Shown here: positions 1 to 36,216 of the stretch, in pieces
Layout of the letters: the number at the start of each line of letters is the position of its first letter
How positions within the stretch are numbered: position 1 is the stretch's first letter
Assembly (NCBI RefSeq): GCF_934424005.1
Contig: NZ_CAKRXI010000031.1
Coordinates: 1 to 36,216 of the forward strand
Reading direction: 5' to 3'
Length of the DNA: 36,216 nt
Origin: an uncultured Blautia sp.
GTDB taxonomy: Bacteria; Bacillota; Clostridia; Lachnospirales; Lachnospiraceae
Made by a program: the position numbers and the translations under genes
The notes under the pieces: generated by a model
Seen by the model: only the letters and a program-made list of their open reading frames with translations
Databases searched by the model: none
What the model was told of the DNA's origin: nothing

Positions 1-206
1 ACCTCTTTCTGTAAATAATCAGTTAAATGTTCTACGAATTACTCCATTGCTCCGCAATTCTCGTAATTCTGCAATCATTCGGAATCCACAGATTTTCTTC
101 AAAAATCGCTACTTCCTCATGATTGGGCGGCTCCCAAATTCAAATGCCTATACGTGCAAGCACGAACGGCATTATGACTTTTGTAGCCTGTATAACAACA
201 AAATAA
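1..206. other. Non-coding stretch downstream of the S-box leader; no intact gene
   Basis: No open frame of useful size is visible here. An imperfect inverted repeat lies at 143-173: AATGCC/GGCATT outer arms and GTGC/GCAC inner arms around a 2-base loop. On the minus strand a frame reading ...WIPNDCRITRIAEQWSNS runs to a stop near base 30 but is interrupted upstream by a TGA, so it could be a decayed coding remnant or chance. The gene controlled by the S-box riboswitch at 249-351 should lie further left, outside the window. Confidence 0.4.
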
Positions 207-234
207 GACAGCCCCAACAATAGGACTGTCTTGA
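207..234 (-). terminator. Expression-platform terminator of the SAM riboswitch
   Basis: On the minus strand AAGACAGTCC and GGGCTGTCTT form a hairpin with one imperfect pair around a TATTGTT-containing loop, followed by ATTTTGTTG. The loop sequence CCTATTGTT is complementary to AACAATA plus GG at the 3' side of riboswitch helix P1. This gives mutually exclusive antiterminator and terminator folds, as expected of an S-box OFF switch. Confidence 0.75.
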
Positions 235-248
235 AATTTATTTCAATC

Positions 249-351
249 CTCTTATTGTTCGATGACTCGCTCAGGTTGGCACCTTCCTCATACATAAAGG
301 GGTTGCCGTGGCTTCTCAGATCCTTTGTATCTCCACCACTCTGAATAAAAG
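249..351 (-). promoter_or_regulatory. SAM-I (S-box) riboswitch aptamer
   Basis: Read on the minus strand, the segment contains the conserved S-box core in order: AGAGtGGtGGAG, then GATCTGAGAAGCCaCGGCAACC, then AAGGTGCcAACCTGAG. A P1 helix closes it, with CTTTTATT at 344-351 (complement) pairing with AATAAGAG at 249-256, one wobble pair. These are the hallmark bases of S-adenosylmethionine-binding S-box leaders, which shut off methionine or SAM synthesis and uptake genes when SAM is abundant. A promoter lies upstream (393-421) and an overlapping terminator downstream (207-234), so the whole regulatory unit is present. The regulated gene lies beyond the left edge and cannot be named. Confidence 0.93.
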
Positions 352-392
352 GCCGTTTTATTTAGTTATTCTTAGTTGATATTGCAGTACAT

Positions 393-421
393 ACAATATA
401 CTCATTTTATATAATTGTCAA
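393..421 (-). promoter_or_regulatory. Promoter for the S-box leader
   Basis: TTGACA (416-421, complement) and TATTGT (393-398) are separated by exactly 17 bases. The site lies just past the murA stop codon and would start the riboswitch transcript about 35 bases before the aptamer. No strong terminator separates it from murA, so some read-through from murA is possible. Confidence 0.65.
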
Positions 422-443
422 GTATAAGAAGTGACTATTTTTA

Positions 444-1736
444 TCATCCTACGCGAAGACGAAATTTCTGGATTTCTTTCTCACTGGAAACTTTTTCAAT
501 CTCAGCACCGAGACTTCTCAGTTTCTCTTCGAAATTCTCATATCCTCGCTGGATATAAACGATATCATCAACAACAGTGATTCCGTCTGCTGCCAGACCT
601 GCAATAACAAGTGCTGCTCCTGCACGGAGGTCCGGTGCACTTACTCTTGCGCCTGTCAGTTTCTTGACACCGTCGATGATTGCTGAATTACCTTCGACTT
701 TAATACATGCTCCCATTCTTGAAAGCTCGTCCGCATATTTGAAACGGTTTTCAAAAATGCTCTCCGTAACAATACTGGTTCCTTCTGCAAGTGCCAGAGT
801 TACTGCGATCTGCGGCTGCATATCTGTCGGATATCCCGGATAAGGAAGGGTCTTCACATGTGTGCGGTGAAGTCTCTTGCCTGCACGTACACGTACAGCA
901 TCATCAAATTCTTCAACCTCACAGCCGATTTCTTCCAGTTTGGCTGTAGTTGCTTCCAGATGTTTCGGGATAACATTCTTAACGGTAACATCACCACCGG
1001 TTGCTGCAGCTGCGAACATGAATGTTCCGGCTTCAATCTGATCCGGGATGATGGAATATTCGGTACGGTGAAGTTTCTCAACACCTTTGATTCGGATAAC
1101 ATCTGTACCTGCACCTTTGATGTTGGCGCCCATGCTGTTCAGGAAGTTTGCAACGTCAACGACATGCGGCTCTCTTGCTGCATTCTCGATGATCGTACGT
1201 CCTGATGCCATAGATGCTGCCATCATGATATTGATCGTGGCTCCTACAGAAACTACATCCAGGAAGATATGACTTCCGTGAAGATTCTCTGTCTCGGCAA
1301 CGATTGCTCCGTGAAGAATATTCACAGATGCGCCAAGTGCACGAAATCCTTTGAGATGCTGGTCGATCGGACGGCTTCCGATGTTGCATCCGCCAGGAAG
1401 CGGTACTTCTGCATGTTTGTATTTACCAAGTAATGCACCCAGAAGATAATAGGATGCACGGATTTTTTTAATATATTCATAATCAACGCTGATGTCATTG
1501 ATCGTAGAACCATTGATTTTTACTGTAGATCTGTCAATTCGCTCTACCTGTGCGCCAATACCGGCAATTGCTTCCAATAAAACATTAATGTCTCTTACAT
1601 CAGGCAGGTTCTCGATAAGGATTGTTTCATCCGTCATAATTGCTGCAGAAAGAATTGCAAGTGCAGCATTTTTGGCGCCACCAATTTCTACTTCTCCCAC
1701 TAACGGGTTGCCGCCTTTAATTACATACTGTTCCAT
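444..1736 (-). CDS. murA: UDP-N-acetylglucosamine 1-carboxyvinyltransferase
   Basis: This enzyme transfers enolpyruvate from phosphoenolpyruvate to UDP-GlcNAc, the first committed cytoplasmic step of peptidoglycan synthesis and the fosfomycin target. The 430-residue protein has the usual family length. It carries the N-terminal GGAKNAAL motif with Lys22 and Asn23, the active-site loop PGGCNIGSRPID with the catalytic Cys at residue 117, and the late YPGYPTDMQPQ motif whose Asp acts in catalysis. It is transcribed from its own promoter at 1844-1871, downstream of the shikimate-kinase-like gene. Firmicutes often carry two paralogues (MurA/MurZ); which one this is cannot be told from the window alone. 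The start ATG at 1736 is preceded by a modest purine-rich stretch. Confidence 0.95.
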   Translation of the reverse strand: MEQYVIKGGNPLVGEVEIGGAKNAALAILSAAIMTDETILIENLPDVRDINVLLEAIAGIGAQVERIDRSTVKINGSTINDISVDYEYIKKIRASYYLLGALLGKYKHAEVPLPGGCNIGSRPIDQHLKGFRALGASVNILHGAIVAETENLHGSHIFLDVVSVGATINIMMAASMASGRTIIENAAREPHVVDVANFLNSMGANIKGAGTDVIRIKGVEKLHRTEYSIIPDQIEAGTFMFAAAATGGDVTVKNVIPKHLEATTAKLEEIGCEVEEFDDAVRVRAGKRLHRTHVKTLPYPGYPTDMQPQIAVTLALAEGTSIVTESIFENRFKYADELSRMGACIKVEGNSAIIDGVKKLTGARVSAPDLRAGAALVIAGLAADGITVVDDIVYIQRGYENFEEKLRSLGAEIEKVSSEKEIQKFRLRVG

Positions 1737-1843
1737 AAAGCACCTCTATAATTATTTTCACTCCGTAAGCCGAAGCAAATATCAGAAATTTCTTATCAGA
1801 CTTTTAAACACTTTTAATACTTTGTTAAAAAGCTCAGTTTCGT

Positions 1844-1871
1844 ATTATAACACAAATTTCACATTTGTAAA
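1844..1871 (-). promoter_or_regulatory. murA promoter
   Basis: On the minus strand TTTACA (1866-1871) and a perfect TATAAT (1844-1849) are 16 bases apart, in the 185-bp gap upstream of murA. The 5' untranslated region would be about 100 bases. Confidence 0.7.
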
Positions 1872-1921
1872 TAAAAAATTCCTCTGTACGCTTCTGCTCC
1901 CCTGCTTTTCAATGGTTACTC

Positions 1922-2422
1922 TTACTTTTCTTTCAGTGTTTTCAAAAGAATCTCCAGACTTGCTTCCAGATCTTTCCCCTCTTCATCTATCACAATATCT
2001 GCGTACTTTTCGTACAATGGAGTTCTTTCTTCATACAGATCCGTAAGGGTCTGTCCTTCTCTCAGCAAAACGCCTCTGCCCTTCAGATTTCCGAGTCGCT
2101 TTGAAAGAGCATTTAAAGACAATTTCAAATACACAACGGTTCCTATGGATTTCAGATGTTCCATGGCTTCTTCGCAGTAAACAACGCTCCCACCTGTTGC
2201 AATGACCGTATTCTCTGCCTCTATTGATGCATTGACACGATTCTCAACATCTTTAAATCCTTTATATCCTTCTTCTTCTATGATTTCGGACAGGCGTCTC
2301 TTTTCCTGTTTCTGAATCAGAAGATCGGAATCAAGGAACTGATAGCCCAATACCTTCGCCAGTACAACCCCTATTGTACTTTTTCCTGCTCCCGGCATTC
2401 CTATCAACGTTATATTATTCAT
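1922..2422 (-). CDS. aroK: Shikimate kinase-like P-loop kinase
   Basis: The 166-residue protein has the size and layout of shikimate kinase, which phosphorylates shikimate for chorismate synthesis. The Walker A motif GMPGAGKST is at residues 8-16, the metal-binding DSD at 31-33, a lid arginine near residue 116 (LKGRGVLL), and the C-terminal ERTPLY arginine at 133. Two substrate-contact positions differ from classical enzymes. The FRxxE motif reads FKDVE (Lys57 for Arg), and the GGG loop reads TGGS (residues 76-79). The fold assignment is firm; the substrate is less so, because these changes fall where shikimate is held. It has its own predicted promoter at 2465-2493 and lies between a flavin reductase and murA rather than with other aromatic pathway genes. 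Confidence 0.75.
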   Translation of the reverse strand: MNNITLIGMPGAGKSTIGVVLAKVLGYQFLDSDLLIQKQEKRRLSEIIEEEGYKGFKDVENRVNASIEAENTVIATGGSVVYCEEAMEHLKSIGTVVYLKLSLNALSKRLGNLKGRGVLLREGQTLTDLYEERTPLYEKYADIVIDEEGKDLEASLEILLKTLKEK

Positions 2423-2464
2423 AAAACTTCTTTTCTCCTGTTTCTTATGAATTGCTTAAAGAAT

Positions 2465-2493
2465 ATTTTACCATAAACAGCAGTATTCTGCAA
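2465..2493 (-). promoter_or_regulatory. Promoter for the shikimate-kinase-like gene
   Basis: TTGCAG (2488-2493, complement) and TAAAAT (2465-2470) are spaced by 17 bases in the 83-bp gap after the flavin reductase. A purine-rich ribosome binding site follows before the ATG at 2422. Confidence 0.55.
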
Positions 2494-2505
2494 TCTCTTT
2501 TAAAA

Positions 2506-3111
2506 TCAAGGCTTTGCGGTCTTTTTCGTTTTTTTGCTAACAGCTTTTTTACGTTTTTTTACACTGTATCCAAAAGTTCCCAGCTTCTTTCCTGTGCCAA
2601 GATATTCTCCATGAGAATAGACCAGTGGTCTGGCTCTGTTCAGGTCAAAACGATTATTTTCGTCCATATAGCGTTCGTCTGCATGAACTGCAACAACATC
2701 TGCCAGAAACATATGGTGTGAACCAAGCTCTCTGATTTCTTTTACTCTGCATTCAATTGATACCGGAGCCTCTTTTATCATCGGTGCTTTTACGATATCC
2801 GCCTTTTCTCTCGTAAGTCCGGTCTCCTTGAATTTATCTACATCACGTCCGGATCTGACTCCACAGTAATCCGTTGCCGCAGCAAGTTCTTCTGTGGTCA
2901 GATTGATCACGAATTCTCCGGTTTCTTTTATCATGTGATAGGAAAAACGCTCCGGTCTTACTGAAATATAAGCCATCGGAGGATTGGTACAGATGGTACC
3001 GGTCCATGCAACCGTTATAATATCATCCTGCCCTTTCCCATCTGTAACGCTCACCATGACTGCCGGGATCGGGTAGATCATATTGCCTGGTTTCCAGGTT
3101 TGTTTTGCCAT
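2506..3111 (-). CDS. Flavin reductase-like (FMN-binding split-barrel) protein
   Basis: The 201-residue protein matches the flavin reductase-like split-barrel family. It has an N-terminal strand with YPIPAVMVSV, the DDIITVAWTGTICTNPPMAYISVRPERFSY block that forms the FMN site, and a central FVINL strand. Members bind FMN and use NAD(P)H, or serve as flavoredoxin-like electron carriers; the partner is not evident here. The C-terminal 20 residues are a lysine-rich tail (VKKRKKAVSKKTKKTAKP), beyond the usual barrel end and probably disordered. It follows the pyrophosphatase gene by 15 bases, so the two are co-transcribed with the S1 protein upstream. Confidence 0.85.
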   Translation of the reverse strand: MAKQTWKPGNMIYPIPAVMVSVTDGKGQDDIITVAWTGTICTNPPMAYISVRPERFSYHMIKETGEFVINLTTEELAAATDYCGVRSGRDVDKFKETGLTREKADIVKAPMIKEAPVSIECRVKEIRELGSHHMFLADVVAVHADERYMDENNRFDLNRARPLVYSHGEYLGTGKKLGTFGYSVKKRKKAVSKKTKKTAKP

Positions 3112-3126
3112 TTGTTTTCCTCCGAT

Positions 3127-4797
3127 TTATACGTAATCGCTGCCGATCATCTGTGCGGCCTCCATAAGTGGCGGAATCAGCTGTTTCTTACGTGATACGA
3201 CACCTTCCAGATAAATCGTTCCATCCTTAGGTTCGATCTTAAATGCATTGACAGCCATTTCCTCACTTCCCTCGCCATAGAACAGAAGCTCTGTAGACTG
3301 CTCCATAATATCTGTCAGCATAAAGTATACTCTTGATACACCGTGACGTCCGCATTCGCTGACCATAAACGGAATCAGACGTTCTTTGATCTCGCGCAGT
3401 TCGTCTGCATCCATGGAGCTGATCTGACCTACACCGAAACAGATATCTCCCTCTGCAATAAACTTCTTGTAATCCTGATAGAAGATTTCCTCCGGAGATT
3501 TGTCTTTCAGATTGCTTCCTGCCTTAAACATTTCTCTTGCAAATTCTTCGATGGAAATGTCTGCAATAAGTGCAAGTGCACCTGCAGCCATTTTGTCCTG
3601 CAGTGTACAGGTCGGAGAACGGAACATCAGTGTATCAGAAATGATCGCAGCGCAGAGAAGTCCGGCGATTTTAGGCGGAATCTCCAGTTTCTGTTCTCCA
3701 TACATCTGATACATGATCGTGCCTGTACAGCCAACCGGCTGATTGCGGAAACTGATCGGCTGCATTGTCTGCAGTGTACCCAGTTTATGATGATCAATGA
3801 TCTCCATGATATCAGCCTTATCAATATTATCTACAGCCTGGTCTTTTTCATTATGATCTACCAGAACCACTTTTTTCCTGTGCATGTCCAGAAAATTACG
3901 TCTGGAAATCGTACCAATACATTTGCCCTTTTTGTTGATGACCGGGAATGCACGATGACGATGTTTGATCATTACTTCCTGAATATCATCTGTAAAATCT
4001 TCTGTGTTAAATGTAACCAGATTATCTGTTTTCATGATATATTTAACAGGAATACTCTGGTTGATCAGACGTGAGATCGTAAAGGTATCATACGGAGAAG
4101 AAATAATGATGATATCTTTCTCATGTGCCAGTTTCAGTACCTTTTCGGTAACTTCAATCCCCATTCCGACGATGATACAGCTTACATTCTGCTCAATTGC
4201 CTGCAGATGGTCCTCTTCACGATTACCCATGATGACCATATCATTCTCTTCTACATATTCTTTCATCTTATCCGGATTGGCAGCTGCTACCATAATCTTT
4301 CCCTGGATAAAATATCCATGTGGATTTCCTTCGATCACGTTTCCTCCGATCGTCTCAGCGATTCGCTGATACTGCGTTCTCGCTCTGGAAAGGAGGTAGC
4401 TGTCTGTTGTATCCATATATGTTTTTGCAATATCACCAATTGTGATCAGGCCTTCCAGTGTGCCGTCTTTTTCACGGATTGGCAGAGAAACAATGCTGTT
4501 TTCCTGCATCAGATCCCATGCATTTTTCAGTGACATGCTCTTATTTGCTTCCGGACTCAGACGGATATCCATATCCTTTACCTGTGTTCCGATATTGCTT
4601 AAGTATCCTGGTGGCTGTACTCCAAAACGACTCAGTACGTATTCTGTTTCTTCATTGATCTGTCCTGCACGTTTTGGAATATATTTGCTTTCCTGCGTAG
4701 TTCTGTTTTTGATATCGCAATAGGCGATTGCAGAACAGATAGAATCTGTATCCGGATTTTTATGTCCGATAACAAAAATTTTTTCCTGATTTTTCAT
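3127..4797 (-). CDS. Family II (DHH) manganese-dependent inorganic pyrophosphatase with CBS and DRTGG regulatory domains
   Basis: The protein hydrolyses pyrophosphate to phosphate in the cytoplasm. At 556 residues it is much longer than plain family II enzymes (about 310) because a regulatory block is inserted in the catalytic DHH domain. The order is as follows. The N-terminal metal motif GHKNPDTDS has His12, Asp16 and Asp18. The first CBS half runs from about residue 83 to 125. A DRTGG-type domain runs from about 140 to 255 (including VMIMGNREEDHLQAI). The second CBS half (FPVINKKGKCIGTISR) ends near residue 305. Then come VDHNE and the DHH motif in IIDHHKLG, and a C-terminal DHHA2 domain with the substrate-binding SRKKQ near residue 540. 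CBS-PPases of this layout are known to be controlled by adenine nucleotides and, with DRTGG, by diadenosine polyphosphates. It lies 19 bases after the S1-domain gene. Confidence 0.93.
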   Translation of the reverse strand: MKNQEKIFVIGHKNPDTDSICSAIAYCDIKNRTTQESKYIPKRAGQINEETEYVLSRFGVQPPGYLSNIGTQVKDMDIRLSPEANKSMSLKNAWDLMQENSIVSLPIREKDGTLEGLITIGDIAKTYMDTTDSYLLSRARTQYQRIAETIGGNVIEGNPHGYFIQGKIMVAAANPDKMKEYVEENDMVIMGNREEDHLQAIEQNVSCIIVGMGIEVTEKVLKLAHEKDIIIISSPYDTFTISRLINQSIPVKYIMKTDNLVTFNTEDFTDDIQEVMIKHRHRAFPVINKKGKCIGTISRRNFLDMHRKKVVLVDHNEKDQAVDNIDKADIMEIIDHHKLGTLQTMQPISFRNQPVGCTGTIMYQMYGEQKLEIPPKIAGLLCAAIISDTLMFRSPTCTLQDKMAAGALALIADISIEEFAREMFKAGSNLKDKSPEEIFYQDYKKFIAEGDICFGVGQISSMDADELREIKERLIPFMVSECGRHGVSRVYFMLTDIMEQSTELLFYGEGSEEMAVNAFKIEPKDGTIYLEGVVSRKKQLIPPLMEAAQMIGSDYV

Positions 4798-4816
4798 AAA
4801 AATAAAATCCTCTTAA

Positions 4817-5722
4817 TTAATCTAATTTAATGTTTGCAAAAAGTGATCCCAGAGAAGTCGTTGCCTGCTCTCCTGCATCTGGCACTTCGTAAATCTCTTC
4901 TTCGATTTCCTTTGCCATCATATCTGTTGCTTCTTTTATGCTGAGACTGATTTTGCCATCTTTGATCGCAGTAACTTTGACCTTTACAGTATCTCCCACT
5001 GCCAGAACCTCTGATGGTTTCTTGATCCTTTTTTCACAGATCTGCGAAATGTGAACCAGTCCGGAAAGTCCATTTCCAAGATTTACAAATGCCCCATATG
5101 GCTGAAGACTCTCTACCGTTCCTTCTGTTACAAGACCGATCTCCAGGTTTGAAACTTTGTTTTTTCTTTCTTCTTCCGCTTTTTCTCTGAGAATTTCTTT
5201 GGCGGAAAGAATCAGTTTCTTACTTTCTTTGTCTACATCCAGCACCTGTACCTGAATCGGTTTATTCAGATATTCTTCTGTGTCCTCCACATAATTCAGT
5301 GCAAGTTTGGATGCTGGAATAAATCCCCTTACGCCTTCCACGTACGCGATAACACCGGCATTTGTGATTCCTTTTACTACAACATCCAGCACTTCACCGG
5401 ATTCTTTCAGTTCTTTTAATTTATCCCATGCCAGTACGTCTACTGCCTCAACTCTGGAAAGAAGAATATTTCCCTGTCCATCGTCTTTTCTTACAACTGT
5501 TGCAGAAACTTCATCTCCTTCATGTACTTCATCCTTCAGGCTGAATCCCGGTTCTCTGCTGTAGTTTTCTGCCGGAATCACGCCCTCTGCATAATATTTC
5601 AGATCAAGGATTACTTCTTTTTCATCTACACTGATTACAGTTCCTGTAAGAATATCGCCTTCTTCTATTGTTTTCATAGATTCTTCCAGTTCTTTTTCAT
5701 AATCTTTCATTGATTCAGCCAT
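4817..5722 (-). CDS. S1 RNA-binding domain protein (ribosomal protein S1-like)
   Basis: The 301-residue protein contains three S1-type OB-fold repeats, at roughly residues 20-90, 105-175 and 193-263. The last is the most typical (GTVESLQPYGAFVNLGNGLSGLVHISQI). Proteins of this family bind single-stranded RNA; the Firmicute versions are shorter than the six-domain proteobacterial S1 and their role in translation is variable. An acidic N-terminal helix (MAESMKDYEKELEESMKTIEE) precedes the first repeat. It is the first gene of the unit S1-pyrophosphatase-flavin reductase and has an extended -10 promoter upstream. Whether it is ribosome-bound or a free RNA-binding factor cannot be told from sequence. 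Confidence 0.88.
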   Translation of the reverse strand: MAESMKDYEKELEESMKTIEEGDILTGTVISVDEKEVILDLKYYAEGVIPAENYSREPGFSLKDEVHEGDEVSATVVRKDDGQGNILLSRVEAVDVLAWDKLKELKESGEVLDVVVKGITNAGVIAYVEGVRGFIPASKLALNYVEDTEEYLNKPIQVQVLDVDKESKKLILSAKEILREKAEEERKNKVSNLEIGLVTEGTVESLQPYGAFVNLGNGLSGLVHISQICEKRIKKPSEVLAVGDTVKVKVTAIKDGKISLSIKEATDMMAKEIEEEIYEVPDAGEQATTSLGSLFANIKLD

Positions 5723-5773
5723 GATTTTCCGTTCTCCTTTACTTATACTTGTTATTCTTTATTTATTATCTGT

Positions 5774-5800
5774 ATTATAGCATGCCACATGTTTTTGCAA
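5774..5800 (-). promoter_or_regulatory. Promoter of the S1-domain operon
   Basis: A perfect TATAAT with an upstream TG (TGCTATAAT, complement of 5774-5782) makes an extended -10. The -35 element TTGCAA (5795-5800) is at a short 15-base spacing, which an extended -10 can tolerate. Confidence 0.55.
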
Positions 5801-5862
5801 TGCATTTCCTTCAATACATTCTTTTGTACCTGGTATCATAATTATATTATAACCTATAAAAT

Positions 5863-5887
5863 AAAAAAAGCCCCAAAATAGGGGCTT
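5863..5887 (-). terminator. Rho-independent terminator of the candidate sRNA
   Basis: On the minus strand AAGCCCC and GGGGCTT pair around TATTTT, followed by a run of seven T and then ATTTTAT. This is a textbook intrinsic terminator. Confidence 0.88.
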
Positions 5888-5994
5888 ATAAACGAGGAGT
5901 GCCCCGGCAGTGGTTTACCGGGGCGATTATTATGAAAAAATTTATGTGTAATGAAGAACATTACAACGTCTGTTTTGTGTAGCTCTTTCGAACT
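5863..5994 (-). ncRNA. Candidate small RNA of about 130 nt with four stem-loops
   Basis: Between a regulated-looking promoter (6001-6044) and a strong terminator (5863-5887) the minus strand encodes no plausible protein. It folds readily into separate hairpins. The 5' stem AGTTC/GAGCT closes a GAAA tetraloop (5981-5994). TGTAATG/CATTACA closes a 5-base loop (5947-5965). GCCCCGG/CCGGGGC forms the third (5901-5924), followed by the terminator hairpin. The single-stranded linker between the third hairpin and the terminator contains ACUCCUCGUU. Its UCCUC is complementary to Shine-Dalgarno sequences, a common seed in trans-acting sRNAs. It resembles no RNA family I recognise. It could instead be a 3' untranslated region of the upstream secreted-protein gene, but it has its own promoter. 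Confidence 0.55.
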
Positions 5995-6000
5995 ATCCCT

Positions 6001-6044
6001 ATAGTACCAGTTAATTATGAACATAGTATGAACAAGTCATGAAC
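6001..6044 (-). promoter_or_regulatory. Activator-type promoter with three 11-bp-spaced direct repeats
   Basis: On the minus strand GTTCAT occurs three times at exactly 11-base steps (complement ATGAAC at 6017-6022, 6028-6033 and 6039-6044). Downstream is an extended -10, TGGTACTAT (6001-6009 complement). The repeats occupy the -35 region and upstream, and no good -35 hexamer is present. Direct repeats with 11-bp period overlapping -35 are the usual layout for OmpR/PhoB-family response regulators. Which regulator acts here is not known from the window. Confidence 0.6.
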
Positions 6045-6170
6045 CTTTCGTGTATTTGCACAATTTTTCTGTTTTCCATCCTCGTTTTTTATAGAAATGT
6101 AACATATAATTTTTTCTGTATTTTTTGCTCGTTGTATATTTTATACATTGTGCATATAACGGAACTCTTC

Positions 6171-6635
6171 TTAGTTCAGAAATTCTTTTACAAGATTGAC
6201 AAGTTTGCCAAGAATTCCCTTCACATCTTCTTTCGTAATTCCAAGGCTTTCCAGTTTGTCATATACTTTGTTTACCTGAGATCTCAGTTCATTCTCATCC
6301 AGATCCATATTTTTGAATTTATTGTACAGCTGAATTAATGTGGATTTGTCAGAATCAGAAAGAGTTACTCCTAATTCTCCAGCGGCAACATCCAGCGCAC
6401 TGCTGATCTGATCATCTGTTACATCTACTGTTCCCAGAGTTTCTTTGGCAGCGATAATAAGATCTACCACTTTATCCGGATCTGATAACAGGTCATCTAC
6501 TCCACTCTGCTCCAGAAGTTCTACTGCCTGATCTACAGCAGCATCCGTTGTCTGATCTGCATAAACCATGGCAGGTGCGGTACATGTAAGAGCTCCTGCA
6601 AGAATAAATGCGCTTAATCTGTTTATTTTCATCAT
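6171..6635 (-). CDS. Small secreted protein, DUF1002-like C-terminal region
   Basis: The start is placed at the ATG at 6635 because AGGAGG lies 8 bases before it. A longer frame would start upstream and overlap the promoter. The 154-residue product has a Sec signal peptide (residues 1 to about 26, cleavage near VYA-DQ), then an all-helical acidic domain rich in Asp, Leu and Val. The tail, with KFKNMDLDENELRSQVNKVYDKLESLG and KLVNLVKEFLN, resembles the C-terminal part of DUF1002 proteins, which are predicted secreted Firmicute proteins of unknown function. At half the usual DUF1002 length it may be a stand-alone version of that domain. It is monocistronic: an extended -10 promoter lies upstream, and no strong hairpin follows directly. 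I can name no activity. Confidence 0.75.
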   Translation of the reverse strand: MMKINRLSAFILAGALTCTAPAMVYADQTTDAAVDQAVELLEQSGVDDLLSDPDKVVDLIIAAKETLGTVDVTDDQISSALDVAAGELGVTLSDSDKSTLIQLYNKFKNMDLDENELRSQVNKVYDKLESLGITKEDVKGILGKLVNLVKEFLN

Positions 6636-6690
6636 TTTAATTACCTCCTGAATAAATACAATTACATTTTCTATCAATGATACGAACTGC

Positions 6691-6699
6691 ATTATAACA
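6691..6699 (-). promoter_or_regulatory. Extended -10 promoter of the small secreted protein gene
   Basis: The complement reads TGTTATAAT, a consensus extended -10 sited about 56 bases upstream of the start codon. A possible TTTACA lies 20 bases further upstream, too far to be a normal -35. Confidence 0.5.
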
Positions 6700-6814
6700 C
6701 ACTCTGAAAAAAAAGCTGTAAAATATTCTTAATTCATAGAACTTTCGACAATCGTTCACTTTTTTTTCATAAGTTAAACATGATTCTATCACAATTTCTG
6801 GATATACTAAGACC

Positions 6815-6845
6815 ATAAAAATAATACAGCCAACATTATTTTTAT
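6815..6845. repeat. AT-rich inverted repeat
   Basis: ATAAAAATAAT and ATTATTTTTAT are perfectly complementary around a 9-base spacer (ACAGCCAAC). The arms hold only A and T, so this is a weak terminator at best. It lies in the 335-bp gap between the secreted-protein gene and rsmA, where no gene is supported. Confidence 0.5.
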
Positions 6846-6864
6846 AAAATTTTCTTTTTCATAT

Positions 6865-6888
6865 GTTGATTGCCGAAAAGCAATCAAC
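6865..6888. repeat. Perfect 9-bp inverted repeat
   Basis: GTTGATTGC and GCAATCAAC are exact complements around CGAAAA. No U-run follows on either strand, so it is not a typical terminator. A stable RNA hairpin or a dimeric regulator site is possible. Confidence 0.5.
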
Positions 6889-6917
6889 TCTCCTTCCTTT
6901 TAAATTTAATAAATATT

Positions 6918-6960
6918 ACTATAAAAGGCACCCGACCAGCCACCGGATGCCTTTTATAGT
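6918..6960 (-). terminator. Terminator after rsmA
   Basis: A long hairpin has ACTATAAAAGGCA and TGCCTTTTATAGT arms and a CCGG-containing inner stem. It begins 11 bases after the rsmA stop codon, with an AT-rich tail on the minus strand. It would close the transcript running from the TPR/AAA+ gene through rsmA. Confidence 0.8.
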
Positions 6961-6970
6961 TGTTATTTTA

Positions 6971-7843
6971 TTATTTCATATCTGCAAAAATATCTGCCAG
7001 TGCAGCAAACTGTTCCAGAGTAAGGGCCTCACCCCGGATATTCAGTGGAAGTCCACATTCCGTGATTGCCTGCTCAACCTGTTCTTTGCTAAACTGCAAT
7101 TCCTGCGAATTTTTTAATCCGTTTGCCAGTGTCTTTCTTCTCTGGTTAAAAGAAGCACGGATAATACGGAACATCAGCTTTTCATCCTTTGCCTGTACCG
7201 GTGGATTCTGATGTCTGGTCAGCCGGATCACTGCACTGCCAACCTTCGGTCTCGGCATAAAGCAGTTCGGCGGGACATTTGCAACGATCTCCGGTTTTGC
7301 ATAATACTGTACTGCCAGTGATAAAGCACCATAATCCTTGGATCCGGGACCTGTCTGCATTCTGTCTGCAACTTCTTTCTGGACCATTACCGTAATGGAA
7401 TCTACAGGCACATGACTTTCAAACAGACCCATAATGATCGGTGTTGTTATATAATACGGCAGATTTGCCACAACTTTGATCGGACGTCCCTGATTCTTTT
7501 CATCTGCGATCTTCCGGATATCTGTTTTCAGAATATCACCATGTATCACGGATACATTATCCCACTCTTTCAGTGTATCCTGAAGAATCGGGATCAACGC
7601 GTCATCAATCTCAACTGCAGTAACCTCTCTGGCCGCATCTGCCAGATACTGGGTCATCGTTCCTATCCCTGGTCCAATCTCCAGTACAAAATCATCTTTT
7701 GTAATTTCAGATGCTTCAATGATTCTGTCCAGAACACGGGTATCGATCAGAAAATTCTGACCAAACCTTTTCTGGAACACAAATCCGTACTTTTGAAGAA
7801 CTTCAATGGTATATTTCGGGTTTCCAAGATAGGGTCTGGTCAT
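6971..7843 (-). CDS. rsmA: 16S rRNA dimethyladenosine transferase (RsmA/KsgA)
   Basis: The enzyme dimethylates two adjacent adenines in the 3'-terminal helix of 16S rRNA, using S-adenosylmethionine, during small-subunit maturation. The 290-residue protein has the family signature FGQNFLID (residues 27-34), the SAM-binding LEIGPGIGT (54-62), the catalytic NLPYY motif (127-131), and RPKVGSAV in the C-terminal part. It lies 35 bases after the large TPR/AAA+ gene and ends before the hairpin terminator at 6918-6960, so it is the last gene of that unit. Loss of this enzyme classically gives kasugamycin resistance. Confidence 0.96.
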   Translation of the reverse strand: MTRPYLGNPKYTIEVLQKYGFVFQKRFGQNFLIDTRVLDRIIEASEITKDDFVLEIGPGIGTMTQYLADAAREVTAVEIDDALIPILQDTLKEWDNVSVIHGDILKTDIRKIADEKNQGRPIKVVANLPYYITTPIIMGLFESHVPVDSITVMVQKEVADRMQTGPGSKDYGALSLAVQYYAKPEIVANVPPNCFMPRPKVGSAVIRLTRHQNPPVQAKDEKLMFRIIRASFNQRRKTLANGLKNSQELQFSKEQVEQAITECGLPLNIRGEALTLEQFAALADIFADMK

Positions 7844-7878
7844 AATTTCCTCCTGTTGCTTATGCTCATTTTAATTTT

Positions 7879-10446
7879 TCAGCTGAAATCTTTCTCGTAA
7901 AGTACCATGTATCCGTCAGGATTGACTTTCTTCTTGCCTATCAGCTTGCGAAGTCCGCCTTTTGATTTTGCAATGGCATTGTCAATGATTTCTTTGACAG
8001 CACCTACATTCATCGGCTGATCTTCTTTCTGACTTGTACTGATCAGATTATACAGTGCAAGCATCCCCATCTGGTCAATGGTATATCCATTTTCTCTTGT
8101 GTACACTTTTGCAAAGTTAACAAGTTCATCATTGGTAAATACCGGAATATTGATCATAGATGTAAATTTGGATGTAAATTTCGGGAATCTCGCAATCAGT
8201 TTACGCATACCGATCTTTTCATCTTCGATGATAACGATCAGACCGTCTGTACGGAATTCCATTGCTTTGTTCAGCTGATTTACTGTTTCTTTGGTAAGCT
8301 GATTTGCGTTTTCGATAACCAGGAATCCTCCTGCCATCTTGCTGACAATCTCTGCAATATTCTTGCCATTGATCTGATCTGCAAATACATAAGCGACTTT
8401 GGATGCATCCAGATTCAGCTCTTTGCAGATTGCAGGGATCAGACTTGAGATCAGGCGGGTTTTTCCGGTTTCACGACCACCCATAACAATCACGTTACCT
8501 GTTCTGGATGTTTTATCTGCTGCTCCCATCTGTACATCACAAAGCGTATCAAGGATCTGTTCTTTCAGTCCAGGTACTTTTGCAAAGTATGTAAAGAGCT
8601 TCTCTTCATCCTCTGTAAGTACTTTTTCCCTCGGAATGATATCTTCTTTATTTTTCTCAGGCTGCATAGAATCGATCAGCTGTTCCAGTTCTTCTTCCTC
8701 TGAAACCGGTTTTTTTGCTTTTTTCGCAGGTTTGGATTTCTTGACTTCCCTGACAGGGATTTCCATTGTCTCTGCATTATCAATATCATTGAGGAAATCC
8801 ATTCCTTTCAGCAGATCATCCTCATCTTCATAACCGTCTTCTTCTCCGAAATCTTCATCATCTTCCATCAGAGAATCAAATTCATCCGTTTCCGGTTCTT
8901 CCTTATCATTCTCATAGGATTCCGTTTCATCCTGTTCCGGCTCTGTTTCTTTTCCTGCCGGACCATTCATAAATTCATCCTCTGCACTCTGAAGGTCTTC
9001 TTCGGACATATATTCTTCATCGTCTTCCGGAACAGTTTCCTGAACCTCTTCAGCTGGTTTCTTTGCCGGAATCGGTCCTTTCGGAATTTCAATTCCCTGG
9101 GCAGACGCAGCTGCAAGGATCGTGTCTTCAAGATTAAATTCAAAATCATCTGAAGATGCATTCTCTGCACCTGGCAGACAGATATCCGGTGCTTTTGGAA
9201 TTTCTATTTCTTCAGGATTATCCAGATTCATATTCTTCATGGATTCTGGAATTTCAAGCTCCGGAATTTTCATTTCAACCGGCTGTTCTTCCTGTTTTTC
9301 TGTATTCTCAGCCGCTTTATCTTCCTTCTCAGCTTCAACCGTTTCAGCAGGCTCAGCTGCTTTCAGAGTCTCCTCTGATTCCAGTGCCTCCGTATTTTCT
9401 TCTGCAATCGGTTCTTCCGGACCGTTCTTGATCTCCTCTTCGGTAACCTGCTCGATCATTTCTTCCATATTGCTGAAAACAGACTGTCCTGGATTCTTAG
9501 GCGGATGGATCACTGCATCTTCCGGCTCAAGTTCCGGAACATTCACATCAGTCTCATCAGAAGAAATATCTTTTATAAGTTCCTCCTGGACTTCTTCCGG
9601 AGCTTCCTGTTCTTCTTTCATGAAATCTTCTTCAGTTTCTTTCTTTTTGTTTCCACTGAAGATATCTCTGATACCTTTCGAGATTTTTTCCTGAAGACTT
9701 TCTGCACTGTTGACATCTCTCTCATCGATTGCTACGCTCTCGATCACAGGTCCGTCCTCTTCTGCAGTTTTCACTTCCTGCGCAGGCTTTTCTTCATTGA
9801 TAGACTCCGCCTCTTCTACAGGTGTAAGTTTTGGAATAAACTGACTGTCATATTTTTCTTTTTCTTCTCCAGTCAGCATTCCCATTCTGTTCTTGAGATC
9901 CAGTGCCTTCATAACGTATTTTCCGTCACTGAACCAGAGAACCATTTCATCACAAAGACTCAGACACTTCTGAGTATCTCCATTCTGATAATACAGTTTT
10001 GCCAGTTCATAAGACCAGCGCTCTGTAAATTCTTTCTCTTTGTATTCTTCCAGGATTCTGATCTGTTCATCCAGAGAAACCTGTTTTTCCTTACAGATTT
10101 TGTAATTGAGGATATATCTGGTGTTATCATTTGGTGCAACCTCCAGAAATTCCTCATAGAATTCTTCTGCTTCGCTGATATCCTTCATCTTGAGGGATAC
10201 TTCAATTAAGCGATATAAAATATTTTTGCCAATCGGGGCTCTGTGATAAGCCAAAAGGAAGATTTCCTTACTGTCTTCGTATCTTTTATTTGCTGCATAG
10301 ATTTCTCCAACAACACATAATGTACGAACATTCTTAACACGACGCCAGTCAATACTGTCTACCACTTCCATGGCATCCTTGTAATTTTTCTTTTCTACAA
10401 GGCGATTTATTTCTTCAAGTTTGATCCGAAATTCCTCTTTATCCAA
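7879..10446 (-). CDS. Large cytoplasmic protein: TPR-like N-terminus, acidic linker, degenerate AAA+ domain
   Basis: I do not recognise a named family. The start is uncertain. A longer frame to 10521 would overlap the promoter at 10477-10505, so I favour the TTG at 10446, about 12 bases after GGAAAG; the GTG at 10455 is an alternative. The 855-residue product has three parts. About 200 residues of helical TPR-like repeats come first. About 400 residues rich in Glu, Asp, Pro and Lys follow, probably disordered. The C-terminal 250-residue domain is a P-loop AAA+ resembling CbbX/SpoVK ATPases. Walker A is GGRETGKT (about 656-663). The Walker B strand ends in FLVIEN instead of the usual DE. The expected SRF arginine finger reads SKF (about 759-761). 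ATP may be bound but poorly hydrolysed. It is co-transcribed with rsmA. Confidence 0.75.
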   Translation of the reverse strand: MDKEEFRIKLEEINRLVEKKNYKDAMEVVDSIDWRRVKNVRTLCVVGEIYAANKRYEDSKEIFLLAYHRAPIGKNILYRLIEVSLKMKDISEAEEFYEEFLEVAPNDNTRYILNYKICKEKQVSLDEQIRILEEYKEKEFTERWSYELAKLYYQNGDTQKCLSLCDEMVLWFSDGKYVMKALDLKNRMGMLTGEEKEKYDSQFIPKLTPVEEAESINEEKPAQEVKTAEEDGPVIESVAIDERDVNSAESLQEKISKGIRDIFSGNKKKETEEDFMKEEQEAPEEVQEELIKDISSDETDVNVPELEPEDAVIHPPKNPGQSVFSNMEEMIEQVTEEEIKNGPEEPIAEENTEALESEETLKAAEPAETVEAEKEDKAAENTEKQEEQPVEMKIPELEIPESMKNMNLDNPEEIEIPKAPDICLPGAENASSDDFEFNLEDTILAAASAQGIEIPKGPIPAKKPAEEVQETVPEDDEEYMSEEDLQSAEDEFMNGPAGKETEPEQDETESYENDKEEPETDEFDSLMEDDEDFGEEDGYEDEDDLLKGMDFLNDIDNAETMEIPVREVKKSKPAKKAKKPVSEEEELEQLIDSMQPEKNKEDIIPREKVLTEDEEKLFTYFAKVPGLKEQILDTLCDVQMGAADKTSRTGNVIVMGGRETGKTRLISSLIPAICKELNLDASKVAYVFADQINGKNIAEIVSKMAGGFLVIENANQLTKETVNQLNKAMEFRTDGLIVIIEDEKIGMRKLIARFPKFTSKFTSMINIPVFTNDELVNFAKVYTRENGYTIDQMGMLALYNLISTSQKEDQPMNVGAVKEIIDNAIAKSKGGLRKLIGKKKVNPDGYMVLYEKDFS

Positions 10447-10476
10447 TGCATTCACCAACTTTCCAATATTAAAAAC

Positions 10477-10505
10477 AGTGTAACATATGCCATAATGCTT
10501 GTCAA
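10477..10505 (-). promoter_or_regulatory. Promoter of the TPR/AAA+ gene and rsmA
   Basis: A perfect TTGACA (10500-10505, complement) and TACACT (10477-10482) are 17 bases apart, with TG just upstream of the -10. It begins 24 bases before the recF stop codon in transcript direction terms and sets the start of a new unit after recF. Confidence 0.75.
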
Positions 10506-10528
10506 AACGTGATAACCACAAAAATGTT

Positions 10529-11617
10529 TTAATTTACAGGGTTAAACACTTCTCCTTTTACCACTTTGAAAACTTTGTTGATATGAAACTGGTGGCTCAC
10601 AAAATCATCCAGTCCCGTACAGGTGATCAGTGTCTGTATATCATGAATGCTGTCCAGCAGATATGTCTGTCTGTTGCTGTCCAACTCTGAAAGTACATCA
10701 TCCAGAAGAAGTATCGGCGTATCTTTTATTTTTTCTTTTACCAGATAGATTTCTGAAAGTTTCAAAGACAGGGCCGCTGTTCTCTGCTGTCCCTGTGAAC
10801 CAAATTTCCGGATATCGATTCCGTTTACCATGAAACACAGATCATCTCTGTGTGGACCGGCAGATGTCATTTTCATCCGTATATCACGTTCTCTGTTTTT
10901 TTTCAAAGTTTCTTCAAAGCATTCTGACTCTGTACTCGGTTCATAAATGACCTCAAGATGTTCTTCTCCACCCGTCAGATTACGATGGATATCCTGTATC
11001 ACATCATTCAGGTCTCTGACAAAATCCCGCCTTTTTTCAATGATCTTCCTGCCGTACTGCAGCATCTGAATATCCCAGATTTCCAGTGTTTCCCGTAAAG
11101 AAGGATTCTGGTAAAGATCTTTCAGAAGACGGTTTCTCTGATTTACGATATGATTATATCCTGCCAGATCCGTCAGATATATCTGGTCAAGCTGGCATAA
11201 TTCCAGATCCATAAATCTTCGTCTCTCACCAGGTCCGTTTTTGATGATATTCAGATCCTCCGGTGAGAAAAAAACAAGATTTACGATTCCAAATAATTCC
11301 CTGGCTTTTTTGATCGGTAATCCATTGATTGCCACACCTTTTGCCTTATTTTTACGAAGATGCATGTCAATCTTATAAGAAAGCCCATCCTTTTTTACCA
11401 TCATTCGAATATGAGATTCTTCCTCTCCAAAACGAATGATTTCTTTGTCTTTACTTCCTTTATGTGATTTCGTTGTCCCGCAGATATACACAGATTCCAG
11501 AATATTGGTTTTGCCCTGCGCATTATCTCCGTAAAAAATATTGGTTCCTTTATCAAAACCCAGCTGCAGATCCTGATAATTTCTGAAATTCTTAAGCTCT
11601 ATTGATTCTATATACAT
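10529..11617 (-). CDS. recF: DNA replication and repair protein RecF
   Basis: RecF is an SMC-like ATPase that binds gapped DNA and helps load RecA with RecO and RecR. The 362-residue protein shows Walker A GDNAQGKT (residues 30-37), the ABC-type signature FGSQGQQRT and Walker B ILLLDDVLSELD. It begins 2 bases after the stop of the S4-domain gene with no strong Shine-Dalgarno sequence of its own, so translational coupling is likely. Its place after dnaN and the S4 gene is the standard Firmicute origin order. Confidence 0.97.
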   Translation of the reverse strand: MYIESIELKNFRNYQDLQLGFDKGTNIFYGDNAQGKTNILESVYICGTTKSHKGSKDKEIIRFGEEESHIRMMVKKDGLSYKIDMHLRKNKAKGVAINGLPIKKARELFGIVNLVFFSPEDLNIIKNGPGERRRFMDLELCQLDQIYLTDLAGYNHIVNQRNRLLKDLYQNPSLRETLEIWDIQMLQYGRKIIEKRRDFVRDLNDVIQDIHRNLTGGEEHLEVIYEPSTESECFEETLKKNRERDIRMKMTSAGPHRDDLCFMVNGIDIRKFGSQGQQRTAALSLKLSEIYLVKEKIKDTPILLLDDVLSELDSNRQTYLLDSIHDIQTLITCTGLDDFVSHQFHINKVFKVVKGEVFNPVN

Positions 11618-11619
11618 AA

Positions 11620-11835
11620 TTATCTGATGACTTTGATTTCCTGATCTTCAAAAGTGATCACATCACCTTCATAAACCTTACGGCCTCTTCGCTGGTCAAC
11701 TTCACCATTTACCTGAACAAGACCATCCTGAATCGCATACTTTGCTTCCACTCCGTCTTCTACGACTCCGGCAAGTTTCAAAGCCTGTCCGAGTTTTATA
11801 AATTCATCTCTGATTTTGATCTCCAAATCGTTCAC
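11620..11835 (-). CDS. yaaA: S4 RNA-binding domain protein (YaaA/RlbA type)
   Basis: This 71-residue protein is almost entirely one S4 domain. It carries the typical FIKLGQALKLAGVVEDG, then YAIQDGLVQVNGEVDQRRGRKVYEGD. In Bacillus subtilis the equivalent gene lies between dnaN and recF, as here. The domain binds RNA; a role in ribosome assembly has been suggested for the Bacillus protein, but the function is not settled. It lies 24 bases after dnaN and abuts recF. Confidence 0.92.
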   Translation of the reverse strand: MNDLEIKIRDEFIKLGQALKLAGVVEDGVEAKYAIQDGLVQVNGEVDQRRGRKVYEGDVITFEDQEIKVIR

Positions 11836-11859
11836 CTCTTATCTGGACTGATTCTGTTT

Positions 11860-12975
11860 TTATCTGCTCTGATTCTGACTGATATTTACCGGCAGGATCA
11901 GATATGTGTAGTTTTCTTCATCATCTCTGATAAAACATGGTGCTTTCGGGTTCATCAGATACATATGAATTACTTCATCATCGATAACTTTCAAAGCATC
12001 GATAAGGAATTTCGGGTTGAAGCCGATGAGAATGTCTTTGCCATCTTTTTCAATATCAATATCTTCATTCATGGAACCCATAGCAGAATCTATTTTCAGT
12101 TCCATGCTGTTGTCTTTGATCTCAATTACGATCGGTTTCTTGTCACCTTCTCGTACCAGAAGTGTTGCTCTGTCAATACAGTCAAGAAATTCTTTTTTGT
12201 TTACACTGACTTTTGTATCGTAATCACTGGAAAGCATCTGATCAATACGGAAATATTCTCCTTCGATCAGTCTGGAAACAACCATGGTCTGATCAAATTC
12301 AAACAGAATATGATTTTTTGTAAAATAGATGCTTACCTGATCATCAATTTCACCGGACAGGATCTTGCTGATCTCACTTAATGTTTTGCCCGGAACAACG
12401 ATCTTGCGATCTGAATATTCTTTTTTCAGAGGCATCTTACGGATAGAGATACGATGACCATCCAGGGAAACAATTTTCAGACAATTATCTTTGAGTTCAA
12501 ACAATTCTCCGGTCATCAGACGGTTATTTTCATTAACTGCAATGGAAAAGATTGTCTGACGAATCATTTCTTTCAAAGTAAACTGAGAAAGAGTCAGTGA
12601 TTCATCTTTTTCAATAACCGGAAGATATGCAAAATCTTCGCCTGCTTTGCCCGGGATTGTAAATTTGGCTTTTTCACAGGTGATAGTAGCTACGAAATTG
12701 CTGTCTGTGGTAATGGTTACATCATTATCCGGAAGTCTTCGAATGATTTCATAAAAGATTTTCGCATCAAGAGCAACCATACCTTTTTCTTCAATATGAC
12801 CATCAACGATTGTTTCAATACCAAGTTCCATGTCATTGGTAGTAAATTTGATCTGATTTGTTGTTGCATCCATAAGAATACATTCAAGAATTGGCATTGT
12901 TGTTTTGGATGGTACAGCTTTCAAAGATATATTTACGCTTTTTAAAAGATTACTTTTGGAACAGATTATTTTCAT
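11860..12975 (-). CDS. dnaN: DNA polymerase III beta subunit (sliding clamp)
   Basis: The 371-residue protein is the ring-shaped clamp that tethers DNA polymerase to DNA and also serves repair and initiation control factors. It has the three-domain clamp layout and family sequences such as VPSKTTMPILECILM near the start and the C-terminal MYLMNPKAPCFIRDD...YLILPV segment that forms part of the partner-binding pocket. It lies downstream of dnaA across a 194-bp gap holding DnaA boxes; a perfect box sits 3 bases before its ATG. Co-transcription with dnaA is likely, possibly tuned by DnaA binding in the gap. Confidence 0.97.
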   Translation of the reverse strand: MKIICSKSNLLKSVNISLKAVPSKTTMPILECILMDATTNQIKFTTNDMELGIETIVDGHIEEKGMVALDAKIFYEIIRRLPDNDVTITTDSNFVATITCEKAKFTIPGKAGEDFAYLPVIEKDESLTLSQFTLKEMIRQTIFSIAVNENNRLMTGELFELKDNCLKIVSLDGHRISIRKMPLKKEYSDRKIVVPGKTLSEISKILSGEIDDQVSIYFTKNHILFEFDQTMVVSRLIEGEYFRIDQMLSSDYDTKVSVNKKEFLDCIDRATLLVREGDKKPIVIEIKDNSMELKIDSAMGSMNEDIDIEKDGKDILIGFNPKFLIDALKVIDDEVIHMYLMNPKAPCFIRDDEENYTYLILPVNISQNQSR

Positions 12976-12977
12976 GT

Positions 12978-13185
12978 TGTGTATAACTCCCTTCCTGTTT
13001 CAGAATTGGCTTTATAAATAAAAATATATAAAGAAATCCGCCGTAGCCGCCTTAGGGGGGTGTGAATATGTGAAAAAGTCTTTCAAACCTTGAAAAACGG
13101 GGATTTCTTAACTGTATAACTCCGTGTATAAACGACTTTCAAAGTTAAAATTGTGTGTGGAAAAGTCCTTTAACCCTGTGGATTA
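12978..13185 (-). promoter_or_regulatory. DnaA-box cluster between dnaA and dnaN
   Basis: Read on the minus strand, a perfect TTATACACA lies at 12978-12986, TTATACACG at 13123-13131, TTTTCCACA at 13156-13164 and TAATCCACA at 13177-13185 (inside the dnaA 3' end). The last three each differ from TTATNCACA by one base. This is the second half of a bipartite origin as known in Bacillus subtilis. It may also regulate dnaN. Confidence 0.7.
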
Positions 13186-14549
13186 ATTTTTTTCCTTAAT
13201 GTGTCAATGGAGTTTTTGAGGTTATCATTTGTCTTTAATTCGTTCTCAATCTTCTCTATCCCGTGCATAACTGTGGTATGGTCACGGTCTCCCAGATTTT
13301 TGCCGATTGTTTTGAGCGAAGTATCGATAATATCGCGGCAAAGGTACATGGCAATCTGTCGAGGCATAACGATCTTGGAGCTTCGTTTATTGCCGCAGAG
13401 ATCTGCAACTGTTACGTGATAATGCTCAGCAACTACAGAAATAATGTAATCCGGAGTGATCACCTTCTGTTCATCCGGTGAAATAATGTCTTTTAATGCC
13501 TGTTCGGCAAGTTCCAGGGTTACTTCTTTCTTTTCCAGTTTGGAGCTGGCCATGACTTTGTTGAAAGCACCTTCCAGTTCACGGATATTGGATTTGATAT
13601 TTGTTGCGATATATTTGATGACTTCTTCGCTGATATTATAGCCTTCCAGCTCTTCTTTCTTATGAAGAATAGCCATTCGAGTCTCATAATCCGGAAGGGT
13701 GATATCTGCGATCAGACCCCATTCGAATCTGGAACGGAAACGCTCTTCCAGGATTTCCATATCTTTTGGCGGTTTATCAGAAGATATGATGATCTGTTTT
13801 TTCGCACTGTGAAGACTGTTGAAGGTATGGAAAAATTCTTCCTGTGTAGATTCCTTTCCTATAATAAACTGAATATCATCGACAAGAAGAACATCGATGT
13901 TTCTGTATTTTTCACGGAATTTGGACATTGCTGAGTTGTTTCCGTTTCGGATCGTTTCAATCAGTTCATTGGTAAATTCTTCACTGGTAACATACAAAAC
14001 TTTGCTGTTTTCATCGTGCTCAATAATGTAATGAGCGATGGAATGCATAAGATGGGTCTTACCAAGGCCGGCACCTCCATAGATAAACAGCGGGTTGTAT
14101 GTATCTCCAGGAGATTCAGCAACTGCAAGGGCTGCGGCCTGCGCAAATTTATTATTGTTACCGACGATAAAGGTATCAAAAATATATTTGGGATTGAGGT
14201 GAGCTTCTTCACAGCGGCGGTCAATATCGGTAAGACCTGTTTCTGCTGCAGCATTATCATAAGAAGAAACTTCTTTTTTGGGTGCCTCATCAGGAGATAT
14301 GAATTTGACTTCGCATTCATCCATGCCGGTTATTTCGCAAATAGTAACCTGAAGGAGAAGCTTATACTTCTTATTAAGAAGGTTTATTAAAACAACCTGT
14401 TCGGAAGGAACAAGAATTGTAATCACATTATCCTTGACATCATAGACTTTTAGCGGCTTCAGCCAGGTATTAAAGGCAACATCGCCTACATCGTAATCTG
14501 CTTTAACGGTCTGCAGAATTTTATCCCAATTTTCAATCACTTTATCCAT
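13170..14549 (-). CDS. dnaA: Chromosomal replication initiator protein DnaA
   Basis: DnaA binds DnaA boxes and, with ATP, opens the origin. The 459-residue protein has domain I at residues 1 to about 85, a short linker domain, and the AAA+ domain with Walker A GGAGLGKTH (158-166), Walker B VLLVDDIQF and the arginine finger region ERFRSRFEWG. The C-terminal helix-turn-helix domain carries the DnaA signature (CGNKRSSKIVMPRQIAMYL, then GDRDHTTVMHG). It lies between two DnaA-box clusters and is transcribed away from the main origin. Confidence 0.98.
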   Translation of the reverse strand: MDKVIENWDKILQTVKADYDVGDVAFNTWLKPLKVYDVKDNVITILVPSEQVVLINLLNKKYKLLLQVTICEITGMDECEVKFISPDEAPKKEVSSYDNAAAETGLTDIDRRCEEAHLNPKYIFDTFIVGNNNKFAQAAALAVAESPGDTYNPLFIYGGAGLGKTHLMHSIAHYIIEHDENSKVLYVTSEEFTNELIETIRNGNNSAMSKFREKYRNIDVLLVDDIQFIIGKESTQEEFFHTFNSLHSAKKQIIISSDKPPKDMEILEERFRSRFEWGLIADITLPDYETRMAILHKKEELEGYNISEEVIKYIATNIKSNIRELEGAFNKVMASSKLEKKEVTLELAEQALKDIISPDEQKVITPDYIISVVAEHYHVTVADLCGNKRSSKIVMPRQIAMYLCRDIIDTSLKTIGKNLGDRDHTTVMHGIEKIENELKTNDNLKNSIDTLRKKINPQG

Positions 14550-14613
14550 GTTTCTATCTCCTGGTTTTTTGAAAGTTTATTGTATAAGTCAAAAGACATA
14601 AATATCCTTTTAT

Positions 14614-14642
14614 ATATTATAATAAATTCGCGTGATTAGCAA
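14614..14642 (-). promoter_or_regulatory. Likely dnaA promoter
   Basis: TTGCTA (14637-14642, complement) and TAATAT (14614-14619) are 17 bases apart in an AT-rich stretch; an overlapping TATAAT gives a 15-base spacing. The transcript would have about a 60-base leader before AGGAG and the dnaA start. Confidence 0.45.
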
Positions 14643-14700
14643 CGGTTAATTGGGGGTATAAAGGGGGAAAATTCACATGTTACGGGGATAGTTTTCCACT

Positions 14701-15024
14701 TTGTCCACATGTGTATAACCATGAAATGGTGGATAAAACCCCATAAGTTTACATAACATAGGAAATAGTGGAAAAAGGACTATGGGGATTGTGTATAAGT
14801 GTATCCACACTGAAAAAGATGTAAAATAAAGGCTTTTTTTAGGATACTGTGTAAAAAACAGTCGAAAAATGGGGATAAAAACGCAGGAAAAATTAGAGTT
14901 ATCCACAAGTTATCCACAAAAAGTGGATAACTTTACGTTAACCATAACTTTCCACATAGATGTGTGGGTTAATCCACAATTGGCCGAAATGCTGATATTT
15001 CTTGATATTTTTAATATTTTTGGC
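14701..15024. other. oriC: Replication origin oriC (dnaA-rpmH side) with DnaA boxes and AT-rich unwinding element
   Basis: Several DnaA boxes (TTATNCACA) lie in this non-coding region. Perfect copies are at 14710-14718 and 14790-14798 (minus) and at 14899-14907 and 14910-14918 (plus, tandem, 2 bases apart). One-mismatch copies are at 14701-14709, 14728-14736, 14801-14809, 14922-14930 and 14970-14978. The triplet at 14899-14930 is two direct boxes facing one inverted box. An AT-rich stretch follows at about 14994-15022 and is the best candidate for the unwinding element. The position between dnaA and rpmH and the switch of gene strand here both support oriC. The gap from 14550 to 15116 holds no gene. 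Confidence 0.92.
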
Positions 15025-15053
15025 TTGACGAACAGGGTCATTATGAATATAAT
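15025..15053 (+). promoter_or_regulatory. rpmH promoter
   Basis: TTGACG (15025-15030) and a perfect TATAAT (15048-15053) are spaced by 17 bases, directly after the AT-rich origin element. A second TATAAT at 15089-15094 lacks a good -35. Confidence 0.75.
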
Positions 15054-15116
15054 TGAAATGATGTTCTAGGAAAATATTACGAATACGCTATAATAGATAA
15101 AGGAGGTGCTTTACCT

Positions 15117-15251
15117 ATGAAAATGACATTTCAGCCAAAGAAAAGATCCAGAGCTAAAGTTCATGGATTCAGAGCTCGTATGAGCACAAAAGGTGGCCGT
15201 AAAGTATTAGCTGCCAGAAGATTAAAAGGAAGAAAACAGTTATCAGCCTAA
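15117..15251 (+). CDS. rpmH: 50S ribosomal protein L34
   Basis: A 44-codon frame encodes [18 protein letters not shown]... and ends ...GRKQLSA, the very basic L34 sequence with the conserved TFQP, HGFR and GRKVLAARR segments. AAAGGAGGTG lies about 7 bases before the ATG. It is a small structural protein of the large ribosomal subunit. It always neighbours rnpA at Firmicute origins, as here. Confidence 0.98.
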
Positions 15252-15257
15252 AGATAT

Positions 15258-15284
15258 AAGACCGCAGTTGATGTGGTCTTTTCT
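15258..15284 (+). terminator. Weak hairpin between rpmH and rnpA
   Basis: AAGACC and GGTCTT can pair around an 11-base loop, followed by TTCTTCT. It is short and likely only a partial terminator that lowers rnpA expression relative to rpmH. Confidence 0.4.
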
Positions 15285-15309
15285 TCTATAATGAAAAAAG
15301 GAGGATTCG

Positions 15310-15669
15310 ATGAAATATTCAGAGTCCTTAAAGAAAAACAGAGATTTTCAACAGGTTTACAAGCGTGGAACATCAAAAGCAAATCGGTATCTGGTGATGT
15401 ACGTGCTGCCTAATCAGCACATGATGAATCGTCTGGGAATATCAGTAAGTAAAAAAGTAGGGAATAGTGTGGTTCGCCACAGACTCACCAGGCTGATCAG
15501 AGAAAGCTATCGTTTAAATGAAGAAAAATTTGACAGAAATCTTGATATTGTAGTGATCGCCCGTAATTCTGCAAAAGACAGAAGTTATCAGGAGATTGAA
15601 AGTGCCTTTATGAATCTGGCACAGAAGCATGCAATTGCAGGAGGAACGGATGAAGAAACTTCTTATTAA
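15310..15669 (+). CDS. rnpA: Ribonuclease P protein component
   Basis: The small basic protein subunit of RNase P assists the catalytic RNA in removing tRNA 5' leaders. The 119-residue length is typical. The family core is present as [27 protein letters not shown], with RHR where many species have RNR, then the strand-helix [19 protein letters not shown] lies before the ATG. Its 3' end overlaps the yidD start by 20 bases, so the two are translationally linked. Confidence 0.96.
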
Positions 15670-15859
15670 AATGATACGACTCTATCAGATTTATATTTCA
15701 CCGATGAAGAGAACAAAGTGTCCTTATATTCCCACATGTTCTCAATATGGTTTGGAAGCAATCGAAAAATATGGTGCGCTTAAGGGAGGATTACTTGCAG
15801 TATGGAGGATATTACGGTGTAATCCTTTTTCTCATGGAGGATATGATCCCGTACCATAA
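15650..15859 (+). CDS. yidD: Membrane protein insertion efficiency factor YidD
   Basis: The start is set at the ATG at 15650, 5 bases after AGGAGG; the frame extends upstream to 15629 without a ribosome binding site. The 69-residue protein has the YidD pattern: an amphipathic N-terminus ([17 protein letters not shown]), then [19 protein letters not shown] and [17 protein letters not shown] with the conserved cysteines. It is a small membrane-associated protein that aids YidC-dependent insertion, and it sits between rnpA and yidC. Confidence 0.95.
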
Positions 15860-15929
15860 GTGTAAATGGAGCAGAAGCTGTCCGCTTGGACGGTATACTT
15901 CATAAGATTATCCAGGAGGAACTAGAAAA

Positions 15930-17198
15930 TTGGAAAGTATGATTTTGGCTACTAAGAGTGGTACCCCGATCATTGGTCAGATTGCAGTAGTAATGGGATG
16001 GATCATGAATGCAATCTACAAGGTTCTGGATGCAGTTGGAATTCAGAACATCGGTCTTTGTATTATTATTTTCAGTATCCTGATCTACCTTTGTATGACT
16101 CCTCTGCAGGTCAAACAGCAGAAATTCTCTAAGCTGAGTGCGATCATGCAGCCTGAGATCCAGAAGATCCAGAAGAAATACCAGGGTAAAAAAGACCAGG
16201 ATTCCATGATGAAGATGCAGGAAGAAACGCAGGCAGTATACCAGAAATATGGCGTATCTGCGACAGGAAGCTGTGTCCAGCTGGCAATCCAGATGCCGAT
16301 CCTGTTTGCACTGTATCAGGTAATCCAGAACATTCCGGCTTATGTTGGAAGTGTTTACAATGTATTTAACGGTGTCTGCACAAAAATCCTTGCAGTAGAC
16401 GGATTTACAGACATCATCAACAACTTTATCACAGACAACAAGATGACACGAGTAAGACAGGTTACTGACAATGCGGATTCTATCGTAGATTTCCTGTACG
16501 CTCTGTCTCCGTCTCAGTGGAAATCCTTACAGGAGATCAGCCAGTTCTCCGGATTTTCAGATCAGATCAGCAAGACTGCTTCTGAAATCCAGAAGATGCA
16601 GACATTTGGTGTGCTGAACATCGCTGACCAGCCACTGAGTTATATCAAAACGGGATCTATCATCCTTATCATTGCAGCGATTGCAATTCCGCTTCTTTCC
16701 TGGGCTACACAGATGCTCAACCTGAAGCTTATGCCACAGGCAGCTCCAAGCGGAAACGATGACAACAATGCAATGGCAAGCTCCATGAAGACAATGAACA
16801 CAGTAATGCCGCTTATGTCAGCATTCTTCTGTTTCACCTTCCCGGTAGGTCTTGGTATTTACTGGATCGCAAGTTCAGTAGTAAGAAGTATCCAGCAGCT
16901 GTTGATCAACCGTCATCTGAACAAGATGAACATTGATGACCTTGTTAATGAAAATATGAAAAAGATGGAAGCCAAGAGAGCAAAAGAAGGACTTCCGCCG
17001 CAGAAGATCACAAACCAGGCTCATCAGAGCGCCCGAAACATCAATAAGATTGATAAAGGCATGAGCGGTACTAATGAAGCAAGTCGTGCAAAGAAGGTTG
17101 AGGAAGCTTATAAGAATGCATCTCATGCAAAAGCCGGAAGTATCACAGCCAAGGCAAATCTTGTAAGAGATTACGAAGAACGTAATAAGAAGAAATAA
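15930..17198 (+). CDS. yidC: Membrane protein insertase YidC (Oxa1 family)
   Basis: The start is a TTG at 15930, 10 bases after AGGAGG; the ATG at 15939 would be too far from it. The 422-residue protein inserts membrane proteins alone or with SecYEG. Visible are a first long hydrophobic stretch (about 17-55), the cytoplasmic hairpin (VKQQKFSKLSAIMQPEIQKIQKKY), a segment with CVQLAIQMPILFALYQ, and two or three further membrane segments near 230-250 and 285-320. A basic C-terminal tail rich in Lys follows. There is no lipoprotein cysteine near the N-terminus. The position usually held by the groove arginine is Tyr53 (SILIYLCMTPL). An extracytoplasmic loop of about 90 residues between the second and third segments is larger than in SpoIIIJ. 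Confidence 0.94.
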   Translation: MESMILATKSGTPIIGQIAVVMGWIMNAIYKVLDAVGIQNIGLCIIIFSILIYLCMTPLQVKQQKFSKLSAIMQPEIQKIQKKYQGKKDQDSMMKMQEETQAVYQKYGVSATGSCVQLAIQMPILFALYQVIQNIPAYVGSVYNVFNGVCTKILAVDGFTDIINNFITDNKMTRVRQVTDNADSIVDFLYALSPSQWKSLQEISQFSGFSDQISKTASEIQKMQTFGVLNIADQPLSYIKTGSIILIIAAIAIPLLSWATQMLNLKLMPQAAPSGNDDNNAMASSMKTMNTVMPLMSAFFCFTFPVGLGIYWIASSVVRSIQQLLINRHLNKMNIDDLVNENMKKMEAKRAKEGLPPQKITNQAHQSARNINKIDKGMSGTNEASRAKKVEEAYKNASHAKAGSITAKANLVRDYEERNKKK

Positions 17199-17222
17199 GG
17201 AAAGGAAGGTCGGGGTTTTACC

Positions 17223-18161
17223 ATGGATGAATATATGCAGTTTTCAGCCAAAACAAAGAACGAGGCAATTACAAAGGCATGTATTGAACTGGGTGTATCC
17301 AGTGATCAGCTTGATATTCAGGTAGTCAGCGAAGGAAGTTCCGGATTCTTTGGAATCGGAAGTAAACCGGCAATTATCAAAGCTCGTAAAGTAGAAGATA
17401 ATTCCGAAGAAAAAGAAATCGAAAAAATCGTTGATTCTGTTAAAATTGATGCTTTTAAAGAAGATAGCGTAAAAGAAACACAGAAATCTGCACCGAAATC
17501 CGTTTCCAGACAGAACGATGTGAAACCGGAGACTAAGACAGAAACCGCAAAAGCATCAAAAGAAGAAAAACAGCCGAGACTTGCAAAAGAAAAACCGGCA
17601 AAAGAGAAACCGGTAAAAGAACAGAAAGAAAGACCGGCGAAAGAAAAACCGGTAAAAGCATCAAAACCGATCGAAATCATTACAGATCCGGAAGAAATCA
17701 AAGATATTGAAGAGAGAGCACTTGTATTCCTTCGCGATGTATTTGGTTCCATGGATCTTGGAGAAGTTCAGATCACTTCAAAATACAACACAACAGATGG
17801 TTGTCTGGAAGTTGATTTTGAGGGCGAAGACATGGGAATCCTCATTGGTAAGAGAGGACAGACACTGGATTCTCTCCAGTATCTGACAAGCCTTGTTGTA
17901 AACAAGGGCAAATCCGATTATATCCGTGTCAAACTTGATACAGAGGATTACAGAAGACGTCGTAAAGAGACTCTGGAAAACCTTGCAAGAGGAATTGCCT
18001 ACAAGGTGAAAAAGACCAGAAAGCCTGTTGTACTTGAGCCGATGAATCCATACGAAAGAAGAATCATCCACTCTGCACTGCAGGGAAATAAATTTGTTGA
18101 AACAGTCAGTGAGGGTGAGGAACCTTACCGTCATGTAGTTGTTAAATTAAAAAGATATTAA
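17223..18161 (+). CDS. khpB: RNA-binding protein KhpB/Jag (Jag-N, KH, R3H)
   Basis: The 312-residue protein has an N-terminal Jag domain (about 1-52, with SSGFFGIGSKPAIIKAR) and a long basic/acidic linker (about 55-155). The linker has AKEKP/VKEKP-type repeats. A KH domain follows with the IGKRGQTLDSLQYL loop, then a C-terminal R3H domain (RRRRKETLENLARGIA... PYERRIIHSALQ). In other Firmicutes it forms an RNA-binding pair with KhpA and influences cell elongation and division (also called EloR). It follows yidC by 24 bases and is co-transcribed. The linker repeats are Lys-Glu-Pro rich and probably disordered. Confidence 0.95.
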   Translation: MDEYMQFSAKTKNEAITKACIELGVSSDQLDIQVVSEGSSGFFGIGSKPAIIKARKVEDNSEEKEIEKIVDSVKIDAFKEDSVKETQKSAPKSVSRQNDVKPETKTETAKASKEEKQPRLAKEKPAKEKPVKEQKERPAKEKPVKASKPIEIITDPEEIKDIEERALVFLRDVFGSMDLGEVQITSKYNTTDGCLEVDFEGEDMGILIGKRGQTLDSLQYLTSLVVNKGKSDYIRVKLDTEDYRRRRKETLENLARGIAYKVKKTRKPVVLEPMNPYERRIIHSALQGNKFVETVSEGEEPYRHVVVKLKRY

Positions 18162-18172
18162 TATATGAATTT

Positions 18173-18249
18173 AAAAAAGATGTTATTCTAGGTGAAAGCG
18201 TGAATAACACGTCTTGACGTGTGTGCTTACCTGGGGTAACATCTTTTTT
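18173..18249 (+). terminator. Composite multi-stem terminator after khpB
   Basis: AAAAAAGATGTTA (18173-18185) pairs with TAACATCTTTTTT (18237-18249), closing a larger fold. Inside it AGGT/ACCT and AAGC/GCTT segments pair, and ACACGTC/GACGTGT forms a compact hairpin around TT. The U-run suits termination on the plus strand. The inner structure is more elaborate than a plain terminator. Confidence 0.7.
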
Positions 18250-18292
18250 GTAAAGTTCTGAAAGCAATCGATTTTGTAAAAATTAATAATAA

Positions 18293-18314
18293 AATATCTG
18301 TGATAACAGATATT
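18293..18314 (+). repeat. Perfect inverted repeat in the mnmE leader
   Basis: AATATCTGT and ACAGATATT are exact complements around GATA, ending about 6 bases before the GGAGG of mnmE. It could be a regulator site or a leader hairpin that affects translation of mnmE. Confidence 0.5.
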
Positions 18315-18328
18315 ACCATGGAGGAAAT

Positions 18329-19702
18329 ATGGACGCAACAATTGCAGCAATCTCTACAGCAATGAGTGCTTCAGGTATTGGTATTGTCCGTATCAGTGGC
18401 GAAGACGCTATGAATGTGATCGCGAAAATCTATCGTTCCAAAAACGGCAAAAAAGATATTCGTACAGTCGGCAGCCATACCATTCATTATGGATTTATCT
18501 ATGATGGAGAAGAAGTTGTAGATGAAGTACTGGTTATGATCATGAGAGGACCTCACACATATACGGGTGAGGACACCGTAGAAATAGATTGTCATGGCGG
18601 TGTATATGCCATGAAACGTATTCTGGAAACTGTCCTGAAAAATGGTGCGGTAATCGCAGAACCGGGAGAGTTTACAAAAAGAGCATTTCTGAACGGAAGG
18701 CTGGATCTGTCTCAGGCAGAGGCAGTTATGGATGTCATTCAGGCAAAGAATTCTATGGCACTCAAAAGTTCTGTCGAACAGTTAAAGGGTTCTGTACAGC
18801 GGGCTGTTAAAGAAATTCGTGCAAGACTGCTTCACCAGATTGCATATATAGAGACTGCACTGGATGATCCGGAACATTTTGACCTCACAGACTATCCACA
18901 GGAGCTGCAGGAAATTGTGGAAAAAGAGAGTGAAAATATCAGTGAACTGTTGAAAACAGCGGACGATGGAAGGATGATACAGGAAGGGATCAAGACGGTT
19001 ATCCTTGGTAAACCAAATGCAGGAAAGTCGTCCCTTCTGAATTTTCTGGTTGGAGAAGACAGGGCGATCGTTACAGAAATTGCCGGAACGACAAGAGATA
19101 TTCTGGAGGAATATATTTCTCTGAACGGGATCACGCTTCGCGTGATCGATACTGCCGGAATCCGTGAGACAGAAGATGTTGTCGAAAAGATCGGAGTCGG
19201 TAAGGCAAAACAGATGGCGGAAGATGCAGATCTGATCCTTTATGTTGTAGATTCTTCGCTGCCGCTGGATGATAATGACCGTGAGATCATGGAATTACTT
19301 TCCGGACGGAAGAGTATTGTGATTTACAATAAAACAGATCTTGAGGCGGCTGTTGATATTGAAGAATTAAAGGCAAAAACAGGAAGCCCGGTCATTCCGG
19401 TATCCGTTGTGGAAGAAACCGGGATCAGCCAGCTGGAAGATGAGATCAAGAGGATGTTTTTCCATGGAGAGCTTTCCTTTAACGATGAGGTATATATTAC
19501 AAATGCACGTCATAAGGCCGCACTTGAAGAAGCAAAGGAAAGCCTGAAGCTTGTAATGGACAGTATTGATATGGGAATGTCTGAGGATTTCTTTTCCATT
19601 GACCTGATGAATGCGTACGAGAGTCTTGGACGCATCGTGGGTGAATCTGTGGGAGAAGACCTCGTAAACGAGATTTTCAGCAAATTCTGCGTTGGTAAAT
19701 AA
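18329..19702 (+). CDS. mnmE: tRNA uridine-5-carboxymethylaminomethyl modification GTPase MnmE
   Basis: With MnmG, this GTPase makes the xm5U34 wobble modification of certain tRNAs, using a folate-derived one-carbon unit. The 457-residue protein has an N-terminal folate-binding domain, a central helical part, and an inserted G domain. The G domain shows GKPNAGKSS (227-235), the TTRDI switch, DTAG (274-277) and NKTD (334-337). The terminal FCVGK has the conserved Cys of the CxGK motif. It begins after GGAGG at 18320-18324 and lies 16 bases upstream of mnmG, its partner. Confidence 0.97.
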   Translation: MDATIAAISTAMSASGIGIVRISGEDAMNVIAKIYRSKNGKKDIRTVGSHTIHYGFIYDGEEVVDEVLVMIMRGPHTYTGEDTVEIDCHGGVYAMKRILETVLKNGAVIAEPGEFTKRAFLNGRLDLSQAEAVMDVIQAKNSMALKSSVEQLKGSVQRAVKEIRARLLHQIAYIETALDDPEHFDLTDYPQELQEIVEKESENISELLKTADDGRMIQEGIKTVILGKPNAGKSSLLNFLVGEDRAIVTEIAGTTRDILEEYISLNGITLRVIDTAGIRETEDVVEKIGVGKAKQMAEDADLILYVVDSSLPLDDNDREIMELLSGRKSIVIYNKTDLEAAVDIEELKAKTGSPVIPVSVVEETGISQLEDEIKRMFFHGELSFNDEVYITNARHKAALEEAKESLKLVMDSIDMGMSEDFFSIDLMNAYESLGRIVGESVGEDLVNEIFSKFCVGK

Positions 19703-19718
19703 GAAGGGAAGATAAATA

Positions 19719-21614
19719 ATGGAGACAAAAACACTGGAAAAAACCTGTGATATTGTTGTAGTAGGAGCGGGACATGCAGGATGTGAAGCATCACTTGCCT
19801 GTGCACGTCTGGGATTGGATACAGTAATGTTTACGGTAAGCGTAGACAGTATTGCCTTAATGCCATGTAACCCGAATGTCGGCGGCAGCTCCAAGGGACA
19901 TCTGGTAAAGGAACTGGATGCGCTTGGCGGAGAGATGGGTAAAAATATTGATAAGACATTTATCCAGTCCAAGATGCTGAATAAGTCAAAAGGTCCGGCA
20001 GTACACTCACTGAGAGCACAGGCGGATAAACAGGCATACAGCACAGAGATGAGAAAAACTCTGGAAAATCAGGAAAATCTGACCATTAAACAGGGAGAAG
20101 TCACAAAGCTCCTCGTGGAAGAGGGCAAAATTACAGGAGTGCAGCTTTATTCAGGGGCAGTTTATCACTGCCAGGCAGTTGTACTCTGTACAGGAACGTA
20201 CCTGAAAGCAAGATGTATCTACGGTGATGTCAGCAATTATACCGGACCGAACGGACTGCAGGCAGCCAATTACCTGACTGATTCACTCAAAGAGCTTGGA
20301 ATCGAGATGTTCCGCTTCAAGACAGGAACACCGGCACGAATTGCCGGAAATACGATCGATTATTCCAAAATGGAAGAGCAGTTTGGTGATGAAAGAGTAG
20401 TTCCATTTTCATTCTCAACAGATCCGGAGTCTGTACAGATCCAGCAGAAGTCCTGCTGGCTGACTTATACAAACGAAAAGACGCATGAGATCATCCGTAA
20501 CAATCTGGACCGTTCGCCACTGTATTCCGGTATGATTGAAGGTACCGGACCGAGATACTGCCCATCTATCGAGGACAAGGTCGTTCGTTTTGCGGATAAA
20601 AAACGTCATCAGGTATTTATTGAACCAGAAGGACTTTATACGAATGAAATGTATATTGGAGGTATGTCCAGTTCTCTTCCGGAAGATGTACAGGATGAAA
20701 TGTACCATTCTGTTCCGGGACTGGAACATGCAAAGATTGTTAAGAACGCCTATGCAATTGAATATGACTGCATCAATCCACGGCAGCTGTATCCGACTCT
20801 GGAATTCAAAAAGATCAAAGGTCTGTTCAGTAGCGGACAGTTTAACGGAAGCTCCGGATATGAAGAAGCAGCAGCACAGGGGCTGATTGCCGGAATCAAT
20901 GCAGCCATGGAGGTAAAAGGACAGGAACAGCTGGTTCTGGATCGTTCCGAAGCCTATATTGGAGTGCTGATCGATGACCTGGTTACAAAAGAAAACCATG
21001 AACCGTATCGAATGATGACGAGCCGTGCGGAATATCGTCTTCTGCTGAGACAGGATAATGCAGATCTTCGTCTCCGTAAAAAAGGATATCAGGTTGGCCT
21101 GATCGATGAAGAAACATATCAGGCAGTTCTTCGAAAAGAAGAGGCAATTCAGAAAGAGATCGAGCGTACCGAACATGCAACGATCGGCGGAACACCGGAA
21201 GTCCAGAAACTGCTGGAAGAAAAAGAAAGTACACTTCTGAAATCCGGAACAACGATTGCAGAACTGATCCGCAGACCGGAACTGAATTATGAAGATCTGG
21301 CACCAATTGATAAAGAAAGACCGGAGCTTCCATGGGATGTGAAACAGCAGGTAGAGATCAATCTGAAATATGAAGGATATATCAAGAGACAGCTGAAGCA
21401 GGTAGAGCAGTTCAAAAAACTGGAAGCAAAGAAAATTCCGGAAGACCTGGATTATGAAAAGGTTGGAAGTCTTCGCATCGAAGCAAGGCAGAAACTGGAA
21501 GAATACCGTCCAATCTCTATCGGACAGGCATCTCGTATTTCAGGAGTATCTCCTGCGGATATTTCTGTACTGCTGGTTTATCTTGAACAATACAGAAGAA
21601 ATTCAAATTCCTGA
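19719..21614 (+). CDS. mnmG: tRNA uridine-5-carboxymethylaminomethyl modification enzyme MnmG
   Basis: MnmG is the FAD-dependent partner of MnmE in wobble uridine modification. The 631-residue protein has the FAD-binding GAGHAGCEA (16-24), the family blocks [24 protein letters not shown] and [17 protein letters not shown], and a helical C-terminal domain that docks MnmE. Conserved cysteines near LCTGTYL and the GPRYCPS motif are present. It is co-transcribed between mnmE and rsmG. Confidence 0.97.
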
Positions 21615-21632
21615 GAATAGGAGGATATAATA

Positions 21633-22355
21633 TTGTCTTATGATCTGAAAGTACTGGAGCAAGGGTGTGAAGAACTCGGAATTGCTCTGAATGATACACA
21701 GAAACAGCAGTTTATTGATTTTTATGAATATCTGGTAGAAAAAAACAAGGTCATGAACCTGACTGGTATTACCGAGTTTCAGGAAGTGCTGGTAAAGCAT
21801 TTTCTGGACAGTCTTGCCTGTGTGAAGGCAGTAGATATGACAAAAGTCAGCAAAATCATGGATATCGGAACAGGAGCCGGATTTCCGGGAGTACCACTTA
21901 AGATTGCGTTTCCGCATCTGGAAGCCTGTCTTCTTGACTCATTGAAGAAGAGAGTTAATTTTCTCGAAGAAACATTTGCTCTTCTGAAACTGGAAAATAT
22001 TACTGCAATTCATGGCAGGGCAGAAGAATTTGCCAAAAATAAAGCATACCGTGAGCAGTATGATCTGTGCGTATCCCGCGCGGTTTCCAATCTGGCTACG
22101 TTGTCTGAGTACTGTCTTCCATATGTAAAAGTGGGCGGAAATTTTATTTCTTACAAGTCTGGCACGGTTCAGGAAGAACTGCAGCAGGCAGAAAAAGCAG
22201 TTAAGATCCTCGGCGGCAAGATTCAGGATGTGGTTTATTTTAATCTTCCGGATTCTGAAATCCAGCGTTCTCTCGTTGTGATCGAGAAAATGAAACCAAC
22301 ACCGGGCCGCTATCCGCGTAAAGCAGGAACACCACTGAAAGAGCCTCTTTCATAA
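21633..22355 (+). CDS. rsmG: 16S rRNA (guanine-N7) methyltransferase RsmG
   Basis: The enzyme methylates N7 of G527 in 16S rRNA; loss gives low-level streptomycin resistance in other bacteria. The start is TTG, with AGGAGG 8 bases upstream. The 240-residue protein shows the SAM-binding MDIGTGAGFPGVPLKIAFP, the NLTGI segment before it and the SRAVSNL motif. It is the last gene of the origin-right housekeeping block and is followed by the terminator at 22491-22540. Confidence 0.96.
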   Translation: MSYDLKVLEQGCEELGIALNDTQKQQFIDFYEYLVEKNKVMNLTGITEFQEVLVKHFLDSLACVKAVDMTKVSKIMDIGTGAGFPGVPLKIAFPHLEACLLDSLKKRVNFLEETFALLKLENITAIHGRAEEFAKNKAYREQYDLCVSRAVSNLATLSEYCLPYVKVGGNFISYKSGTVQEELQQAEKAVKILGGKIQDVVYFNLPDSEIQRSLVVIEKMKPTPGRYPRKAGTPLKEPLS

Positions 22356-22490
22356 ACAGAAACTGTTTTTAGAAAAACTATTTCAAAAATACGTTTTATT
22401 TTCACAAAATCATCACAGATTTATCCAATTTTTATCACAACTTCCTCATAGAATATTTTCAGAGCAGACGTTAAAGCCGGCTCATGATGG

Positions 22491-22540
22491 AAGATGCTTC
22501 CAGGTACCCCCTATCTCTGTTTCACCTGGAGGCATCTTTT
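22491..22540 (+). terminator. Strong terminator after rsmG
   Basis: AAGATGC-TTCCAGGT and ACCTGGA-GGCATCTT pair over about 15 base pairs, followed by TTATTTTG. It separates the mnmE-mnmG-rsmG unit from the ABC operon. The 243-bp gap from 22356 holds no other clear element except an AT-rich stretch that may contain the ABC promoter. Confidence 0.85.
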
Positions 22541-22598
22541 ATTTTGTAAATATTTGCAGAATACAATATTCTGTTTAAAGAAAAAGGAGGAGAGACTT

Positions 22599-23585
22599 GT
22601 GATTGAAGTAAACAATCTGGTCAAACGCTATGGAGACCATACGGCAGTTGACCACCTTTCTTTTAAAATTGAGAAAGGCAAAATCTACGGCTTTCTGGGG
22701 CCAAACGGAGCTGGTAAATCTACGACTATGAATATGATTACCGGTTATATAGCATCTACGGAGGGTACGGTAACCATTGATGGTCATGACATACTGGATG
22801 AACCGGAGCAGGCAAAAAAATGCATCGGCTATCTGCCGGAGATGCCGCCTCTTTATTTCGATATGACAGTAGGCGAATATATGAATTTCGTCGCTGATCT
22901 CAAAAAAATCCCAAAAGATCAAAAAAAATCCATGGTAGAAGATGTCATGGAAATGGTAAAGATTACCGATATGAAAAACCGTCTGATCAAGAATCTGTCC
23001 AAAGGTTACAGACAGAGAGTTGGACTTGCACAGGCAATTCTTGGTTATCCGGAAGTAATCATCCTGGATGAGCCAACCGTAGGTCTTGACCCGAAACAGA
23101 TCATTGAGATCCGTGATCTGATCAAGAGCCTTAAGAAGAAACATACGGTTATTTTAAGTTCGCATATTCTGTCAGAAGTCAGTGCTGTCTGCGATTATGT
23201 ATTGATCATTTCTCATGGAAAACTGGTTGCCAGTGATACACCGGAAAACCTTGGTAAACTTGCAGAAGGTTCCAATACCTTAAATCTGCTTGTGAAAGGT
23301 GATAAAGATCATATTCGCATTGCACTTGGACAGATTGATGGTGTGAAAGATATCACTGTCGCATCTGCGAAGGAAGAACATGCATGGAATGTAACGCTTT
23401 CTACGAAAGAGGATATGGATGTCCGAGAAGAAGTATTCTTCAGGATGGCAGATGCACACTGCCCGATTCTGGAAATGCAGTCTAAGAAAGTATCTCTGGA
23501 GGAAATCTTCCTTGAACTGACCGAAGATGATAAGAAGAAAAAGAACGAAAAAGAGACAGACAAAAAGGAGGGGGAAAATAAATGA
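22599..23585 (+). CDS. ABC transporter ATP-binding protein (GldA-like)
   Basis: The start is the GTG at 22599, 8 bases after AAGGAGG; the open frame extends upstream through the terminator, which cannot be coding. The 328-residue protein has Walker A GPNGAGKST (34-42), the signature LSKGYRQRVGLAQAIL and Walker B VIILDEPTVGLDP, then a C-terminal regulatory extension of about 90 residues. It is closest in style to the ATPases of ABC-2 exporters such as GldA and NosF. Its stop overlaps the permease start by 4 bases, so the pair is translationally coupled. The last 20 residues are Lys-Glu rich. Confidence 0.92.
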   Translation: MIEVNNLVKRYGDHTAVDHLSFKIEKGKIYGFLGPNGAGKSTTMNMITGYIASTEGTVTIDGHDILDEPEQAKKCIGYLPEMPPLYFDMTVGEYMNFVADLKKIPKDQKKSMVEDVMEMVKITDMKNRLIKNLSKGYRQRVGLAQAILGYPEVIILDEPTVGLDPKQIIEIRDLIKSLKKKHTVILSSHILSEVSAVCDYVLIISHGKLVASDTPENLGKLAEGSNTLNLLVKGDKDHIRIALGQIDGVKDITVASAKEEHAWNVTLSTKEDMDVREEVFFRMADAHCPILEMQSKKVSLEEIFLELTEDDKKKKNEKETDKKEGENK

Positions 23586-24445
23586 TCGCAGTATATAAAA
23601 GGGAGCTGAGAAGTTACCTTACTTCCATGATCGGCTACCTGTTCATATTTTTTATCCTGCTTCTGACAGGTATTTATTTTTCAGCATATCAGCTTGGAGC
23701 AGCATATCCTCGTTTTGAGTACACATTAAGTGCACTGACCTTTGTATTTCTGATCAGTGTACCGATCCTTACCATGAGAGTCCTTGCAGAAGAACGTAAA
23801 CAGAAAACAGACCAGCTGCTTCTGACAGCACCTGTATCTGTTGAAAAAATCGTTTTTGGAAAATATCTTGCACTGGTTACGATCTTTGCAATTCCAATGC
23901 TGATCATGTGTGTGTATCCACTGATCATGACAAAATTCGGAACAGTTTCTCTGGGAGCTGCGTATACAGCAATCCTGGGATTCTTCCTTCTTGGATGCGC
24001 AAACCTTGCAATCGGAGTGTTTATCTCATCTCTGACAGAAAGCCAGGTCATTGCGGCAGTGCTGACTTTTGTAATTCTGTTTGCTTTCTATATGATGAAC
24101 GGAATTTCCTCTTTCTTCTCAGAAGGTGCACTTTCCACCTGCATCACATTTGGACTTCTGATTCTGGCAGCAGCGATCATAATCTATACAATGATCAAAA
24201 ACTTCCTGATCTCAGCAGTCATCTGTGTAGTTGGTGAGATTGCCCTGGCAATTGTGTATGTTGTAAATTCCAGCTTCTTCTCAGGCGGAATTCAGAAAGT
24301 GCTGGATATCTTTAACCTGAGCAGTCACTTTGACAACTTTGCAAATGCAATCTTTGATGTCAAAGGCGTTTTGTATTTCGTGTCTGTGATTGCAGTCTGC
24401 CTGTTCCTGACTGTACAGTCGATTGCCAAGAGACGTTGGAATTAA
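23582..24445 (+). CDS. ABC-2 type permease (GldF-like)
   Basis: The 287-residue protein has six predicted membrane segments (first near residues 17-37, last near 265-282). It shows the ABC-2 permease pattern with a conserved cytoplasmic RVLAEERKQKTDQLLLTAPVS after the second segment. In that segment Glu and Arg/Lys contact the ATPase in related exporters. The family is often annotated as gliding-motility-associated permease GldF, but it is common in non-gliding gut Firmicutes, where its substrate is unknown. It overlaps the ATPase gene by 4 bases. Confidence 0.9.
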   Translation: MIAVYKRELRSYLTSMIGYLFIFFILLLTGIYFSAYQLGAAYPRFEYTLSALTFVFLISVPILTMRVLAEERKQKTDQLLLTAPVSVEKIVFGKYLALVTIFAIPMLIMCVYPLIMTKFGTVSLGAAYTAILGFFLLGCANLAIGVFISSLTESQVIAAVLTFVILFAFYMMNGISSFFSEGALSTCITFGLLILAAAIIIYTMIKNFLISAVICVVGEIALAIVYVVNSSFFSGGIQKVLDIFNLSSHFDNFANAIFDVKGVLYFVSVIAVCLFLTVQSIAKRRWN

Positions 24446-24459
24446 GGAGGTGGGAGACA

Positions 24460-25983
24460 ATGAAATTTACGGAAAAACTGAAAGCAAAGAAAGCAGATAA
24501 GATTGAAAATCCGGCAAAAGAGAAAGCCAAAAAAGAAAAGAAACCTTTAAAACAGAAAATAAAGGATTCCATGAATAAAAAATACATCAAGAACGGTTCT
24601 TACAGTGTTGTTATCAGTGCTGTTTTTGTAGTGATCGTTCTTGTGGTAAATATGATCGTTGGTTCCCTTCCATCTAAATATACAGAAGTGGATGTCAGCG
24701 AACAGAAACTTTACAGTATCGGGGATGACACAAAGAAATTCCTGAAAGATCTGGACAAAGATGTGACCATTTATCAGGTCGTACAGAGCGGTTCTGAAGA
24801 TGAAACAATTAAGAAACTGCTGGAAAAATATGAGGAAGAATCTGACCATATTACAGTAGAGCAGAAAGACCCGGTTGTAAATCCGAAATTTACTTCTGAG
24901 TACACAAGTGATGAAGTTGCAGCAAACAGCCTGATCGTTGTATGTGGAGACAGAAGCAAAGTCGTAAATTACAGCAGTATTTATGAATCTTCGATTGATT
25001 ATAATACGTATCAGTCCACAACGACAGCATTTGACGGAGAAGGACAGATCGACAGTGCTATTTCCTATGTAACTTCCGAAGACCTTCCGGTTCTTTATAC
25101 ACTGGATGGACATGGTGAAAAAGACCTGGATTCTACTCTTCAGGAAGATATCCAGAAAGCAAATATTGATATCAAATCTCTGAACCTGATCACAGAAGAA
25201 AGTGTCCCGGATGATGCTGCTTGCCTGCTCATCAACGCACCAACTTCTGATATTTCCGAATCTGAGAAAGATGCAATCATTGATTATCTTGAAAATGGCG
25301 GAAAAGCACTGATCTTCTCTGATTATACAGAAGAATCTATGGATAACTTTGATGCAGTTCTTCAGAACTATGGTGTAGAGAGAACGGATGGTATCGTAAT
25401 TGAAGGTGATTCACAGCATTATGCGCAGATGCCTTATTATCTGGTACCGACAGTCAACAGTACTGATGCAATCTCAGACTTTGCATCCAAAGGTTACTAT
25501 GTACTGATGCCTTATGCACAGGGAATCAAAAAGACGGACAGCGTCAGAGACACTGTTACGATCAACAGTCTTCTGACAAGTTCTGACAGTGCTTATTCCA
25601 AAGTGGATGTCAACAGTGGAACAATTGATAAAACAGATGATGATATTGACGGACCATTTGACCTCGGTGTAAGTATCACAGAAACACTGGATGATGACAA
25701 AGAGACACAGATCGTTTATTATACTTCCTCCAATCTGATGGAAAGTCAGATCAACCAGATGGTATCCGGTGGAAATGAGCAGATGATCATGAGCTCCCTG
25801 AACTGGATGTGCAGCTCTGATGAGACTTCTACAATTTCTGTTCCGTCCAAGAACCTGCAGATTTCTTATCTGACACTGACTGCTTACGATGTAAGCTTCT
25901 GGAAAATCATGGTAATGGGAATCATCCCGGTAGTATTCCTGGTAATTGGATTCATGGTATGGCTGAAAAGGAGAAAAGCATAA
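24460..25983 (+). CDS. GldG-like ABC auxiliary membrane protein
   Basis: The start is the ATG at 24460, 9 bases after AAGGAGG; the upstream extension overlaps the permease. The 507-residue protein has a very basic cytoplasmic N-terminus (about 45 residues, Lys-rich) and a membrane segment (about 50-70, VVISAVFVVIVLVVNMIVG). A large extracytoplasmic domain of the GldG/Mce-adjacent DUF4350-like type (including YTLDGHGEKDLD) follows, then a C-terminal membrane anchor ending KRRKA. Such proteins pair with GldA/GldF ATPase and permease. The extracytoplasmic part lacks a lipobox. Confidence 0.85.
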   Translation: MKFTEKLKAKKADKIENPAKEKAKKEKKPLKQKIKDSMNKKYIKNGSYSVVISAVFVVIVLVVNMIVGSLPSKYTEVDVSEQKLYSIGDDTKKFLKDLDKDVTIYQVVQSGSEDETIKKLLEKYEEESDHITVEQKDPVVNPKFTSEYTSDEVAANSLIVVCGDRSKVVNYSSIYESSIDYNTYQSTTTAFDGEGQIDSAISYVTSEDLPVLYTLDGHGEKDLDSTLQEDIQKANIDIKSLNLITEESVPDDAACLLINAPTSDISESEKDAIIDYLENGGKALIFSDYTEESMDNFDAVLQNYGVERTDGIVIEGDSQHYAQMPYYLVPTVNSTDAISDFASKGYYVLMPYAQGIKKTDSVRDTVTINSLLTSSDSAYSKVDVNSGTIDKTDDDIDGPFDLGVSITETLDDDKETQIVYYTSSNLMESQINQMVSGGNEQMIMSSLNWMCSSDETSTISVPSKNLQISYLTLTAYDVSFWKIMVMGIIPVVFLVIGFMVWLKRRKA

Positions 25984-27546
25984 ATGAAGAAAAAAACAGT
26001 CAAACTTGTTTCGGCAGTAGTTGTGCTGGGAGTAGTATCAGGAGCTTACGTTGGTGTAAATCATTATGTATCTTTACAGGAAGCAAAAGAGGCAGAAGAG
26101 AAGGATACAAGCGTAGATCTGGTAAGTCTGGAGGCAGATAATATAACAGCAGTTTCATTTACCGCAGACCAGAATGAAGTAGAATTTGATAAAAAAGACG
26201 ATACCTGGACGGAAAAATCAGATGCTGATTTTCCGGTAAATCAGGATACAGTTGACAGTGCAGTCAAGGGAGTTGCTTCCCTGACTGCCGACCAGGAGAT
26301 TTCAGATGTAGAAGATTTAAGTGAATATGATCTGGATTCTCCACAGAATACGATTACGCTGACAACTGCAGATGGTGATACGACTCTTGAAGTCGGTATG
26401 GAATCTTCAAATAATCAGTATTATGTGAAGAAAGCAGATGACGATAATAATGTTTATCTGATATCCAGTACATCAATAGAGCCATTTATGGGAACTTTAT
26501 ATGATTTCGCAGAGAGTGGAACATTCCCGTCCGTAACATCAGCTACGATCACAGATGTTAAAGTTGATAAAGAGAATGGTTATGAGATTACACAGGATGC
26601 AGACAATCTGTTCTGGAATGTATCTGATGGAGAGACTACAGAGAAGGCAGATACTACAAAAGCAGGAACTGTGACATCGGCAGTCGGATCTCTGGCATAC
26701 GATAAATTTGTAGATTATAACTGCACTGACGATTCCAAGTATGGATTTGACGATCCGTATGCAGTTATTACTGTGAAGTATACCGAGGAAGAAGCTGTAG
26801 AGAGTGATGAGGATTCAGAAGAGTCCACAGATGCTGATACAGAAGAGAGCACAACAGATGAAGTGGCTGCAGATACTTCAGAAGATGTGGATGCATCAGA
26901 CGAAGACTCTTCCGAAGATGAACAGGAAACACAGACGGTAGAGAAGACGCTTACCATTTATGTGGGAGACGAAACCGGTGATGACCGTTATGTGAAAGTA
27001 GATGACAGCAAAGAAGTTTACACGATCACAAAAGATTCTCTGACAGATATCCTCGACAGTACAATGTCTGATTTCTACAACCTGACAGTAAGCTATGTTT
27101 CTGCCAATGATCTGGATTCCCTGGAAGTACAGAGCGCAGACGGAGATCATACAATAAACGTTGTAACGGAAACCGTAAAGGCAGAAGATGAAGATACCAC
27201 TACAACAACTTACAAGTTAGATGGCGAAGACCTCGATGAATCCACATTCACGACTTTCTACAATAAACTCATCAACATGACCGCACAGGAACGTCTTACG
27301 GAGGAGTATACTCCAGAAGGAGATCCGGCATATACATTTATTTTCAAAGATACAAATGGAACCGAAACGACTGTGAAGTATTATGAATATGACACAAACT
27401 TCTATGCTGTAGTAGTTGAGGATAAAGTTTATATGGTGAACAAGATGAATATAAAGGATCTGGATGAGGCATATCAGAAAGTGGTAAATCCGGATACGGA
27501 AGATGCCAAAGAAAGTACATCCGATACAGCTACAGAAGAAAATTAA
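25984..27546 (+). CDS. DUF4340 domain protein with acidic insert
   Basis: The ATG directly follows the stop of the GldG-like gene. The 520-residue protein has an N-terminal membrane anchor (about 8-26) and then an extracytoplasmic region with repeated beta-rich DUF4340 modules (for example ITAVSFTADQNEVEFDKKDDTW and EKTLTIYVGDETGDDRYVKV). Residues 267-318 form an acidic low-complexity insert of Glu, Asp, Ser and Thr between two modules. DUF4340 proteins almost always accompany GldA/F/G-like exporters, and the four genes here form one operon ending at the terminator at 27562-27591. The function of the family is not known; an adaptor or substrate-delivery role is a guess. Confidence 0.85.
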   Translation: MKKKTVKLVSAVVVLGVVSGAYVGVNHYVSLQEAKEAEEKDTSVDLVSLEADNITAVSFTADQNEVEFDKKDDTWTEKSDADFPVNQDTVDSAVKGVASLTADQEISDVEDLSEYDLDSPQNTITLTTADGDTTLEVGMESSNNQYYVKKADDDNNVYLISSTSIEPFMGTLYDFAESGTFPSVTSATITDVKVDKENGYEITQDADNLFWNVSDGETTEKADTTKAGTVTSAVGSLAYDKFVDYNCTDDSKYGFDDPYAVITVKYTEEEAVESDEDSEESTDADTEESTTDEVAADTSEDVDASDEDSSEDEQETQTVEKTLTIYVGDETGDDRYVKVDDSKEVYTITKDSLTDILDSTMSDFYNLTVSYVSANDLDSLEVQSADGDHTINVVTETVKAEDEDTTTTTYKLDGEDLDESTFTTFYNKLINMTAQERLTEEYTPEGDPAYTFIFKDTNGTETTVKYYEYDTNFYAVVVEDKVYMVNKMNIKDLDEAYQKVVNPDTEDAKESTSDTATEEN

Positions 27547-27561
27547 ATTCATACGAACCTG

Positions 27562-27591
27562 CCCCGCGAGTTGCTCGCGGGGTATTTTTTT
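27562..27591 (+). terminator. Terminator of the Gld-type ABC operon
   Basis: CCCCGCGAG and CTCGCGGGG pair perfectly around TTG, followed by TATTTTTTTG. It is among the strongest terminators in the window. Confidence 0.92.
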
Positions 27592-27662
27592 GTTTGCCAG
27601 TGGTAAAAAAATCTTCCTGGTGATAAAATAGAGTCGATTTTATAATAAGCGAGGAACCAGAG

Positions 27663-28688
27663 ATGTTATATTTTTTAAATGATTATTCAGAAGGTGCACA
27701 TGAAAAAGTCCTTCAGCACCTGATCGATACCAATATGGAGCAGCTTCCTGGATATGGAACCGACCATTACTGCGAAGAAGCAAAAGAGAAGATTAAGAAG
27801 GCATGCGGCTGTGAGGACGCAGAAGTCTTTTTACTGACAGGCGGCACGCAGACCAATCAGATTGTCATTGATACGATGTTACAGCCGTATGAGGGCGTTG
27901 TAGCGGCTCAGACGGGACATGTCAGTACACATGAAGCCGGTGCGATCGAATTTACCGGACATAAAGTCCTGACACTTCCGGAAAAGAATGGGAAAATCAA
28001 TGCAGCGGATCTTAAGAATCTGATTGAGACATTTTATGGTGATGAGAATCATGAGCATATGGTATTTCCGGGAATGGTCTATATTTCTCATCCGACAGAA
28101 TATGGAACTCTGTATACAAAGAAAGAACTGACAGAGATTTCGGTAGTATGCAGGGAATATAAGCTTCCTCTTTTTATGGATGGTGCCAGACTGATCTATG
28201 GACTGGTCAGCAAAGAAACAGATGTGACTTTACAGGATATTGCAAAGCTTTGCGATGTATTTTATATTGGCGGAACCAAGGCGGGTGCTTTATGTGGAGA
28301 AGCTGTTGTGTTTACCGGAGACAGTATGCCGAAGCATTTTCTTACAAGAGTCAAACAGCACGGTGCACTGCTTGCAAAAGGCAGACTTACAGGGGTGCAG
28401 TTTGATGCGCTTTTTACAGATGATCTTTATCTCGAAATTGGTAAAAATGCTATCGAAACAGCCACTGTTCTCAAAGAGGGACTGAAAGAAAAAGGATATA
28501 CATTTTACATAGATTCACCTACTAATCAGCAGTTTGTTGTTCTGGAGAACCGTAAGATGGAAGAATTGAAAAAAGATGTCCAGTTCAGCTTCTGGGAGAA
28601 GAAGGATGATACACATACGGTAGTTCGATTTGCAACCAGCTGGGCAACCAGAATGGAAGATGTAGAGAAACTTCTTTCTCTGTTATAG
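27663..28688 (+). CDS. Threonine aldolase-like PLP-dependent enzyme
   Basis: The 341-residue protein belongs to the beta-eliminating lyase/L-threonine aldolase family (fold type I). It shows FLNDYSEGAHEKVL at the start, LTGGTQTNQ, the TGHVSTHEAGAIEFTGHK segment with the stacking His, FMDGARL with the cofactor Asp, and YIGGTKAGALCGEA with the PLP lysine. Related enzymes cleave L-threonine or allo-threonine to glycine and acetaldehyde; related family members act on other beta-hydroxy amino acids, so the exact substrate is unproven. It stands alone between two terminators or promoters, with no pathway neighbours. Confidence 0.88.
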   Translation: MLYFLNDYSEGAHEKVLQHLIDTNMEQLPGYGTDHYCEEAKEKIKKACGCEDAEVFLLTGGTQTNQIVIDTMLQPYEGVVAAQTGHVSTHEAGAIEFTGHKVLTLPEKNGKINAADLKNLIETFYGDENHEHMVFPGMVYISHPTEYGTLYTKKELTEISVVCREYKLPLFMDGARLIYGLVSKETDVTLQDIAKLCDVFYIGGTKAGALCGEAVVFTGDSMPKHFLTRVKQHGALLAKGRLTGVQFDALFTDDLYLEIGKNAIETATVLKEGLKEKGYTFYIDSPTNQQFVVLENRKMEELKKDVQFSFWEKKDDTHTVVRFATSWATRMEDVEKLLSLL

Positions 28689-28689
28689 A

Positions 28690-28718
28690 TTGTAAAAAGA
28701 CCTTTTTTATCGTATAAT
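28690..28718 (+). promoter_or_regulatory. Promoter of the alpha/beta-hydrolase-fold gene
   Basis: TTGTAA (28690-28695) and a perfect TATAAT (28713-28718) are 17 bases apart, directly after the aldolase stop codon; AGGGAGG follows before the ATG. Confidence 0.75.
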
Positions 28719-28754
28719 ATAGATATTCAGGTGATGGAAAAAGGGAGGTAGAAC

Positions 28755-29708
28755 ATGAAGAAACACAGCAAACGTCTGCTGTCTGCAGCAGCACTGGTTA
28801 TGACAACAACTGCCACTATTCATATTATAAATAAAGTGATTGCAGCATCCGCCTGTCTGAAGGAAATGCTGGACACTGATGTAAGAAACTATTATCATTG
28901 GCGCTTTGGTGATATTTATTATACAAAAAAAGGCAAAGGAAGTCCGATCCTTTTGATCCATGATATGCTTCCGGGTGGTTCCGGATATGAGTGGAGTAAG
29001 ATCGAGGATGATCTTGCACTGGAACATACGGTCTATAACCTGGATCTTCCGGGATGCGGACGTTCTGAGAAGTCAGGAATGACTTATACAAACTTTGTTT
29101 ATGTACAGGCCATCTGCGATTTTATTAAAAATGTGATCAGAGAGAAGACAGACGTGATCGTGAATGGTTATGCAGGATCTTTTGTTATAATGGCATGTCA
29201 CAATGAGAAAGAACTGTTCAATAAAATTATGATGGTGAATCCGGTCAGCCTTTCAAGTCTGAAACAGATGCCTGGAAAGAAAGAAAAACTTCTCCGCAGA
29301 TGTCTGGAAATTCCGGTGTTTGGAACATTGGTTTATCACATGGTCGTATCAAGAGATGCTGTTAATAACGAATTCATTGAGAATTATGCATTTGATCCGT
29401 TCCATCCGGACAGAGACCTGCAGGATGCATATTATGAGGCAGCGCACAGAGGTGGCTGTTATGCAAAGAATGTTTATGCAAATAAGGCGTCCAAATATAT
29501 GAATATTGATATTACACGTGGACTGAAAGAAATCGATAACAGTCTTTATATTGTTGAAGGTGAAGCTGAAAATAACGGAGAAGCGATCGTAGAAGCATAT
29601 AAGAATGTTAATCCGTCTGTTGAAGCTGTAACACTTAAAGAAACTAAGCATTTTCCACATGTGGAAGTGCCGGAACAGTTCCTGGAACAGGTTGGAATCT
29701 TCTTCTGA
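28755..29708 (+). CDS. Membrane-anchored alpha/beta-hydrolase-fold protein lacking the nucleophile serine
   Basis: The 317-residue protein has an N-terminal hydrophobic anchor or signal (about 8-33) and an alpha/beta-hydrolase core: LLIHD (residues 66-70, HG in most members), NLDLPGCGRSEK, and KHFPHVEVPEQF near the C-terminus with the expected His. At the nucleophile elbow, where GxSxG is expected, the sequence is GYAGS (138-142), so the catalytic Ser is Ala140. The acid region reads VEGEAENN, without the usual GxxD. Both points suggest a non-hydrolytic or altered protein. It has its own promoter and ends at the shared terminator at 29741-29808. Confidence 0.8.
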   Translation: MKKHSKRLLSAAALVMTTTATIHIINKVIAASACLKEMLDTDVRNYYHWRFGDIYYTKKGKGSPILLIHDMLPGGSGYEWSKIEDDLALEHTVYNLDLPGCGRSEKSGMTYTNFVYVQAICDFIKNVIREKTDVIVNGYAGSFVIMACHNEKELFNKIMMVNPVSLSSLKQMPGKKEKLLRRCLEIPVFGTLVYHMVVSRDAVNNEFIENYAFDPFHPDRDLQDAYYEAAHRGGCYAKNVYANKASKYMNIDITRGLKEIDNSLYIVEGEAENNGEAIVEAYKNVNPSVEAVTLKETKHFPHVEVPEQFLEQVGIFF

Positions 29709-29740
29709 CAGAGCTGACTGTTTTATAAAAAAGATAAGAG

Positions 29741-29808
29741 AAAGAACTCATGCTTATGTTGATTTTCACAACAAAATGTGATGAATAACACAAGAGCATG
29801 AGTTCTTT
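29741..29808. terminator. Bidirectional terminator between converging genes
   Basis: AAAGAACTCATGCT (29741-29754) and AGCATGAGTTCTTT (29795-29808) are perfect complements around a 40-base loop that has its own small TGTTG/CAACA stem. T-runs follow on both strands. It serves the plus-strand hydrolase gene and the minus-strand ABC operon. Confidence 0.88.
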
Positions 29809-29836
29809 TTTTATGGAGAAGTGAGGGTACATTGCC

Positions 29837-30985
29837 CTACTTTTGCCGTTTATATTTCGAAAGAGTCAGAATGATAGCAACAAATGCCAGAGCAAACATA
29901 ACTTCAATTCCCAGAGATTTCCAGATGTATGTGGCAATACTGCCGGAAATGCTATGATATCTGGCGAGCGTTTCATTGATGTCCTCATACCAGTAGACTG
30001 GAAGAAACTGTGCTATTTTAAGTACTTTTTTATCCATAATACTCATTGGTACAAAAACACCGGATAAAAAACACATGCCAAGAGAAACAATATTGGAAAG
30101 TCCATTAAGCATGTTACTGTTTTTTACAAAAAGTCCGAGCAGATAAGACAGAGACAGCGAAACCATCATCATCACAAAGGTATTCAGGAGATAATAGGTC
30201 AGAACACCGGATGTAAGGAGAGCTTTCTGATACATGATGATTGCACCGATGACTGCAATCAGCCATAAACCGACTCCGATCGTAAACATGGCAAGCAGTC
30301 CTTCAAGGTTCTGCCGGCGAATGGAAACGGATGAAGCCTGCATACGTTTCTGGATATCTTCTTTCTGAAAAGCAAGAAGAATATAGCCCATGGAATAGCA
30401 CAGAACAGCCAGAAACAGATAGGGAACATAACGGAAATAATAGGTGTATGCCGGTGTTTCGGAAGTGGTTTCGGTGTCCTGATACATGGAAACCATGGAG
30501 GAAGGCTGTTCCAGAGCGGCTTTTGCAGCTTCTTTCTGAGAAAATCCCGAAGCAATATAGGTGCGGATATTATTCAGCCATGCATTGATCTGCTGGTCTA
30601 CATAGAAAGAAGTATAAGAGCCGGGCACTTTTGTGACAGAAATCGGGTTACCCTGTACAATGCAGGTTTTATAGAAATCTTTTGGAATCTGTACAATATA
30701 TTCTGCATTTCTGTAAAAAAGCTCTTCCTGCATGACGGCCGGGTCGCTGGAAATCTCGGATACATTATGTATGGTTTTCAGATAATCGGTCAGTGCATGT
30801 GAAAGAATACTGTTATCCTGATCCGCAACTGCAATATCTACACTGGTTTTCTGGAAATCTTCAAGGTGTTCCTTACGGGCAGCTGCCTGAAGTGCCATGG
30901 CAACGGAGAAAAAAATAACCAGATATATGATCACCAGACAGATATTCTTTTTTAATATTTTCATATAGCCTTTAAATACTGTCAT
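29837..30985 (-). CDS. ABC-2 type permease, second of the exporter pair
   Basis: The 382-residue protein has one N-terminal membrane segment (about 15-35), an extracytoplasmic domain of about 150 residues, and a cluster of five membrane segments from about residue 190 to 375. This is the layout of type 5 ABC-2 (YhgE/Lnr-like) permeases. A DXXNS-type motif (VADQDNSILSHAL) opens the extracytoplasmic domain, as in this family. Its start overlaps the preceding permease stop by 14 bases. It is the last gene of the exporter operon. Substrates of such systems are often membrane-active antimicrobials. Confidence 0.88.
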   Translation of the reverse strand: MTVFKGYMKILKKNICLVIIYLVIFFSVAMALQAAARKEHLEDFQKTSVDIAVADQDNSILSHALTDYLKTIHNVSEISSDPAVMQEELFYRNAEYIVQIPKDFYKTCIVQGNPISVTKVPGSYTSFYVDQQINAWLNNIRTYIASGFSQKEAAKAALEQPSSMVSMYQDTETTSETPAYTYYFRYVPYLFLAVLCYSMGYILLAFQKEDIQKRMQASSVSIRRQNLEGLLAMFTIGVGLWLIAVIGAIIMYQKALLTSGVLTYYLLNTFVMMMVSLSLSYLLGLFVKNSNMLNGLSNIVSLGMCFLSGVFVPMSIMDKKVLKIAQFLPVYWYEDINETLARYHSISGSIATYIWKSLGIEVMFALAFVAIILTLSKYKRQK

Positions 30986-32096
30986 AGCGATTCCTCCTGA
31001 TCAGTAAAAATGAAGCCATAACAAAAGCAGCGCTCATAACTGCAAGTGTGACAAGATTGCGGTAATAGCGGGCTGTATCATTGTAAACATTGATACAGTA
31101 AAATGCATCCGAGATCAGGGCAGCAGGATTGATGCGGTTGATGATCGGAGCATGTTTTTCTACGAGATCTTTCATGTTACTGTTCATGAGTCCTGCAAGA
31201 AAACTGCAGACCATGGAAATCGCAAGGATAACAGCAACTTTTATACCTTCACTCAGTTTGCCGAGACTTCCGACAAACAGCCCCACAGAAACACCGATCA
31301 GGCTTCCGAACAGTGAAATGATAAGCATTTTTCCTATTTGTCCCTGAAAATCCAGTTTCAGTATGATCCTGAGATAAATGAGTAAAATGATTACATCGGT
31401 ATATCCGAGCAGAAAGGAAGTAATCTGCTCAGATAAAATCAGTTTAAGTTTATGGGTGGGAGTAACACAACGTCTTGCCGCCAGAGCCGTTAAATTGGCC
31501 TGTAACGTGATCGCGGCGCCAAAGCCGATAAAACATCCATAGAGGCATCCCATGGCGATCAGAGCGTAAAAAAACTGCGAATTACCATCGATTGTTTTTC
31601 CACCCAGGGAAAGTTCCTGTACAAGCTCACGGGTATCTGCCATCTGTGAAAGTCCTTCCAGAATTCCGGAAGGGTGTTCTTTCAGGATATTCTGTATGGT
31701 GTGCAGGCTGTTATTATAACTTTCCAGAACAGACTGAAGGATACTTTCCGGGATACCATGGGCATTGACGGTCAGAGACGGAGTCATTTCATTGTAATAG
31801 ATACCGGAGATTTCCTTGTTTTTTAAAGCAGTAAGCGCTGCAGATTCATCCATCTCCTGAATGTTCAGCAGATCTGAATTACTTTTTTTAACCTGGTCTA
31901 TGTAAAAGCTGAACAGTGGATTAGGACTGGTTTCCTGCACCATAGCTACCTGAACGGTCTCAAAATCTGCATCATTCAGGTTTCCAAATGCAAAAAAGAA
32001 GAAGGTACCAAGAATCAGAGGAAAAACAAGCGGCCAGAAGGTCATATTAAAGTTACGTAATTTAACCAGAAGATTATACTTTATTAAATGCAGCAT
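30972..32096 (-). CDS. ABC-2 type permease, first of the exporter pair
   Basis: The 374-residue protein has the same layout as its neighbour: an N-terminal membrane segment (FWPLVFPLILGTFFFFAFG, about 20-38), an extracytoplasmic domain of about 130 residues, and five membrane segments in the C-terminal half ending with basic residues. The two permeases probably form a heterodimer with the ATPase at 32150-33079. A perfect palindrome lies in the 53-bp gap separating it from the ATPase gene. It resembles LnrM/LnrN-type proteins of linearmycin resistance; this is an inference from layout. Confidence 0.88.
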   Translation of the reverse strand: MLHLIKYNLLVKLRNFNMTFWPLVFPLILGTFFFFAFGNLNDADFETVQVAMVQETSPNPLFSFYIDQVKKSNSDLLNIQEMDESAALTALKNKEISGIYYNEMTPSLTVNAHGIPESILQSVLESYNNSLHTIQNILKEHPSGILEGLSQMADTRELVQELSLGGKTIDGNSQFFYALIAMGCLYGCFIGFGAAITLQANLTALAARRCVTPTHKLKLILSEQITSFLLGYTDVIILLIYLRIILKLDFQGQIGKMLIISLFGSLIGVSVGLFVGSLGKLSEGIKVAVILAISMVCSFLAGLMNSNMKDLVEKHAPIINRINPAALISDAFYCINVYNDTARYYRNLVTLAVMSAAFVMASFLLIRRNRYDSI

Positions 32097-32122
32097 AAAA
32101 AATCCTTTCTGTGAATTTATGC

Positions 32123-32150
32123 ATATTCATGTATAAATATACATGAATAT
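32123..32150. repeat. Perfect 13-bp palindrome inside the exporter operon
   Basis: ATATTCATGTATA and TATACATGAATAT are exact complements separated by AA, touching the stop codon of the ATPase gene. As RNA it forms a tight hairpin between ATPase and permease messages. As DNA it resembles a dimeric regulator site. Confidence 0.7.
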
Positions 32151-33079
32151 TAATCACGAAGCTGTTTCCCGGTAATCTCCAGAAAGACATCATTCAGAGT
32201 TGGAAGTTCTGAAAAGACTCTTCCAAAAGTAATGTCCTGGCTCTGAAGGTAGTTCAGAAGACGAATCAGATTATGCTGAGCACCTGTGCAGCGGAGCGTG
32301 AGAATCTGATTTTCATAATGAACATCAAAAACATGAGAAAGGTTCCTGATATCCTGAAGGTGCTTTTCTTCGAGAAGAATTGCTTCCACTGTGATCGTTT
32401 CGCCTGTTTTGATCATTTTCTTCAGTTCCTCAGTGGTTCCGGATGCAATTACCTGTCCGTGGTCCATAATTGCGATGCGGGTACAGATCTGTTCTACTTC
32501 CTCCATGTAGTGGGAAGTATAAATGATAGTGGAACCCTGTTCGTTCAGTCTCTGGATACCTTCGAGAATTTTATTACGGCTTTGCGGATCAACTGCAACG
32601 GTAGGCTCATCCATAATGATCAGTCGAGGCTTGTGAGCGATACCGCATGCAATATTCAGCCGTCGCAGCAGGCCGCCAGAAAGTTTCCCGGGGCGGGTTT
32701 TACAGTAATCTTCGAGTCCGACAAACTGAATTGCCTCATTGACCAGTTCTTTGCGGCGGTTTTTATCAGAAATATATAAACCGCAGAAATAATCGATATT
32801 TTCATATACTGTCAATTCGTCAAAAACAGCGACATTCTGCAAAACAATGCCAATCTGCTGTTTGACCTGATAATTCTCAGGGGTCATAGGCTGGCCAAAG
32901 ACTTCGATCGTTCCTTTGTCATATTTTAAAAGAGAGAGGAGACAGTTGATCGCGGTTGTTTTTCCGGAACCGTTAGGGCCAAGCAGACCAAAAATCTCTC
33001 CTTCATGAATATCGAGATTCAGATGATTCAGAGCAACCAGATCACCATATCTTTTTACCAGATTTTCTATATGAATCAT
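32150..33079 (-). CDS. ABC exporter ATP-binding protein (LnrL-like)
   Basis: The start is the ATG at 33079, preceded by GGAG at 5 bases; the frame extends 15 bases further upstream without support. The 309-residue ATPase has Walker A GPNGSGKTT (34-42), the Q-loop region GIVLQN, signature LSGGLLRRLNIACGIA, Walker B LIIMDEPTVAVDP and a C-terminal extension of about 85 residues. It energises export with the two permeases that follow. It is divergent from the histidine kinase gene, sharing a 340-bp regulatory region with repeated operator-like sites. The gene order ATPase-permease-permease next to a NarL-type two-component pair matches LnrLMN/LnrJK of Bacillus subtilis. Confidence 0.92.
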   Translation of the reverse strand: MIHIENLVKRYGDLVALNHLNLDIHEGEIFGLLGPNGSGKTTAINCLLSLLKYDKGTIEVFGQPMTPENYQVKQQIGIVLQNVAVFDELTVYENIDYFCGLYISDKNRRKELVNEAIQFVGLEDYCKTRPGKLSGGLLRRLNIACGIAHKPRLIIMDEPTVAVDPQSRNKILEGIQRLNEQGSTIIYTSHYMEEVEQICTRIAIMDHGQVIASGTTEELKKMIKTGETITVEAILLEEKHLQDIRNLSHVFDVHYENQILTLRCTGAQHNLIRLLNYLQSQDITFGRVFSELPTLNDVFLEITGKQLRD

Positions 33080-33176
33080 AATAACTCCTTCCATACAAAA
33101 AGTTTAAATCATGCGTATCTGACAGGGGCAGATATGCATAAATACCGGAAGCAGACAAGTGTCTCTTCCTGACTAT

Positions 33177-33205
33177 ACTATAAGATAAATTGTGTGAAAT
33201 ACCAA
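33177..33205 (-). promoter_or_regulatory. Predicted promoter of the ABC exporter operon
   Basis: On the minus strand TTGGTA (33200-33205) and TATAGT (33177-33182) are 17 bases apart. A second overlapping TATAGT lies at 33172-33177. The leader would be about 90 bases. Confidence 0.5.
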
Positions 33206-33213
33206 GTGCAGGA

Positions 33214-33307
33214 TGTCACAAAAAAAGATGACATTTGTCACTGAACGGAGTGAACAGTAACCATTTGTCACGGAATGGAGACAAAATGGAGAGGTGACAT
33301 TTGTCAC
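33214..33307. promoter_or_regulatory. Operator-like array in the divergent intergenic region
   Basis: TGTCAC occurs four times (33214-33219, 33236-33241, 33266-33271, 33302-33307). Two copies are part of the inverted repeat TGACATTTGTCA (33229-33240 and 33295-33306). The sequence ATTTGTCACTGAACGGAG at 33233-33250 is repeated 30 bases later with two changes. The last site is centred about 42 bases before the predicted start of the kinase transcript, and the first palindrome is upstream of the exporter promoter. These are likely binding sites of the neighbouring NarL-type regulator. The 339-bp gap holds no gene. Confidence 0.65.
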
Positions 33308-33308
33308 T

Positions 33309-33336
33309 TTGAATATACTGGAATGTGTTATATTAT
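33309..33336 (+). promoter_or_regulatory. Predicted promoter of the two-component genes
   Basis: TTGAAT (33309-33314) and TATTAT (33331-33336) are 16 bases apart, placed directly after the last operator-like palindrome. Confidence 0.45.
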
Positions 33337-33418
33337 AAATATGTAAAAGAAAAACATAATAAAAGACAGGCAATGAAAGAGAATAAATTCTTTGCAGAAA
33401 CCTTTAGAATGGAGGAAT

Positions 33419-34507
33419 ATGGGATATTTTCAGGATATGGGACTACTGTTTATATATAGTCTGATAGTCCTTTTATGGAAAGAACCTGACAGGACGCTGA
33501 TTTTTGCGATTCTCTGGGCGGTAATCCTGATTTGCGGAATCTATTTCATACATGGAAAAAGTACAAAAGTTTTGGTTTGTACAGTATTTGCTTTAATGGC
33601 ACTTGTAGTGCCTGAAATAGAAATGTTTTATCCGATTCTGATATATGCACTGATAAAAGAAATAAACTGGCAGATGGGACTGGCCATAAGTATGGCAGGG
33701 GTAATTCTGCTGGGGAAATATGGGGATATGCACATAGAAATAATGGCAAAATATGTGGTTGGATGTCTGCTTGCGGCTATATTGGAAAGAAAAACTCATA
33801 AGTACGATAAAATGGACATTGAATTACGCAAAACTGTGGATTCAGGAGAAGAAAAAGCACTTCTTTTGTCAGAAAAAAATAAGGCGCTGGCAGAAAAACA
33901 GAATTCCGAAATTTATGCAGCAACGCTTCGTGAAAGAAATCGAATTGCAAGAGAAATCCATGATAATGTGGGACATGTGCTGTCTAGAACGATTCTGCTA
34001 ACCGGGGCCGCCAGAGCCATAAATAAGGATCAGAATCTGGATAGTCTTTTAAAAGGGCTGGATAATTCACTTAATTCTGCCATGGATAGTATCCGCTCAA
34101 GTGTGCATGATCTTCATGATGATGCAGTGAATCTTCAAGAAACAATAAAGGGGATTATAACGGACATAAAGATAGAAAATGTAGAATTTGAATACGATAT
34201 GTCCGAAATAATACCCAGAGAAATAAAATATTGTTTTATCAGCATTGTAAAAGAAGCTATATCGAATGCTATGAAATATAGTTCTGCGACACAGATTAAA
34301 ATTATTATGAGAGAGCATCCGGCAATATATCAGCTATGCATTGAGGATAATGGAAAAGGCTGCGCAGATTATGACAAAAATACAACAGGAATCGGATTGA
34401 AAAATATGCAGGAACGTGTAAATACATTGAATGGAAATCTCCAGATCAATGGCGAAAAAGGATTCCGTATTTTTGTTGTGATTCCGAAACAAAATAGAGC
34501 AGAATAG
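33419..34507 (+). CDS. NarL-type sensor histidine kinase (HisKA_3)
   Basis: The start is taken as the ATG at 33419 after GGAGG, although the 3-base spacing is short; a TTG at 33392 is an alternative. The 362-residue protein has about five membrane segments in the first 125 residues with very short loops, as in intramembrane-sensing kinases. A coiled linker follows, then the HisKA_3 dimerisation helix with the phosphorylated His181 in REIHDNVGH, and an ATPase domain with the N-box KEAISNAMKYS, EDNGKG and TGIGLKNMQER. It probably senses envelope stress or the exporter's substrate, and it partners with the regulator 25 bases downstream. Confidence 0.9.
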   Translation: MGYFQDMGLLFIYSLIVLLWKEPDRTLIFAILWAVILICGIYFIHGKSTKVLVCTVFALMALVVPEIEMFYPILIYALIKEINWQMGLAISMAGVILLGKYGDMHIEIMAKYVVGCLLAAILERKTHKYDKMDIELRKTVDSGEEKALLLSEKNKALAEKQNSEIYAATLRERNRIAREIHDNVGHVLSRTILLTGAARAINKDQNLDSLLKGLDNSLNSAMDSIRSSVHDLHDDAVNLQETIKGIITDIKIENVEFEYDMSEIIPREIKYCFISIVKEAISNAMKYSSATQIKIIMREHPAIYQLCIEDNGKGCADYDKNTTGIGLKNMQERVNTLNGNLQINGEKGFRIFVVIPKQNRAE

Positions 34508-34532
34508 CAGAAAAAATGAGGATTTACAGGAA

Positions 34533-35153
34533 ATGAAAATAGTGATAGTAGATGATGACTGCCTGGTTACAGAGGCTTTGAAAACAATCCTTGAAGTGAA
34601 TGAAGACGTACAGGTGCTGGCAACAGGGTCCGATGGCAGAGATGCGGTATGCCTGTATGCAGAATATAAGCCAGATGTCTTGTTAATGGATATTCGAATG
34701 AAGAATATGAATGGACTCGAGGCTTCGGCTGAAATATTAAAGGCAGAACCAAAGGCTAATATATTGCTTCTTACAACGTTCCTTGATGATGAATATATTG
34801 TGAAAGCGTTACGCCTGGGAGCAAAAGGGTATCTGCTGAAACAGGATTATGCAAGCATTTTGCCGGCATTGAGAGCAGTGTATTCCGGGCAAACTGTATT
34901 TGGACAGGAAATTGTATCTAAAATACCGGATTTGATCCAAAAGAAGGAAAAGTTTGATTATAGTGCCTGTGAAATTAATGAAAGAGAAAAGGAAATCATC
35001 CGTCTGGTTGCAAATGGATACAGTAATAGGGAAATTGCTGCGGAAATGTACCTGGGAGAAGGTACGGTGAGAAATTATCTGAGCTCAATTCTGGATAAAT
35101 TGCAGCTCCGCGACCGTACACAAGTAGCTGTTTTTTACTATAAGCACCGTTGA
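34533..35153 (+). CDS. NarL/FixJ-family response regulator
   Basis: The 206-residue protein has a receiver domain with the acidic pocket DDD (7-9), the phosphorylated Asp53 in LLMDIRM, Thr80-81 and the conserved Lys in GYLLKQD. A LuxR-type helix-turn-helix follows (INEREKEIIRLVANGYSNREIAAEMYLGEGTVRNYLSSIL). It is coupled to the sensor kinase. The likely targets are its own operon and the divergent ABC exporter, through the sites at 33214-33307. Confidence 0.93.
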   Translation: MKIVIVDDDCLVTEALKTILEVNEDVQVLATGSDGRDAVCLYAEYKPDVLLMDIRMKNMNGLEASAEILKAEPKANILLLTTFLDDEYIVKALRLGAKGYLLKQDYASILPALRAVYSGQTVFGQEIVSKIPDLIQKKEKFDYSACEINEREKEIIRLVANGYSNREIAAEMYLGEGTVRNYLSSILDKLQLRDRTQVAVFYYKHR

Positions 35154-35164
35154 AAAAAAGAAAA

Positions 35165-35323
35165 ATGCAGGAATATATTATGCATAATTATGAGAAAAAT
35201 ATACATATGGGAGACGTGGAAAGTATAAAAAATAAAAGAAGAGTCGTCAGCGGGGAGGATGAAGTATTGGAGATATGTGGAGTAGTAGAGGGAAATGGGA
35301 TTTCTATGAAAAAAGTTTTGTGA
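35165..35323 (+). CDS. Possible small protein, 52 codons
   Basis: An ATG-initiated frame (MQEYIMHNYEKNIHMGDVESIKNKRR...) runs for 52 codons beginning 11 bases after the regulator stop codon. No clear ribosome binding site precedes it, only an A/G-rich stretch, and I recognise no domain. The C-terminal half is acidic then neutral with one Cys. It could be a short peptide linked to the exporter system or a chance frame in a decaying region. Confidence 0.2.
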   Translation: MQEYIMHNYEKNIHMGDVESIKNKRRVVSGEDEVLEICGVVEGNGISMKKVL

Positions 35324-35326
35324 AGA

Positions 35327-35335
35327 TGTGGATAA
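35327..35335 (-). other. Isolated perfect DnaA box
   Basis: TGTGGATAA, the complement of TTATCCACA, occurs alone about 20 kb right of oriC. It may bind DnaA but could be chance. Confidence 0.35.
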
Positions 35336-35481
35336 GTAGTATGAAATTGGTGAATGCAAAAGACATATGTGCGCGTGGTGAAAACATTGCTGCGTGCGAG
35401 ACAAAACCATTGCTGAAATAATAGAAAACAGATGAAATTTATAAAAAATGTCAGATAATAATACAACCATTCGCCACTGTA

Positions 35482-35550
35482 ACCATTGACATCTGTATAA
35501 ACGGCAATAAAAAGATATCCTGCTATCAACTTCCTGCAGGAGTTCGCAGA
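35482..35550. repeat. 69-bp direct repeat, copy 1
   Basis: This segment aligns without gaps to 36146-36214, with 5 differences in 69 bases. The last 38 bases (AAAGATATCCTGC..., then CTTCCTGCAGGAGTTCGCAGA) differ at one position only. Similarity extends weakly about 11 bases further left. Copy 1 forms the left arm of the palindromic element at 35504-35614. Confidence 0.9.
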
Positions 35551-35614
35551 CAGGTTATCACCTAGAACTTCCGAACGACGAAGCCTGTTGATGGCAGGAT
35601 ATCTTTAATATTGC
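35504..35614. repeat. Palindromic element of about 110 bp
   Basis: GCAATA (35504-35509) and AAAGATATCCTGC-ATCAAC (35511-35530) pair with GTTGAT-GCAGGATATCTTT (35587-35606) and TATTGC (35609-35614). This makes a stem of about 26 base pairs with one wobble and a small internal loop. The 56-base interior folds further: GGA-GTTC with GAAC-TTCC, and AGGT/ACCT around TATC. No transposase or U-run is present. It may be a MITE-like repeat or a structured RNA. Confidence 0.75.
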
Positions 35615-35657
35615 GTAAAATACACGAGTATCTCTATTATCTCTGCTTATTTCACTC

Positions 35658-36004
35658 GCATCCAGATAGCAGTGCAGCTACGAGAACAGTCCTCGTAACG
35701 GAAGCAGTGCTGAGTTCTACGTATCAGCATTGTTACTGGATGCTCCTTTCACGCAGCCCAATAGCAACAACAGATCCCAGAACACGCATAGATTTCTACT
35801 CGTCCCGCGCGTTTGTTAGCAGCCATTCACGCAAACTCGCTAACACTCAGACAGAGCGCTCGGTGGCAGCAACTAGCACAGTCCTCGTAACGGAATCTAA
35901 GCTAGGTTCTGGATATCTGTTCTGCTATGTGACTGCTGAGAATTGGAACATTACAATTTGCCTTAACTTTATTGCCGTATGTGGAATAATCCTTCTGATA
36001 TCCA
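35658..36004. other. Hairpin-rich non-coding segment with two related modules
   Basis: Module A is closed by GCATCCAG (35658-35665) and CTGGATGC near 35736-35743, and contains TACGAG/CTCGTA around AACAGTC. Module B includes CTAGC/GCTAG arms around the same core, then a TGGATATC (35910-35917)/GATATCCA (35997-36004) stem. Both modules share the exact 18-mer ACAGTCCTCGTAACGGAA (35686-35703 and 35878-35895) within about 60 bases of similarity. GTTAGC/GCTAAC forms another hairpin between them. A 135-codon plus-strand frame crosses the region but lacks a ribosome binding site and any recognisable domain. A structured RNA or repeat family is more likely. Confidence 0.5.
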
Positions 36005-36070
36005 TAGTATTCTTATAAAAGTATCCCCAACAATAATATGAATTTGTGAATTGTATAATCTATTACTTAA

Positions 36071-36086
36071 TGTTTCATGTGAAACA
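36071..36086. other. parS: Near-canonical parS site (ParB/Spo0J binding)
   Basis: TGTTTCATGTGAAACA has perfect 7-base arms, TGTTTCA and TGAAACA. It differs from the Firmicute parS consensus TGTTNCACGTGAAACA only in the central CG, here TG. parS sites cluster near origins, and this one lies about 21 kb from oriC. ParB bound here would help segregate the origin. No parA or parB gene is in the window. Confidence 0.7.
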
Positions 36087-36088
36087 TT

Positions 36089-36131
36089 GGACAGCAACGG
36101 CTCGATTCCCTTAACGAATCAGTTGCCGTCC
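36089..36131. repeat. Inverted repeat beside parS
   Basis: GGACAGCAAC (36089-36098) pairs with GTTGCCGTCC (36122-36131) with one mismatch, and GATTC (36104-36108) pairs with GAATC (36116-36120) inside. There is no U-run, so it is not a typical terminator. Confidence 0.6.
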
Positions 36132-36145
36132 AGTCGCCGTGAACT

Positions 36146-36214
36146 ACCATAGATACCTGTATAAACAGCAATAAAAAGATATCCTGCCATCAACTTCCTG
36201 CAGGAGTTCGCAGA
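36146..36214. repeat. 69-bp direct repeat, copy 2
   Basis: The second copy of the repeat at 35482-35550. Its AAAGATATCCTGCCATCAAC (36175-36194) is the exact complement of the right arm of the first palindrome, so a second palindromic element probably continues beyond the window. The sequence after CGCAGA differs from copy 1, which suggests a different interior. Confidence 0.85.
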
Positions 36215-36216
36215 AG

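Follow-up and report, generated by a model that had tools for sequence, protein, structure and literature searches.

A conserved small RNA of gut Lachnospiraceae with a predicted response-regulator promoter and a possible role in envelope stress

Results

Architecture of the locus

The window, the whole stretch of 36,216 nucleotides from an uncultured Blautia sp. that was analysed, holds on its minus strand a feature (6044-5861) flanked by the gene of a DUF1002 protein (6171-6692), the start of which resembles a signal peptide, and by an S1-domain gene (4817-5722). Its parts are as follows.

6054..6063, minus strand: conserved upstream element TTGTGCAAAT, near-invariant in aligned Blautia-like copies, 9 bp upstream of the first GTTCAT repeat
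6044-6039, 6033-6028 and 6022-6017, minus strand: three GTTCAT repeats at exact 11-bp steps, read in the sequence and conserved
6009-6001, minus strand: extended -10, TGG-TACTAT; TGNTA...T is retained in most relatives read
5861..5996, minus strand: small RNA (sRNA) gene with a transcript of ~130 nt, from fold and conservation; predicted start near 5996-5994, both ends predicted
5994-5981, minus strand: hairpin 1, AGUUC GAAA GAGCU (GAAA loop), from fold and alignment; variable outside Blautia
5965-5947, minus strand: hairpin 2, UGUAAUG...CAUUACA, from fold and alignment
5943-5926, minus strand: arm A, unpaired AAAUUUUUUCAUAAUAAU, the core of which, UUUUUUCAUAAU, is complementary to AUUAUGAAAAAA (start codon, Lys-Lys)
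5924-5901, minus strand: hairpin 3, GCCCCGG...CCGGGGC, which covaries
5894..5901, minus strand: arm B, CACUCCUC, complementary to GAGGAGUG (Shine-Dalgarno GAGGAG(UG)), with UCCUC inside it at 5898-5894
5861..5887, minus strand: intrinsic terminator in the window copy, a stem at 5887-5868 with a T run behind it, from a terminator scan

The first-pass annotation had proposed a regulated, trans-acting sRNA at this site, an interpretation that is partly supported as a whole. The three GTTCAT repeats that it described at 11-bp steps (6044-6017, minus strand) are there, as are the extended -10 and the GAAA hairpin with two further hairpins. The 136-nt RNA is predicted to fold with -46.2 kcal/mol, compared with -24.2 for shuffled sequences (z -6.3), and none of 200 shuffles was as good. 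In the window copy, arm A (UUUUUUCAU) is unpaired in both the centroid and the minimum-energy fold. In the centroid, the first C of arm B closes hairpin 3 and the rest of the arm is unpaired. The minimum-energy fold has 5971-5967 paired with the last C of arm B and the GUUU next to it, and in one relative UCCUC may be hidden by a downstream GGAGGA.

The repeats (6017..6044) overlap the -35 region and are likely to form the site of an OmpR-type response regulator. A consensus scan returned no -35/-10 pair at the sRNA promoter; a consensus -35 is expected to be missing where an activator overlaps the -35 region, as would be the case here. Within the window, GTTCATN5GTTCAT occurs in only two exact copies, both at the sRNA promoter, and in five further matches with 2 mismatches; the total of 7 matches (≤2 mismatches) is close to the 6.7 found in shuffles, a figure that is not specific to the exact copies. 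When TTGTGCAAAT was searched as part of a longer pattern (≤2 mismatches), the sRNA locus alone was returned, with 0-1 mismatch, in 5/5 Blautia genomes, and the element ranks among the best-conserved stretches of the Blautia promoter. No Rfam family exceeded its gathering score at the sRNA region, where only sub-threshold matches with E up to 5 were seen, and no published description of the sRNA was found by title in the open-licence literature on small RNAs of Blautia and Lachnospiraceae.

Conservation and covariation of the RNA

Scanning genomes with the neighbouring S1 protein returned 69 loci, and BLAST of the sRNA region matched in 29 of them. The alignment comprised the window and 28 of these loci, without L022, where the match was short and on the opposite strand. 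The sRNA lies upstream of the S1 gene in 25 of the 28 loci (S1 identity 74 to 95%, many of them named Blautia) and downstream of it in the other three, Robinsoniella included. A covariance model built from the window and 27 loci (L026 was left out) gave 95 matches at E≤0.01 in 89 of the 299 genomes of the family of G001, taken as Lachnospiraceae, a lower bound owing to strict search filters. A single match was found in 83 of these 89 genomes, and the weak matches gain support from the promoter pattern described below, ten sites of which precede matches ranked 61st or lower. By sequence, the sRNA is thus conserved, mostly as a single copy, across many gut Lachnospiraceae related to Blautia. Lack of conservation of the hairpins and repeats in relatives, which had been named as evidence against an sRNA, was looked for, and what we found was an RNA that is conserved in relatives.

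Among the best 29 model matches besides that of G001 itself, the 5' half drifts; UUUUUUCAUAAU, the GC hairpin and GGCACUCCUC stay. Both UUUUUUCAUAAU (arm A) and GGCACUCCUC (arm B) are present in 56/56 copies (not counting L099 and L108, which we regarded as repeats of L019 and L025), a figure that is partly selected because BLAST or the covariance model had served to find the copies. Three further copies that were found through their promoter (L186, L189 and L193) all contain CUCCUC, and arm A is exact in L189, nearly so in L193 and lost in L186. The first reading had singled out UCCUC as the seed, and this element is indeed conserved and complementary to ribosome binding sites, but the seed looks bipartite, with arm A as well as arm B, and the most conserved part of the RNA, AAAUUUUUUCAUAAUAAU at 5943-5926, had been overlooked.

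Covariation across Lachnospiraceae had been suggested as a check, and hairpin 3 does covary: pairs 4-9 occur as different pair types across 33 distinct versions of the hairpin, and each of these pairs is preserved in 31-33 versions. Ten of 60 rows did not fit the text pattern and were left out, and L186 was not among the rows; 33 versions is a lower count, since some of the rows left out carry further variants (e.g. L014, L023, L105). The description of about 130 bases without a plausible frame agrees with the finding that no reading frame is conserved across the copies: in 53 copies the frame that opens at the first ATG is anywhere from 1 to ~61 codons long, with some frames continuing beyond the stretch, and 3/56 lack an ATG. 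The strong terminator that had been described is present in the window copy, but neither its sequence nor its position is conserved in relatives; a terminator-like hairpin follows CUCCUC in 22/56 copies, compared with 1.2 expected from shuffles.

An HtrA-like gene has the same promoter layout

The pattern TTCAYN6TTCAYN7TGNTATNNT occurs at 94 sites in 82/299 genomes, compared with 3 sites for the reversed pattern, and half of the 94 (47) have a same-strand model match immediately 3' of them. We fetched all 47 sites that do not precede a model match and read their downstream genes: six were HtrA-like genes, three were the missed sRNA copies L186, L189 and L193, 11 belonged to a second motif, six stood before other response regulators, and 21 were mixed, inside genes or unreadable. 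With a tighter pattern, searched in 34 sRNA-bearing genomes, 41 sites turned up in 29 of them, compared with 1 for the control; 23 of these sites belong to the sRNA, 15 to the HtrA-like gene and 3 to others (30 loci and one more were read individually, and 10 were placed by coordinates). One of the three others, L241, lies near a contig end, on a contig with the regulator gene described below. Counted from the genes, two TTCAY 11 bp apart were found upstream of 15/26 HtrA-like genes (16/26 with a looser form; no shuffle control) and of 0/4 other HtrA-family matches, and a recognisable motif was absent upstream of 10/26. The exact form GTTCAYN5GTTCAY was found at seven sites in 3 genomes, three of them at the sRNA; of the other four, L071 lies in a sugar-uptake region, L072 and L076 precede what we take to be sequences resembling the CIRCE element, and L075 has no evident role.

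The second direct-repeat motif, TTCATATGAAATTCATATGG, stands before a response regulator and/or ABC transporter gene at L176-L180, L382, L387, L393 and L399, and was set aside as the motif of a different response regulator associated with an ABC transporter.

The HtrA-like proteins contain trypsin-like and PDZ domains (Pfam PF13365, PF13180) in 3/3 scanned. The catalytic His and the GNSGG motif are absent from the 23 HtrA-like sequences read (17 loci and 6 of the query) and kept in 3 paralogues; this reading leaves out ten of the 30 loci, for which the ORF obtained was a neighbouring or different one (mutS2-like in 7). HtrA-like PDZ genes without catalytic residues are represented by loci L196-L221.

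In 16 of the 17 genomes examined, three of which are Blautia (G003, G004, G005), the HtrA-like gene stands next to mutS2, behind which come genes for a response regulator and a histidine kinase; the exception is G001, in which HtrA-like gene and regulator lie ~35 kb apart. Because of this neighbourhood, the mutS2-linked pair is likely to be the cognate system, and we regard it as the likely candidate regulator of both the sRNA and the HtrA-like gene. The one pair scanned (G107) is of OmpR/HisKA type: the regulator combines a receiver with a Trans_reg_C domain, and its highest scores are those of the MtrA and YycF models; the kinase scores highest with WalK and PnpS, then PhoR and MtrB, in all cases below cut-offs. 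The HtrA-like gene and the regulator are known from genomes of relatives and not from the window's own organism; the two closest relatives, G003 and G001 (S1 identity 95 and 93%), have both. Across the family the regulator is present in 252/299 genomes, that is in 85/89 sRNA-positive genomes and 167/210 others (counted by eye; Fisher p 2.4e-4). This co-occurrence was set aside as support, as incomplete genomes could cause it, and since genomes in which no sRNA was detected can have the regulator as well, the link between regulator and sRNA is drawn by motif and neighbourhood.

Like the conservation and covariation of the RNA, the gene neighbourhood and the complementarity of the arms, the common promoter layout is read directly in the genomes. 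The sRNA and the HtrA-like gene seem to be switched on together by one two-component system. Conservation lends good support to the response-regulator-type promoter that had been claimed, and envelope stress, also put forward earlier, is supported by the layout common to the sRNA and an HtrA-like gene adjoining a kinase/regulator pair.

Two arms complementary to translation start signals

Arm A lies 5' and arm B 3' of hairpin 3, an arrangement that in antiparallel order corresponds to a Shine-Dalgarno sequence, then a start codon and Lys codons; the proposed ability of the RNA to pair with ribosome binding sites is well supported by conservation. The target pattern GAGGAGN{2,13}TTATGAAAAA was found at 18 sites in 5 Blautia genomes, compared with 0 for controls, and at 86 sites in 28 non-Blautia genomes, compared with 6. 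All 104 sites were read, and 94 have a frame of ≥60 codons. By simple rules, 51/77 of the non-Blautia products look exported and 39/77 contain a lipobox; in background samples of two genomes 42/332 and 50/357 were exported, with 6 lipoboxes in each. Of the Blautia products, 8/17 were exported and 0 had a lipobox. Recurrent groups, named by eye except for lysA and alanine racemase, were solute-binding lipoproteins, lysA-like genes (6), aminotransferases (4) and alanine racemase (2). The enrichment of exported products is partly explained by the fact that ATGAAAAA starts are common among exported genes (taken alone, 8/12 and 7/13 were exported in the two genome samples), which is both the point and the weakness of the hypothesis.

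An unselected test used 332 and 357 predicted genes of two genomes, with gene calls and export flags from a simple script. Exported genes paired better with both arms together (p 0.0023 and 3.5e-5), and the preference of arm A for exported genes was such that 0/60 shuffles reached the difference in either genome. Arm B was only mildly special, with 8/60 and 5/60 shuffles as good, and arm A more so (1/60 and 3/60). The 12 best-pairing genes per sample included 1 exported gene in G107 and 5 in G001, one of these likely a misflagged dehydrogenase. As the best-pairing genes are mostly not exported, and given the ATGAAAAA bias, the exported-target class is a lead and not a result; the match of the arms to start signals of exported proteins suggests that the sRNA would restrain protein export when the envelope is under stress.

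A possible co-change of seed and targets was set aside. A C precedes GAGGAG at 6/18 Blautia sites and 6/86 others, and the seed reads CUCCUCG in Blautia and CUCCUCA elsewhere, but some of the sites are lysA orthologues and the background is shifted likewise (4/25 genes in G001 compared with 0/21 in G107).

Discussion

We consider it somewhat probable that the locus encodes a trans-acting envelope-stress sRNA that covers the translation starts of exported proteins and is co-activated with the HtrA-like gene. What follows is our inference as to which pair is cognate, which stress induces the system, in which direction control runs, which mRNAs are targets and that these are repressed. The MtrA/YycF-like response regulator and the kinase encoded after mutS2 would act as the sensor system; the regulator would bind TTCATA repeats at 11-bp steps and thereby activate two kinds of promoter, that of the HtrA-like pseudoprotease gene and that of the sRNA. 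The sRNA would then pair with mRNAs through arm B at the Shine-Dalgarno sequence and through arm A at the start codon and the Lys codons behind it, with hairpin 3 bulging out between the paired arms. Synthesis of exported proteins would fall, as predicted from the frequency of AUGAAAAAA at signal-peptide and lipoprotein starts, while the HtrA-like protein would handle envelope damage. A more sweeping form of the proposal, to which we hold only tentatively, is a general anti-secretome RNA: its arms would match the generic start of exported mRNAs (Shine-Dalgarno and AUGAAAAAA), and together with the HtrA-like pseudoprotease it would form a minimal envelope-stress regulon of gut Lachnospiraceae under the mutS2-linked two-component system.

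A narrower regulator, acting on one or a few metabolic genes and above all on the lysA-like gene of Blautia (diaminopimelate decarboxylase), appears unlikely to us. In that reading diaminopimelate would be saved for cell-wall use, and the arms would match exported proteins only by coincidence. The target pattern does match the lysA-like gene in 4/5 Blautia genomes, AAACGAGGAGU and AAUUAUUAUGAAAAAA of the lysA-like gene in L138 match both arms with one base between them, and the lysA starts of G002 and G268 keep TTATTATGAAAAAA. These matches are nevertheless orthologues and not independent, the lysA-like protein, with 267 bits over the 400 residues scored, stays below the lysA cut-off of 297.9, and ATTATGAAAAAA was seen at only 6 of 30 lysA starts read, 3 of them in Blautia-like genomes, although the sRNA copies that were read retain arm A. 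Outside Blautia, the starts read did not bear out lysA as a family-wide target. More doubtful still is the idea that the conserved arms serve as a protein-binding site (for an RNA chaperone or a ribosomal factor) or mimic the 16S rRNA tail in place of pairing with mRNA. Strict invariance of the arms would suit it, a U run and an anti-Shine-Dalgarno sequence could be decoys for a protein or the ribosome, and csRNAs are reported, in the part of that paper cited here, to have a conserved stretch suspected of protein binding (PMC3091779); yet arm A is the complement of AUG and Lys codons and arm B that of a Shine-Dalgarno sequence, in the order of a single duplex, and shuffled arm A does not give the preference for exported genes.

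Two further readings are very improbable. A phosphate-starvation sRNA under PhoB/PhoP, the other stress put forward by the first-pass annotation, would fit the 11-bp repeats, which the PhoB family uses. The search for further promoters of this kind, advised especially upstream of pst genes, led instead to the HtrA-like gene, and no phosphate gene was recognised among the genes read behind the promoter motif. The PstS-like genes (below the family cut-off) of 5 Blautia genomes (L083-L087) have, by eye, upstream TTTTAC-type 11-bp repeats, not GTTCAT, and this difference argues against phosphate; TTTTAC-type repeats are a possible PHO box of the Blautia group. There is equally little to recommend a small-protein gene or an untranslated leader of the neighbour. 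The S1-domain gene does lie downstream in the window and in Blautia-like loci, but frames from the first ATG are not conserved, the sRNA is placed elsewhere in Robinsoniella and two others, and the window copy ends in a terminator.

The envelope-stress sRNA that we propose looks to be built like the CiaR csRNAs of streptococci. As described in the parts of the reports cited here, csRNA promoters consist of two hexamers 11 bp apart (TTTAAG-N5-TTTAAG), the RNAs carry unpaired anti-Shine-Dalgarno and anti-start-codon sequences, and htrA is in the regulon (PMC8186281, PMC3091779, PMC11034029). To that extent the Lachnospiraceae sRNA is similar, with its 11-bp hexamer spacing in a response-regulator-type promoter and its unpaired anti-Shine-Dalgarno and anti-AUG sequences in predicted folds. 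Its box, in contrast, is GTTCAT/TTCATA and not TTTAAG, a single match is the rule (83/89 genomes), a conserved hairpin splits the arms, the HtrA-like gene with the same promoter layout encodes no catalytic residues, and the linked regulator fits MtrA/YycF models best, below cut-offs, with no CiaR model among the best 25 of 100. We do not claim csRNA membership, as the box differs, the linked regulator is at most a possible CiaR orthologue, the RNA is mostly single-copy and a hairpin lies between the arms. In logic, the proposed lowering of exported-protein synthesis by an envelope-stress sRNA recalls MicA and RybB of Salmonella and E. coli, sRNAs made under the envelope-stress regulator sigma-E that lower envelope-protein synthesis, according to the part of the report cited (PMC1804206); the likeness is one of logic, and these depend on a sigma factor, belong to Gram-negative bacteria and act on outer membrane protein mRNAs. 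The product of the putatively co-regulated gene resembles HtrA/DegP proteases in its trypsin-like and PDZ domains, but unlike them it is without the catalytic His and GNSGG. If the proposal is true, very common gut bacteria would respond to envelope stress through an sRNA; the system would comprise a candidate sensor and a small regulon, its seed may address a protein class rather than single genes, and it would combine a build like that of streptococcal csRNAs with a logic like that of enterobacterial sigma-E sRNAs.

Elsewhere in the window, frames resembling a sensor kinase and a LuxR/NarL-like response regulator lie beside ABC transporter frames at 33392-35153 (by eye), with no link to the GTTCAT promoter seen. 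Two known RNA families scored above their gathering scores, both on the minus strand: Clostridiales-1 RNA (RF01699) at 28-197 and a SAM riboswitch (RF00162) at 249-351.
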